Of a stretch of DNA of 64,000 bases, positions 1 to 64,000 are shown piece by piece. How positions within the stretch are numbered: the first letter of the stretch is position 1; the number at the start of each line of letters is the position of its first letter. The notes beneath the pieces were generated by a model that worked only from the letters and a program-made list of their open reading frames with translations, was not told where the DNA came from and did no database searches. The stretch spans positions 62,001-126,000 of the forward strand of contig BGOH01000004.1 in the NCBI GenBank assembly GCA_003569145.1, given 5' to 3'. The stretch is from Clavibacter sp. (GTDB taxonomy: Bacteria > Actinomycetota > Actinomycetes > Nanopelagicales > Nanopelagicaceae). A program made the translations under genes and the position numbers.

Positions 1-2
1 CT

Positions 3-590
3 GATGCAGCTGTTTACTTAATGTCTACAAAGCCTGAACTTGGAATCACCGATCCATATGCTCTTGATCAGACTCAGTTCGATGCAGCCATGGCTCTTCT
101 TGCACAACAGAAGCCTCTTATTGCTGAATATTGGGCTGATTACACCAAGTACATTGGTGCAGTTCAGAGCGGCAGCATCACCGTTGGAACTTCATGGCAG
201 GTTATTGCCAACGTTCTAAATGGCGAAAAGGCAACTGTTGGTGCGGTCAAGCCAGTTGAAGGGGCAACAGGTTGGTCAGATACTTGGATGATTTCATCTA
301 AGACTGAAGCAATCGACTGCGCTTACAAGTGGCTGAATCACATCATTACTCCAAATGTAAACGCACAAGCTGCTGAATACTTTGGAGAAGCACCTGCTAA
401 CTCCAAGGCATGTGCATTGACCGCTAATCCAGATCACTGCAAGCTGTATCACGCAGAAGAGACTGACTATTGGTCAAATGTTTACTACTGGAAGACCCCA
501 ACTGAGCAATGCCTTGATGGCCGTACGGATGCGAAATGCGTTCCATACGCTGAATGGGTTAAAGCTTGGTCAAGCTTCCGTAACTCATAA
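3..590 (+). CDS. Spermidine/putrescine-type ABC transporter substrate-binding protein, 5' truncated by window edge
   Basis: Open frame continues upstream of the listed ORF to position 3; C-terminal PotD/F-like periplasmic binding protein sequence; followed by two PotB/PotC-like permeases. Confidence 0.85.
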   Translation, partial: DAAVYLMSTKPELGITDPYALDQTQFDAAMALLAQQKPLIAEYWADYTKYIGAVQSGSITVGTSWQVIANVLNGEKATVGAVKPVEGATGWSDTWMISSKTEAIDCAYKWLNHIITPNVNAQAAEYFGEAPANSKACALTANPDHCKLYHAEETDYWSNVYYWKTPTEQCLDGRTDAKCVPYAEWVKAWSSFRNS

Positions 591-609
591 AGAAAGTTAG
601 GTGATATGC

Positions 610-638
610 GGTGGGCGTTGCTTAAAAAGGCGCCCACC
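610..638 (+). terminator. Intercistronic hairpin GGTGGGCG-N13-CGCCCACC
   Basis: Perfect 8-bp inverted repeat between the binding-protein gene and the permease genes. Confidence 0.7.
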
Positions 639-659
639 CATATTTATTTATAACCAAAA

Positions 660-1526
660 ATGACCACAACTATAAGAGCTAGGCGCTATCTGCACCGTAA
701 TAGCGGTGCACGTGTGACCGCACTTCTCGCCCTGCCGTTATTCTGGTTAGTCGTTCTTTACATAGGCTCACTTGCAGCCTTGTTTATTACTTCGATATGG
801 AAAATTGATACTTTCACTAGTAAGGTCGTTAGAGAATTCACCTTTCAGAATTTTATCGATGTCTTTACGGATAAGGCTTATTTCAATGTAACCATTCGTA
901 CCTTGTTTGTTGCTATCTGCGTAACACTCATCTGTGCTTTTATTGCTATTCCAATGGCATTTTTCATGGCGCGAGTTGCGCGCCCAAAATATCGCCCCGT
1001 GCTCATTGCCCTTGTCATTACTCCGTTATGGGCCTCATATCTAGTGAAAATTTACGCCTGGCGAACTATGTTCTACCCAGAAAAAGGCTTTGTTAATTGG
1101 TTAATTCAACCTCTTGGTGGCTCAAGCCCTGGATTTGGAATTTTTGCTGTAATTATTGGATTGACTTATTTATGGCTTCCCTACATGGTTTTGCCGATTT
1201 ATGCAGGAATGGAAAAACTGCCAGATTCAGTTCTTGATGCCTCTTCAGACCTTGGGGCTAAGTCAGGCCGTACTTTCTTTAGCATTATTTTACCTATTAC
1301 TTGGCCAGCGATAATTGCAGGCTCTGTTTTCACTTTCTCTCTAAGTATGGGTGACTATATAACTGTACAAATTCTTGGTGGCACTTTTCAGATGTTAGGA
1401 AATGTGGTTTATCAGAACTTCTCGCTAAACTTACCTTTTGCTGCTGCAGTCGCATTGATTCCTGTGCTTATTATGATGGTATACCTTGGTAGCATACGAA
1501 AAACGGGAGCACTAGATAATTTATGA
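660..1526 (+). CDS. ABC transporter permease (PotB-like)
   Basis: 288 aa, multiple TM segments, binding-protein-dependent permease EAA-like region (SVLDASSDLGAKSGRTFFSIILP). Confidence 0.9.
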   Translation: MTTTIRARRYLHRNSGARVTALLALPLFWLVVLYIGSLAALFITSIWKIDTFTSKVVREFTFQNFIDVFTDKAYFNVTIRTLFVAICVTLICAFIAIPMAFFMARVARPKYRPVLIALVITPLWASYLVKIYAWRTMFYPEKGFVNWLIQPLGGSSPGFGIFAVIIGLTYLWLPYMVLPIYAGMEKLPDSVLDASSDLGAKSGRTFFSIILPITWPAIIAGSVFTFSLSMGDYITVQILGGTFQMLGNVVYQNFSLNLPFAAAVALIPVLIMMVYLGSIRKTGALDNL

Positions 1527-2317
1527 AGCTCTCTTTTACTGCACGCATAATGCTATTAACTATGATGGGATTTGGTTTCGCCTTTATCTATGTGCCCTTA
1601 ACTCTTGTAGTTATCAATTCATTTAACAAAAATACTTCATTTGCTTGGCCACCAACCGGATTCACTACATCCTGGTGGACTAAAGCAGCATCCAATGAAG
1701 GCGTGCGTGATGCAATCTCTAGATCATTCTTTGTAGCTTTATTTGCCACGCTAATTGCTCTTGTTTTAGGTTCGCTTGCTGCAGCTGCAATTGCACGTTA
1801 TAAATTCTTTGGACGTGACGTAATTTCGCTCCTGTTTGTTCTCCCTATTGCCCTGCCTGGGATAGTTACTGGAATTGCTTTGAATAACGTATTCACTAAT
1901 TTTCTCGGTGAATTGACAATATTTACCATCATTGTTGGACATGCAACTTTTTGTATTGTGGTCGTTTTTAACAACGTCGCCGCTCGCTATCGTCGCTTAA
2001 GTTCTTCAATGGAAGAGGCAAGCATGGATCTAGGCGCCAATCGATTCACGACATTTCGTCTCGTTACTTTTCCACTCCTGCGCAGCGCAATTGTGGCGGG
2101 AGCTCTCTTATCTTTTGCGCTTTCCTTTGATGAAATTATTGTAACTACATTCACAGCAGGAGCAGGGCAAACTACTCTTCCTATCTGGATCTTCCAAAAT
2201 CTCTTCCGTCCAAACCAAGCTCCAGTTGTCAATGTTGTGGCAGCGGCTTTGATTTTAGTTTCGATTATCCCAATCTATCTTTCTCAACTTTTAACTAGAG
2301 AAACTTCAACTCGCTAG
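1523..2317 (+). CDS. ABC transporter permease (PotC-like)
   Basis: 264 aa, EEASMDLGANRFTTFRLVTFP permease motif; 4-bp overlap with preceding permease. Confidence 0.9.
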   Translation: MKLSFTARIMLLTMMGFGFAFIYVPLTLVVINSFNKNTSFAWPPTGFTTSWWTKAASNEGVRDAISRSFFVALFATLIALVLGSLAAAAIARYKFFGRDVISLLFVLPIALPGIVTGIALNNVFTNFLGELTIFTIIVGHATFCIVVVFNNVAARYRRLSSSMEEASMDLGANRFTTFRLVTFPLLRSAIVAGALLSFALSFDEIIVTTFTAGAGQTTLPIWIFQNLFRPNQAPVVNVVAAALILVSIIPIYLSQLLTRETSTR

Positions 2318-2983
2318 TATTTTCTTTGCGCGAGCTACCCGGTCAGTAATAACTCCATAAATCTCTCGTGATGCCACCCAGTGGAGATCTTTGCGGGAGT
2401 TAACAGTCCAAACAAGAATACAGTCCGCTTTATTAAGCTGTAAAAGCCAAGAGTACCTACGAAGCATGCCAATCTCGATTACAAGGTTCTTTTCTCGTGA
2501 TACTAAAGCAGGTATTAAATATTTAACAACTTTGGCAACGTCAGGATACAGAGCTCTAATTCTCTGAACCGCGAAAAATGAAAATGACATTATAATTATT
2601 CGAATTCCCGCGCTGTGGATTTCGTTTTCTTTAGTTTTTAACAATGCCATTACTTCTCTTTCGATTCTGCCTCGCTTTTTTGTCGGATGCTTTGTTTCTA
2701 TTAGTAAGTCTTGCTTTCCGTTCAAGGCAATTTCAAGTAGCTCATCTAACGTAATTACATCTGAAATTTGACGCAGTTCATCTAAAGTGATTTTAGAAAT
2801 ACTTTTGGTTTTGCCGTTGAATTGTTTCGTGGTTCGATCATGAAAACATACTATTTGGTTGTCTTGAGTTAACCGAACGTCGCATTCAAGGCCATCAGAG
2901 TGCGCAGCAATAGCTCCTTCATATGCAGCACGAGTAGCTTCAGGATACTTATGGCTAAATCCTCTATGGGCAAATACCTTCAT
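2306..2983 (-). CDS. Glycerophosphodiester phosphodiesterase family protein
   Basis: N-terminal AHRG...PE(A)T and LECDVRLTQDNQIVCFHD motifs of GDPD family. Confidence 0.88.
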   Translation of the reverse strand: MKVFAHRGFSHKYPEATRAAYEGAIAAHSDGLECDVRLTQDNQIVCFHDRTTKQFNGKTKSISKITLDELRQISDVITLDELLEIALNGKQDLLIETKHPTKKRGRIEREVMALLKTKENEIHSAGIRIIIMSFSFFAVQRIRALYPDVAKVVKYLIPALVSREKNLVIEIGMLRRYSWLLQLNKADCILVWTVNSRKDLHWVASREIYGVITDRVARAKKILAS

Positions 2984-3792
2984 CGCCCGATTATGAACCT
3001 AATGCTATTAATTATTCCCACTGGCTCTTTTCTATGTTTATATAACCGAGATTTGAAAAGAAAGAGGGCTCGAAAGATAGGCGCTGATAGACCAAATACT
3101 CGATTAAAGACAGCAGAACGCGCCTTTAGATCTTTATCTGTCCCCCATCGACTTCCAGAACTTTCGGCTGGGTGAATCGCTATTTTTATTGGGAGATAGA
3201 CCCCTTTAAGCCCTTTATCTAAAGCATCGGAAATAAAAATGAATTCATCGCCAAGATAATTATTTGCTCCCGCACCAAAATTCTCATCGAACTTGATTCC
3301 GGCATTCCGAATTGATTCAGTTCTAACCATAAGCTCATAGGTTGCTGCCTTGGCTGAATTTAATTTACTTAACTTCTGTGACTTATTTGGATACGTTTTG
3401 CGAAGTTTGCCAGTTTCATCAGATGTTTGAGCCAGAATAAGGGAGCAATTAGGATGTGATTCAAAGTAGGAAATACATTCTTGTATCCCCTCTTCAATAA
3501 AAGTAATGTCATCATCTCCAAAAATCAGATACTTTCCAGAGGTGTATTGGATTGCAGCATTACGACTCTTAGCTACACCCCTGCTTTTTAATTCAACTAA
3601 TTTTCCTTGTAACTTTTCAGTATTGTAATTGCTCTCATCGGGATTTTGTACTAAAACTATAATCTCCCGATCAGGATTACTTTTGGGGTATTTAATATTT
3701 CCTAAGCGCTTAGTTAATGTTGAGTAAGCAATTGTTAAGATTACTTCATTCAAGGTCATTGTCTGAATCAATTCGCGCACTTGACTTTGCAT
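2980..3792 (-). CDS. Glycosyltransferase family 2-like protein (start may be internal, about 3759)
   Basis: GT-A-like features: SRGVAKSRNAAIQYTSGKYLIFGDDDITF. Confidence 0.75.
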   Translation of the reverse strand: MQSQVRELIQTMTLNEVILTIAYSTLTKRLGNIKYPKSNPDREIIVLVQNPDESNYNTEKLQGKLVELKSRGVAKSRNAAIQYTSGKYLIFGDDDITFIEEGIQECISYFESHPNCSLILAQTSDETGKLRKTYPNKSQKLSKLNSAKAATYELMVRTESIRNAGIKFDENFGAGANNYLGDEFIFISDALDKGLKGVYLPIKIAIHPAESSGSRWGTDKDLKARSAVFNRVFGLSAPIFRALFLFKSRLYKHRKEPVGIINSIRFIIGR

Positions 3793-4531
3793 AACGCATT
3801 AACGAACGTGAAGTATTAGAGATTACAGAATTCTGTAGTCGCGCTCCGAGAAATACGATTAGAGCATTTGTTGGGCTTATCTGCGAATCTACGCTTAAAT
3901 ACAAAAGTGCAGCAAGCAGGACTAGCGTTCCTGCGCTGGAAACAAGCGCCCCTGACTCTCCCGCCTTTATTCTTGCACTGTAGCGTTTCTCAGGCTTTAT
4001 TCGTTTCTTTTGATTCCTTATTGCAAGATCTTTTTGAACCATTACCTGCTTATTAAATATCCAGCCCAAAGCCTGCAGAACGACAATTAATATTAAAGTG
4101 TTTATTAGGGCTAGAAGTGGGTTTAGAACGAAAAAGAAGGCAATTATTGCTACTAATTGGGTGGCGAAACTAAGAATGTTGCTGAGCTCAAAGGCCATCG
4201 CCCACTCTCTATTTTCTTCCTTCGCAGTGCGGTCTTTTTTAGCTGCTCTGAAGGATCTGGCGAAGGCTTTGACTCGATAGCTTCTCTGGAAATATTGACT
4301 TACCCGGGTCAGAATAAAGAAGAGAAAAAATCCTGCAATTGCCCATCCTAGAAACTCTCGAGTGAATTCTTCCTCGTTCAAAACTAAAGTTGCAAAGAAT
4401 TTCATAACAAGAAGTTCAGAGACAGATATTGTCGCGGCAAGCGCCGATAGGGCGATTAATACGATTCGAAATTTACCTCTAGGGAATAGATAGCGAAACC
4501 CACTAATCATCTCTCTTGTGATAGTAATCAT
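3746..4531 (-). CDS. Integral membrane protein resembling an ABC-exporter transmembrane domain, no ATPase domain
   Basis: Several hydrophobic segments and charged cytoplasmic loops reminiscent of ABC type-1 exporter TMD; no Walker A/B in 261 aa. Confidence 0.5.
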   Translation of the reverse strand: MITITREMISGFRYLFPRGKFRIVLIALSALAATISVSELLVMKFFATLVLNEEEFTREFLGWAIAGFFLFFILTRVSQYFQRSYRVKAFARSFRAAKKDRTAKEENREWAMAFELSNILSFATQLVAIIAFFFVLNPLLALINTLILIVVLQALGWIFNKQVMVQKDLAIRNQKKRIKPEKRYSARIKAGESGALVSSAGTLVLLAALLYLSVDSQISPTNALIVFLGARLQNSVISNTSRSLMRYAKSSARIDSDNDLE

Positions 4532-5313
4532 TTAGTTTCTCGCATTCCATCAAGCTTTCTTGATCCTAAAATGGAAATTAGGTGACCAATAGTTACAAAG
4601 AGGGCCACAAATATCCCTATTTCAATCAATGCAGGATTATTGCCAAAGATGGCTATAACGATAGACATTTCAACCGAGTGAAATAGGCGTTGAACCGCAA
4701 AGACTTTGAATGGCAATTTAATAATTCTTAGCCAGTTCTTTGTAGGGGCACCACTTTCTTTGCTATCTCCTAGTTTTGAAAGTCCGGCGAATGCTCTCGA
4801 TACATGAACTGCATCATTAAATCCTTTATTTAATAAGATTGCTAAGGAAATTAAGGCTGCGATAAAAGGCAACCGCCAATCAGAAATTTCATTCTCTGGC
4901 CAGCCAGAAAGACGCAGAGCAAAAGCTACAGGAATCAAGCTCTCAGTTAGATAGTGAGCGACTCTGTCCAAGAAGATGCCTTTAGGGGATTGAGTATTTT
5001 CCCATCTAGCAATTTCCCCATCACAACAATCCCAGAGCATCTGTAGCTGAGAGAGAAAAAGAGCTAGCAAAATACCTTGATAGCCAGGGATTAGTAATGC
5101 AGCACTTATAGATAGACCTGTTGCAATCATCAAATATGTCACTCCGTTAGCTGTTATGGGAGTTTTTAGTAGAAGCCTTGTTAAGTAAGGTGAGACTTTG
5201 CGCAAATAGAGATCGGCAACCCAATGCTCAGCATTGGCTCTTCCAGTGACTGAGGCTGGCTGGGAAATCTCCCGAATCTGCGCAATCGTCGGATTCTTCG
5301 GTCTATCTTTCAT
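4528..5313 (-). CDS. CDP-alcohol phosphatidyltransferase family protein, motif variant ending in His
   Basis: DCCDGEIARWENTQSPKGIFLDRVAHY matches DG-x2-AR-x8-G-x3-D-x3-(D/H). Confidence 0.85.
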   Translation of the reverse strand: MKDRPKNPTIAQIREISQPASVTGRANAEHWVADLYLRKVSPYLTRLLLKTPITANGVTYLMIATGLSISAALLIPGYQGILLALFLSQLQMLWDCCDGEIARWENTQSPKGIFLDRVAHYLTESLIPVAFALRLSGWPENEISDWRLPFIAALISLAILLNKGFNDAVHVSRAFAGLSKLGDSKESGAPTKNWLRIIKLPFKVFAVQRLFHSVEMSIVIAIFGNNPALIEIGIFVALFVTIGHLISILGSRKLDGMRETK

Positions 5314-6950
5314 TATCCAACCTTATTGGCTCTATGACTTAAAACCCATTGCACCGAGGAAATTACTAAGAATAGTGTTGAAAAATACCAGACAAAGTAA
5401 TCCAAACCCCAACCACTGAATGCAGCTATTGCTAGAACTAATAAGCGCCCCTCGATAAATAATCCAAGCTTTGAGAGCCAGATAGGTTTCTTCTCACTTT
5501 GTAGTGAGCGATAAAGATTGTCATAGTGATGAAATACGATAGCAAAGAAAATAATGTATGTGACCATATTGATCTGCTCATCCATTGTGAAAATCCATAA
5601 CAAAAGAGCAGATTCAATCACTCTTAAGAAAGAGGGCTCAATCCAGTCGAATCTCTTTAAAAATGTCAGTCTTATAAAGAGTGAGTCCCGCTGCGCACTT
5701 ATTAAAATTCCCTTACTGCGCTCCTTCTGCATTTTAAGAGTGCGGATAGCTCGACCTCTTAAAACAACGATCGCAGATACTAAAGCTAGTATCGGCATTA
5801 CTGTGAATGTAAAACTTGCCCCCCCAATTACAGCGCTAACGCTGATCACCAACCAACGCTCGCCTATTGGGAATTGAATAATTTTGCCAAGCCAATAACG
5901 CAGACGACCTTTAGGTTCACGTTCGGAAGGAATGATCCCATCGAAATCAGCCGAGAAATCAATCGGAGCCAAGAATTGTTCTTCATCTCGCTGCTTTATT
6001 GAGCGAGCAAAGTTATAGTCAGATAGGTGTCTAAATGTTTGTATCAACATCATTACTAGCGCCGCGAACCATAAATCTTGTCCTGATTTCTCAGCGCCTA
6101 TAGCGAGTCCTAGAAAAACCATGTATTCCTTGACGCGATCTGTTACAGCATCAAGCCAAGCTCCTAATTGGGAAAATCTTCTGGTGTAGCGCGCAAGTTC
6201 TCCGTCAACACAGTCCACAATGATACTTAGTTGTAGAAGTAATGCCCCCAATAAAGTTTCCGAAAAAGTCCCTTTTGTAAAACAAAATGCCGAATAAAGA
6301 CCTATTACAAAAGAAATCAACGTTACCTGGTTTGGTGTTGCTCTAACCTTTACTGCAAACCAAGTGAGAAGTTTAGAAAACTTTCTTAGGAAAAACACAG
6401 AATAAAAACCGTCATTTGCTCGATTTGCTATCTTAAGCCGCAATTTGCCCATGTTTAAATTCGCAAGTTCGCTCTTTACATTATCTCTTACTGAATTATC
6501 TGAGCTGCGAGCGTAGGGGGCTGCCCAAAGTTCAGCTGCATCAACTTGCACTCTAGCTCTCGTTAATGCAACTAAGACCAGATCTATCGCATTACCAGAT
6601 AATCCAGAATCGGCCGCACTTTCTAAAGTCTTTATCACCTCATCTCGTTGATTCTGAGAGATCCGAATAGCTCCAACAAAATTACGGTTACCAATTGTGA
6701 CTTTATGTGAGCTTGATGAAGCGCTAGCAATCCGGTTTTGACGCACTAATGTATCGCCGTTCTTTTGGGTTGATACAAGAGCAACTGAGGTTTTCCTCGG
6801 ATAATCAGTAAGGAGTTCTAAATGTGGTTGAGCAATAACTGAGTTCTGATCTATAAGTAGTAAATCGCTATTTGAAGCTTTAAATCTTTCAAGGATTTCA
6901 CTGACCCGTGTTGAGGAGGTAACAATCAGAGAAGTAAGGGATTTATCCAT
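5313..6950 (-). CDS. Multidomain CDP-alcohol phosphatidyltransferase (N-terminal extra domain, C-terminal DUF5941-like membrane region)
   Basis: DCVDGELARYTRRFSQLGAWLDAVTDR is a complete CDP-OH-P motif; ORF open from 7079 but start at 6950 (MDKSLTSL) avoids overlap with divergent gene. Confidence 0.85.
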   Translation of the reverse strand: MDKSLTSLIVTSSTRVSEILERFKASNSDLLLIDQNSVIAQPHLELLTDYPRKTSVALVSTQKNGDTLVRQNRIASASSSSHKVTIGNRNFVGAIRISQNQRDEVIKTLESAADSGLSGNAIDLVLVALTRARVQVDAAELWAAPYARSSDNSVRDNVKSELANLNMGKLRLKIANRANDGFYSVFFLRKFSKLLTWFAVKVRATPNQVTLISFVIGLYSAFCFTKGTFSETLLGALLLQLSIIVDCVDGELARYTRRFSQLGAWLDAVTDRVKEYMVFLGLAIGAEKSGQDLWFAALVMMLIQTFRHLSDYNFARSIKQRDEEQFLAPIDFSADFDGIIPSEREPKGRLRYWLGKIIQFPIGERWLVISVSAVIGGASFTFTVMPILALVSAIVVLRGRAIRTLKMQKERSKGILISAQRDSLFIRLTFLKRFDWIEPSFLRVIESALLLWIFTMDEQINMVTYIIFFAIVFHHYDNLYRSLQSEKKPIWLSKLGLFIEGRLLVLAIAAFSGWGLDYFVWYFSTLFLVISSVQWVLSHRANKVG

Positions 6951-6968
6951 TTCCTGTAGTATAAATCT

Positions 6969-7664
6969 ATGACCCTTCAAGTTGTGATTCTTGCAGCTGG
7001 AATGGGCACCCGTCTTGGAAAACCGTGGCCAAAACCGCTTACTCCCTTGGCTGATGGACGCTCGATTATGGCCCAACAATTAGAAAATGTTGAGAAAGTC
7101 TTTGGGCAAGAAGCTCGCGTAACAATCGTAGTTGGATTCAAAATGGAGATGATCATGGAGGCCCACCCAAATGCAGCATTCATTTATAACGAAGTTTATG
7201 ATCAAACAAATACATCAAAGAGTCTTCTAAAAGCGCTTCGCGCATCCCAAGAAAGCGGCGTTCTCTGGTTAAACGGAGATGTAGTTTTTGATTCCAGAGT
7301 TCTCGAGCGCGTGCAATCACGCATGCTTAAGGAGAAATCCTTTGTCTGCGTGAATACTTCCGCAACATCAGATGAGGAAATTAAATACACCGTAGATAAA
7401 AATGGAAATATTAATTCTTTATCCAAACAAGTAAAAAATGCCTTAGGTGAAGCGGTAGGAATTAACTTTATTGGTAGTGGTGATAAAGCGCATGTTATTA
7501 CTCACCTGGAGGAATGCGCTGATAATGACTACTTTGAACGAGGCCTTGAATTAGCTATAGAGAAAGCAGGTATCAAGCTAGAGCCAGTTGATATATCTGA
7601 TCTCTTTGCTGTCGAAGTTGATTTTCAAGCTGATTTAGAGAGAGCGAATAAAGGGTTGAATTAG
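6969..7664 (+). CDS. Sugar/polyol-phosphate nucleotidyltransferase (NTP_transferase family)
   Basis: VVILAAGMGTRLG...WPKPLTPL signature at N-terminus. Confidence 0.9.
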   Translation: MTLQVVILAAGMGTRLGKPWPKPLTPLADGRSIMAQQLENVEKVFGQEARVTIVVGFKMEMIMEAHPNAAFIYNEVYDQTNTSKSLLKALRASQESGVLWLNGDVVFDSRVLERVQSRMLKEKSFVCVNTSATSDEEIKYTVDKNGNINSLSKQVKNALGEAVGINFIGSGDKAHVITHLEECADNDYFERGLELAIEKAGIKLEPVDISDLFAVEVDFQADLERANKGLN

Positions 7665-8782
7665 ATCTGATTTCGAATTTTTGAGATTTGTACCCGCAAC
7701 TTTCTCCGATAACGATTTACTAAATTCTTTTGAATCCAATTCAACGGCAATCTCTTGATTAGATCCTTATCAAAAGCCAACATTGCTTGAACAATATATG
7801 ATATGGATATCTCCGTTGGATAAACCGGATCTCCCTCGGGCACCGATGCTGAATCTAGAGAATTGATTTCGCCAATGATTGTTGCACCGCTTGCTAGTAG
7901 CTCGCTCTTGTTCTGCGCTCCAATCTCGTTGCCCTTATCTACTGCCCATTTAGGGGTTAGCAACTTAGCTGAATCAGTTGGAGATTGAATTTCATCCGTC
8001 AAGCGCCTTATGTACCCTTCCCTGATAAAGACTTCATACTCATTCCAATCTCTGTCTTTGGGAAATTGCTTATTCAATTCTAAAAGTAACGTTATTTCTT
8101 CAAGGTTTAATGACCGGTTGCTACCTATTTTTTGAGGCTTGATAAAGTCTTTGGGTAACCCTAGGTATTGATTAACAGAATCGTAAAGAAATTCTGGTTT
8201 TGCCTCATCGACAATCAATACTGTCACATTTTTTGCTCCAAAAACTTTCGCCCACTTTGTAACCACCTGTCCATGGAAATGCCGCTTCCAGAAAGTTGGG
8301 TTAATTTTAGATTCACCTGGTTTGTCAAGTACTGAATGAAGCCAAGTTACATAATCTGCTGTTGTACCATATTTCAAATATTGCTGATATGAAGAGCTAA
8401 GCAGCTTTACTAGTGGTCTAACTGTAAAGAGTGCTTCAATTCTTCGCCCTTTAATCTGATTAAAGATTGTTTGTATAGCTTCAGTATCCAGCTCAGAGAA
8501 GAATTCACTACTAAGTAAAACAGTCTCAGATTTGTTTGAATTAATGGCCTTTAGGATACGAGTCCATTCTTTCTTAGAAGCTTTTTCACCACCTTTCTCT
8601 TTCCAACCCCAAGTTCTCTCAGATAGAGCCCAAGCAACCCGGTGATGAGCTTTTCTTCCAATATTTGGATAGACAATCCCCTCTTGCCTTAACTCAAGAC
8701 TTTGGGAGTTGAAGGATTCCTGCAGAGCAGTAGTACCTGATTTGTGGAATCCTGCATGAATTACTAAACGAGGTTCGCTCAT
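7661..8782 (-). CDS. Sulfotransferase-like protein
   Basis: N-terminal LVIHAGFHKSGTTALQESF resembles 5'-PSB loop of sulfotransferases. Confidence 0.65.
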   Translation of the reverse strand: MSEPRLVIHAGFHKSGTTALQESFNSQSLELRQEGIVYPNIGRKAHHRVAWALSERTWGWKEKGGEKASKKEWTRILKAINSNKSETVLLSSEFFSELDTEAIQTIFNQIKGRRIEALFTVRPLVKLLSSSYQQYLKYGTTADYVTWLHSVLDKPGESKINPTFWKRHFHGQVVTKWAKVFGAKNVTVLIVDEAKPEFLYDSVNQYLGLPKDFIKPQKIGSNRSLNLEEITLLLELNKQFPKDRDWNEYEVFIREGYIRRLTDEIQSPTDSAKLLTPKWAVDKGNEIGAQNKSELLASGATIIGEINSLDSASVPEGDPVYPTEISISYIVQAMLAFDKDLIKRLPLNWIQKNLVNRYRRKLRVQISKIRNQI

Positions 8783-8839
8783 TAGGTAATTATTCTATGA
8801 GTTTTTACTTATATATTGAGTTAAGGACCAAGTTTCTCA

Positions 8840-9448
8840 TCAGAGAGTGCTGAGAATCGCTGCTCTAACGCCTTGAACTAGATCTTTTAAAGCCCAGCTA
8901 GGTTGATCTGGGTATTGGGCTACTTGCTCATTAACTAATGGAAGATGAACAAAGCCGGACATTATTCCGCTACCAAGGAGATGGTGCTGGAGATGATAGA
9001 AAATATGATTACAAAGAAATGCCCCAGCAGACAGAGAAATTTCGCTTTCTAGCCCGCACTCTTTGATCCCTCCAACCATTTTCTCAATCGGTAGCGTACT
9101 GAAATACCCATCAGCGCCTTCTTTAATTATTACCTGGTTTACTCTTAATTCTCCAGCATTGTCGGGGATTCGAGCTGAATCGAGATTTATCGCAATCTTC
9201 TCTGGAGTTATTGCTTTCCTACCCTCTGCTTGTCCAAGAGAAATTATTATCTCTGGACTTATCTCTTTAACCTCAGCAAGCAATATTTTCGCTGCCACAT
9301 CAAATTCCACCGGAAGAATCAATTTAAATATCTCAACTCCTAAGAATTTCTCTTTTGAGAGAGAGTCGACTACAAGTTGTGATGAGTTTGAGTCAGAACC
9401 ACCAAATGGCTCGAAGCCACTAATGAGTATTTTTTTACTTACAGACAA
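8840..9448 (-). CDS. pcp: Pyroglutamyl-peptidase I
   Basis: ILISGFEPFGGSDSNSSQ and SAGAFLCNHIFY motifs of peptidase C15. Confidence 0.88.
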   Translation of the reverse strand: MSVSKKILISGFEPFGGSDSNSSQLVVDSLSKEKFLGVEIFKLILPVEFDVAAKILLAEVKEISPEIIISLGQAEGRKAITPEKIAINLDSARIPDNAGELRVNQVIIKEGADGYFSTLPIEKMVGGIKECGLESEISLSAGAFLCNHIFYHLQHHLLGSGIMSGFVHLPLVNEQVAQYPDQPSWALKDLVQGVRAAILSTL

Positions 9449-9467
9449 TTTAAACCTGTGACATCAA

Positions 9468-10037
9468 CTAAACGCCGACAAATGCTGCGCCAACCAAGAT
9501 GGTTGCCCAGAGAATATGGAATGGCAACATCCATTTAGCAATAGTTTCAATTGCAGCTTTATCAACTTCATCTGTGCTTGATTCTTTTCTCGAATCTAGT
9601 AACTCACGAAGTCCGACAGATAAAACCAATAGTGTCGCTACCCATGCAATCATGCAATAAGGGCAAAGTGCGCCAATTTCAAAGATAGTTTGAAAGGCTA
9701 ACCAATGACAAAAAACTACAGCTAAGACTGTTCCAGAAACTAGAAGCTGCCAAAAGAGCTTTGGAAATCTAATACCAAGAAATAAGGCTACAGAAATTAC
9801 GAGCATCATTGCAAAAGTCGCTATTCCAATGAGTGAATTTGGGAAACCAAATACTTCTGCCTGATCTGAAAGCATCACACTCTTACAGTTTATTGTTGCA
9901 TTTATGTTGCAGGAGGGCGTGAAACCAGAATCTTTTAGGACTTTGAATTTATCTATCGTTAAAATAAAGGAGGCAAAAAACCCAACTATCCCAGCAAAAA
10001 GTAAGGTCCAAGCTGAACTAAATTGCTTGATTTTCAC
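9468..10037 (-). CDS. Vitamin K epoxide reductase (VKOR) family membrane protein
   Basis: Paired Cys (C-N-INATIN-C), SLIGIATF, and CPYCMIAW motifs with TM helices. Confidence 0.9.
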   Translation of the reverse strand: MKIKQFSSAWTLLFAGIVGFFASFILTIDKFKVLKDSGFTPSCNINATINCKSVMLSDQAEVFGFPNSLIGIATFAMMLVISVALFLGIRFPKLFWQLLVSGTVLAVVFCHWLAFQTIFEIGALCPYCMIAWVATLLVLSVGLRELLDSRKESSTDEVDKAAIETIAKWMLPFHILWATILVGAAFVGV

Positions 10038-10111
10038 TCCCTAAGAATACCTCTTTGATCGCCGCTTCGATACTCGAGGGTAACCCTATAACCCTTGTAT
10101 TCTTACCAGCT

Positions 10112-10258
10112 ATGTATAACGATGAAGATTGGAAAGATGACCTTCGAGAGAAGAAGCGTTTAAGTGATGAAGAAATTTATAAAAATAAAAGATCTTGGAA
10201 GAAGCTTTCTTTTGTTGCGTTACTAATAATTGCAGTTATCGGAGTCTTTAAAGGCTAA
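10112..10258 (+). CDS. Small membrane-anchored hypothetical protein
   Basis: ATG at 10112 giving MYNDEDWKDDLREKKRLSDEEIYKNKRSWKKLSFVALLIIAVIGVFKG; one C-terminal TM. Confidence 0.5.
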   Translation: MYNDEDWKDDLREKKRLSDEEIYKNKRSWKKLSFVALLIIAVIGVFKG

Positions 10259-10431
10259 TTATCTGGCCAATTAGAAGTTAAGTCATAGAGAAGTAGAAGG
10301 GCTGCCGAGAGGATGCCTCCGACCCAAATTCCAACTCCAACGCCCCATTGCAACTCAATGGAGGCCCAAACGGTTGCGATAAAGATCGTAACCATCGCTA
10401 GATCAAAGATTGCTCTCTCTTTTGAATCCAT
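10255..10431 (-). CDS. Small membrane hypothetical protein (58 aa)
   Basis: Reading by eye: MDSKERAIFDLAMVTIFIATVWASIELQWGVGVGIWVGGILSAALLLLYDLTSNWPDN; convergent, overlaps previous ORF by 4 bp. Confidence 0.45.
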   Translation of the reverse strand: MDSKERAIFDLAMVTIFIATVWASIELQWGVGVGIWVGGILSAALLLLYDLTSNWPDN

Positions 10432-10534
10432 GGCATAAGCATAGAACAGAGTGATTTAAATACGAAGTAGGTCAATACCTTGCTATAGATTGAGCGCATT
10501 AAGTTGGTTAATCCTGAAAGGTTGCTTAAAAACC

Positions 10535-10845
10535 ATGCGTTTTCTTATTAATGTAATTGAAGGCTAGAAAAGCCTGCGCATTCAAGGCAGGAAATCGATG
10601 CGATTAATGCCTTCAATGATGAGATTGTCGCCGCAGGACAGCGGGTATTAGCTGTTGGGATTGCTTCTCCAGATAATTCAATTCTGATTGATAATCGAGA
10701 TGGAGATATTAAGTACATTAATGAGAGTTTTAATGGCTCAAGCGAGTATGTAAGTGGCATTTGGATTATTGATGTCCCTAGTAGAGAGATTGCCTTAGAG
10801 CTGGCAGCTCGGGGTTCAAGGCTTGCAATCGCAGAGTTGAGCTAA
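10535..10845 (+). pseudogene. YCII-related domain protein, interrupted by apparent 1-nt deletion
   Basis: MRFLINVIEG then -1 frame LEKPAHSRQEIDAINAFNDEIVAAGQRVLAVGIASPDNS...; one missing base near 10562 restores a 103-aa frame. Confidence 0.7.
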
Positions 10846-10867
10846 GACCATTACTAGGTTAGTAGAT

Positions 10868-11332
10868 CTGCTTAGAAAACTTCTGCAAGTTCTTCTTGGA
10901 ATAACTCTTATCTATACCGGAACGCTACATCTAACAACGCAAAGATTAGAGTTCCAAGCTCAAGTTCCACCTTGGTTAGGTCTTGACCCAGATTTTGTAG
11001 TACTTGCCTCGGGCTATGTTGAGATAGCACTTGGTATTTCATTGCTTACTTTGTGGAAATTTCGTAGAGAAGTTGGATTAGCCACAGCTATCTTTTTCAT
11101 TCTCATTTTCCCTGGAAATATCCGTCAGTATGTTGATGGCATCGACGCCTTTGGTTTAGATACCGATCGAAAGCGAGCGATAAGGCTGTTATTTCAACCG
11201 CTCTTAGTTCTATGGGCACTTTGGTCAACTGATGCCTTAAAGAAATATATCTTGCGCGCCGTAGGGATTCGAACCCCAAACCTTCTGATCCGTAGTCAGA
11301 TGCTCTATCCGTTGAGCTACGGGCGCAATTAG
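10868..11332 (+). CDS. DoxX-like membrane protein; start codon unclear
   Basis: Continuous frame LLRKLLQVLLGITLIYTGTLHLTTQRLEFQAQVPPWLG...GYVEIALGISLLTL; no ATG/GTG/TTG in frame at the 5' end; 3' end runs antisense into tRNA-Arg. Confidence 0.6.
   Translation: MLRKLLQVLLGITLIYTGTLHLTTQRLEFQAQVPPWLGLDPDFVVLASGYVEIALGISLLTLWKFRREVGLATAIFFILIFPGNIRQYVDGIDAFGLDTDRKRAIRLLFQPLLVLWALWSTDALKKYILRAVGIRTPNLLIRSQMLYPLSYGRN
11255..11326 (-). tRNA. tRNA-Arg (anticodon ACG), one base apparently missing in the 3' acceptor strand
   Basis: GCGCCCGTAGCTCAACGGATAGAGCATCTGACTACGGATCAGAAGG...GGTTCGAATCCCTACGGCGCG; loop CTACGGA. Confidence 0.9.
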
Positions 11333-11369
11333 CCTGCGAAGCCTAGCATTTCTTGTATATCAGTAATTT

Positions 11370-12637
11370 TCACGCGAGATTTTCCCTGGGCTCACCAGCT
11401 AATATCTCAGCGTTATTTATCTGCTCCCAGCCTTTTTGTGAAATATAGGTAATATTCCTAGAGCTTAATATCTCGAGAAGATCTCGACTATTTTTTGGAG
11501 TTGTTAGATTCGAGATAAGTAATTTAATGACTTCTGAAGAATCACTCTTATTTGTTCCAATTACGCCCGTTGGGCCTCTCTTTGCCCAGCCAACAACATA
11601 GGTATTGCTCGAACCGATACGGCCATCGGTATTTTTAATCTTTCCACTCTCATAGACAAGTCCTGGCAGTTCTAGGCATCGATAACCAATAGCGCTAATA
11701 ACTAATCCGCACTTAACTGAATGAGTTTTTCCGGTTGGGACTACTTGTCCATCTTTGACCTCATTAACGCTAAAGGTGATCTCCTCAACTCTGTCCTTCC
11801 CTTTTATTTCAAGGGGAGTGGCTAAGAAGTGAAGCGAGAGTTTGCGATCTACTCCCTTTTTATCAGCGGTAGCGATAGCAGCCATCGCCTCAAGATTTGC
11901 CTTTACATCTTTTGGTATTTCTCCTGCGTTATTAGCTCTCTGTTGAGCTGCGCTTATCTCATTTTCATCAATAAAAACATCGGTGTATTCAAGCTTTGGT
12001 AGTTCTCGAAGTTCGGTGAGGTAAAGGCCGCATGTTCGGCCCCACGTCTTCCAAATAAATGTACCTCTCTGATTGCAGAGTTATGTAATTTATCTAGAGC
12101 GTATTGAGCAGTATCTGTTGGGTCTAGCTCTTTTGGATTAAGGGCTAGCATTCTTGCCACATCAATTGCAACATTTCCTGCGCCAATAACAACTGCTACC
12201 CGGTTACTAAAATCTACCTCTAAGTTTTTATACTCCGGATGGGCGTTATACCAAGGAACAAAATCAGCGGCTGATATTGAGTTTGCTAGCTCTTCTCCTG
12301 GAATGCCAAGTTTTCTTCCGACCGTTGAACCAGTAGCTATTATTACTGCGTCATACAATTCTTCTAGCTCTTTTAAAGAAATATCTCTGCCTAATTCAAC
12401 ATTTCCAATCAACCTAAAACCCTCTTGGGTGGCAATCTTTTCAAATACTTTAGAGACGCTCTTAATCTTTGGATGATCTGGAGCCACACCGCTTCGCACC
12501 AAGCCCCAAGGTGTTGGAAGTTTTTCAATCATATCTATCGCAAATGTTTTCCCGTCGATCTCTGCGCTCTGCAAGGCTTGGGCAGCGAAGTAGCCGGCAG
12601 GGCCAGCACCGATTATTGCGATTCGAAATTCAGCCAC
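11370..12637 (-). pseudogene. Ferredoxin/adrenodoxin-NADP+ reductase (FprA-like), frameshifted by apparent 1-nt deletion
   Basis: AEFRIAIIGAGPAGYFAAQAL...HLFGRRGAEHAAFTSP | ELRELPKLEYTDVFIDE; frame changes near 12015. Confidence 0.88.
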
Positions 12638-12638
12638 G

Positions 12639-12727
12639 CGGAGACGAGAGGATTTGAACCTCCGATTCCCTTTCGGGAAAACCTCATTAGCAGTGAGGCG
12701 CACTAGACCGGGCTATGCGACGTCTCC
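12639..12727 (-). tRNA. tRNA-Ser (anticodon GCT)
   Basis: Complete cloverleaf with long variable arm; acceptor GGAGACG/CGTCTCC; loop CTGCTAA. Confidence 0.95.
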
Positions 12728-12792
12728 AGTTATCAGGGGAGTTTACTCACTCTTGATGAAAGCTTGGAATCAAGCCTGTACGCTCTTACTTT

Positions 12793-14250
12793 ATGAGCAC
12801 ATTCGATAAAGAGGTGGGAAGAAAACTTCCCTCACGCCCACACGACATCCCTACTCCTGAGCCTTTAATGAAATTCATGGAGCAAGGATGGGCTCCCTCT
12901 CCTCTAGAGAATCTACAAAAGAGTAACGCTGCAGACTTTGCTGCCAAACGTAGAGAGCTTCTATCTAAAGCATTTCCTGGTAAAAGACTTGTTATTCCTG
13001 CCGGCACATTTAAAGTTAGAAGCAACGATAGTGATTATCGCTTTAGGCCTCACACCGCTTTTTCTTGGCTTACTGGGATTGGTGGAAGTGATGCAGTTCC
13101 TGATTCAATTTTGATTCTAGAACCAAGTGGCTCAAGCCATGAAAGTCTTCTATTTATTCATCCAAGATCTCCAAGAGAGAGAAGTGATGAGTTTTATAGA
13201 AACCCAAGACATGGAGAGTTCTGGATTGGGCGAAGAATGACTCTAGCTGAAAGTGAACTGGTTTATGGCATAACGGTTCGCCATATTGATTCCCTTGATG
13301 ATTTTCTGGCAAGCGAGAAGGAAACTTTAATTATTCGTGGGGAAGATAATTATATTGATTCTAGAGTTAGAGAAAATAGCGGGGACGAAGAACTTGCTTC
13401 CTGGGTATCTGAAGCGCGTTTAGTTAAGGATGAATATGAAATAGCTGAGATGCGAAAAGCTATTGATGCTACCCATCGCGGCTTTGAAGACATGATTAAA
13501 CAAATTCCAAGTGCAATCGGTAAAAAGCGTGGCGAGCGATTAATTGAAGGAGCTTTTTTCACAAGAGCTAGATTCGAAGGAAATGATCTCGGCTATGACA
13601 GTATCGTGGCAGCTGGTTCGCATGCCTGCGTTCTTCATTGGATTAGAAATGATGGACAGCTGCGTGATGGTGAACTGCTTCTAATTGATGCTGGAGTTGA
13701 AATGGACTCTTTGTTTACAGCCGATATCACTAGAACTTTTCCAATAAATGGCAGGTTTACTCCAGCCCAGCGCAAGATCTATACCTTGGTATATGAAGCA
13801 CAGAAAGCTGGAATGAAGGCAGTCAAACCTGGCGCAAAGTTTCGTGACTTTCACATAGCAGCTAGTGAAGTTCTTGCTAGAGGGCTTGAAGAGATGGGAG
13901 TTCTTCCAATTCCAGCGCAAGAATCGTTAAAACCAGATGTAGGACTTCATCGCCGCTGGACCGTGCATGGCACAGGACATATGCTCGGAATGGATGTTCA
14001 TGATTGTGCAAAGGCTAGAAAAGAAGCACATACTGAAGGTGTTTTGAAAGAAGGAATGATTCTAACTGTTGAACCAGGACTTTATATCCAGCCAGATGAC
14101 ACGCTATTTCCTGCAGAGTATCGGGGAATTGGAGTGAGAATCGAAGATGATGTCTTGGTAACTAAAGATGGTTGTGAGAATTTAAGTAGCGCAATGCCTT
14201 CTCATCCAGATGAAGTTGAAGCCTGGATGGCAGCTTTAACCTCTAAGTAG
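12793..14250 (+). CDS. Xaa-Pro aminopeptidase (M24B)
   Basis: LLIDAGVEMDSLFTADITRTFPING, HGTGHMLGMDVHD, TVEPGLYI metal-binding motifs. Confidence 0.92.
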   Translation: MSTFDKEVGRKLPSRPHDIPTPEPLMKFMEQGWAPSPLENLQKSNAADFAAKRRELLSKAFPGKRLVIPAGTFKVRSNDSDYRFRPHTAFSWLTGIGGSDAVPDSILILEPSGSSHESLLFIHPRSPRERSDEFYRNPRHGEFWIGRRMTLAESELVYGITVRHIDSLDDFLASEKETLIIRGEDNYIDSRVRENSGDEELASWVSEARLVKDEYEIAEMRKAIDATHRGFEDMIKQIPSAIGKKRGERLIEGAFFTRARFEGNDLGYDSIVAAGSHACVLHWIRNDGQLRDGELLLIDAGVEMDSLFTADITRTFPINGRFTPAQRKIYTLVYEAQKAGMKAVKPGAKFRDFHIAASEVLARGLEEMGVLPIPAQESLKPDVGLHRRWTVHGTGHMLGMDVHDCAKARKEAHTEGVLKEGMILTVEPGLYIQPDDTLFPAEYRGIGVRIEDDVLVTKDGCENLSSAMPSHPDEVEAWMAALTSK

Positions 14251-15164
14251 ACCTTCACATTCCTGAGCAGGGATAAATTTAATTTCCTGACTCCACTTTA
14301 TATCCAAAGGTCTTACGTATTTTTCAATACTTCCTACTTTTTCTAACTTCGCACTCGCTGTCACAAAACCGTTCTTATCACCTTTTAGAAATAGCTCTCG
14401 TTCACTTGTTCCATTACTGGTAGGTAAACTATAGAAACCTCGCGCTATGCCATTGGTATAGGTTCCAAGAAATAATCCCTTAGATGGCTCACCATTTATA
14501 TTCTTATAATAAAAGTCAGCTGAGATTGTATTGTTATCGTGATAGTGAACGTTAAAAACATAAAGATCATTAGGTAGCTCTGCTAAATAACAACCCGTAA
14601 TTTTCTCTTTTTCAGCCCGCTTTGGAGTTCGTAGTGAATCTATGGCTGCTTTTATTACTGGTATTGCATCCTCCAGTGAGTTAAAAAATGTTGCTCCAAC
14701 CTGAATCCATGAGCCATTTATCAATAAGTTAACTGACCAGATGTGATACTCGCCCTGGCCCTCAATGCCTTCACTTAGATAATAAGCAGCCTCCTCTTCT
14801 ATCCCAGGAAGATCAATCTCTTTTTGACCAAATCCAATCCAGTTTGGAGTTAGCTCTGAAAAAAGAGTTTTATTATCAGGGGCCCATAAAATTGTTGCTC
14901 CAACTTCAGCTTCTTGCAGGCCATAGGTGCAAGCAATGCCGCCAGCGTTATAGGCAGCATACAAATCAGTTCCCTCTGCTGGCTCCCACTCTGTTTCAAT
15001 GTATTTAGCATCAGCAATTCTTGGCAATATTGATTCTAAAACCTTTGTATCTGCGCAGTTACTTGGAACCGATGGTAGCTCTGGGGCGACAACCTCTTCC
15101 TGGCTACTACAAGAGGCCAGCAATAAGAGAGGGTGAGAAGTAGAGCGCTTTTTTTCACTTTCAT
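14236..15164 (-). pseudogene. Putative lipoprotein, frameshifted within the signal peptide by apparent 1-nt deletion
   Basis: MKVKKSALLLTLS in one frame and LLLASCSSQEEVVAP (lipobox) in the next; missing base near 15125. Confidence 0.65.
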
Positions 15165-15165
15165 A

Positions 15166-15501
15166 TTATTGCGCAATCCAGATGCCAAGTCCTGCAGCAA
15201 GAAGAGCAAGAGCATAATTTCCAAAGAGATTCAATAAAAAGAGCAACTGCTCGCGCCTTTTAGCCTGCTCAAACAAGTCCATAGCAAAAGCCGACCAGGT
15301 AGTAAGAGCGCCTGAGAATCCCATCAATGCAAAGGCTATGTTGGTCTCTGATTCAAGGATTAACCCAAGTAAAAAAGAGCCAATTACATTCACTAGCAAT
15401 ATCCCTAGTGGGAATTTGAGATAGCTCTTTAAGTATTCAACAATTACAAATCTAACGGGTGCGCCAACAAATGCACCTAGTAGAAAATAACTAACTCTCA
15501 T
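15166..15501 (-). CDS. crcB: Fluoride channel CrcB/Fluc family
   Basis: GAFVGAPVRFVI, NVIGSFLLG, GFSGALTTWSAFAMD. Confidence 0.88.
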   Translation of the reverse strand: MRVSYFLLGAFVGAPVRFVIVEYLKSYLKFPLGILLVNVIGSFLLGLILESETNIAFALMGFSGALTTWSAFAMDLFEQAKRREQLLFLLNLFGNYALALLAAGLGIWIAQ

Positions 15502-15824
15502 ATTTTCACCTTAGGTTTTATGGCAAAGAGAATCAAAAGGCTCACTAAGACGCTACCAAAGAAGTAAGCGATGCTGCGTAGTGAACTGTCCTCAACATGA
15601 ATGACTGCAACTGATGAGAAGGTAGTAAGACCAGCAGCAAAGCCTGGAATTAAGGCTAGGCGAATTAACTCTGAGGTAGATAGGCGTAGGGCGATAAACC
15701 CAGCAACTGCCACACCAAATATATTTACTAAAAAGAGTCCTATTTCATCACCTTTTGAAACCGTTAAATAGCGAAACAGGGAGCCAAGTGCTCCCCCAAG
15801 TCCAACTACTAGTAAACGCTTCAA
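15498..15824 (-). CDS. crcB: Fluoride channel CrcB/Fluc family, second copy
   Basis: GGALGSLFRYL, LVNIFGVAVAGFIA, GFAAGLTTFSS. Confidence 0.88.
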   Translation of the reverse strand: MKRLLVVGLGGALGSLFRYLTVSKGDEIGLFLVNIFGVAVAGFIALRLSTSELIRLALIPGFAAGLTTFSSVAVIHVEDSSLRSIAYFFGSVLVSLLILFAIKPKVKI

Positions 15825-15835
15825 TTCGCTAGCGT

Positions 15836-16180
15836 TTAAGCTTTATTGATTAATTTATTAGTAAAGCCTGAAATAAGGCTAATAATTAAAGCCCCTATTA
15901 GAGCTGATGTGAATTTATCAATTGTTAAAACATCACTCCAGCGATCTACCAGGGTCAACATCGCTGCATTAATTACAAATACAAAGAGGCCGAAAGTTAG
16001 TATCACTGCAGGAAGGGTAAATAGCTTTAATAGGCCGCCAAGAAGTGTATTTACAACTCCAAAGAGGGCCGCTACCCAGAAGTAATTCCAAGCACCATCT
16101 TGAATCTCTATGCCAGAGACAATAAATGTTGTTAACCAGAAAGCAAGGGCAAGTATCGCCCAACGCTTTACTAGGTTCAT
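15836..16180 (-). CDS. Phage-holin-family/YvlD-like membrane protein
   Basis: 114 aa; FWVAALFGVVNTLLGGLLKLFTLPAVILTFGLFVFVINAAML. Confidence 0.75.
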   Translation of the reverse strand: MNLVKRWAILALAFWLTTFIVSGIEIQDGAWNYFWVAALFGVVNTLLGGLLKLFTLPAVILTFGLFVFVINAAMLTLVDRWSDVLTIDKFTSALIGALIISLISGFTNKLINKA

Positions 16181-16941
16181 TAACTAATACCTTCGCGCTT
16201 GCGAATCTTTGAACCAAGCCAGCGAATGGGATCATATTTCACATCCACTACTCGCTCCTTCATTGGAATGATGGCGTTATCAGTAATCTTGATATGTTCT
16301 GGGCAAACTTCTGTGCAGCACTTTGTGATGTTACACATTCCAAGGCCATGCTCTTCTTGAGCTTTTTGTTTACGGTTACGAAGTCGATCAAGTGGGTGCA
16401 TATCAAGCTCTGCGATTCGAATAAAGAAGCGTGGACCAGCAAAAGACTTCTTATTCTCTTCATGGTCGCGGATAACATGGCAAGTATCTTGGCAGAGGAA
16501 GCATTCAATACATTTACGGAACTCTTGGCTGCGCTCCACATCGACTTGAGCCATACGGTATTCCCCAGGCTTTAAATCCTCTGGCGCTGCAAATGAAGGA
16601 ATCTCCATAGCTTTTCTATAGTTGTAGGAAACATCGGTAACTAAATCGCGGATTACTGGAAAAGCTCTAAGTGGAGTGACAGTTATCGTTTCATCCTCTG
16701 CAAATGTATTCATACGCGTCATGCAGGCAAGGCGAGGTTTTCCATTGATTTCCATAGAGCAAGAGCCACACTTGCCAGCTTTACAATTCCAACGAACTGC
16801 TAAATCCGGCATCTGTGTTCCTTGAACTCGATGAATTACATCAAGGACTACTTCGCCCTCATTGGCCTCAACGCTGACATCTTCTAGCTTGCCTTCTTTG
16901 GCATCACCACGCCAGATACGTAGCTTTACTTTACGAGACAT
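16180..16941 (-). CDS. sdhB: Succinate dehydrogenase/fumarate reductase iron-sulfur subunit
   Basis: CKAGKCGSCSMEINGKPRLAC and CIECFLCQDTC / CNITKCCTEVCPEHI clusters. Confidence 0.93.
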   Translation of the reverse strand: MSRKVKLRIWRGDAKEGKLEDVSVEANEGEVVLDVIHRVQGTQMPDLAVRWNCKAGKCGSCSMEINGKPRLACMTRMNTFAEDETITVTPLRAFPVIRDLVTDVSYNYRKAMEIPSFAAPEDLKPGEYRMAQVDVERSQEFRKCIECFLCQDTCHVIRDHEENKKSFAGPRFFIRIAELDMHPLDRLRNRKQKAQEEHGLGMCNITKCCTEVCPEHIKITDNAIIPMKERVVDVKYDPIRWLGSKIRKREGIS

Positions 16942-18836
16942 TAGTTGCCACCCTTCGCAAGCTCTGCTTCAGTGTAATACTTCTTTAGCTCATCCATCTC
17001 AAATACCTCAATTAACTCAGCTGGAAGCATTTGAGACTTGGCAGGATCAATTTCAACCTGCTTGCCGTTCCACTTACTCAAATGATTGATAGTGCGCCAA
17101 TTCGCATCCATCTTTGGATAATCATCACGAGTATGGCCACCTCTTGACTCTTGTCTTGCAAGTGCTGAACGAGCAATTGATTCAGAAACTAACAACATGT
17201 TCTCTAAATCTAAAGCTAAGTGGAAGCCAGGGTTAAATGCTCTTCCGCCACTTGCTTTGACCTGTGCAGCTCTTTTTCGAATGGATTCAAGTTTTACGAG
17301 AGCATCAGAGAGTTCTTTCTCGTTTCTGATAATTCCTACTAAATCTTGAGTCACATTCTGAAGCTCATCATGTAGAGCATAAGGATTCTCGTTGCCATCA
17401 CGGGTAAATGGTTCATTTAGATGGCTATGAGCTCTAGCAATTTCTTTATCGCTAACTGCTGGCCTATTACTTGCTAACTTCTTCACATATTCTGCAGCTC
17501 CCGCTCCCGCTCTCCTTCCAAAAACAAGAAGATCTGAAAGTGAATTACCACCAAGACGATTAGAGCCATGCATTCCGCCTGCAACCTCACCTGCGGCAAA
17601 TAAACCTGGAACTTGATAAGCAGCGGCAGTATCTGGATCTACCTTTACACCTCCCATTACATAGTGACAGGTAGGACCAACTTCCATGGGTTGTTCAGTG
17701 ATATCAACATCTGCAAGTTCTTTAAATTGATGCCACATGGAAGGTAGACGACGCTTAATTTCATCAGCTGGCAGGCGCTTTGAAACATCAAGGTAAACCC
17801 CGCCTCTTGGAGATCCGCGACCTGCTTTAACTTCAGAGTTAATTGCGCGAGCTACTTCATCTCTAGGCAGAAGCTCTGGGGGACGACGATTGTTCTCCTG
17901 ATCTTTATACCAGCGATCAGCTTCTGCTTCATTATCAGCATATTTGTCTTTGAAAACTTCTGGAATGTAATTAAACATAAAGCGCTTACCTTCGCTATTG
18001 GTAAGTACTCCACCATCTCCACGAACAGATTCAGTAACAAGAATTCCTCTAACAGATGGTGGCCAAACCATTCCGGTTGGATGGAATTGCACAAACTCCA
18101 TATCAACTAAAGCAGATCCTGCCTTAAGGGCTAGGGCGTGGCCATCGCCAGTTCCTTCCCAGGAGTTGGAGGTAATTTTAAATGACTTACCAATCCCGCC
18201 GGTTGCTAAAACAACAGCAGGGGCTTCAAATAAAACTTCATCGCCAGTCTCTCGCCAATATCCATAGCAACCAGAGACTTTCTCTCCATCTTTTAATATC
18301 TGAGTAATTGTTAACTCTGCAAATACTTTCAAATACTTCTCGGCATCGCCATGCTCTTTGGCATCGGCCTGCTGCATTGAAACAATTTTCTGCTGCATTG
18401 TTCTAATTAACTCAAGACCAGTTCTATCGCCAACGTGGGCAAGGCGTGGATATTCATGGCCACCAAAGTTTCGCTGGGAAATACGGCCATCTTTAGTTCG
18501 ATCAAATAACGCGCCCCAGGTCTCTAGCTCCCAGATGCGATCTGGAGATTCTTTTGCGTGAAGTTCAGCCATTCTCCAGTTATTTAAAAACTTTCCGCCG
18601 CGCATTGTGTCTCTAAAGTGAACTTTCCAACCATCATTGTCATTCACATTACCCATCGCAGCAGCTGCGCCGCCCTCTGCCATAACGGTGTGAGCCTTAC
18701 CAAATAGTGACTTACAAATGATTGCAACACGAAGGCCTGCTTGACGGGCTTCTACTGCTGCGCGAAGACCTGCGCCGCCTGCGCCAATAACGACTACATC
18801 GAAGTTATAGCGACTAAATTTAATATCGTTATTCAT
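16941..18836 (-). CDS. sdhA: Succinate dehydrogenase/fumarate reductase flavoprotein subunit
   Basis: GAGGAGLRAAVEA, HTVMAEGGAAAAMGN, QFHPTGM, GSNRLGGNSLSDLLVFGRRAG. Confidence 0.95.
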   Translation of the reverse strand: MNNDIKFSRYNFDVVVIGAGGAGLRAAVEARQAGLRVAIICKSLFGKAHTVMAEGGAAAAMGNVNDNDGWKVHFRDTMRGGKFLNNWRMAELHAKESPDRIWELETWGALFDRTKDGRISQRNFGGHEYPRLAHVGDRTGLELIRTMQQKIVSMQQADAKEHGDAEKYLKVFAELTITQILKDGEKVSGCYGYWRETGDEVLFEAPAVVLATGGIGKSFKITSNSWEGTGDGHALALKAGSALVDMEFVQFHPTGMVWPPSVRGILVTESVRGDGGVLTNSEGKRFMFNYIPEVFKDKYADNEAEADRWYKDQENNRRPPELLPRDEVARAINSEVKAGRGSPRGGVYLDVSKRLPADEIKRRLPSMWHQFKELADVDITEQPMEVGPTCHYVMGGVKVDPDTAAAYQVPGLFAAGEVAGGMHGSNRLGGNSLSDLLVFGRRAGAGAAEYVKKLASNRPAVSDKEIARAHSHLNEPFTRDGNENPYALHDELQNVTQDLVGIIRNEKELSDALVKLESIRKRAAQVKASGGRAFNPGFHLALDLENMLLVSESIARSALARQESRGGHTRDDYPKMDANWRTINHLSKWNGKQVEIDPAKSQMLPAELIEVFEMDELKKYYTEAELAKGGN

Positions 18837-18843
18837 CGCCGGC

Positions 18844-19647
18844 CTAGAAGAAGTAGTAATTGGTTATGGTGCCAGTAGCAACCAGGCGGATATAAAAGTC
18901 AGTAAATGCCACAACAAATAGTGATATCCAGGCATACGTTGGATGGCTGTGGTTTAAGACAGAGACCCAGCTCCACAATTTGTATCGAATTGGATGTTTA
19001 GAGAAATTTCTTAGTCGCCCACCAATTGTGTGTCTGCAGGTATGGCAAGAAGCTGAATAGAGCCAGAGCATGGTGGCATTTAGTAGTAGCACTAAAGTTC
19101 CAACGCTCATATGACCCCACTCGCCCTCTGGGTTTTTAAAAGCAATGATTGCGTCGTAGGTGAGAATCACGTTTAAAACTAAGCCTGCATAGAAGAACCA
19201 TCTATGGCCATTTTGCAAAATGAGTGGCGCTCTGGTCTCCCCTGTGTATTTAGAGTGAGGCTCTGCAACAGCGCAGGCAGGTGGCGACATCCAGAAAGAG
19301 CGGTAGTAGGACTTACGGTAGTAATAACAAGTTAAACGAAAACCTAGTGGGAAAATCAAAATAAATAGCGCAGGTGAAATTAAAAAGCCAAAGATAGTGA
19401 ATGTCCCAATAGGTGTACCAAAGTGCGTAGCTCCTTCAACGCATGCTGTTGAAAGACATGGCGAATAAAAAGGTGAGATTAGAGGCTCTGCAAAGTAATA
19501 CTTATTTTCAAAAGCGCGAAACGTTGCATAGATAATAAATGAGATCAAGACTGCAACGATAATTAGTGGTTGTAGCCACCAACGATCAGTTCGAAGAGTG
19601 CGCTCTTTGATTGCGGCTCGAGTTGTAGAGAAAACTCCTGTAGCCAC
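18844..19647 (-). CDS. Succinate dehydrogenase membrane anchor-like protein
   Basis: Multi-TM protein directly upstream of sdhA in same orientation. Confidence 0.6.
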   Translation of the reverse strand: MATGVFSTTRAAIKERTLRTDRWWLQPLIIVAVLISFIIYATFRAFENKYYFAEPLISPFYSPCLSTACVEGATHFGTPIGTFTIFGFLISPALFILIFPLGFRLTCYYYRKSYYRSFWMSPPACAVAEPHSKYTGETRAPLILQNGHRWFFYAGLVLNVILTYDAIIAFKNPEGEWGHMSVGTLVLLLNATMLWLYSASCHTCRHTIGGRLRNFSKHPIRYKLWSWVSVLNHSHPTYAWISLFVVAFTDFYIRLVATGTITNYYFF

Positions 19648-19770
19648 TCATCGCCTCCTTTAAAACTTCTTGGGAAATACCTTCTTATTTTCCTTGTGTT
19701 AGCTAGATCCTGCTAGGTAGAGCCTTATGAAATCGCCCACAAGAAGTTGGCTGCTAGGCGTAGTAGATGG

Positions 19771-19853
19771 CGGAGGGCGTGGGATTTGAACCCACGAAGG
19801 TTTCCCTTGCCGGTTTTCAAGACCGGTGCACTAGGCCACTATGCGAGCCCTCC
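19771..19853 (-). tRNA. tRNA-Ser (anticodon TGA)
   Basis: Acceptor GGAGGGC/GCCCTCC, long variable arm, loop CTTGAAA. Confidence 0.95.
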
Positions 19854-19869
19854 GTGGGGAAACTTACCT

Positions 19870-20517
19870 TCACTTAGAGGGGTCTTCAAAATCCAATGAA
19901 TCTAGAACGGGCTTTAGGTGAATTCGAAAGCGAAGTGATGCCATCTGAATTGCCACAATCGTTATTGCAGATACTGCAAGGGCAACATTTAAATCAAGCG
20001 CACTCTTCTCAAGTAATACAAATAACGTAGCTCCTATCGCAGAGGCAGTGGCATATAGCGGGCCTCCAGTAAATATCTGTGGAGTGATTCTGCAAACTAC
20101 ATCGCGAAGTACTCCGCCTCCTACTGCAGTTAACACCCCAAGCAATATTGCAACTAACTCAGAGGTGCCATTAACAATTGCTTTATAAGTTCCAGCAACA
20201 GCAAAGAGAGACATTGCTACTGAATCAAGAAAGACTACTGTGCTACTTGCTTTTTTATACCAACGTCCAATAAGAATTGCGACTAAGCAAGATGCAATTG
20301 CTGTGAGAATATATTTATCTTGCATTGCTGCAGGTCTACCAACAGCAAGTAATAAATCTCTTAAAATTCCACCACCAAGACCTGTAAGTATTGCTACCGA
20401 AATAACTCCAACAAGATCAAAACGTTTATAAAAAATAGCAAATAGCGCACCTTGAAGCGCGCCAATTCCAACGGTTAGTAAATCCAGCCAAAGCGGAACT
20501 GCTAGCGCTGTGTTCAT
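19870..20517 (-). CDS. Trimeric intracellular cation channel family (UPF0126) protein
   Basis: Two similar halves with GGGILRDLL and GGGVLRDVVCRITP. Confidence 0.88.
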   Translation of the reverse strand: MNTALAVPLWLDLLTVGIGALQGALFAIFYKRFDLVGVISVAILTGLGGGILRDLLLAVGRPAAMQDKYILTAIASCLVAILIGRWYKKASSTVVFLDSVAMSLFAVAGTYKAIVNGTSELVAILLGVLTAVGGGVLRDVVCRITPQIFTGGPLYATASAIGATLFVLLEKSALDLNVALAVSAITIVAIQMASLRFRIHLKPVLDSLDFEDPSK

Positions 20518-21335
20518 TCAGGTAGCTCCAGTAACTTCTCTACTTCTTTTGCAACACCATCTTCTTCATGTGGTTCTGCCACGAACTTTGCATATTTAAC
20601 AGCATCTGGATGGCCATCAGCCATGGCCCAAGAGCGAGAAGCCCAAGCAAGCATTGAAAAATCATTCGGATTATCGCCAAAGGCCACAGTTTCATCAGCG
20701 CTTATGCCATATCTGGCAGCAATCTTGGAAAGTGTTTCTCCCTTGGAAATTCCATGAGCGTTTATTTCAAGAAGTGAATCATGAGGATTTGAGTGAGTCA
20801 CTGTGGCAACTCCCTCTAACTCTAGCTGCGCAATTCTTAACATCTGATCTGAGCTAAGTTCTTGGTTTGAGCATCTAGCCATCATTTTTATTGCTGGGCT
20901 ATCAATAATCTCTGTAATGTCATCAACGCCAACGTTGTCCTGACCAACATCCCAGCGAGGGACGTATTTCTTCTCGCGGAGAAAATAGTTATGCCACTCA
21001 ACGGCAAATGAGATCTCAGGGATACTTCGCCTTAATCGATTTACTGTCTCAATCTGACTATCAACTGACATTGCCCACTCTTCTAATACTCGCTCATTAT
21101 GAATGTCATAGAGCAGCGCTCCATTAGCACAAATTCCATGACCAAAAGGAAATGCCTTTGCAATCTCTGGCATCCATCTTGGAGGTCTTCCAGTTACATA
21201 AAATATTTCAACACCTAAATTGTGAGCTGCATTAAAGGCTGCTTTGGTCCGCTCTGAGATTTTCCCGTAGTGAGCAACTATGGTGCCATCTAGATCTGTT
21301 GCAATTAATTTAGGGCGACGAGTTACTGCACTCAA
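20514..21335 (-). CDS. HAD-superfamily hydrolase (Cof-like)
   Basis: [29 protein letters not shown] motifs. Confidence 0.92.
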
Positions 21336-22595
21336 TTAGCCACCGGAGTGAATCGCTCCATACCAAGAAGGCCTTGCAGAGCTTTGGGAAGTAGAACTGA
21401 GCCATCACTTTGTTGGTGATTTTCTAGAATTGCAACGATCATTCTTGGAATCGCAACTAACGTTCCATTAAGAGTTGCTACTGGAGTTGTTGCAGACTCA
21501 GTCTTAATTCGAATATTTAATCTTCTAGCTTGGAAATCACTGCAATTAGAAGTACTAGTTACTTCTCTATACGCGTTTTGAGTTGGAATCCAAGCTTCAC
21601 AATCAAACTTGCGATTAGCGCTAGAGCCCAGATCCCCCGTTGCAACATCAATTACTCGATAAGGAATTTCCATAGCGTTTAAGAAGTCTTTCTCCCAATT
21701 CAATAATTTTTGATGCTCTGCCTCTGCATCCTGCAAAGCGCAGTATGAAAACATCTCCACCTTGTCGAACTGATGAACTCTAATAATTCCCCTTGTGTCT
21801 TTTCCATAAGATCCTGCCTCTTTACGAAAACATGGAGAGTAGCCGGCATATCTAATTGGAAGAGATTTGGCATCTAATATCTCATCCATATGTAAAGCTG
21901 CTAGAGCAACTTCGCTAGTTCCAACTAAATAGAAATCCTCATCTTTTAAGTGAAAGACATTCTCAGCGGCTTGACCTAGAAAACCAGTCCCCTCCATTGC
22001 GGCAGGCTTGACTAAAACTGGGGGAATCACTGGAATGAAGCCTGCTTTACTAGCGCTGGTAATTGCGTAGTTAACGAGCGCTAACTCTAAAAGCGCTCCT
22101 ACTCCGGTTAAATAATAAAAACGAGCGCCAGAGACTTTTGCTGCCCGCTCTACATCAATTGCTCCTAATATCTTGCCAAGTTCAACATGATCCTTTGGAG
22201 TGAAATTAAACTCTCGCGGTCTGCCAACTCTTCTAGTACTTTGAAATCTGCCTCCCCGCCAACTGGCGCTGCCTTATCAACAATATTTGAAAGAGACATA
22301 GCAACACTTTTGTACTCAGCCTCTGTTGCATTTTTCTTGCTCTCGGCGGCTTTTACTGCATCTGATAGAGCTTTGGCTTTTCCAATAGCGCTGCCTTCTC
22401 ATCGCCTTTTGCAGATCCAACGCTCTTTGAAAGAGTGTTCTGTTCGGCCTTTAACGCTTCAAATTCCACTATCGCACTTCGTCTAATTTCATCTGCTGCA
22501 AGTACGCGATCAACAAGAGATACATCTTCGCCGCGGGCACTCTGAGATGCTCTAACTAAATCTGGGCTCTCTCTTAATACCTTTATATCAATCAT
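21332..22595 (-). pseudogene. serS: Seryl-tRNA synthetase, split by two apparent 1-nt deletions
   Basis: MIDIKVLRESPDLVRAS...; middle frame EKAKALSDAV...; C-terminal [31 protein letters not shown]; two frame changes near 22375 and 22212. Confidence 0.93.
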
Positions 22596-23516
22596 CTAAA
22601 TCTTCTCTCCGGCGCGAACTGCTGAAAGCCAAGCATCTGCCTGCTTGAAGGAGTTATCGGCAGTTTTTGTAGTTGTCGTTGGAGCAATTTTATCTGCTCT
22701 TGGATAAGAACCTAGATAGCGGACATCCTCACATATTCTTCTAAGGCCAGTTAGCGCATCTCCTACGCGTTCTTCGTTTATATGCCCTTCCACATCAATA
22801 ATAAAGTGATAGCTGCCTAATTCTTTGCCTGTTGGGCGAGATTGGATAAAGGTGAGATTAACCCCGCGCATGGAAAACTCTGTCAAAACCTCCAATAGCG
22901 CGCCAGCATGATCTGTGCCAATAAAAGCAACTAGCGATGTTCGATCATGGCCAGATAGAGCTGGCACTAATCCTGGTTTTCCTGCCAAAACAAAGCGAGT
23001 AACAGCGCCATCGTTATCACCAATGTTATTAGCGATTGCACTTAACCCATACTCTTTTGCTGCAGCAGGGCTAGCAATTGCTGCATCAAAACCGCTTTTA
23101 ACTAAATCTGCTGCAGCTGCAGCCGTTGATGAAGTTGGAATAATTTCAGCATCTGGATAATTCTTTGCAATAAAACTTCGGCACTGCGCCTCAGCATGAG
23201 GATGGGTAGCGATTTTCTTTACCTGAGAGCTCTCTTTTCCTTTAGCCACAAGAAGTGAGAAGGAAACGGGAAGAGTTATCTCCCTGTAAATCACTAAAGG
23301 TTCACCTATTGCCAACTCATCAAGGGTTCTTGCGACAACACCTTCAACTGAATTTTCAATAGGAACTAGAGCTTGATCTGCTTGAGAGTTTCTAACCGCA
23401 TTAAGCGCTGCAGTGACATTTGCATAAGGGTGTAATTCATCGCTTGGTTCTGCAATAGTGCGCAGAGCTTCTTCTGTGAAAGTTCCAGCTGGCCCTAGAT
23501 ATGCGTATCTTCTCAC
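22596..23516 (-). CDS. pheA: Prephenate dehydratase (start GTG, VRRYAYLGPAGT)
   Basis: YLGPAGTFTEEAL, PIENSVEGVV, ACT domain TSLVAFIGTDHAGALLEVL. Confidence 0.93.
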   Translation of the reverse strand: MRRYAYLGPAGTFTEEALRTIAEPSDELHPYANVTAALNAVRNSQADQALVPIENSVEGVVARTLDELAIGEPLVIYREITLPVSFSLLVAKGKESSQVKKIATHPHAEAQCRSFIAKNYPDAEIIPTSSTAAAAADLVKSGFDAAIASPAAAKEYGLSAIANNIGDNDGAVTRFVLAGKPGLVPALSGHDRTSLVAFIGTDHAGALLEVLTEFSMRGVNLTFIQSRPTGKELGSYHFIIDVEGHINEERVGDALTGLRRICEDVRYLGSYPRADKIAPTTTTKTADNSFKQADAWLSAVRAGEKI

Positions 23517-23596
23517 TGCGTAAGGATACTCGTAGGGCCATCTTGGAGGCATACGCTTTTATCAATAGCGATTTGCGCGTTAGGCTTGGCAATATT

Positions 23597-24376
23597 ATGG
23601 CGGCAAAACTGAACTTCTCTGATATCGCATGGCGATCTGAAGTTGGCCTGCAGCGTCAAGGTAATGAAGATTCAGCTTTAGTCTCTAATTCACTTCTTGC
23701 AGTAGCAGATGGCATGGGTGGTTATGTTGGTGGCGAGATTGCATCAAGGACTGTAATTGAAAAGCTAATTCAGCTCCTGCCAACTCTTGAAAATCCAGAG
23801 CTAGATAATGAATCCAGGGAAGATCTTCTTAGCTCCTCAATTGAAAGTATGGATGCGGCAATTGCTGAGATTGGAGCTGCGCGCCCGGAGTTAGTAGGAA
23901 TGGGAACAACACTTACTTCAATAGCTCTCTTTGATAGCAACCTACTTTTATTGCACCTTGGAGATTCAAGGGCATATCGCTTGCGCGGCAAGAAAATAGA
24001 ACAGTTAAGCCATGATCACACGGTGGTTCAAGAATTAATAGATCAAGGAAGGCTTAGCCCAGATGAGATTGCAGATCACCCACAGAGATCTTTTCTAACC
24101 CAAGCGCTAATGGGTAAAGAGAATCTCTCTCCCATTCTTCTTGCTTATCCAGTATTAAAAGGTGATAGATACTTGCTTTGTAGTGATGGACTAACCGCTG
24201 TACTTGATGAAGCACAGATTGCTAAAGCGATGCAACAAGACTTAATAAGTGCTGTGAATTCATTAATTGAGCTTACATATAAAGCTGGAGCGCCAGATAA
24301 TGTCACAGTGATAGTTGCTGAAATTGGCGAGAGTAAGGCCAGCATTAAAACTCAGGGTTTTGGCGCTGCGCTATGA
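23597..24376 (+). CDS. pstP: PP2C-family Ser/Thr protein phosphatase
   Basis: RQGNEDSALV, VADGMGGYVGGEIAS, HLGDSRAYRLR, CSDGLT; gene context with pknB. Confidence 0.9.
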   Translation: MAAKLNFSDIAWRSEVGLQRQGNEDSALVSNSLLAVADGMGGYVGGEIASRTVIEKLIQLLPTLENPELDNESREDLLSSSIESMDAAIAEIGAARPELVGMGTTLTSIALFDSNLLLLHLGDSRAYRLRGKKIEQLSHDHTVVQELIDQGRLSPDEIADHPQRSFLTQALMGKENLSPILLAYPVLKGDRYLLCSDGLTAVLDEAQIAKAMQQDLISAVNSLIELTYKAGAPDNVTVIVAEIGESKASIKTQGFGAAL

Positions 24377-25938
24377 AAAAAATACTTGGTGAGCGCTATG
24401 AATTAGGAGCCATGATTGGCACTGGCGGGATGGCTGATGTTTATCTAGCCCAAGATGTAAGACTTAATCGCCAAGTTGCTATCAAGATATTAAGAAGTGA
24501 TTTAGCTAGAGACCCATCATTTGTTACACGATTTAATAAAGAAGCCTTATCTGTTGCCGCTCTAAATCACCCAGGCATTGTCTCGGTTTATGACTCCGGC
24601 AAAGAAGATAGCCCAAGTGGGGCTATGCCATACATTGTTATGGAGTATGTAGAGGGTAAAACCTTGCGAGAAATAGTAAATAAAGGTGAGCGTTTTGCGT
24701 TAAATCGCGCTGTCGAAATAGCTGAAGGTATTTTAATCGCACTGCAGTATTCACATAAGAATGGAATTATTCATCGCGATATAAAACCAGGAAATATCAT
24801 GATCACAGATAACGGTGATGTGAAAGTAATGGACTTTGGTATCGCTAGAGCTCTTGCTGATACCGGAGCTACTATGACTAGCACTTGGAACATAATTGGA
24901 ACAGCGCAGTATCTCTCGCCAGAACAAGCCACTGGAACTCAAGCAGATGCTAGAAGCGATCTTTACTCTGTTGGATGTTTGCTCTATGAACTATTGGCAG
25001 GAAGACCTCCCTTTACTGGAGACACACCAGTTGCTATTGCTTATCAACATGTCTCTGCTCCACTTATCCCAATTACTGAAATTCAAGAAAGTCTTGATCC
25101 TGCTTTAAATGCGTTCTTTAGTATCGCTCTAGCTAAAGATGCAAATGAGAGATATCAAAGCGCTAATGCAATGCTAAAAGATTTAAAGAAGTTGATTAAA
25201 GGTGAAGGAATCACCACTCAAATTCCAAAACAGTTAAGAAAAGAGAAGGCGCGAAGTAAAGTTGCTGCCCTTTCGATTGCTTTAATACTTCTTGTCGGCG
25301 GCGTTAGTTATTTCATCTTTAATCCAAACCAGAGCGCAGTAACAAGGGTTCTTCCTAATGTTGTTGGTTTAACAGAGGCGCAGGCGCGTCAAGAATTAGC
25401 AGGGCTAACAATCACCATCCAAAGAGCGCCAGATCCTAGAATTCCAAAAGATCGAGTCGCTAGCCAACTACCACTTGCCACTATCCGCGTCTCTGATGGA
25501 TCAGCTGTAACGTTAACGATTTCAGATGGACCAGGAGATGCCATTGTTCCTACTGGTTTATTGGGTAAACCTCTTGAAGAAGTAAGGGCAGCCTTAACTG
25601 CTGCAGGTTTAAGAGTTAGTAGAACTATCGCTATTGATTCAGAGCAAGAGCCTGGAATTGTTTTAAAAATCATCCCAGAGCCAGGAAGCACAGTTGAAGC
25701 AGGTACTGGGGTAGTTCTAGAGATCGCTAGTGGAAATATCTCTGTGCCATCTTTAGTAGGACTTAACGAAATCGAAGCTAGAACAATTCTTACCCAAGCA
25801 GGGTTCTTAGTAAAAATTGTTGAGGCATATGATGCAAATCAAGTAATTGGAAGCGTATTAGCACAGGCGCCAAGTGCTGGAGAGATAAAACTTATTGGCT
25901 CTTCAGTAACAATTACTATCAATAAAACTCAAGGCTAG
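24373..25938 (+). CDS. pknB: Ser/Thr protein kinase with three extracellular PASTA repeats
   Basis: GTGGMADVYLAQD, IHRDIKPGNIM, MDFGIAR; single TM; three PASTA-like repeats. Confidence 0.95.
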   Translation: MKKILGERYELGAMIGTGGMADVYLAQDVRLNRQVAIKILRSDLARDPSFVTRFNKEALSVAALNHPGIVSVYDSGKEDSPSGAMPYIVMEYVEGKTLREIVNKGERFALNRAVEIAEGILIALQYSHKNGIIHRDIKPGNIMITDNGDVKVMDFGIARALADTGATMTSTWNIIGTAQYLSPEQATGTQADARSDLYSVGCLLYELLAGRPPFTGDTPVAIAYQHVSAPLIPITEIQESLDPALNAFFSIALAKDANERYQSANAMLKDLKKLIKGEGITTQIPKQLRKEKARSKVAALSIALILLVGGVSYFIFNPNQSAVTRVLPNVVGLTEAQARQELAGLTITIQRAPDPRIPKDRVASQLPLATIRVSDGSAVTLTISDGPGDAIVPTGLLGKPLEEVRAALTAAGLRVSRTIAIDSEQEPGIVLKIIPEPGSTVEAGTGVVLEIASGNISVPSLVGLNEIEARTILTQAGFLVKIVEAYDANQVIGSVLAQAPSAGEIKLIGSSVTITINKTQG

Positions 25939-26561
25939 CGAGCAACAACTGGAGAGAGGCCCTCAGATCGCTCTCTAGCACCACTATCACCGCATTCAAC
26001 TAACCAATTACCTAGCATCTGATAGCCGTGTTCGGTAAGAACTGATTCAGGATGAAATTGCACTCCATGAATTGGAAGTGTTTTATGTCTGATTGCCATT
26101 ACTAAACCACTCTCACTTCTAGCAGTTATTTCAATTTCCTCTGGCAAACTCTTTTCATCTATCGCAAGTGAGTGATAGCGAGTGGCAGTAAAGTTATTAG
26201 GGATATCTTTTAGAACTCCAGAGTTGTTATGAGTGATAACCGATGTTTTTCCATGAAGTAGCTCTGGCGCTCGGTTAACAGTTGCTCCATAAGCAACTCC
26301 AATTCCTTGATGTCCTAGGCAAACTCCAAGTAACGGCTTGTTTATCTCCGCTGCATACTTAATCATCGCTATCGAGATGCCAGCTTCTTCAGGAGTTCCA
26401 GGCCCTGGGGAGATTAAGACCCCGTCATATTGATCAGCAAGGCTTGCGCTAACTTCATCATTTCTTACTACCGTGCACTCGGCCCCCAGTTGCTGGAGAT
26501 ATTGAACGAGGTTAAAGACAAAGGAGTCATAGTTATCAACCACCAAGATCCTTGTTCCCAT
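25935..26561 (-). CDS. Anthranilate/aminodeoxychorismate synthase glutamine amidotransferase component
   Basis: ILVVDNYDSFVFNLVQYL, GVCLGHQGI, GVQFHPESVLTEHG; start ATG at 26561. Confidence 0.92.
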   Translation of the reverse strand: MGTRILVVDNYDSFVFNLVQYLQQLGAECTVVRNDEVSASLADQYDGVLISPGPGTPEEAGISIAMIKYAAEINKPLLGVCLGHQGIGVAYGATVNRAPELLHGKTSVITHNNSGVLKDIPNNFTATRYHSLAIDEKSLPEEIEITARSESGLVMAIRHKTLPIHGVQFHPESVLTEHGYQMLGNWLVECGDSGARERSEGLSPVVAR

Positions 26562-26591
26562 GGCCTCATCCTCTCCTGTATCCTCACGCCT

Positions 26592-26852
26592 ATGCCTAAA
26601 TCCAGACTGCGTAAGAAGAAGAAAGATAACCGCCCAGAGATACTTCTTGCTGAGCGAGATCCTGTTGAAATGGAGAGCCCAGCCTGGCTCGCCCCAACAA
26701 TGATTGGCGCATTCTTGATAGGCCTGTTTTGGATAGTTATTTTCTATGTCTCTCAGACCCAATACCCAATACCCAATATCGGGGCTTGGAACATGGTTGT
26801 GGGCTTTGCCTTCATCGGAGTGGGCTTCTCCCTAGCTACTCGCTGGCGCTAA
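26592..26852 (+). CDS. crgA: Cell division protein CrgA
   Basis: MPKSRLRKKKK...PAWLAPTMIGAFLIGLFWIVIFYVSQTQYPIPNIGAWNMVVGFAFIGVGFSLATRWR. Confidence 0.9.
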   Translation: MPKSRLRKKKKDNRPEILLAERDPVEMESPAWLAPTMIGAFLIGLFWIVIFYVSQTQYPIPNIGAWNMVVGFAFIGVGFSLATRWR

Positions 26853-26956
26853 TACCTCTTTTTTAATTACATCTGTGTAATTCTCCACAGGTTATCCACC
26901 CCTGTGTATAGAGCCCTTACCTGCGGTTTGGCTCTTGCCCACCTACCCTAAGGCGC

Positions 26957-29021
26957 ATGATGCGAAGTGTTTTTGGTCTTAGCGCCTACCTAATCACAGT
27001 GATTGCAATTGTGGCTATAACTATTCGCTCTCTAGAACTCTATCGCCGGATTAAAGCAGGCCAAGCGATCCAACTAGATCAAATCAAAAAGCTAAACGTT
27101 TTGTTCTGATGACAAAAGAAGTTTTAACCCATGCCAAGATGTTGAAGTTCACAGGATCTGGAATTGCGCATTGGTTTGTGATGTTAGGTTTCTTCGCACT
27201 CTCAGGAACTCTTCTTACTGCATATGGCCAAGTTATTAATCCTGAATTTGCACTGCCTTTAATTGGACATTGGGTTGTCTATAACCTATTTACTGAAGGT
27301 TTGCTTGGCTTACTGGAATATCAATAGTTACATTAATTGGAATTCGACAAGTCACAAGATTTACTAATAAAGGTCGTAGTTCTCGTTTTATGGCTCTGGT
27401 TCTTGGAAAGCCTATTATGTTGAAGGAACAATTCTGGCAATTGTTTTCTGTGTAATAACGCTGCGCGGACTTGAAGGAGCGTTAATTGGTTATAGCGGAA
27501 ATCCTTGGGATTTTGCGCTGTCAAAACCTGCTGTTAATGCCTTTGCTGATCTTGATAAAGAAAGTATTGAAAATTGGATTGTGATAGTTGCATCGCTAAA
27601 AATTATTGTCTCTATGCTCTGGTTTATTGTTATTGCTGCCAATTTAACTATGGGTGTTGCTTGGCATAGATTCCTAGCGCCATTTAATATCTTCTTTAAG
27701 CGCGAGCTTTCAGAAAAACCTACGCTAGGCGCTCTTCCTGAGATGATTTCAAATGGAAAAGTAATTGACTTTGAAAATCCTAAAGATGATGACCTCTTCG
27801 GTATTAGTGATGCTGCATCCATATCCTGGAAAGGTCTATTGGATATGGCCAGCTGCACAGAGTGCGGCAGATGCCAATCCCAATGCCCTGCTTGGCATAC
27901 CGATAAACCGCTATCACCTAAGTTATTAATAATGGCGCTTAGAGATCACGCCCTTGCAAATATCCCTAAAGAAGGAAATGTTGTTGGCCAAACAATCTCA
28001 CCTGATGTTCTCTGGTCCTGCACAACTTGCGGCGCCTGCGTTAATGAATGCCCGGTTGATATCGAACATATCGATCACATAGTCAATATGAGACGCTTTC
28101 AAGTTTTAGTTGAATCAGAATTTCCAACAGAGCTTGGTGGAACATTTAGGAATCTTGAAAAAGCTGGTAACCCTTGGGGCGCTAATAGGGCTGATAGAAA
28201 TGCCTGGATCACAGAATGTGATTTCCCAGTCGAAGTAATTACAGGAGCTCTCCCGGATGAAGTGGAGTATCTCTTCTGGGTTGGATGTGCTGGAGCATAT
28301 GAAGAGAGAGCAAAGAAAACTACTAAGGCTGTTGCAGAGCTTCTCTATATCTCAGGGGTTAAATTTGCAGTCCTTGGCGCAAGAGAGACCTGCACTGGAG
28401 ATCCTGCGCGCAGAGCTGGAAATGAATTTCTCTATCAAATTCTCTCAAGAGAAAACATTGATACCTTCAATGAGGTTTATGCAAATTACAAGGGAAAAAA
28501 GAAGGTCGTGGTGACCTGCCCGCATTGCTTCACCACAATAGGCCGTGACTATAAACAGCAAGGCTTTGAATTAGAGATGCTTGCATCACACACAATTGCT
28601 AAATACTTTAGTCAAAACAGGACGTTTAAAACCAGTAACTCAGAGCAGTAACTCTCTTACCTATCACGATCCTTGCTACCTAGGCCGGCATAACCAAATC
28701 TATGAACCACCTAGAGAGTTATTGGAATCAACTGGAGTTGAATTAATTGAGATGCCAAGAAACCAAGAGCGATCTTTCTGTTGCGGCGCAGGCGGCGGAA
28801 GAATGTGGATGGAAGAAAAATTAGGTACTCGAATTAATATGAACCGAGTGGAAGAAGCGATTAATACTGGCGCTAAGGAAGTTGCTGTGGCTTGCCCATT
28901 CTGTCGAGTAATGGTTAGCGATGGAGTAACTGCTAAAGGCTCAGATACAAATGTTATTGATGTGGCTCAGGTATTACTTAGATCTGTTAAGAGTGAGAGT
29001 AACCAAAGCCCCACCAATTAA
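26957..29021 (+). pseudogene. Membrane-anchored (Fe-S)-binding heterodisulfide reductase-related oxidoreductase, four apparent indels
   Basis: N-terminal TM segments, CTECGRCQSQCPAWHTDKPLSP, CTTCGACVNECPVDIEHID, CCG-type CCGAGGGRMWMEE; frame changes near 27100, 27315, 27388 (deletions) and 28613 (insertion). Confidence 0.85.
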
Positions 29022-29498
29022 GCCTCCTAGGTGTCCTCGCCAATCCACTCCGCCTAAGACAAAACCGATAGCAAAATTAAGCCCGACGATAATTAAAATT
29101 GATCTCCATTCAACTCCAGCTTTTTCGCCAACTAAGGCAAGGGCGCCCAAGAGCCCAAAAATCATCCCTGATGCCCCTATTGAATAAACATAAGCAGGGT
29201 TTAATAGAACCGAAAGAGTTGATCCACAAATTAGAGAGATAAATAAAATTAAGAGATATCTACCTTTGCCAAAGTAGTTTTCAAGCGGCGTTCCTAGCGC
29301 GTAAAGCGCAAGTAAATTAAAGGCTAGATGCCAAAGTCCACCGTGAAGTAGAGCAACAGTAAATAAGCGGTAATACTCACCATTTTCGATATAGAAACGA
29401 TTGAGTAAGAACCTATCTTCATACCCAACTGTGGTTATTTGTAATAAGTATGAGACAGCGATTATTAATAGTAGTGAGCCAGTTATAGTGCGGCGCAT
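28974..29498 (-). CDS. Rhomboid family intramembrane serine protease
   Basis: HGGLWHLAFNLLALYALG, GASGMIFGLLGAL. Confidence 0.9.
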   Translation of the reverse strand: MRRTITGSLLLIIAVSYLLQITTVGYEDRFLLNRFYIENGEYYRLFTVALLHGGLWHLAFNLLALYALGTPLENYFGKGRYLLILFISLICGSTLSVLLNPAYVYSIGASGMIFGLLGALALVGEKAGVEWRSILIIVGLNFAIGFVLGGVDWRGHLGGLIGGALVTLTLNRSK

Positions 29499-29503
29499 TA
29501 AAT

Positions 29504-30037
29504 TTATGCCAGCGATACTGAAGTTATCTTCACCGCTTGAACTGGGCGATCTGCTCCACCAACTTTAACCTCTGATATTGCTTGAACAATCTTCTGACTT
29601 GCTTCATTCTTAACTTCACCGAAAATACTGTGTTTGCGATCTAACCAAGTAGTTGGTGCAACAGTTATAAAAAATTGTGAACCATTTGTTCCAGGACCAG
29701 CATTTGCCATCGCTAATAGATATGGTTTGTTAAAAGATAACTCAGGATGAAATTCGTCTGCAAATCTATAACCTGGTCCACCTGTTCCAGTTCCGAGTGG
29801 ATCTCCACCTTGAATCATGAAACCTTTAATTACTCGATGAAATACCGTGCCGTCATAAAGTGGCTGATTGGTTTTCTCGCCAGTATTTGGATTAACCCAC
29901 TCACGCATTCCTGCGGCTAGCTCAACAAAGTTTGCGACAGTTTTTGGTGCATGATTTGGAAATAGTTCAATAACAATGTCGCCCATTGAGGTATGAAGGG
30001 TCGCTTGAGTAATTGGCGGCATTGAATCATTAACCAT
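29504..30037 (-). CDS. Peptidyl-prolyl cis-trans isomerase, cyclophilin type
   Basis: [38 protein letters not shown]. Confidence 0.95.
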
Positions 30038-30038
30038 G

Positions 30039-30111
30039 TGGAGACTAGGGGAATCGAACCCCTAACCCCCTGCTTGCAAAGCAGGTGCTCTACCAATTGA
30101 GCTAAGTCCCC
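30039..30111 (-). tRNA. tRNA-Ala (anticodon TGC)
   Basis: GGGGACTTAGCTCAATTGGTAGAGCACCTGCTTTGCAAGCAGG...; complete cloverleaf. Confidence 0.96.
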
Positions 30112-30141
30112 ATATCGCAGCAAAAAAGAGCGTTGATATGG

Positions 30142-30216
30142 TGGGCCTAAGTGGACTTGAACCACTGACCTCTTCCTTATCAGGGAAGCGCTCTAACCAG
30201 GCTGAGCTATAGGCCC
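30142..30216 (-). tRNA. tRNA-Ile (anticodon GAT)
   Basis: GGGCCTATAGCTCAGCCTGGTTAGAGCGCTTCCCTGATAAGGAAG...; complete cloverleaf. Confidence 0.96.
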
Positions 30217-30296
30217 GCAAAACGGGAAGCGCAAGGCTACCTGACCTGCGGGCGTGCGCAAAAATAGCACTTTTTTTCCGCTTATTTTTTCACTTT

Positions 30297-32764
30297 CTAA
30301 TCCTCGTCATTGACCTTAGCTAATGAGACTACAAAGGTGCCTTGATCAAGATTTACCAGGCGAACTCCGAGAGTATCGCGCCCAGTCTGGCGAACTTCTT
30401 TAACTGGGGTGCGCATAACTACGCCTCCTGAGGTAATAACTAAAATCTCATTACTTTCATTAACAATCAGTGCGCCAACTAAACCGCCTCGCGCGCCCTC
30501 ATCAACCTTGGCAGCTTTTACACCAATGCCGCCTCGGGATTGCAAACGATATTCGCTGATATCAGTTCGCTTTCCAAAACCACCATCTGTTGCTGTTAAT
30601 ACAAAACTCTTTTCATCGCCGCTTCTAATTGTTGCCATAGCAAGCAATTCATCACCACTTCTAAACTTCATTCCAATTACGCCAGTTGCAGATCTACCCA
30701 TAGAGCGTAGAGATTCATCATCGGCTGTGAATCGAAGTGACATTCCCTTCTTTGAAATTAAAAGTAGCTCATCTTTTGCAGTAATAGCAGAGGCAGCCAC
30801 AACTTCATCGCCATCTTTTAATGAAATTGCTATTAAACCGCCAGTTCTTGGTGAATCGTATTCACTAAGTGGGCTCTTTTTTACTATTCCGCCTTTTGTA
30901 GCAATCACTAAATAGGGAAGTGATGCGTAATCGTTGATTCCAATAACAGAGGCGATGGTTTCATTGGGCTTAAACGCTAATAGGTTTGCAACGTGTTGAC
31001 CTCTTGCATCACGACCAGCATCTGGAAGCTCATGGACTTTGGCTCTATAGACCCGGCCTTGATTTGTTAAAAAGAGGAGCCAGTCATGAGTTGATGCAGT
31101 AAAGAAATGTTCAACTATGTCATCTTGTTTTAAAGCTGCACCTTTTACACCTTTTCCACCGCGTCTTTGCGACCTATATAGATCGGCCTTAGTTCGCTTG
31201 GCATATCCGCCTCTAGTGATTGTGACAACTACATCTTGGTTAGGAATTAAGTCCTCAACTGATAAATCACTCTCGCCCGCAATGATTTGGGTACGCCTAT
31301 CATCGCCATATTTATCCGCAATTTCTTTAAGTTCTTCTTTGATTATCAATCTTTGAGCGGCAGGATCGTTAAGAATGATCTTCAACTCTTTAATTTCAGC
31401 CATTAAAGTTTCAAATTCATCAATAATCTTCTGGCGTTCAAGGGCTGCAAGGCGACGCAGCTGCATATCTAGAATTGCATTAGCTTGGAGTTCATCGACT
31501 TCAAGAAGCTTCATTAAACCTTCACGCGCTTGCTCTGATGTAGCGCTCGCTCTAATTAAGGCAATTACTGCATCTAGGGCATCTAAGGCTTTTAAGTAAC
31601 CACTTAAAATATGGGCGCGCTTCTCTTTTTCATTTAATCTAAATTTCGTCCGTCTGATAATTACTTCAACTTGATGAGTTATGTAATGGCGAACAAATTC
31701 ATCAAGGCGAAGAGTTCTTGGGACGTTATCAACCAAGGCCAACATGTTGGCTCCAAAAGAATCTTGGAGTTGGGTTTGCTTATATAGATTATTTAAGACA
31801 ATTTTAGGTGTGGCATCATTTCTCAAAACAATTACTAAACGTTGACCAAGGCGCTCATTTCCTTCATCTCTTACATCAGCAATTCCTTTGATTTTTCCAT
31901 CTTTTACTAGCTCAGCGATTTTCAGAGCAAGGTTGTCAGGATTTACTTGATATGGCAGCTCTGTTACTACTAGACAGGTTCGTTTGTTAATCTCTTCAAC
32001 TTCCACGACCGCACGCATCTGAATAGAGCCGCGACCCGTGCGATAAGCATCTTCAATTCCTTGGCGCCCAACAATGATTCCTCTAGTTGGAAAGTCAGGT
32101 CCTTTAACAATTCCAAGAAGAGCGCTTAGTGTCTCCTCATTAGATGCTTCTGGGTTATCAAGAGCCCATTGCACTGCTGCTGCGATTTCGCGCAGATTAT
32201 GTGGCGGGATATTGGTTGCCATTCCAACAGCGATACCAGCTGAGCCATTAACTAATAAATTTGGAAAGCGGGATGGAAGTACTAATGGCTCTTGGCTTCG
32301 TCCATCGTAATTGGCGATGAAATCAACAGTTTCTTCATCAATATCTCGCATGATCTCCATTGCAAGCGGGGCCATACGAGCTTCTGTGTAACGCATTGCG
32401 GCTGCTGGATCATTACCAGGAGAGCCAAAGTTTCCATTGCCGTCAACTAATGGATATCTAAGTGACCAATGTTGAGCTAAACGAACCAAAGTGTCATAGA
32501 TAGCGCCATCGCCATGTGGATGGTAATTACCCATAACATCACCGACGATGCGTGATGATTTGTAATAACCCTTATCTGGGCGATATCCCGCGTCATACAT
32601 CGCATATAAAACTCTGCGGTGTACTGGTTTTAACCCATCTCTGATATCAGGAAGTGCTCTTCCAACGATGACTGACATCGCATAATCAAGATAAGAACGA
32701 GCCATTTCCACTTGAAGGTCAACAGCTTCAATGCGATCTACTTTATTTTCGTCAAGATTTTCCA

Positions 32765-32765
<1 letters not shown>
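30297..32765 (-). CDS. gyrA: DNA gyrase subunit A
   Basis: 822 aa; [38 protein letters not shown]. Confidence 0.98.
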
Positions 32766-34795
<2,030 letters not shown>

Positions 34796-34899
34796 CTAGG
34801 TATTGGTAAATCCTAGTGGTAAATCAAATTAGAGATAGCCAAAAAAGGGCGTTATTGGTGGATTAGGCGCGTTTTTAGAAGGCAGTTGAGCCTCCAATA

Positions 34900-35349
34900 T
34901 CACCCAAAGGTATCCCTAGCCCCTTTTGCCCCTCGGATCGTTCTTAAGCCGCGCTTCCATGAAGGGGCGTGTGGACCCATGATCACTAGTTCATCAACTA
35001 AAGCCCCAGGAGAGCTTTTGCGGATTGTTTTCAAAAGCTCGCTCTGTATCAAACGAAGTTGAGTGCTCCAAGCAGTTGATGAGGTTTGAATCGTTAATTT
35101 TCCTTCAAATAAAGTAATTGGTGTGGCATGTTCTGCCACCTCACTACCAACAATTTGCGCCCAATCACTAAATAGATTTCCTTCTGCAATTCCTTGTCGC
35201 CATTCTCTGTTTTGTACTAATTCGTTTATAAGGTTTGAAATCTTTTCTGGTTCGCCAGTAGCGCTGCGTTCTTGTTCAACGATTTCTTTTTTCTTCTTAT
35301 AACCACTTCTATAAGAACGGTAAAGCTCTCTTGCAATATCACGTTTCAT
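34900..35349 (-). CDS. DUF721 domain protein (DciA-like)
   Basis: Position between recF and gyrB; WAQIVGSEVAEHATPITLFEGKLTIQTSSTAWSTQLRL. Confidence 0.88.
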   Translation of the reverse strand: MKRDIARELYRSYRSGYKKKKEIVEQERSATGEPEKISNLINELVQNREWRQGIAEGNLFSDWAQIVGSEVAEHATPITLFEGKLTIQTSSTAWSTQLRLIQSELLKTIRKSSPGALVDELVIMGPHAPSWKRGLRTIRGAKGARDTFG

Positions 35350-36433
35350 AAAGCTACTACCTTACCTAGCTCTACTTTAAATTTAGCGCCTTTAATTGCT
35401 TTAGGTAGATCATTTTCAACAGCAACTGTAATAAATGTCTGTTCTGCGCTATCTGCAATCTCTAATAGTTTCTCTCGTCGACCTTCATCAAGTTCAGAAA
35501 AGACATCATCTAATATAAGTATTGGCTTTGCTCCCTCATTAATAAAGAGTTGATAGCTTGCTAAACGAAGAGCTAGAGCAATTGACCAAGACTCGCCATG
35601 GCTGGCATAACCTTTAACTGGGTGCTCACCTAGGTTTAGAAGGAGGTCATCGCGGTGTGGCCCAACTAATGAAATTCCGCGCTCTAGTTCTTGTGTCCTG
35701 ACCTCGCCTACTACTTTTAATATTAAATCTCTATTTACTTCTTTATCTGTGGTGGGATTAGGAATACTTGATTTATAGCCTAATTGGGCCAGTTTTTTAC
35801 TTGATAGATTTTTGTATGCGAGTTGAAATAGTGGTTCTATTTCATTAATTAATTTAATTCGACCAGCAATTAACTCTCCTCCAAAGGTTGCTAGATGCTC
35901 GCTCCAGGAGCGAAGTGATGACTCGGGGGCTCGACTTTTTAGTAGTGAATTGCGTTGTTTTAAAGCTCTTTCATAATCACTTATTACACCAGCAAGGCGA
36001 GGGCTTTTTGAATGAGTAGTTGATCTAGAAAAGACCTTCGCTCACTCGGATCGCCGCGAACTAAATCTAGATCCTCTGGTGAGAAACAAACGCTTTTTAC
36101 TAAACCTAATAACTCTTTCTGACTTCTTACTGGATTTTGATTTACTTTGGCACGGTTTGCTTTTCCGTTGTTTATCTCTAACTCAACAAGGGTGGTTCTT
36201 TCTTCTGATTCAACTTTTGCTCGGATGTAGGCGCGCTCGCTACCTAATTTAATAAGAGGTTGATCGCTAGATATTCGATGTGATGAAAGTAGGGCTAAAT
36301 ACATTAAAGCTTCAATAATGTTGGTTTTGCCCTCGCCATTTTCACCTATAAAGATGTTTTGCCCCGCTTTTAAAGAAAGCTCTAAGTTTTCATAGGAGCG
36401 AAAATCTTTTAGAGATAGATGGGAAACAAACAT
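35346..36433 (-). pseudogene. recF: DNA replication/repair protein RecF, apparent 1-nt deletion
   Basis: HLSLKDFRSYENLEL, GENGEGKTNIIEAL; downstream frame SPRLAGVISDYERALKQRN...LILDDVFSELDEGRR; frame change in A5 tract near 36005. Confidence 0.92.
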
Positions 36434-36449
36434 TTTTTGCGCTTGTTAA

Positions 36450-37577
36450 TTAAGAGGCGTAGCGCATAGGCATGAGCAGATAGCGGTAAGAGCTATCTAT
36501 CTCGCCATCTACTTTATTTTTGCCTGATAGAACCGCCGGTTTATTAGAGCCAGTAAATGCAATATTTACATAGGTTGTTCCAAGGGCATTTAAACCATCA
36601 GCTAGAAATGTTGGGTTAAAAGCAATATCTATCGCCTCTCCTGTGTAGGAGATCTGAAGTTCTTCAGTAGCTGTTGCTTCATCTCCTGCGCCTGCTTCGA
36701 GGTGAAGTGAGTTATTTGAAAACTTTAAACGTAGAGGTACGGTTTTGTCGGTTACTAAAGCTACTCGGCGAACAGAGTCTAAAAGTGTCGCTACTTCAAT
36801 TACTGCAGTTGCAATACTTTCACTAGGAAGTAGGTGGCGGTAGGGAGGGAAGGCGCCATCTAACTGCCTTGAAGTCATTGATTTTTGCTCAGTTGTGAAG
36901 CCAATTAAGCGCTCATTAGAGGTGTTGGGGGCTACTGAGAATGAAATGTTTTTACTAGATGAAATTGTTTTAGCCGCATCTGCCAGCGTTCTCGCCCTAA
37001 GTAGGGCTGTTGTTGTTTCCTCTGGATTGTTCGGGCTCCAATTAATTTCTCTAACCGCCAAGCGATACCGATCGGTTGCAGCAAAGGTAATAACTTCTTT
37101 GTTTATATCAACATGAATTCCGGTTAAGGTCGGCAGTGAGTCATCTCGCCCTGCTGCTACTGCTACTTGATTAACAGCGGTTGCAAACAAATCGCTAGCA
37201 ATACTTCCTGAAGTGTCGGGCATTACTGGAAGGTTTGGATATTCATTTATTGGAAGGGTTGGAAGGGTGAATTTGGCGGCTCCTGCTGTAACTAATACTC
37301 GGCTTCCGTCTAGATTAAATGAAACCGGTTTGTTTGGTAGCGCTCTGGAAATTTCTGCCAATAACCTTCCTGGAACCAATACTCTTCCTTTTTCTTTTAT
37401 CTCTGCAGCGAAAGAAGATTTAGCTGAGGTTTCTAAGTCTGAAGCACTTAGCGTGATATCGCTTCCTGCTTCGATCACAATCCCTAGAAGCGCAGTCATT
37501 ATCGGCCGGGTTGAAAGGCTTCTTGAAACCCAATTAACGCTATCGGTTAAAACTGCGCTATCTACTGTGAATTTCAT
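36450..37577 (-). CDS. dnaN: DNA polymerase III subunit beta
   Basis: 375 aa; sliding-clamp sequence, C-terminal YLLMPMR. Confidence 0.96.
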   Translation of the reverse strand: MKFTVDSAVLTDSVNWVSRSLSTRPIMTALLGIVIEAGSDITLSASDLETSAKSSFAAEIKEKGRVLVPGRLLAEISRALPNKPVSFNLDGSRVLVTAGAAKFTLPTLPINEYPNLPVMPDTSGSIASDLFATAVNQVAVAAGRDDSLPTLTGIHVDINKEVITFAATDRYRLAVREINWSPNNPEETTTALLRARTLADAAKTISSSKNISFSVAPNTSNERLIGFTTEQKSMTSRQLDGAFPPYRHLLPSESIATAVIEVATLLDSVRRVALVTDKTVPLRLKFSNNSLHLEAGAGDEATATEELQISYTGEAIDIAFNPTFLADGLNALGTTYVNIAFTGSNKPAVLSGKNKVDGEIDSSYRYLLMPMRYAS

Positions 37578-37851
37578 AATCTTCAGCCTAACTCTTTCGT
37601 CTTTAATTTAGATAGTTGGTTTAATTGAAAGCTTGTTACAAAGAGCAGTTCTCTCATATGAGTTTTCTTATCTATAAAGTTAGTAGTAGTAACCAAACGG
37701 TTTAACTGTGGAAAAGAAACAAAAGCCCTGTTCAAGGCCGCTTTACCCTTCATTTAAACCACCTCTTCTCTGTGTAAAAACTGTGCGTAACTCTTAAAAC
37801 AAACCATTTGGAAAAATCAGGCCTTTTCAAGCCCCAACCTTTACCAACAGG

Positions 37852-37870
37852 TTATCCACACATATCCACA
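37852..37870 (+). promoter_or_regulatory. DnaA boxes between dnaA and dnaN (TTATCCACA, ATATCCACA)
   Basis: Exact consensus at 37852-37860 and one-mismatch at 37862-37870. Confidence 0.75.
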
Positions 37871-37900
37871 GGTTATCCCCAACCTCTGATATTTCAGAGA

Positions 37901-39330
37901 TTAGGCCTTGGCCTGCAGTTTTATCCGGTTTGTTAGTTCGGAAACCTGGTTAAAAATCGACCTACGCTCAGCCATCAAGTGGCGGACTTTTCGATCTGCG
38001 TGCATAACAGTTGTGTGGTCGCGGCCGCCAAAAGTCTGACCGATTTTAGGAAGTGATAACTCAGTCATCTCTCGGCAGAGATACATAGCAATTTGGCGGG
38101 CGTTTACTAAAACCCTAGAGCGAGAAGTTCCACAGAGATCATCTAAAGTCAGACTGAAATAGGCAGCGGTCTGAGCCATAATCAAACTAGCGGTGATTTC
38201 AGGTGTTGAGTCATCTGGAATTAAATCCTTTAGAACTATCTCAGCTAAATTCATATCAACCAACTGGCGATTTAAAGAAGCAAAAGCAGTAACACGAATT
38301 AACGCTCCCTCTAACTCACGAATATTTGTAGAAATTTTCGAAGCGATGTATTCCAAAACATCATCTGGGGCATTTAATTTATCTTGCGCGGCTTTCTTTC
38401 TTAAAATAGCGATACGAGTCTCAAGCTCTGGCGGTTGAATATCAGTTATTAAACCCCACTCAAATCTAGAGCGTAGACGATCTTCCAAGTGGTTAATTGT
38501 TTTGGCGGGCGATCACTTGAGATAACAATCTGTTTATTAGCGTTATATAAAGTATTGAAAGTATGGAAGAACTCTTCTTGGGTTCTCTCTTTATTTTCTA
38601 AAAATTGAATGTCGTCAACAAGTAGAACATCAAGATCGCGGTAACGACGCTGAAAATTAGAGGATTTATCGTCGCGAATTGAGTTAATAAAGTCATTTGT
38701 AAATTCTTCAGATGAGACATAACGAACCCGAACCCCGCCATATAACTCTTTGGCATAAGCCCCAATTGCATGTAATAAATGGGTTTTTCCAAGACCTGAC
38801 TCACCATAAATAAAGAGTGGGTTATAAGCCTTCGCAGGAGCTTCAGCGACAGCAACAGCCGCGGCGTGGGCAAAGCGATTAGATGCGCCAATAACAAAAG
38901 TTTCAAAAATATATCTAGGGTTTAGCTGGGTTTGATCAGAACTTTTACTCTGCACTTCTTGGCGGCCAGTTCCTGCCCTCGGGGATTCAACTTCAGTATC
39001 TATCTCTTCAACCACAGATAGGTCGGCATCTAAAGATTCATCAACAGTAACTGCGATATTTATTTTCTCGCCCATCTTGGCAGATAGCGCATCGTTTAAT
39101 AGAACTTTTAAGCGGCTCTCTAAAACATCCTTTGCGAAAACATTAGGGGCGGCAAGAAGGAGATTTGATCCCCCATCGCTCTTTAATAAACCTAGAGGTT
39201 TAGTGAGGGTAAGAAATGCTCGGTTTTGAGGAGATTCTTTAGCAACAGAATCAACAATTCCCTTCCAAAGCTCTAAAAGGTCAGCCTCGATTTCCTTGGC
39301 TTCAAGGGCTCCAGGTTCAGCAATTGACAT
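37901..39330 (-). pseudogene. dnaA: Chromosomal replication initiator DnaA, apparent 1-nt deletion
   Basis: [33 protein letters not shown] | [25 protein letters not shown]; frame change near 38487. Confidence 0.97.
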
Positions 39331-39674
39331 AACCCCTCATCTCACTAGTTATCCACAAAGTTATCCACAGGCTGTGGTCTATACTTCGACTTTAGGCTTA
39401 ATCTCTGGGGAAAAGAGCTCAAAAACCTTCGCGCCTGTGGATAGAGGCGGAAAGTATGCCTTTATCCCAATAAAAGCAAGTGGTTATCCACAAAATCTTC
39501 CCAAAGGCCCTAAATGCCCTAAAAGATATCCCCAGTTTTCCAAATCGGCAGGTCAACAGATACCGTTGCCCCCTGCTCTTGTGGCCCCCAATCGCAGCTA
39601 CGCGATTACCTCAAGACCTGATCAATCCCGACAGCTTCCATTAAAAGCTGTTTTTAAAGGAGTGAGAGAAGAAG
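39331..39674. other. oriC: Candidate replication origin (oriC) between dnaA and rpmH
   Basis: DnaA boxes TTATCCACA at 39349-39357, 39361-39369, 39484-39492 and reverse-strand TGTGGATAG at 39435-39443; divergence of gene orientation. Confidence 0.8.
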
Positions 39675-39809
39675 ATGAAGCGTACTTTCCAGCCGAATAA
39701 TCGTCGGCGCGCGAAGAAGCATGGTTTTCGCGCTCGTATGGCAACTCGTGGTGGACGCGCAGTTCTCTCTGCCCGTCGCGCTAAGGGTCGCGCTCGTATA
39801 TCCGCCTAA
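39675..39809 (+). CDS. rpmH: 50S ribosomal protein L34
   Basis: [44 protein letters not shown]. Confidence 0.97.
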
Positions 39810-39824
39810 GCTGTAATAACCGGC

Positions 39825-40157
39825 GTGCTAGCAGCCATTAATCGCCTAACTTCTCGCGAAGACTTCGCGCGAGTTACTCGTTCTCCAATTCGTTCAACAA
39901 CAAAGAGCCTTGTTGGTTATTTAAGTAAAGAACCAAATCTCTTATCTCCAAAAATTGGTTTTGTTGTTTCAAGAGCGATCGGTGGCTCAGTAATTCGCCA
40001 TAGAGTTACAAGGCAGCTAAGACATGCTTCAAAAAGCAGTCTTCATATTCTTCCCCCACAATCCATGGTGGTAATTAGAGCAACCAAACCTGAGCAGAAT
40101 GTTCATAATGAGATTCCAAGATTATTTACCGCGTTAAATGAAAAGGCGGGAAGATGA
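39825..40157 (+). CDS. rnpA: Ribonuclease P protein component
   Basis: NRLTSREDFARV...GFVVSRAIGGSVIRHRVTRQLRHA; follows rpmH. Confidence 0.93.
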   Translation: MLAAINRLTSREDFARVTRSPIRSTTKSLVGYLSKEPNLLSPKIGFVVSRAIGGSVIRHRVTRQLRHASKSSLHILPPQSMVVIRATKPEQNVHNEIPRLFTALNEKAGR

Positions 40158-40444
40158 TCAATAAATTACTGGACTTACTTATGCTTCCATTTATTTTAAT
40201 AATTAAAATTTGGCAGAAATTTATAGCTCCAGGACTTGCGCCAAGGTGTAAGTATTATCCTTCTTGCTCTCAATACACATTTGAATCAATAAAAAACTTT
40301 CACATTTTTGGTCTAGCACTTGGCGTATGGAGAGTTATTAGATGTAACCCACTAAGCCACGGCGGGGTGGATTACCCACCAAAAACGCTGAAAATTGGCC
40401 CTTTTTTACTATCAAATAAAGAGACAGAAAGCATGGTGAGCTAA
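40154..40444 (+). CDS. yidD: Membrane protein insertion efficiency factor YidD
   Basis: IKIWQKFIAPGLAPRCKYYPSCSQYTFESI; NPLSHGGVDYPP. Confidence 0.95.
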   Translation: MINKLLDLLMLPFILIIKIWQKFIAPGLAPRCKYYPSCSQYTFESIKNFHIFGLALGVWRVIRCNPLSHGGVDYPPKTLKIGPFLLSNKETESMVS

Positions 40445-41358
40445 ATGGGCATTTTAGATCCGCTTTATTGGGTTGTTTCTGGGGTTATGGTGGCAATCCA
40501 TAGCGCATTGTCGCCGGTATTTGGTGGAGCAAGTGGAGTCACATGGACTCTCTCTATTATGGGACTTGTAGTTCTAATTAGAATTATTTTAATTCCCCTC
40601 TTTGTAAAACAAATCAAATCTCAACGAGCTCTTACTGCCCTAGCCCCTGAGATGAAGAAGATTCAACAGAAATATAAAGATGATCGCCAGAAGCAATCAG
40701 AAGAGTTAATGAAGTTATATAAGACCCATAAGACAAATCCAATGGCTTCATGCTTTCCAATTCTTGCCCAAGCCCCAATATTCTTTGCGCTCTTTACAGT
40801 GCTTAATGGAATTGGAAAGAACCCACCACAAGCTCGTGGGTTTTAACTAGCGAAATTGCAGCTCAGATGGCAAAAGCGGAATTCTTTGGCGCTCCGATCT
40901 CACAGACATTTCTTGGCTCATCTAATACAACAGTAAAGATAGTGACAGTATTTCTAATATTTCTAATGTCGTTAACAACATTTACTACTCAACGTCAGTT
41001 AATGGTTAAAGGAATGCCAAAGCTAGATTCCTCAAACAATATGATGTTGCAGCAGCAGAAAATAATGCTTTATTTATTCCCTATTATCTTTGCTGTCTCA
41101 GGAGTTAATTTTCCAATCGGAGTTTTGATTTACTGGTCCACAACAAATTTCTGGACCTGGGGTCAGCAGTTCTATGTGATTAAGAGAAATCCAACTCCAG
41201 GATCACCCGCCTGGGAGGAGCTCCAAGCAAAGAAAGCGAAAAAGTCAGGCCAGGAGCCAGAGGCTGAAAACAATGGCGGAGGAGTTGCCATAGAGGAGCC
41301 AAAACCAACAGGGCAGAGGGAACAACCAAAGAAGAAAAAGAAGAAAAGGCGCAAATAG
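40445..41358 (+). pseudogene. yidC: Membrane protein insertase YidC, apparent 1-nt deletion
   Basis: [41 protein letters not shown]; frame changes at GGGTTTTAACTAGC (40838-40848). Confidence 0.95.
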
Positions 41359-41400
41359 CATTAAAAGCCTCAAAACGGGGCAAAATACTAAGGAGAAGAT

Positions 41401-41877
41401 ATGAGCGAAGAAAAGACTGTAGTGACAAGCCTTGAAGAAGAGGGCGATATCGCTGCTGACTACCTAGAAGGCTTACTTGATATCGCAGATCTAGATGGCG
41501 ACATCGAAATTAGCGTTGAAAATGAGCGAGCAGCGCTAGTTATTGAAGGCGGCGACCTTGCCCACCTGGTGGGTGGGGATGGGGAGGTATTAGATGCTCT
41601 TCAAGAGCTCACTCGCCTAGCTGTTCAAACCGCAACAGGTGAACGCTCTCGATTAATGCTAGATATCGATGGGTTTCGAGCAGATAAAAAGAGCGCGCTT
41701 GCAAAGCTTGCTGAAGAGACAGCAGATGAGGTTAAATCAAAGGGCAAGCCGATAAAGCTCGCCCCAATGAATGCTTTTGAGCGGAAAGTCATCCATGACA
41801 CCATTCAGAAAATTGGCCTAACTAGCGAATCTGAAGGCGAAGACCCAGATCGCTGCGTTGTGGTGATGCCAGCCTGA
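41401..41877 (+). CDS. Jag/KhpB-like single-stranded nucleic acid binding R3H protein
   Basis: GDGEVLDALQELTRLAV (KH), LAPMNAFERKVIHDTI (R3H). Confidence 0.92.
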   Translation: MSEEKTVVTSLEEEGDIAADYLEGLLDIADLDGDIEISVENERAALVIEGGDLAHLVGGDGEVLDALQELTRLAVQTATGERSRLMLDIDGFRADKKSALAKLAEETADEVKSKGKPIKLAPMNAFERKVIHDTIQKIGLTSESEGEDPDRCVVVMPA

Positions 41878-42482
41878 TTGATTCACGTGAAACTAGGGCT
41901 AAACGCTACTTTCCAGATAAGCCTGAAGAGGCCCTAGCTTTCGAAAAGCTCCTAGCGACTACCGCTATTGAGCGAGGCCTAATCGGCCCAGCCGAAGGGG
42001 AGCGGATCTGGCAACGCCATATTGAAAACTGCCTTCCGGTAGTAACCCTGCTTCCGATGAGCGGGGCAAAGGTGGCAGATATTGGCTCGGGCGCTGGCCT
42101 ACCTGGAATTGTGGTCGCTCTAGCTCGCCCTGAGCTCAAAGTGAGCCTAATTGAACCCCTTCAAAGAAGGGTTGAATTTCTATATGAAGTAATAGAGGCC
42201 CTAAAACTAGAAAACGTCGAGGTTATTAGAGCTAAGGCCGAATCAGTAAAAGGCAGCTATAACTTCGTTTTAGCAAGAGCGGTTGCCCCCCTTCCTCGTC
42301 TAATCGAGAGCACCTGGCACTTAATTGCGCCAGGGGGATCTCTTCTTGCCATCAAAGGCGAGTCTGCAGCTCAAGAGATGGCCACAACTAACCTCAAAAA
42401 GTTCAAATCCCATCAATTACACGAGATAAATCTTGATGACTTGCCGACTGGACGCATCATTGAGGCGGTTAAGGCTGGTTAA
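41874..42482 (+). CDS. rsmG: 16S rRNA (guanine-N7) methyltransferase RsmG, apparent CTG start
   Basis: In-frame upstream of the ORF-track start: (L)IDSRETRAKRYFPDKPEEALAFEKLLATTAIERGLIGPAEGERIWQRHIENCLPVVTLLP; VADIGSGAGLPGIVVAL. Confidence 0.85.
   Translation: MIDSRETRAKRYFPDKPEEALAFEKLLATTAIERGLIGPAEGERIWQRHIENCLPVVTLLPMSGAKVADIGSGAGLPGIVVALARPELKVSLIEPLQRRVEFLYEVIEALKLENVEVIRAKAESVKGSYNFVLARAVAPLPRLIESTWHLIAPGGSLLAIKGESAAQEMATTNLKKFKSHQLHEINLDDLPTGRIIEAVKAG
41879..41894. promoter_or_regulatory. parS: parS-like site TGATTCACGTGAAACT
   Basis: Near match to bacterial parS consensus TGTTTCACGTGAAACA; adjacent to parAB. Confidence 0.8.
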
Positions 42483-42491
42483 CTAGGTCGC

Positions 42492-43394
42492 GTGAGTGAT
42501 TCACGTGAAACATCGGCCCCTAGGCAGGTAATTGGAACCAAGCGCTTCCGAGAGCCTATGGCTAAACCGATAACTACTCGGATCTTTACCGTTGCCAACC
42601 AAAAAGGCGGGGTCGGCAAAACCACCTCCGCCGTTAATGTGGCGGCAGCCCTGGCCATGGGGGGCTTAAAAACCTTAATTATTGACCTAGATCCGCAAGG
42701 AAATGCCAGCACCGCTTTTGGGATTTCAAGGGATGAAGTTAATGGAATGTATGAAGTAATTATTAAAGATCTACCAATGCAATCTGCAGCGCTAAAAATT
42801 CCAGGCTATCCAAACCTTGAAGTTATTCCTGCAACACAATCTCTTGCAAATGCCGAAGTGGAATTAGTTCCAATGGTTGCAAGAGAGATGAGATTAAAAA
42901 AATCTTTAAATAATTATTTACTCGATGCAGCAAATAAAGGCGAGCGATTTGATTATGTAATTATTGATTGTCCACCAAGTTTAGGCTTATTAACAATTAA
43001 TGCTTTAGTTGCTGCGCAAGAACTATTAATTCCAATTCAATGCGAGTACTACTCACTAGAGGGCTTAACGTTATTGCTTCACACAGTTTCATTAATTCAA
43101 GAACACTTGAATCCAAATATAAAACTAACAACTATTTTACTTACCATGTTTGATGGCCGAACAAGGCTAGCTAATGATGTTGCAGCAGAAGTGAGAAAAC
43201 ATTACAGCGCCGAGCTAATTGACATTCCAATTCCAAGAGCAGTTCGCATCTCAGAGGCTCCCTCTTATGGTCAAACAGTGATGACTTATGACCCCGCTTC
43301 AAATGGCGCAGAGGCTTATGGCCTTGTTGCAAGAGAGATTGCAAGGCGCGGCGCACTTTCATCTAATTCAAATAGCGAGAAAGGTGTTGGTTAA
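42492..43394 (+). CDS. parA: Chromosome partitioning ATPase ParA
   Basis: VANQKGGVGKTTSAVNVAAAL, DCPPSLGLLTINAL. Confidence 0.96.
   Translation: MSDSRETSAPRQVIGTKRFREPMAKPITTRIFTVANQKGGVGKTTSAVNVAAALAMGGLKTLIIDLDPQGNASTAFGISRDEVNGMYEVIIKDLPMQSAALKIPGYPNLEVIPATQSLANAEVELVPMVAREMRLKKSLNNYLLDAANKGERFDYVIIDCPPSLGLLTINALVAAQELLIPIQCEYYSLEGLTLLLHTVSLIQEHLNPNIKLTTILLTMFDGRTRLANDVAAEVRKHYSAELIDIPIPRAVRISEAPSYGQTVMTYDPASNGAEAYGLVAREIARRGALSSNSNSEKGVG
42497..42512. promoter_or_regulatory. parS: parS-like site TGATTCACGTGAAACA
   Basis: 15/16 to TGTTTCACGTGAAACA; lies in the first codons of parA. Confidence 0.88.
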
Positions 43395-44260
43395 TGAGCA
43401 GCAAAAAAGGTGGCCTTGGAAGAAATCTTGATTCACTTATTCCAACCCCAATTAATCGTGTGGGAAGTAATGAGACAGTTGGGGAGCGAAGCGAGATTCC
43501 ATTAACTTGGATCAAGCCAAACCCAAGGCAACCAAGAACCGTCTTTGATAACGCAGCATTGGAAGAACTTGCTGCATCAATTAAAGAGATAGGAATCCTG
43601 CAACCGCCAGTTGTGCGAAAAATTGGTGATAATCAATATGAGTTAATTATGGGAGAGCGGCGCTATCGGGCGGCCAAACTTGCTGGTTTAGTAAATATTC
43701 CAGTGATCGTTCGTCAAACTAGCGATAATGAATTACTTCGCGAAGCTTTAGTTGAAAATATTCATCGCAGTAACTTAAACTCACTAGAAGAGGCTGCGGC
43801 ATATAACCAGATGCTTAGTGACTTTGGTTTCACCCATGATGAACTCGCAGAGCGACTTGGAAAATCTCGTCCGGTAATTACTAACACCTTAAGGCTTTTA
43901 AATCTGCCGCCATCAGTTCAGAAACGATTGGCAGCCGGAACTATTAGTGCAGGCCATGCCAGAGCGCTTCTTGGTCTTAACTCAGCTGATGAAATGGAGC
44001 GACTTGCAAATAAAATCGTCAGTGAGGGCTTGAGCGTTAGGGCTATCGAGGAGCTAATTGCTTTAAGTAACCCTGATCAGAAGAAATCCAAGAAGAGCAA
44101 AACAAAAATAAGCGATGGAAAGTATGCCGAGCTTGTTGAGCGTTTAGAAGATGCGCTAGATACCAGGGTCACAATTGCTGGAGGTAATACTGGTGGAAAG
44201 ATTGTTATTGAATATGCAGATGGTCAAGACTTACAGAGGATTGTGGGAGTTATTAGTTAG
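43394..44260 (+). CDS. parB: Chromosome partitioning protein ParB
   Basis: GLGRNLDSLIP, PNPRQPRTVFD, MGERRYRAAKLAG, ENIHRSNLNSLEEA. Confidence 0.96.
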   Translation: MSSKKGGLGRNLDSLIPTPINRVGSNETVGERSEIPLTWIKPNPRQPRTVFDNAALEELAASIKEIGILQPPVVRKIGDNQYELIMGERRYRAAKLAGLVNIPVIVRQTSDNELLREALVENIHRSNLNSLEEAAAYNQMLSDFGFTHDELAERLGKSRPVITNTLRLLNLPPSVQKRLAAGTISAGHARALLGLNSADEMERLANKIVSEGLSVRAIEELIALSNPDQKKSKKSKTKISDGKYAELVERLEDALDTRVTIAGGNTGGKIVIEYADGQDLQRIVGVIS

Positions 44261-45541
44261 TAATTCCGCGGCTTAACATCTCTTGCTCCACCACTTTACT
44301 CAAAGCCATAACTCCTTGAGTAATTCTTTCAGGAGTTGGGTAACAATAAGAAAGACGGAGCGACCAAGATCCAAAACCATCAGCATAAAAAGCTGTCCCT
44401 GGAACGTAGGCAACCTTTGCTGCAATTGCCTTTGGAACCATCGCTTTTGTATCTATCTCAGGTGGCAAGGTAACCCAGACATAAAAACCACCAGCAGGCT
44501 TGGTCCATGTTGCAGCCTTTGGAAAATAGGCATCGAGGGCAGAGAGCATGGCATCTCGCCTAACTTTATAAAGCGCGCAGAAAGAGGCAATTTGTTCGCG
44601 CCAAGGCTGGTTAGCTAAATAGCTAGCGATAGCCATTTGAGAGAAGTTTGAGGGGCAGAGAATCGAGGATTCTGATGCGATAACCAGCTTTTCCTTCAAA
44701 GATTGCGGAACTAGAGCCCAGCCGATTCGAAAACCAGGACTATCGTTTTGGAGAAAGAACCGAGATAGATGACATTTTCTGAATCTTCAGCTCGCATCGC
44801 ATTTGGTGATGGGCGATCAAAGCCAAGCAGGCCATAAGGATTGTCTTCAACGATAAAGATCTTTTCAGAGCGACAAATATCAAGGATTTCAGTTCTTCGA
44901 TCTGCAGGCAGTAATACCCCAGCCGGATTTTGATAATTAGGAATTAAATATAGAAACTTAATTCTTCGCCCCTGATATCTCAAGGTCTTAATTGCTTGGC
45001 GAAGCGCTTCAGGAATAAGCCCGTTTTGATCCATCTCAACGTGAACCACACTTGCTTCATACTGGGCAAAAGTTCCAAGAGCTCCAACATATGAAGGCGC
45101 TTCAACTAAAACCACATCGCCTGGATCAATAAAAATCCTGGAAATTAAATCCAGTGCTTGCTGAGAACCTGTAGTAACCAAGACATCATTGGGGTTTGCT
45201 TTAATTCCTTCAAGAGCCATCACATCACAGATCTGTTCGCGAAGATGTGGGTGTCCTTGCCCACTTCCATATTGGAGCGCCTCTTGGCCATGATCTTTAA
45301 TTAACGTTTCAACAATTCCAGCCATCATATCCATCGGTATTGCGCTTAAATTTGGCATTCCTCCAGCGAGTGAAACAATTTCAGGCCGAGATGCAACTGC
45401 AAATAAAGATCTGATTTCACTTGGCTTCATATGCGCGGCCCGGTGGGCATAACGCTCTTGCAAGTTCTCTGGTTTATGCGTTTGGAATCGCTCTAAACCA
45501 TCAGATGAGGAGGAATTCATTGGTGAAGTCTGCCATAACAA
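44253..45541 (-). pseudogene. PLP-dependent class I/II aminotransferase, apparent 1-nt deletion
   Basis: IFIVEDNPYGLLGF, GSFSKTI | PGFRIGWALVP; frame change near 44737. Confidence 0.9.
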
Positions 45542-45561
45542 TTAGCTTGCTTGGCGCAGAT

Positions 45562-46650
45562 TTACTTTCTTATTCCAGCTTTGCGCAGATCCTCTAGGCG
45601 CAAAGTTCCAGTCTTTGCATCTTGCTCAGCAGATAAATACATTCTTTGAATGGCGACAACTAAAGCCTCAGCTATGACATCGCGAAAACTTGGGTCTGCC
45701 AATCGTGCAGAATCTTTTGGATTTGAGATATAGCCAATTTCTAACAAAACTGCAGGAGCCTTTGTTAACCGAAGTAGCGGCCAAGTTTTCGCGTGCGTTC
45801 TATTATTTAATAGATCAGTTCTTGCAATTAATTCTCGCTGCACAATGGTTGCAAATTTCTCACCTACTATTGAATGAATTCCATGAGTCTCACTGCCATA
45901 GAAGTATGTGGCAAGCCCACTTGCTTTTTCATTGGGATATCGATCAAAACTCAAGGATATTAAAAGATCAGCTGATGTCTTATTGGTAAAAGCTATTCGC
46001 TCTTCTTCACTTGGTGAGGTATTTAAACCTCTAGTAAGAAACACTGAGACACCAAGTGCAATAAGCCTTCCTTCAATTTTTTGAGCAAGATCAAAACTCA
46101 GGTTAGCAATATCTGATCTAGAGCTTGGATCTAAAACAATTACCTTATCTGCAAGGGCAGGACCACGCTTTTCTCTACTTGCTTGATCTCGCAATAGCGC
46201 TGGGGCTCCTCCAGTTACTGTGCGCAGCAAGCGCATAAGGGCAATTACTGTTGCAGGCCCACAAATTCCATCAATTTTTGCACCCACTGATTTTTGAAAA
46301 TCTTTTACTGCGCTCTCACACTGACTTCCATAAACCCCATCGACTCTACCTGGGTTAAATCCCATTTCAATTAGTCGGCTCTGAAGAGAGGCCACATCAT
46401 CCCCGCGCATAGCAGGTTCAGTTAACTTAAGAGAGCGATCACCAAGTTTCCAACGCGCTTCATTAATTGCAAGCTGAGTTGTTTCATCAATTAGTCCAGT
46501 CACTGTCAGACCACGCTCTTGTTGAAAAGCGCGAACTGCTTGGCCTACCTCATCTGAGAATGTGTTGCTTGCTCTTGCTATGAAGCCAAGGCGATGCAGG
46601 GTGTTTGTAACATCGGTTACAACATCCCCGTGATCGCCGGGCTTAATCAT
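45562..46650 (-). CDS. N-acetylmuramoyl-L-alanine amidase-like protein with two peptidoglycan-binding domains (CwlM-like)
   Basis: Two PG_binding_1 repeats (VRAFQQERGLTVTGLID; VKDFQKSVGAKIDGICG) and amidase_3-like domain. Confidence 0.88.
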   Translation of the reverse strand: MIKPGDHGDVVTDVTNTLHRLGFIARASNTFSDEVGQAVRAFQQERGLTVTGLIDETTQLAINEARWKLGDRSLKLTEPAMRGDDVASLQSRLIEMGFNPGRVDGVYGSQCESAVKDFQKSVGAKIDGICGPATVIALMRLLRTVTGGAPALLRDQASREKRGPALADKVIVLDPSSRSDIANLSFDLAQKIEGRLIALGVSVFLTRGLNTSPSEEERIAFTNKTSADLLISLSFDRYPNEKASGLATYFYGSETHGIHSIVGEKFATIVQRELIARTDLLNNRTHAKTWPLLRLTKAPAVLLEIGYISNPKDSARLADPSFRDVIAEALVVAIQRMYLSAEQDAKTGTLRLEDLRKAGIRK

Positions 46651-46656
46651 TGCTCT

Positions 46657-46980
46657 TTAGTTGATGTACTCAGAGAGCTCTTTGAGAATCATTGGCTTAG
46701 GACGAGCACCAACGATGCTCTTTACAACCTGTCCACCAACAAAAACGTTCATTGTCGGGATTGAGTTGATGCCATATTTCATAGCAATTGAGCCTTCTTC
46801 ATCTGTATTGAGCTTAACAATCTTAATTTTGCTGCCATATTCATTGGAGATCTCCTCCAAAATCGGGCCTACTGCTCGGCATGGCCCACACCACTCCGCC
46901 CAAAAATCAACTAAAACCGGGGTTGTGCTTTTTAAGACCATTGCATCAAAATTTGCTGCAGTTACTTTCTCGGTTGCCAT
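46657..46980 (-). CDS. trxA: Thioredoxin
   Basis: LVDFWAEWCGPCRAVGPIL, SIPTMNVF. Confidence 0.97.
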   Translation of the reverse strand: MATEKVTAANFDAMVLKSTTPVLVDFWAEWCGPCRAVGPILEEISNEYGSKIKIVKLNTDEEGSIAMKYGINSIPTMNVFVGGQVVKSIVGARPKPMILKELSEYIN

Positions 46981-47052
46981 CTTCTTATTGCCTCTCTCTA
47001 TTTGATATTAATTTACGAACTTTAGCGCCTTCTTAAGAGTATTTCGTTTTCT

Positions 47053-47994
47053 TTAGTGCCCAGCCAAGAATCGCTCCGCATCTAATGCCGCCTGACAGCC
47101 AGAGCCAGCCGCAGTAATTGCTTGGCGATAAGTAAAGTCGACTAGATCTCCTGAGGCAAAGACCCCAGGCAAGTTGGTTCTAGTAGATCCTGAATCAACC
47201 AATACATAACCTTCAGGATTTGTCTTTACTTGACCAACAACTAATTCACTTCTTGGAAGATGGCCAATAGCAACAAATAGACCGGTGAAGTCAGAGCTGC
47301 TTTCCTCGCCAGTTAATACATTTCTAAGTTTAAGGCCAGTAACTTTATCTTCACCTAATACATCTATTACTTCGGTATTAAATAAAAATTCTATTTTTGG
47401 GTTTGCCTTTGCGCGTTCTGCCATAATCTTTGATGCTCGAAGCTGATCCCTGCGATGAATTAAAACCACTTTCTTAGCAAATTTAGTTAAGAAATTTGCT
47501 TCCTCCATCGCTGAATCTCCGCCTCCAACAACAGCAATTACTTGTTCCTTAAAAAAGAATCCATCGCAAGTTGCGCACCAAGAAACACCTCGCCCTGATA
47601 AGCGCTTCTCATTTTTTAAACCAATTTCTTTATATGCAGAACCCATAGCAAGAATTACAGCGCGAGCCTTAATCGTGTTTCCAGAACCATCTTTTAATAC
47701 TTTTACATCTGAATCTAATTTCATTTCAGTGATGTCATCTGTAACTAATTGAGCTCCAAAGCGAGAGGCTTGTTTTCTCATCTGATCCATAAGATCAGGC
47801 CCCATAATTCCATCCTTAAACCCTGGGAAGTTTTCTACCTCAGTGGTGTTCATTAAAGCGCCACCAGCAGTAACTGATCCCTCATAGAGAACTGGGTCTA
47901 ATTGAGCGCGAGCGGCATAAACCCCTGCCGTATATCCAGCAGGACCAGAGCCAACAATTACTAGCTCATGGACTTTCTCGTAATCAACGCTCAC
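47053..47994 (-). CDS. trxB: Thioredoxin-disulfide reductase
   Basis: [30 protein letters not shown]. Confidence 0.97.
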
Positions 47995-48003
47995 TAGAGC
48001 ACC

Positions 48004-49593
48004 CTACCTTCGCAATAGAACTTTTAATACTTGGCTAATCTCTGAAACCTTTAACACTCGCCCTAGCGCTAGATAAAGGGCAAATGTGCTTAAGAGAACA
48101 ATGAGTAATGAGAAAAGATTCCCCTCCAAATCAAGCCTTGATTGCAAGTTAGATATGGCTAGGCAAGAAAAGAAAGCAATCATGGCAATTTTGCTATGAA
48201 AGAGCAGTAAAGAGACGATATTTAGTGGTCCTGAATATTTTCGTAGTAAGTAATAGGTGCAAACGATTCCCACCCAATAGCTGATTGCAAGAGCGGCTCC
48301 AAGCCCTACGGTTATATCCGCGACATCTAGATTTAAGAAAGCCCAAAGGCTAATTGTTAAAGCAACTAAGTTAATAACTAAATTAGAGATCACCTGATAT
48401 TTAGTATTTTCAAAGGCATTTAACCCTCTAATTAATACCAAGTTAATTGAAAGCGGTATTAAGCCAAGAGACATGGCAGCAAGAACTCGTCCAATATATT
48501 CTGCAGATTGCTCTGAAATACCAAAGAATATTGCGCTAGCAATTTCCTCTGCAAAGAAGAAGAAGAGAAGAGATGCAGGGATAGTCAATATGGCAGTAAG
48601 TCGAAGCGCCTTACTCAATTGGTCTCTAACTTCAGATAACTTCTTATCAAATGCTAACTTGGATAAACCAGGAAGAAGAGCTGTGACAATTGAGATAGTG
48701 ACTATTGAATGCGGTAGCAACATAACTAAGTAAGCATTTGCATACGGGGTATAACCAACTCCGTAATCAATTCCTTGCTCTTGCGCTAAAACTGCAGCTC
48801 TAGTTGCAAGATTTACTGTTATAAGAAAACCAAGTTGTGAAATAAGAACGAATATAAAAGCCCAACTAGCAAGTTTTAAAGCCTTATCAAGTCCTACTCC
48901 CCGCCAATCCCTACGGAAAGAAAGCTTTAAACCTGATTTTCTCAAAGTTGGAATAAGAATCATTGCTTGCAGCGCAATACCAATCGTGCTTCCCAGGCCA
49001 AGCAGAGCGATTTGTGAATCACTTATTGTTTCAAGTGAGATCTCATCTGTTACTGAGATGAAGTAGGAGAAAAGAACAATAACTAGAAGATTATTAGCAA
49101 TTGGGGCCCACATCATTGGCCCAAATTTTTCTTTGGCATTGGCAACTTGACCCAGAATTCCATATAAGCCGTAGAAGAGAATCTGCGGCAGACAATAGAG
49201 AGCAAAAGCAAGGGTTACATCTCTAGAGCGCCCGGAGAAAGTCGGGGCATAGAGTGAAACCAATAAAGGAGCTAGCAACATCGCTGCAATTGTTATAAAG
49301 AGTAGCGCAGATGCAATTAATGAAAGTAAGCGGCTGATATATGCGCTGCCGCCATCTTCTTGTCTAAAAGATTGCACAATTAACGGAACAAATACTGCTG
49401 ATAGCGCCCCACCTATTAGTAGGTTATAAATAATATTAGGAGTGGTATTTGCAACATTAAAAGCATCACCTAATAATCCAGTTCCAAGAGCTGCAACAAG
49501 GAGAAGATTTCTAATTAAGCCAGTAGCCCTTGAAATTATTGTTCCAAGGCCCATAACAGAGGAAGATCTAATTAGATTGGCATCTTCACTCAT
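48004..49593 (-). CDS. murJ: Lipid II flippase MurJ/MviN family
   Basis: 529 aa, 14 TM-like; GTIISRATGLIRNLLLVAALG, DAFNVANTTPNIIYNLL. Confidence 0.93.
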   Translation of the reverse strand: MSEDANLIRSSSVMGLGTIISRATGLIRNLLLVAALGTGLLGDAFNVANTTPNIIYNLLIGGALSAVFVPLIVQSFRQEDGGSAYISRLLSLIASALLFITIAAMLLAPLLVSLYAPTFSGRSRDVTLAFALYCLPQILFYGLYGILGQVANAKEKFGPMMWAPIANNLLVIVLFSYFISVTDEISLETISDSQIALLGLGSTIGIALQAMILIPTLRKSGLKLSFRRDWRGVGLDKALKLASWAFIFVLISQLGFLITVNLATRAAVLAQEQGIDYGVGYTPYANAYLVMLLPHSIVTISIVTALLPGLSKLAFDKKLSEVRDQLSKALRLTAILTIPASLLFFFFAEEIASAIFFGISEQSAEYIGRVLAAMSLGLIPLSINLVLIRGLNAFENTKYQVISNLVINLVALTISLWAFLNLDVADITVGLGAALAISYWVGIVCTYYLLRKYSGPLNIVSLLLFHSKIAMIAFFSCLAISNLQSRLDLEGNLFSLLIVLLSTFALYLALGRVLKVSEISQVLKVLLRR

Positions 49594-50689
49594 TTGCCTC
49601 TCCTGCTCTTAACTCGTCTCACACTCTGCACAATTGCGGCTAGTAAAAGAATTATCGCCATCCCAGTGGTCAACCAGGTGGTAACTGGAGAAATGACCGC
49701 GAGTCGAAGTGGGATTCTCTGCTCTAGCCCAATTAGCTCACCCTTGGGTGTGTAGAGCTGGAGGCGAAGGGAGGTATCACCAGATGCGATAACCTCAATT
49801 GGAACTTCAATTTGAATTTGAGATTGTCCATCAATAGTAATCCTTGGAACATCCTCGACTAATACTCGAGAATTAGTAGTTGTAATAATTAAGTCAAGAC
49901 TTACAGATTCTGTGAAGTCGTTAATAACAGTAACTGGAAGATCATAATTCTTAGTTGTGATGGTGTAGTTACCAGGTGAGATGCGAAGGTTGTTATTCAC
50001 ACCCTTTATAGCTGCGCTATAGCTTTTAGAAATCAATAGCGCATTATCTTTAGAAAGATCTGGATTTAAAGTCTTTGCAAGTCCCAGACGCAGGTCTTCC
50101 ACATCTTTACTTGTAATTACTGAATTAGTAATTTTGATTGATTTTCGCAAGGCTGTATAGGCATTTTTTGCAATCAGCGCAGGCTGACCTTCAATATTTG
50201 ATTCTCCAGGTGCGCTAACTTCTCTATTAAGGAGTGCTTCCAGGCGAAGTTTGAAAGAGCGTTATAGGTAGAAAGCTCCCCTGGAGCTATTCGATCTAGA
50301 AAGGCTTGAGATGGAGCTCCATAAGTGATGGCAACAACTCGGTTATTCGCACTTAGAGATTTAAGTTTTATTAACCAAGTAGCGGCAGGATCAAAGACAG
50401 GAACTTCAATGTCTTTTCCCTCTTGATCAAGATAAATATAACCATCTGCCAAATCAGTGATCTCTTCAATCAAAGCTGGATCAATTAACCAAGTTCTATT
50501 GCTAGAGGCAGTTATCTCTAACGCCTTTCCTAAAGAACCACCAGGTGAGATAGAGATTGCAAGCTCATTATTTATAAATCGTCCATCAGCAAGTTTATTT
50601 GTTGGCGCAGTTAGTGTTACCAGAGTTGAACTTTGAGTAGGAGATATTGGAAGCAAGATAAGTAAGAAAGCAAGAAGAATTCGCTTCAA
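49590..50689 (-). pseudogene. DUF6049-like secreted/membrane protein, apparent 1-nt deletion
   Basis: Signal peptide, Asp-rich region, C-terminal TM; frame change near 50240 (NFAW | EALLNREVSAPGESNIEGQ); syntenic position between NUDIX and murJ. Confidence 0.7.
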
Positions 50690-51273
50690 GACAGTAAGTC
50701 CTTAGAGCGAGAGATTAACTTCTTCTCATCAGGATAGGCCAACTTCGTAACAATCTCATCTAGGGGAAACCAGCGAACATCATCTACTTCGCTAACCTGA
50801 GGAGCTATTTTTCCTCCCACTTCTTTAAATAAGAAGTGATGAACCGTTTTATGAATTCTCTTTCCCCCAGCCATAAACCAGAAGTCAATAACGCCAAGTG
50901 ATTTATCAATCTCACTTTCAATTCCAGTTTCTTCCTTAACCTCACGAAGTGCTGCAGCCTCAGCGCTCTCACCCTCTTCGATATGGCCCTTAGGCAGGGA
51001 CCAGAGAAGTCGTTCTCGATTTGGATCTTTTGCATCTAGGCGACCAATTAGTAGTCCTTGTGTTCTAGATTTATTGATTACCAGCCCACCAGCGCTTACT
51101 TCATCAACGCGTTTTGCATAAGGGGTGCGTTTATGGCGCTTATTCAAACCCTGATTAGGGCTTTTATTATCAGAACTATTTGAGTGTGAGCGTTTTGAAG
51201 ATTTAGAGCGAGAGCGCTTGCGCTTTCGTTTTTTCTTAATTTCTTCGCCGCCCGCACTAGGTGCCGGGGTCAT
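50686..51273 (-). CDS. NUDIX hydrolase
   Basis: GHIEEGESAEAAALREVKEETGI Nudix box; Lys/Arg-rich N-terminus. Confidence 0.93.
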   Translation of the reverse strand: MTPAPSAGGEEIKKKRKRKRSRSKSSKRSHSNSSDNKSPNQGLNKRHKRTPYAKRVDEVSAGGLVINKSRTQGLLIGRLDAKDPNRERLLWSLPKGHIEEGESAEAAALREVKEETGIESEIDKSLGVIDFWFMAGGKRIHKTVHHFLFKEVGGKIAPQVSEVDDVRWFPLDEIVTKLAYPDEKKLISRSKDLLS

Positions 51274-51337
51274 GGCCCAAGACTACTCGTCATGGCCGAG
51301 AACGGAAGGTAAGCCTGCATCGGTAACCTTAGACATA

Positions 51338-52777
51338 ATGGAAACTCCACTATCGGCAGCGAGCCAGATCGCAATCGCAACGCTTAAAGAGCGCGCCCCA
51401 GAAGCTTTTGAATTAGCTGGGTTATTTAAGGCTGCCGGTTTTCGTCTTGCTCTTGTAGGTGGAACAGTGCGAGATGCTCTTCTTAATCGCCTTGGAAATG
51501 ATTTAGATTTCACAACTGATGCAAAGCCTGAAGAGAGTAAGAAAATATTAAAAAAGTTTGCTGATGATATTTGGGATGTTGGAATTAAGTTTGGGACCAT
51601 TGGTGCAAAGCGCAGTGAAACTACATTTGAAGTAACCACTTATAGGGCTGATAGCTATGAAGTAGATACCAGAAAACCAGAAGTCCAATTTGGCGAGACC
51701 ATTGAAGATGATCTGCGCCGACGCGATTTTACTGTCAATGCCATGGCCATTGAGCTCACAACAGATAATCCTGAATTTATTGATCCTTATAACGGAGTAA
51801 CTGATTTACTTAAGAAGATCCTGCGCACCCCAGCAACTGCTGAGATGTCATTTTCTGATGATCCACTAAGAATGCTAAGAGCTGCCCGCTTTGCTTCGCA
51901 ATTAGGGTTTGCAATTGATCAAGCGGCGCTAAGTGCAATGGGCGAGATGAAAGATCGCCTAGAAATTGTCTCTGCAGAGCGGATAAGAGATGAGTTTATA
52001 AAAATTGTGCTCTCTGATAATCCTCGCTTAGGAATTAATATTCTGGTTGAGAGCGGTCTTTGCGATAAGTTCCTTCCAGAAATTTCAAAGTTAAGGCTAG
52101 AAGTCGATGAACATCACCACCACAAAGATGTTTATGAGCATACGCTGACCGTTCTTGAGCAAGCTATCGCCCTAGAGCATCGTTTAGGTGGCGCAAATCT
52201 TGTGGTCAGACTTGCTGCTCTATTTCACGACATCGGAAAACCTAAAACCAAAGCCCTAGTTGATGGCGGTGGAGTGACATTTCATCACCATGAAGTAGTG
52301 GGCGCAAGAATGGCCAAAGAGCGCTTAAAAAAGCTTCGTTTTGATCATGAAGTAGTTGATGCGGTTAGCGAATTAACCTTTCTGCATCTACGTTTTCACG
52401 GCTATGGCGATGGCGCTTGGAGTGATTCTGCGGTGCGAAGATATGTTAGAGATGCAGGCGATCTTCTAACTCACCTTCATGTTCTTACTAGAGCTGACTG
52501 CACAACTAGAAATAAAAAGAAAGCAGAGACTTTAGCGCGCCATTATGATCATCTAGAAGAGCGCATTGCGGTCTTGATGGAGCAGGAAGAGCTATTAAAA
52601 ATTAGACCTGACCTTGATGGCAACGAAATTATGAAACTTCTTAACATTGCTGCAGGCCCGATTGTTGGGAAAGCCTATGAACATCTTTTGGAGTTAAGAC
52701 TTGAGCATGGCCCTCTTGGAAAAGATAGAGCCGAGAATGAGTTAATGAATTGGTGGAGTACTAGAAGTCAGAGTTAA
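51338..52777 (+). CDS. CCA tRNA nucleotidyltransferase with HD domain (start uncertain: 51272 or 51338)
   Basis: LVGGTVRDALLNRLGNDLDFTTDA, RRRDFTVNAMA, LFHDIGKPKT. Confidence 0.93.
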   Translation: METPLSAASQIAIATLKERAPEAFELAGLFKAAGFRLALVGGTVRDALLNRLGNDLDFTTDAKPEESKKILKKFADDIWDVGIKFGTIGAKRSETTFEVTTYRADSYEVDTRKPEVQFGETIEDDLRRRDFTVNAMAIELTTDNPEFIDPYNGVTDLLKKILRTPATAEMSFSDDPLRMLRAARFASQLGFAIDQAALSAMGEMKDRLEIVSAERIRDEFIKIVLSDNPRLGINILVESGLCDKFLPEISKLRLEVDEHHHHKDVYEHTLTVLEQAIALEHRLGGANLVVRLAALFHDIGKPKTKALVDGGGVTFHHHEVVGARMAKERLKKLRFDHEVVDAVSELTFLHLRFHGYGDGAWSDSAVRRYVRDAGDLLTHLHVLTRADCTTRNKKKAETLARHYDHLEERIAVLMEQEELLKIRPDLDGNEIMKLLNIAAGPIVGKAYEHLLELRLEHGPLGKDRAENELMNWWSTRSQS

Positions 52778-54050
52778 AGCGCGACTTTCTAAGAAGTAAT
52801 ATTGCAAAGACAAAGTATGTCAGCGCAATTACTAAAGGCAATACTGCAGATTCTCCAGATGGTGGCAAGAGAAGCGCGGCAATTATTGCGCCAGAGACAA
52901 TCCCGCCATTTACTATTACGTCATAAACGGCAAATACTCGGCCGCGATAATTATCATCAATCTTTGATTGCACTAAAGCATCATTTGTTACCTTAACGCC
53001 TTGCCCCGCCATGCCAGCAAAGAAACCAGTGGCAACTAAAAAGAATTCACTTTGATTAAGTGCCAGAGCAATTGGAAGTATTCCGCTTGCAAAAAGTGAG
53101 TATCTAATCCAGGCATGTCTTCCGTATTTCTTTACTCCAAATGGGGCAATGATTGCACCGAGTGTTATACCAAGGCCTGCCACTGTAATTGCAAAAGCAA
53201 AGCCAGCAAGACCGGCATCAGGATCTGCTGGGTCATTAAAAGTATTTCTATTCAATAAAAGCGCCATTAAAGTTAGAGCTGTTAATCCGCCGCGTTGAAC
53301 AGCGGTTGCTGCAATTCCTGAGAAACAATCCCGGACTTTGCGAAGGAATCTATAGCCCTCAGCCATCTCTTTATATGCCGCAGCAATACTTTGCTTTCTA
53401 ATCTCATTAGCCATAGGGCCTAATTGCTCTCTCTTTAAACGAAGCGATAGAAGTGCTGCGATGAGAAAACAGATTGAGGCAAAAATTATTAAGCTGGCAT
53501 CTGCTTGATTAGCGCTGACTTCCCCTTCTAGGAGAGTGCGAATCCCAATTCCTACTCCTCCGCCGATTACAACAAAGACTGTTCCGCCAGTAACGGCAGC
53601 AGCATTAACTGAAACTAGAGTATTTCTCCCCTCAACTCCGTCAAGATTGATTAACAAAGGAAGACCTGCAGAGAGTCCAGCAAGGATTAAGCGATTAACA
53701 CCAAAGGCAAGAAGTACAAAGATTGTTAACTCAATTCCTGTCGCACCATTTCTTATTAGCCCTGCAATAAAGATTAAAGTGAGCGCTCTAAATAAATTGG
53801 CAAATAAAATAACCCTCTGTCTGGAAACTCGATCAAGAATAGTTCCAACAAATGGCCCAATTAAAGAGTAAGGAAGTAAGACAACAGCAAAGGCTGCGGC
53901 AGCAGATTTTGCATCTGGTTGCCGCTCCGGTGAGAATAAAACAAAGGAGGCTAGAGCTGATTGAAATACGCCATCTGTGAATTGCCCCATCCAACGAAGG
54001 GCAAGCAGTCTTCCCACAGCCGTTTTTCGTATGACTTTCCAGAAATTCAC
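52761..54050 (-). CDS. MFS transporter
   Basis: 429 aa, 12 TM-like, NDALVQSKIDDNYRGRVFAVYDV. Confidence 0.88.
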   Translation of the reverse strand: MNFWKVIRKTAVGRLLALRWMGQFTDGVFQSALASFVLFSPERQPDAKSAAAAFAVVLLPYSLIGPFVGTILDRVSRQRVILFANLFRALTLIFIAGLIRNGATGIELTIFVLLAFGVNRLILAGLSAGLPLLINLDGVEGRNTLVSVNAAAVTGGTVFVVIGGGVGIGIRTLLEGEVSANQADASLIIFASICFLIAALLSLRLKREQLGPMANEIRKQSIAAAYKEMAEGYRFLRKVRDCFSGIAATAVQRGGLTALTLMALLLNRNTFNDPADPDAGLAGFAFAITVAGLGITLGAIIAPFGVKKYGRHAWIRYSLFASGILPIALALNQSEFFLVATGFFAGMAGQGVKVTNDALVQSKIDDNYRGRVFAVYDVIVNGGIVSGAIIAALLLPPSGESAVLPLVIALTYFVFAILLLRKSRFNSDF

Positions 54051-54090
54051 ATCTCAAGCGTAGTTAATCTTTTGGCTTTATCCTTCTCCG

Positions 54091-54489
54091 ATGTGGTCTA
54101 AGCGAGCCTATGTTGATTTCACCTTGCGCAAGCGGGCAACTATTGCCGCTATCTATCGCGGGCTAAACACCACCTCTGATGCTTGTGACGCCCATCCATA
54201 CTTAAGAATGGCTGCTAAACACCATGGACTTCTAACGCAGCGAGATTGTCCAATGTGTCGCAGAGATAAAGTTCATGAGTTGCAGTACACCTTCGGTGAT
54301 CAACTTGGTCAATACTCAGGGCGTATTAAGAATGATTCAGAATTAGATGAGATGCAGAGTGAATTTGGAGAGTTTCGCGTCTATGTTGTTGAAGTCTGCT
54401 TAGGCTGTGGATGGAATCACTTAACTGCCTCTTTCCTTTTAGGAGATGGTCAAGAACGCAAGCCACCACGAAAGGCAAAGACTCTCTAG
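54091..54489 (+). CDS. DUF5318-like conserved actinobacterial protein
   Basis: DCPMCRRDKVHELQYTFGDQLGQYSGRI and VVEVCLGCGWNHL; upstream of ponA. Confidence 0.75.
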   Translation: MWSKRAYVDFTLRKRATIAAIYRGLNTTSDACDAHPYLRMAAKHHGLLTQRDCPMCRRDKVHELQYTFGDQLGQYSGRIKNDSELDEMQSEFGEFRVYVVEVCLGCGWNHLTASFLLGDGQERKPPRKAKTL

Positions 54490-54516
54490 TAGCTTTCACT
54501 TGGTTAGGCTAAGCAC

Positions 54517-56556
54517 ATGGAATGGCTGAAAAAACCTTGGGTAAAGCTGGGAATTCGAATCTCTGGCTTTTTATTTCTCATTGGAGCCACTGCTTTTACT
54601 ATCGCTTACTTCACAACAGATATTCCAGATCCAAATGATTATGTAAATTCTCAATCCACAATAATCCAATTCTCTGATGGCGATGAAGTGGGAAGAATTG
54701 GCGCACAAAATCGCACCATTGTTCCGCTAGCTGGTGTACCTCAAGATCTAAGACGAGCAGTTCTTGCTGCCGAAGATAAAGGCTTTTATTCGCAAGGCGC
54801 TTTTAACCCACTAGCAATATTAAGAGGGGCGATAAATACCGCACTTGGTAGAGGCTTGCAAGGTGGCTCAACAATTACTCAGCAATATGCAAAGACTGCA
54901 TTTCTAACTCCAGATCGAACAATTCAAAGAAAAATCATTGAGCTAATTGTTGCTATTAAACTTGAGAATCAATTATCAAAAGATCAAATCTTTGAAAATT
55001 ACTTAAACACTATTTATTTTGGCCGCGGAGCATATGGCGTAGAGACTGGGGCAAAGGTCTATTTTGGCAAGAGTGCAAACCAACTAACTATTCCGCAAGC
55101 TGCAGTTCTAGCAGCGATATTGCGCTCCCCTGGCTACTACGACCCAGAGTATCGAGAGGGAAATAAGGAGCGCTTAGAGGCTCGGTATAAATATGTTCTA
55201 AACAACATGGTTGGTGAAGGTTGGCTAGAGAGAGCTGAAGCCGATAGGTATTTGAAGAAGGTTCCTGAAATTCGTCCTCGACTTAGCACTGGACAATTAG
55301 CAGGAAACAAAGGTCATTTAATTGAGGCAGTAAAGAAAGAATTAAATTCTCTAGGTTTTACTGAAGAAGAGTTGATGATTGGCGGACTTATTGTTCGAAC
55401 CACCCTAGAGAAGGGCCCACAGACTGCGGCAGAGACTGCAGTCTTTAAACAATCTCCAGAAAATGCCCCAGATGATCTTCGTATTGGTCTAGTTTCAATC
55501 AGGCCTGGAACTGGCGAGATTGTGGCAATGTTTGGCGGAAAAGATTATTTAGAGCGACAATTAAACGATGCTACGCAAGGAATTACCCAAGCAGGATCAA
55601 CATTTAAACCATTTGCCCTCGTTGCAGCCCTTGAACAAGGAATATCCCTTGCAAGTGTTTGGAATGGAGATGGACCAAAGATCTTTGATGACTTTTTAGG
55701 TCGGCCATACGAAGTTTCAAATTATGGCAATAAGTCATTTGGAGATGTCACACTGCTTAATGCAAGCGCTGTCTCTGTTAACACAATCTATGTTCCACTA
55801 GGTATTAAAGTAGGTGTAGATAAAGTTATTGATGCTGCAAGAAGAGCTGGCATACCAGAGAGCGTTGCTATGGTGCCATCTCCTTCGGTAGTGCTTGGTG
55901 TAGCAAGCCCAAGAGTTATTGATGTTGCTAACTCATTTGCTACCTTTGCGGCAAATGGCATCAAATCAAAACCATTTCTAGTTAAAGAAGTGCTAGGTCC
56001 AAATAAAGGAATCCTTTATCAAGCTCGGATTGAGACTGAACAAGTCTTCGATGAGAGCGTTATGGCAGATCTTAATTACGCACTTGGCGAGGTAGTAAGA
56101 GCTGGAACTGCATCCTCGGCTTTAAGAGGATTTGGTAGACCGGCTGCCGGAAAGACTGGAACTTCTCAATCAAATGCTTCTGCTTGGTTTACTGGATATA
56201 CCCCGCAACTTGCAACATCTATTGCATTTTATAGAAATGATGCCACTGAATCACTAAATGGAATTGGCGGGCTAAATTCTGTAACTGGTGGAAGTTTTCC
56301 AGCTCGAATCTGGAACGCATATATGAAGGCAGCTCTTAAAGGCCAACCAAAATTGGATTTTGCTGCGCCCACATTTATTGGTGGAGTTGATTCATTTCCA
56401 ATTCCAGACCCAGTAGCAACAATTGCGCCATCAGATGCTGCCGCATGGTGTTCTACTGCAGATCTTGAAGGAGCTATGAAGGATCTAAAAGAGTTCTGCA
56501 CAAAGGCGTTAAAGAAATATCTAATTACTACCCCTGCTCCTAAGGACAAACCATAA
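54517..56556 (+). CDS. Bifunctional penicillin-binding protein (transglycosylase/transpeptidase)
   Basis: AEDKGFYSQGAFNPLAILRGAINTALGRGLQGGSTITQQYAK; AGSTFKPF; GKTGTSQ. Confidence 0.95.
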   Translation: MEWLKKPWVKLGIRISGFLFLIGATAFTIAYFTTDIPDPNDYVNSQSTIIQFSDGDEVGRIGAQNRTIVPLAGVPQDLRRAVLAAEDKGFYSQGAFNPLAILRGAINTALGRGLQGGSTITQQYAKTAFLTPDRTIQRKIIELIVAIKLENQLSKDQIFENYLNTIYFGRGAYGVETGAKVYFGKSANQLTIPQAAVLAAILRSPGYYDPEYREGNKERLEARYKYVLNNMVGEGWLERAEADRYLKKVPEIRPRLSTGQLAGNKGHLIEAVKKELNSLGFTEEELMIGGLIVRTTLEKGPQTAAETAVFKQSPENAPDDLRIGLVSIRPGTGEIVAMFGGKDYLERQLNDATQGITQAGSTFKPFALVAALEQGISLASVWNGDGPKIFDDFLGRPYEVSNYGNKSFGDVTLLNASAVSVNTIYVPLGIKVGVDKVIDAARRAGIPESVAMVPSPSVVLGVASPRVIDVANSFATFAANGIKSKPFLVKEVLGPNKGILYQARIETEQVFDESVMADLNYALGEVVRAGTASSALRGFGRPAAGKTGTSQSNASAWFTGYTPQLATSIAFYRNDATESLNGIGGLNSVTGGSFPARIWNAYMKAALKGQPKLDFAAPTFIGGVDSFPIPDPVATIAPSDAAAWCSTADLEGAMKDLKEFCTKALKKYLITTPAPKDKP

Positions 56557-56557
56557 A

Positions 56558-57783
56558 GTGTTAAAGAGCAAGAGCCTGCAGATAGCTCTGCTAGTAACGC
56601 TCATTGCCACACTACTTTCCTTTGCAAAATTCAATCACTGCCGCGGCACCAATTGGGTAAGCCCAGATGTCTATATCCATATGTGTTATTCAGACATTTC
56701 AGCCCTCTATGGAGCAAGACAGATAAATACAGATCAATGGCCTTATGCATCAGCTGATAATTCACTGGAGTATCCAGTACTAACAGGAGTAGTCACTTAT
56801 TTAACTGGTCTATTAATTGATGATCCAAATGGATATCGCGCCTACTTTGATGTGAATGCTTTCTTGATTGTGCTTTTGTTGTTTGCATCTGTTTTTATCC
56901 TCTGGCGCCTTGCTCCTAAATACACCCCGCTATTTCCAATTGCGCCAGCAGTCTTTGGCTCACTCTTTATCAATTGGGATATTTGGGCCGTTTTATTTGC
57001 TCTTCTTGCAATCTACTTCTTTCAAAACAGACCTAATCTTTCAGCACTCTTTCTAGGGGTTGCTATTTCAATAAAATTTTATCCAGGAATAATCCTTTTT
57101 GCGATTTCCTTGCTTCTCTGGAGCCAGCAAAACGTTTAGCGCTAATTAAATATTTAGCAATCACTTTAATCTCCTGGCTAGTTATCAATCTGCCGGTAGC
57201 TATTAATAGCTATGAAGGCTGGATGCGTTTCTTTAAATTAAATCTTGATCGAGATAGCGATCTTGGCTCAATTTGGTATGCCGCAAATCTCCTTGGGTTT
57301 TACGGCGGAAATATAAATAATTTAACCATCATTGCTTTTCTAATAGCACTTGGAGCTATTGCGCTCTTCTTCTTTGCAACTGCCCCATCAAGAAGTGATC
57401 TGGCGAATTTAAGCACCGTTGCCTTTTTAACTCTTGCTGCTTTTGTAACTATTAGTAAGGTCTATTCACCGCAGTACATCCTCTGGCTAACTCCACTTGC
57501 GGTGTTGGCTTTAAGTAAAGATAGCCAACGCTTTGCATTCTGGGTTTGGCAGGCAAGTGAGGCGCTTTATCACTTTGCTATCTGGCAGTACTTAGCTTCC
57601 TACTCTGGTGCAAAGTTTGGCCTAAGCGAGGATCTATACGCCCTTGCTATTTTGATTCGAATTGCAGGTCTTGCCTATTTCTCAAGGGCCCTAATTAAGG
57701 CTGCTCTGGCAGAGCGATCCCAAAGCCTGCGTAATGCACAGAAAAACCCGTTGGATTTTCTCCCTGACAGTATCTACGGCTAG
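56558..57783 (+). pseudogene. GT87/DUF2029-like polyprenol-dependent glycosyltransferase, apparent 1-nt deletion
   Basis: DWPYASADNSLEYPVLTGVVTYL, ISIKFYPGIIL, SKVYSPQYILWLTPL; frame change near 57120. Confidence 0.82.
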
Positions 57784-57860
57784 GCTCGCCCTCCTTTCCT
57801 TTTTTAAAGGGCTCCCGCTTTGGGGGCTTAAAGAAGAAGGTTTAAGGAAATGTAAGTAAC

Positions 57861-57904
57861 CCTCCTGTCGCGGAGAGACCGTGACCGAATGAGTCCGAAG
57901 GAGG
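57861..57904 (+). promoter_or_regulatory. Candidate structured rpsF leader (S6:S18-like), SD-sequestering
   Basis: CCTCC(57861-57865)/GGAGG(57900-57904) outer helix, TCGCGG-AGAGA-CCGTGA inner hairpin followed by CCG. Confidence 0.6.
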
Positions 57905-57916
57905 TGGGTTTAACGC

Positions 57917-58201
57917 ATGCGTCGCTATGAATTAATGGTGATCCTAGATCCCGATCTAGAAGAGCGCACAGTGGCACCAAGTCTTGAGACATATCTTAAG
58001 ATCATAAAAGAATCAGGTGGTCGCGTAGACAAACTTGATATCTGGGGCAAGAGAAGAATGGCATTTGAAATCGCAAAAAAGAGCGAAGGTATTTATGCCG
58101 TTGTTGATATGCATTGTGAGCCAGCAGCAATTAAAGAGCTGGACCGTCAACTAAATCTGAATGAAGCAGTGCTTCGTACAAAAGTTGTCCGTCCAGAATA
58201 A
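57917..58201 (+). CDS. rpsF: 30S ribosomal protein S6
   Basis: [21 protein letters not shown]...[19 protein letters not shown]. Confidence 0.97.
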
Positions 58202-58247
58202 ATCCGCAGATAAGTAGAGACCACTTAAAGTAGATAGAGGATAAGAA

Positions 58248-58742
58248 ATGGCAGCCGGAGATACACAAATCACACTCGTTGGTAATTTAACTAGCGATCC
58301 AGAACTGCGCTTCACACCATCAGGTGCTGCAGTTGCAAAGTTCACCGTGGCATCAACACCACGTTATATGGACCGCCAGACAAATGAATGGAAAGACGGA
58401 GATACTCTCTTTCTTAACTGTCAGATCTGGCGTCAAGCAGCAGAGAATGTTGCCGAGTCACTTACTCGCGGAATGCGCGTAATTGTCTCTGGTCGTTTAA
58501 AGCAGCGTTCATATGAAACTAAAGAAGGCGAAAAGCGCACCGTTTATGAAGTTGAGGTCGATGAAGTCGGTCCATCACTTCGAAACGCAACCGCTAAGGT
58601 CACAAAGACCACACGCCAAGGCGGTAATAACACCAGCTTTAGCGCACCAACTGAATCAAGCGATGATCCTTGGTCATCACCGGCAGGCGTTAGTGGCGGA
58701 GGATGGACATCCACCACCGCTGATGAACAGCCACCGTTTTAA
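58248..58742 (+). CDS. ssb: Single-stranded DNA-binding protein
   Basis: [29 protein letters not shown]; acidic tail DEQPPF. Confidence 0.97.
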
Positions 58743-58757
58743 TATAAACCAACCATT

Positions 58758-58775
58758 CCGCCCTTAATCAGGCGG
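58758..58775 (+). other. Small hairpin CCGCC-cttaatca-GGCGG between ssb and rpsR
   Basis: 5-bp perfect inverted repeat. Confidence 0.45.
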
Positions 58776-58798
58776 GCCCTAAAAGAAGGAGCACCACA

Positions 58799-59077
58799 AT
58801 GGGAGCACGTTCCAACCGGACGCTGAAGCAGAAACCAAAGGTTTCGCCAGCGTTAAATAAGAAGTTTAAGAAAAAGCCCTGCAGTTTCTGCAGAGATAAG
58901 GTCACCTATATCGACTATAAAGATGTAGCGACCCTGCGCAAATACATCACTGATCGCGGCAAGATTCGTGCAAGACGAATTACAGGTGCTTGTACTCAGC
59001 ACCAACGCCAGATCTCTGATGCTGTTAAAAACAGTCGTGAAGTAGCGCTACTTCCCTACACCTCAACAGCGCGATAA
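58799..59077 (+). CDS. rpsR: 30S ribosomal protein S18
   Basis: [44 protein letters not shown]. Confidence 0.97.
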
Positions 59078-59091
59078 GGAGAGGATAAAAA

Positions 59092-59535
59092 ATGAAACTA
59101 ATCCTTACTCGTGAAGTTGCAGGTCTTGGAAATCCAGGCGATGTAGTTAATGTTAAAGATGGCTATGCCAGAAACTTCCTTCTACCTAGAGGATCAGCAA
59201 TTGCTTGGTCTAAGGGTGGCGAGAGCCAGATTGAAGGAATTCGCAAAGCTCGTCAAAACCGAGAGATTCGCGATAAAGATCATGCCAATGAGATCAAGGC
59301 AAAGCTTGAAGAAGCAAACCTTGAAATCAAAGCAAAGGTCGGAGCAACTGGTCGCCTCTTTGGTTCAGTAACAGAGAAAGACATTGCGTTAGTAATTAAG
59401 AGCGCAACTGGTATTGATGTTGATCGCCATAAGATCAAACTAGTTAAGCATGTGAAGAACCTTGGTAAGCATTCAGCTAGGGTCTCACTTATGACTGGAG
59501 TGGCAGCAAATATCACCATTAACGTTGTTGAATAA
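59092..59535 (+). CDS. rplI: 50S ribosomal protein L9
   Basis: MKLILTREVAGLGNPGDVVNVKDGYARNFLLPRG. Confidence 0.97.
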   Translation: MKLILTREVAGLGNPGDVVNVKDGYARNFLLPRGSAIAWSKGGESQIEGIRKARQNREIRDKDHANEIKAKLEEANLEIKAKVGATGRLFGSVTEKDIALVIKSATGIDVDRHKIKLVKHVKNLGKHSARVSLMTGVAANITINVVE

Positions 59536-59550
59536 TTAAACGTTAGAGAA

Positions 59551-59580
59551 AACGGCTCGCCACGCGCGGGCCGTTTTTTA
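59551..59580 (+). terminator. Rho-independent terminator after rplI
   Basis: AACGGCtCGC...GCGgGCCGTT followed by T-run. Confidence 0.85.
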
Positions 59581-59636
59581 TTTTCCAATTGCAAAGCAGT
59601 TTGAAATCTCAACTATTGAGAATTTGAAATAAATCT

Positions 59637-59763
59637 TTACCCACAGAGCAAGAGCTCTCTGACCTGCGTGTTTGCTGAGAAATTGGAAGTTACCCACATT
59701 TCCTCCACAAGCTCCACACAGGATTTGGGGTACTTACCCACAGATATGGAACTTTTACCCACA
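59637..59763 (+). promoter_or_regulatory. Cluster of four TTACCCACA (DnaA-box-like) motifs upstream of dnaB
   Basis: Exact TTACCCACA at 59637, 59690, 59734 and 59755. Confidence 0.6.
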
Positions 59764-59826
59764 ACCCAATACACAGCAAAAATCAATGAATTAGCCCCTG
59801 TCAGTGCTGGGTAAGAGGATACGCAC

Positions 59827-61224
59827 ATGAGTCTGGCTGAGGTCCCAAATTTTGATGAGCGCAGATCAAGCGCGCCTGAATTTGATCGCACGCCCCCACA
59901 AGATTTAGTTGCTGAACAATCAGTTCTTGGTGGAATGCTCTTATCAAAAGATGCAATTGGTGAAGTTGTTGAAGTAATTAGACATCGAGATTTTTATCGG
60001 CCAGCACATGAATTAATCTTTGAAGTCATTGTTGATCTCTATGGCAAAGGTGAACCAGCAGATGCAGTAACTGTTTCGGCTGAGCTAACAAAGCGTGGTG
60101 AGATTACAAGAGCTGGTGGCGCTCCATATCTGCACACGCTTATCTCTGCTGTTCCAACTGCAGCGAATGCTAGCTATTACGCAAAGATTGTTAGAGAGCG
60201 AGCCATCGCTAGAAGACTTGTTGAAGCGGGAACAAAGATTGTTCAATTAGGTTATGCCGCAGAGGGCGATGTTGATTCAATTGTTGATATGGCCGAGCAA
60301 GAGGTTTATCAAGTAACTGAGAGACGAGCCGGGGAAGATTTTGTTCAGTTAAGTTCTTTAATTCCAACTGCGCTTGATCAGATTGAGAAGTTGCAATCAG
60401 GAGAGCTAGCAGAGGGTATTAAAACTGGTTTTAAAGATTTAGATGCTCTAACAAATGGTTTCCATCCTGGGAATATGATTGTCATTGCAGCTCGTCCTGC
60501 AGTTGGTAAATCAACCCTTGGTCTTGATATTGCAAGACATGCATCTATTACAAATGGTGATTGCTCAGTTATCTTCTCACTTGAGATGAGCCGATCTGAA
60601 ATTACTATGCGCATGCTCTCAGCAGAGGCCAGAGTTGCTCTTAACAATATTCGCTCAGGTGCGCTTAGCGATGAAGAGTGGTCACGCCTTGCTCGAAGAA
60701 TGGGCGAAATCAATGAAGCACCGCTATTTATTGATGATTCACCTAATCTTTCAATGATGGAAATTAGAGCAAAAGCTAGAAGACTTAAACAGCGCCATGA
60801 TTTGAAATTAGTTGTTATTGACTATCTCCAGCTGATGACCTCAGGAAAGCGCGTAGAAAATCGTCAGCAAGAGGTCTCTGAGTTCTCTCGTCAACTAAAG
60901 CTTCTTGCAAAAGAGCTTAATGTTCCTGTTGTTGCCATCTCACAGCTAAATCGTTCTCCAGAGCAGCGCTCCGATAAGAAGCCACTTCTCTCTGATCTTC
61001 GTGAATCAGGATCTATCGAGCAGGATGCCGACCTTGTTATCTTGCTACACCGCGATGATCTCTATGATTCACAGAATCGCTCCGGCGAGGCAGATCTAAT
61101 TGTTGCTAAACATAGAAATGGACCAACAAAGACAATTACTGTGGCCTCGCTTCTTCACTTTGCAAAATTTGGCGATATTGCACCGAAGTATGCTGCCCCT
61201 GAAAAGTTTGTTAAAGATAACTAA
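59827..61224 (+). CDS. dnaB: Replicative DNA helicase DnaB (no intein)
   Basis: PPQDLVAEQSVLGGMLLSKDAI, ARPAVGKSTLGLDIARH, VVIDYLQLM, GSIEQDADLVILLHRD. Confidence 0.97.
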   Translation: MSLAEVPNFDERRSSAPEFDRTPPQDLVAEQSVLGGMLLSKDAIGEVVEVIRHRDFYRPAHELIFEVIVDLYGKGEPADAVTVSAELTKRGEITRAGGAPYLHTLISAVPTAANASYYAKIVRERAIARRLVEAGTKIVQLGYAAEGDVDSIVDMAEQEVYQVTERRAGEDFVQLSSLIPTALDQIEKLQSGELAEGIKTGFKDLDALTNGFHPGNMIVIAARPAVGKSTLGLDIARHASITNGDCSVIFSLEMSRSEITMRMLSAEARVALNNIRSGALSDEEWSRLARRMGEINEAPLFIDDSPNLSMMEIRAKARRLKQRHDLKLVVIDYLQLMTSGKRVENRQQEVSEFSRQLKLLAKELNVPVVAISQLNRSPEQRSDKKPLLSDLRESGSIEQDADLVILLHRDDLYDSQNRSGEADLIVAKHRNGPTKTITVASLLHFAKFGDIAPKYAAPEKFVKDN

Positions 61225-61718
61225 ACGATTTTTCTTAGCTCTCCAGTTTTAACATCAAAAATTGCTCCCACAACTTCTAAATCTTTTGGAAGTATCGGAT
61301 AATTTTTAATACTTGCTACATCATCTTTTAGAGCAGCTACTTGATCTGTAACAGTTCTAATCTCAATAGATCTAGTATCAATGCCTGATGCATCAAAGAG
61401 CGCTTGGTGAATCTGCTCCTCTGTTCCACTTGCCATACGGCAATCGGTATGTGGCATTACCAAGACTCTCTTTACCTCAAGAAGGTAGGTCGCAAGAAGC
61501 AGGGTTCGAAGCATGTCATCTGTTACACGCGCACCAGCGTTACGCAGGATTTTTACATCCCCTGCGCTCATTCCAACAATTCTTAACGGATCTATTCTTG
61601 AATCCATACAGGTAACGATGGCTAAACCTTTTGCTGCTCGGCCGCTTAAACCACTTGATTTATAGCTCTTTACATACTCGCTATTTGCGGCAAATATTGC
61701 ATCAAATTCACTACTCAA
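61221..61718 (-). CDS. Beta-carbonic anhydrase-like protein
   Basis: VTCMDSRIDPLRIVGMSAGDVKILRNAGARV, MPHTDCRM. Confidence 0.92.
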   Translation of the reverse strand: MSSEFDAIFAANSEYVKSYKSSGLSGRAAKGLAIVTCMDSRIDPLRIVGMSAGDVKILRNAGARVTDDMLRTLLLATYLLEVKRVLVMPHTDCRMASGTEEQIHQALFDASGIDTRSIEIRTVTDQVAALKDDVASIKNYPILPKDLEVVGAIFDVKTGELRKIV

Positions 61719-62640
61719 TGACCACCTGCCTTCACTCGCGCTTTATCAGCGACAAATATACCGAGTAGCACGACTACGCAGCCGATCAATTGGATTCCAC
61801 TCAAACTCTCACTTAGCCACCACCAGGCAAATATTCCTGCTAGAACTGGCTCAATCATTCCAAAGATACTCGCAGTCGATGCTGAGAGAATCTTGAGGCC
61901 ACTGACAACAAGAAGATATGGCGCAATAGTTCCCATAACAACTATCCAAAGAATTAAAACCCAGCCAGGGAGGCTGTATTGGCTAAAACGACCCAGCAGC
62001 TCCATATCTTTAGTAAATACCTCTACTGGAAATTGCCAAGCTGGTAATACAAAGAAGAGAAGGGCGCTTGAAACTCCAAAACCCCAAACAGAAATTGCAG
62101 CACTTGTTTTGTTTTACCTAAGCGATCTCCAATAAGAAAGTATCCAGCGAGTGCAAATGCATCAAGCAGGGCTGCAATTAGCCCAATTTTATCCAGTGAG
62201 ATACCAGACCAAACTTGAGTGATAAGAAGCAGTCCTGTAAAACTTAGCAAGATGGCATACCAGAGAGAATTTGGAACATGTTTCTTTAAAACAAAGCGTA
62301 GAAATAAAAGAATCCAAATAGGAGCTGTGAATTCAATTAATAAGGCAACGCCAACATAAAGTCGTTCAATAGCGACAAAGTAAAAGGCTTGAACAAGCGC
62401 TACCCCTACAACTCCAAATGCAATTAACCAAGGCAATTCTTTTTTGGTGGTTTTTAGTTCTGATCTTCTAAATGTGAAGTAGATAGCAAAGAGGATTACA
62501 AATGCCCCGCCGGTTCTTATCTGAGTCAGGCGCCAGGCCGAGAGGCCATCAACAAGAACAATCTTTGAAATGATGCCATTAAAGGAGAAGAGAAGGGCCC
62601 CAGATAGCAGGTATATCTCACCACGAAGCTTTGTTAGCAC
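61715..62640 (-). pseudogene. EamA/DMT-family transporter, apparent 1-nt deletion
   Basis: Two five-TM EamA-like halves; frame change near 62104 (GKTKQ | SAAISVWGFGVSSALLFFVLPAWQFPVEV). Confidence 0.85.
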
Positions 62641-62657
62641 TTGCGTACTTTACAGGG

Positions 62658-64000
62658 CTAAAAGGCTCCTTCAGAAATTGTCATGATTTCGCCATCTTCG
62701 CGCTCAACTATCGCTCTTGTTGCGCTAATTAGGGGCAAGAAGTTATGAATGAAGTATCTAGATGCTGCAATCTTTCCTTCATAGAAATCTTTCTCTTTTC
62801 CAGAAGCGCTACCAATTTTAGAAGCTGCGATATCTGCTTGGCGAAGCAGAAGCCAAGAAATGATTACATCTCCAACAGCCATCAATAGCCGTGAGGTATT
62901 TAGTCCGCACTTATAGATTTCATCAGGTTTCTCTTGGCTTGCCATCGCGTGGGTAACAAGAAGACCAATAATTGCTTGCATCTCCTCCAAAGCTTTTCCA
63001 AGGGATGCTTTCTCTTCAGCATTATTGCCACCACTTGCCGCAACTTTGCCAATCTCTTTAGAAAGTTTTGTAAGCGCGCGACCATTGTCTTTAATAATCT
63101 TACGGAAGAAGAAATCCAAACCTTGAATTGCGGTTGTTCCTTCATAGAGGGTATCAATCTTGGCATCTCTGACATATTGCTCTAGCGGCCAATCTTGGGT
63201 GAATCCAGAGCCACCAAATGTTTGTAGCGACTCTGTTCCAAGCAGAGTCCAAGCTCTCTCAGATCCATATCCTTTAACAATTGGAAGCAAGAGATCATTT
63301 AGATGCTCTAAATCTTTAATTTCATCTTCTGATTTGCCGTTAGCTCTGGCAAGAAGTACTTCATCTTGAATTGTTGCGGTGTATAAAATTAGCGCTCTCA
63401 TTCCTTCGGCATAAGCCTTTTGCGTCATTAGCGATCTTCTAACATCAGGATGATGGATAACAGTGACTCTAGGGCTTGCCTTATTGGCCATATCTTTCAT
63501 ATCGCCGCCTTGGACTCTAGTTTTTGCATAGGCCAAAGCCTGCTGATAACCCGCGGAAAGCGTTGAAATTGCCTTAGTTCCGACCATCATGCGGGCAAAT
63601 TCAATGATTTTAAACATCTGAGCAATTCCATCATGAACTTCTCCAAGCAGATATCCAACTGCTGGCTCTTTTTCTCCAAGATTCATCTCGCAAGTTGATG
63701 AAACATTAAGGCCCATTTTATGTTCAACATTTGTTACATAAACACCATTGCGTTTTCCGAGAGCTCCAGTTTCAAAATCAAACATAAATTTAGGAATCAA
63801 GAACAGAGACAAACCTTTTGTTCCAGGGCCAGCGCCCTCAGGACGCGCAAGAACAAAGTGCACAATGTTTTCAAATAGATCTGCATCACCTGAAGTAATA
63901 AATCTCTTTGTTCCAGTTATATGCCATGTGCCATCTGCTTGTTTCACAGCTTTTGATCTTCCTGCTCCAACATCAGAGCCGGCATCAGGCTCTGTGAGCA
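62658..64000 (-). CDS. Acyl-CoA dehydrogenase, 5' end beyond window
   Basis: Frame open to window edge: [39 protein letters not shown]-terminal [13 protein letters not shown]. Confidence 0.93.

Follow-up and report, generated by a model that had tools for sequence, protein, structure and literature searches.

What reads the four identical copies of the nonamer TTACCCACA that stand between rplI and the replicative helicase gene dnaB, and does this reading tie helicase production to the initiation of chromosome replication? The question was raised by an initial annotation of the window, the 64,000-nucleotide stretch of a Nanopelagicaceae genome analysed here (contig BGOH01000004.1), in which the repeats were taken for variant DnaA boxes or for sites of another replication regulator. 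The four exact copies are present where they had been located, all on the plus strand and with their starts 53, 44 and 21 bp apart (Table 1); shuffled sequences predict 0.19 copies per window and none of the shuffles reached four. Their clustering at dnaB is also borne out genome-wide, as the 1.08-Mb draft genome contains eight copies of TTACCCACA (five of a control pattern), of which four are those at dnaB and the remaining four are isolated and located inside or beside coding sequence. The genome is that of a freshwater actinobacterium, and the nearest record sharing its DnaB is a Candidatus Nanopelagicaceae MAG. TTACCCACA differs from the DnaA box TTATCCACA by one mismatch, T to C at position 4, and the unmodified TTATCCACA indeed occurs in four copies around dnaA/oriC, about 20 kb from the dnaB array. 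The placement of the array between the rplI terminator and dnaB was equally accurate, since the hairpin precedes the boxes and the last copy lies 63 bp before the dnaB start. The list of boxes was right for the four plus-strand copies and incomplete beyond them (e.g., TCCTCCACA, 2 bp from the second copy, has been added), and the array comprises at least five boxes phased across about 12 helical turns.

Table 1. Predicted features of the rplI-dnaB region and of the replication origin, numbered from the first letter of the window
Feature	Position	Strand	Remarks
rplI end	59535		directly upstream neighbour of dnaB
rplI intrinsic terminator hairpin	59547-59579	+	fold -21.3 kcal/mol, z -4.34
Palindrome ATCTCA-n-TGAGAAT	59606-59623		just 5' of box 1; TCTCA...TGAGA invariant in genus alignment
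DnaA box 1, TTACCCACA	59637-59645	+	exact match; relatives: TTATGCACA or TTATTCACA
TGACCTGC element	59660-59667	+	14 nt after box 1; reverse-oriented GCAGGTCA in other families
DnaA box 2, TTACCCACA	59690-59698	+	best conserved of the four; first half of double box
DnaA box 2b, TCCTCCACA	59701-59709	+	2 bp from box 2; relatives: TCATCCACA; genus alignment
Further degenerate CTCCACA-type sites	59710-59720	+	kept as CTCCACACAGG in genus alignment
DnaA box 3, TTACCCACA	59734-59742	+	exact match; genus alignment
DnaA box 4, TTACCCACA	59755-59763	+	exact match; relatives: TAATCCACA, TACTCCACA or CTGCCCACA
Candidate dnaB promoter core TGTCAG-N10-GAGGAT	59799-59820	+	directly before start codon, overlaps Shine-Dalgarno
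dnaB, replicative helicase	59827-61224	+	ORF of 465 aa; 65-100% identity to actinomycete DnaB proteins
oriC unwinding module, source genome	37681-37715	-	TTTTCCACA box 37707-37715 and DnaA-trio TACTACTACTA 37681-37691

The identity of the nonamer emerges from its distribution in related genomes. Every single-base variant of TTATCCACA was counted in three regions of the family members and compared with dinucleotide shuffles. TTACCCACA outnumbers all others upstream of dnaB (48 copies vs 0.35 expected, with 13 of TTATCCACA), in the dnaA-dnaN origin (22 vs 0.15 expected) it ranks behind TTATCCACA alone (41), and on the rpmH-dnaA side it does not occur, with TTATCCACA present 58 times, counts that come from related genomes and are therefore not independent samples. 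Both dnaB and the dnaA-dnaN origin show an enrichment of about 100-fold, and at position 4 of TTATCCACA only C is strongly enriched at these loci, while A and G are not. The relaxed DnaA-box consensus of other bacteria has T at position 4; the enrichment of C in this family suggests that this consensus is too narrow for it rather than that the site is not a box. TTACCCACA is present in 15 of the 28 oriC regions of the family. In nearly all family oriCs the DnaA-trio TACTAC is preceded, at a distance of 14-15 nt, by a box, and this trio-proximal box is TTACCCACA in eight genomes of at least three genera and TTTTCCACA, TTATCCACA or TTGTCCACA in the identical place of other genomes; the source genome has TTTTCCACA at the position that TTACCCACA holds in relatives. 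In the unwinding system of Bacillus subtilis and other bacteria, DnaA on such a box directs more DnaA onto the trio (PMC8287927), and on comparative grounds it is chiefly the replacement of canonical boxes by TTACCCACA at this position that argues for recognition of TTACCCACA by DnaA. Within the family, TTACCCACA alternates with TTATCCACA and TTATGCACA at aligned sites, and comparison gives good support to its assignment as a DnaA box. The DNA-binding domain of the DnaA encoded in the window matches those of Mycobacterium tuberculosis (3pvp) and Escherichia coli (1j1v), with the GGRDHTT signature intact. The dnaA gene itself is split by a frameshift near position 38490 (frames 37901-38488 and 38449-39330 on the minus strand), and the gene is intact in relatives (about 478 aa); the split in this essential gene probably stems from an error of assembly or base calling.

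A related question is whether TTACCCACA forms a box class of its own, weak or specific for ATP-DnaA, so that dnaB would respond only at high levels of active DnaA, around initiation. The bias of TTACCCACA and TTATCCACA between the three loci points in this direction, as does the fact that several oriC copies of TTACCCACA occupy the trio-proximal box, the launch point of the ATP-DnaA filament. However, other genera of the family mix TTATCCACC, TTATCCCCA, TTATGCACA and TTACCCACA at dnaB, so that any weak box may do, and lineage drift at the genus level could also yield a uniform array. The distinct binding class put forward initially is thus supported by a strong locus bias, and it loses its exclusive link to dnaB, since relatives use TTACCCACA at oriC and the dnaB arrays of other genera mix box types. 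We regard a separate class as a real possibility that falls somewhat short of being probable; it overlaps the best explanation developed below and does not exclude it. With T at position 4 of the known consensus, a T4C box should bind less well and is likely of lower affinity, and the locus-specific T-to-C variant, which is new, probably serves in tuning affinity.

The array is under evident constraint. In an alignment of ten members of the genus the four boxes stand at fixed spacing, the conservation that the initial annotation had proposed as a check, and the box columns are 95% identical vs 76% for the other columns (p = 1e-7); boxes that do change usually become other DnaA-like boxes (TTATGCACA, TAATCCACA or TTGCCCACA). 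The 101 family genomes contain 29 pairs of TTACCCACA (none for the control), of which 28 lie upstream of dnaB and one in oriC. The mixed boxes of the other genera indicate that the uniform TTACCCACA array is specific to the genus and that the array itself is older. None of 35 family species has a box at dnaB that points the other way and differs from TTATCCACA by at most one mismatch. Beyond the family, the relaxed pattern YYNTCCACA occurs upstream of dnaB in 33 actinomycete families with family-weighted totals of 64.8 forward and 15.5 reverse copies (shuffle expectation 1.25 and 0.86, respectively), and at least two boxes are present in 26 of these 33 families vs 4 of 20 in other classes of the phylum. 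Unbiased 8-mer counting of dnaB upstream regions also ranks DnaA boxes first. By this sequence pattern, a same-direction DnaA-box array upstream of dnaB is carried by almost the whole class. The boxes are moreover spaced with a period of 10.7 bp in the family (null maximum 0.195) and of 10.9 bp when one sequence per other family is taken (R = 0.665, null maximum 0.284), the null being random box placement with descent left out of the model, and this period places them on one helical face. Double boxes 2-3 bp apart (spacing 11-12) are present in 46 of 48 family sequences, boxes 2 and 2b being the pair in the window, and E. coli DnaA prefers box pairs separated by 2-3 bp (PMC11317965). The interchange at oriC, the conservation and the class-wide array together uphold the view that the regulatory region of dnaB contains DnaA boxes.

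The presence of the rplI terminator upstream of the array implies that dnaB needs its own promoter downstream of the hairpin, which is not listed by a simple consensus terminator scan. A sigma-70 consensus promoter scan of the region gave no match. The candidate core directly before dnaB resembles the PafBC-type motif TGTC[G/A]G-N10-TANNNT minus its first T, and a TGTCRG-N10-NANNNT sequence precedes the dnaB start in 47 of 48 family sequences. PafBC recognizes TGTC[G/A]G-N10-TANNNT, and dnaB of M. tuberculosis is partly PafBC-dependent (PMC8151990). A PafBC-dependent dnaB promoter was nevertheless rejected for the source organism, where the motif is degenerate (the full motif is found upstream of dnaB in 0 of 48 family sequences) and the 81%-complete genome has no match to a WYL-domain protein (PafB/PafC); on these grounds the sequence is treated as a candidate core promoter only. 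Given the genome without a WYL match, the PafBC-like resemblance at dnaB may be ancestral. A PafBC-type -10 element at this site would put the transcript start approximately at the ATG, i.e., produce a leaderless mRNA. In eight other families a LexA-like GAAC-N4-GTTC site is located near the dnaB start (4.8 of 33 families weighted vs 0.19 expected), which suggests SOS control of dnaB in families other than Nanopelagicaceae.

What DnaA does at such an array is best indicated by mycobacteria. Pull-down of M. tuberculosis genomic DNA with DnaA recovered the dnaB upstream region as one of five main ones, DnaA ChIP-seq in M. smegmatis yielded the homologous five regions, and the M. tuberculosis DnaA mutant I282T binds more weakly upstream of dnaB and under-expresses this gene (PMC7738170). 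In the model that we favour, the four T4C boxes and at least one degenerate box form a same-orientation phased array upstream of the dnaB promoter, to which DnaA would bind cooperatively. Binding would presumably nucleate at the double box and extend into a DnaA oligomer along one face of the helix, and this oligomer would activate, rather than repress, dnaB transcription, so that helicase supply would depend on how much initiator is present or how active it is. Judged from the sequence comparisons, it is probable that the TTACCCACA array consists of DnaA boxes and that a phased DnaA oligomer activates dnaB, coupling helicase supply to the initiator. We infer DnaA binding to the array in the source organism by analogy. 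The coupling of dnaB expression to DnaA that the initial annotation had offered as one option is the most likely one in light of the conservation, the use of TTACCCACA at oriC, the class-wide array and the mycobacterial precedent (PMC7738170).

The array contains more than boxes. In many members of the family, box 1 is followed by the TGACCTGC element at a distance of 14 or 25 nt, and the palindrome TCTCA-n-TGAGA is present in 24 of 48 family sequences, with a similar palindrome in family f20. In other families GCAGGT[CG]A (reverse complement) follows the preceding box by 19 nt in 24 of 42 cases and by 20 nt in 4, the orientation of the element being reversed between Nanopelagicaceae (TGACCTGC) and other families (GCAGGTCA). 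Seventeen families have a GCAGGTCA-type element at dnaB (weighted, 12.6 of 33 vs 0.83 expected), and in roughly half of the families it stands at a constant distance from the first box; nothing relevant was found in the literature on GCAGGTCA together with DnaA. The composite YCCACA-N19-GCAGGTCA recurs at a second locus in many families, followed mostly by 3-6 same-direction boxes, beside ygjP/DUF45-like, DUF5679-like and enoyl-CoA-hydratase/echA-like genes, which are named from sequence motifs only. The layout CTTTCTT, CCACA, 19 nt, GCAGGTCA and then mostly 4-6 boxes of one direction is seen in twelve such sequences. The source genome has the ygjP/DUF5679 site, and the box cluster and module are absent there. 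From its sequence this second locus is a possible, unreported DnaA control site; a literature search for a DnaA cluster outside oriC in Streptomyces gave no helpful match. A more ambitious reading, which we put forward tentatively and consider unlikely in its entirety, is that actinomycetes possess a movable DnaA module, employed at dnaB and the second locus, in which phased boxes are combined with a GCAGGTCA partner site always 19 nt from the first box, and that Nanopelagicaceae have adjusted their dnaB copy through a T4C box class of its own, making the supply of helicase dependent on active DnaA.

The size of the array, larger than a simple operator needs, and the recurrence of the GCAGGTCA module at the second locus in many other families would also be compatible with an array that mainly titrates or inactivates DnaA, as E. 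coli datA does, its location at dnaB being secondary. This is improbable, because the second locus of the source genome is without a box cluster, and control of dnaB is favoured by the class-wide link to this gene, by boxes that run up to its start codon and by its lowered expression in the DnaA mutant (PMC7738170). The conserved non-DnaA element TGACCTGC and the palindrome indicate that other proteins probably bind nearby, and it is conceivable on that basis that the nonamer itself is bound by another protein instead of DnaA; yet TTACCCACA stands in for canonical boxes next to the oriC trio, and other DnaA boxes take its place at aligned dnaB positions, which makes this reading, and with it the other replication regulator that had been considered at the outset, very improbable. 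Least credible is that the repeats, all pointing with transcription, function as a leader RNA, since the one-way boxes of the family and a region that folds slightly better than shuffles (z only -2.4 and mostly ordinary hairpins, for which an RNA fold of the array was discarded) are outweighed by the reverse boxes of other families, the boxes on both strands at oriC, a 10.7-10.9 bp period that is a property of DNA, and an Rfam search for leader RNA with nothing above the gathering score.

With DnaA-dependent activation of dnaB as the preferred reading, the comparison turns a mycobacterial DnaA peak into a class-wide, sequence-defined promoter whose architecture comprises the phasing and orientation of the boxes, their pairing and an additional element, and ties replicative helicase supply to the initiator in freshwater bacteria that are abundant and have small genomes. 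It also indicates that the DnaA-box code drifts by locus within a family, C at position 4 being accepted at dnaB and oriC and not on the dnaA promoter side, a drift that makes the purpose of weak boxes directly testable.

Among known systems, E. coli datA and DARS likewise combine a DnaA-box cluster outside oriC with a conserved site for a possible partner, whereas the dnaB array is located directly upstream of a replication gene and has no identified IHF or Fis site. The double DnaA boxes of DnaA-regulated E. coli promoters (PMC11317965) share with it the close pairing before genes (the gap between the boxes at 59690 and 59701 is 2 bp), but single pairs are described there and at least five phased boxes are present here. 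The oriC boxes of the DnaA-trio unwinding system (BUS; PMC8287927) belong to the same 9-mer family, with TTACCCACA trio-proximal in the related genomes mentioned above; the dnaB array, in contrast, has no noticed trio motif or unwinding element and is remote from oriC. The literature search for TTACCCACA in connection with DnaA gave a single paper, in which the identical 9-mer is predicted as a 'type D' DnaA box in another actinobacterium, Bifidobacterium longum (PMC2430713), at oriC rather than at dnaB. The closest counterpart is the Rv0057/dnaB region of Mycobacterium, which agrees in gene, class of position and DnaA as binder, and in two mycobacteria ranks among the five regions with the strongest DnaA signal (PMC7738170). 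It differs in that the boxes here are TTACCCACA and not canonical, rplI is directly upstream and binding is deduced from comparison. The array is, in all, a new sequence variant of the DnaA-controlled dnaB promoter already known in mycobacteria.
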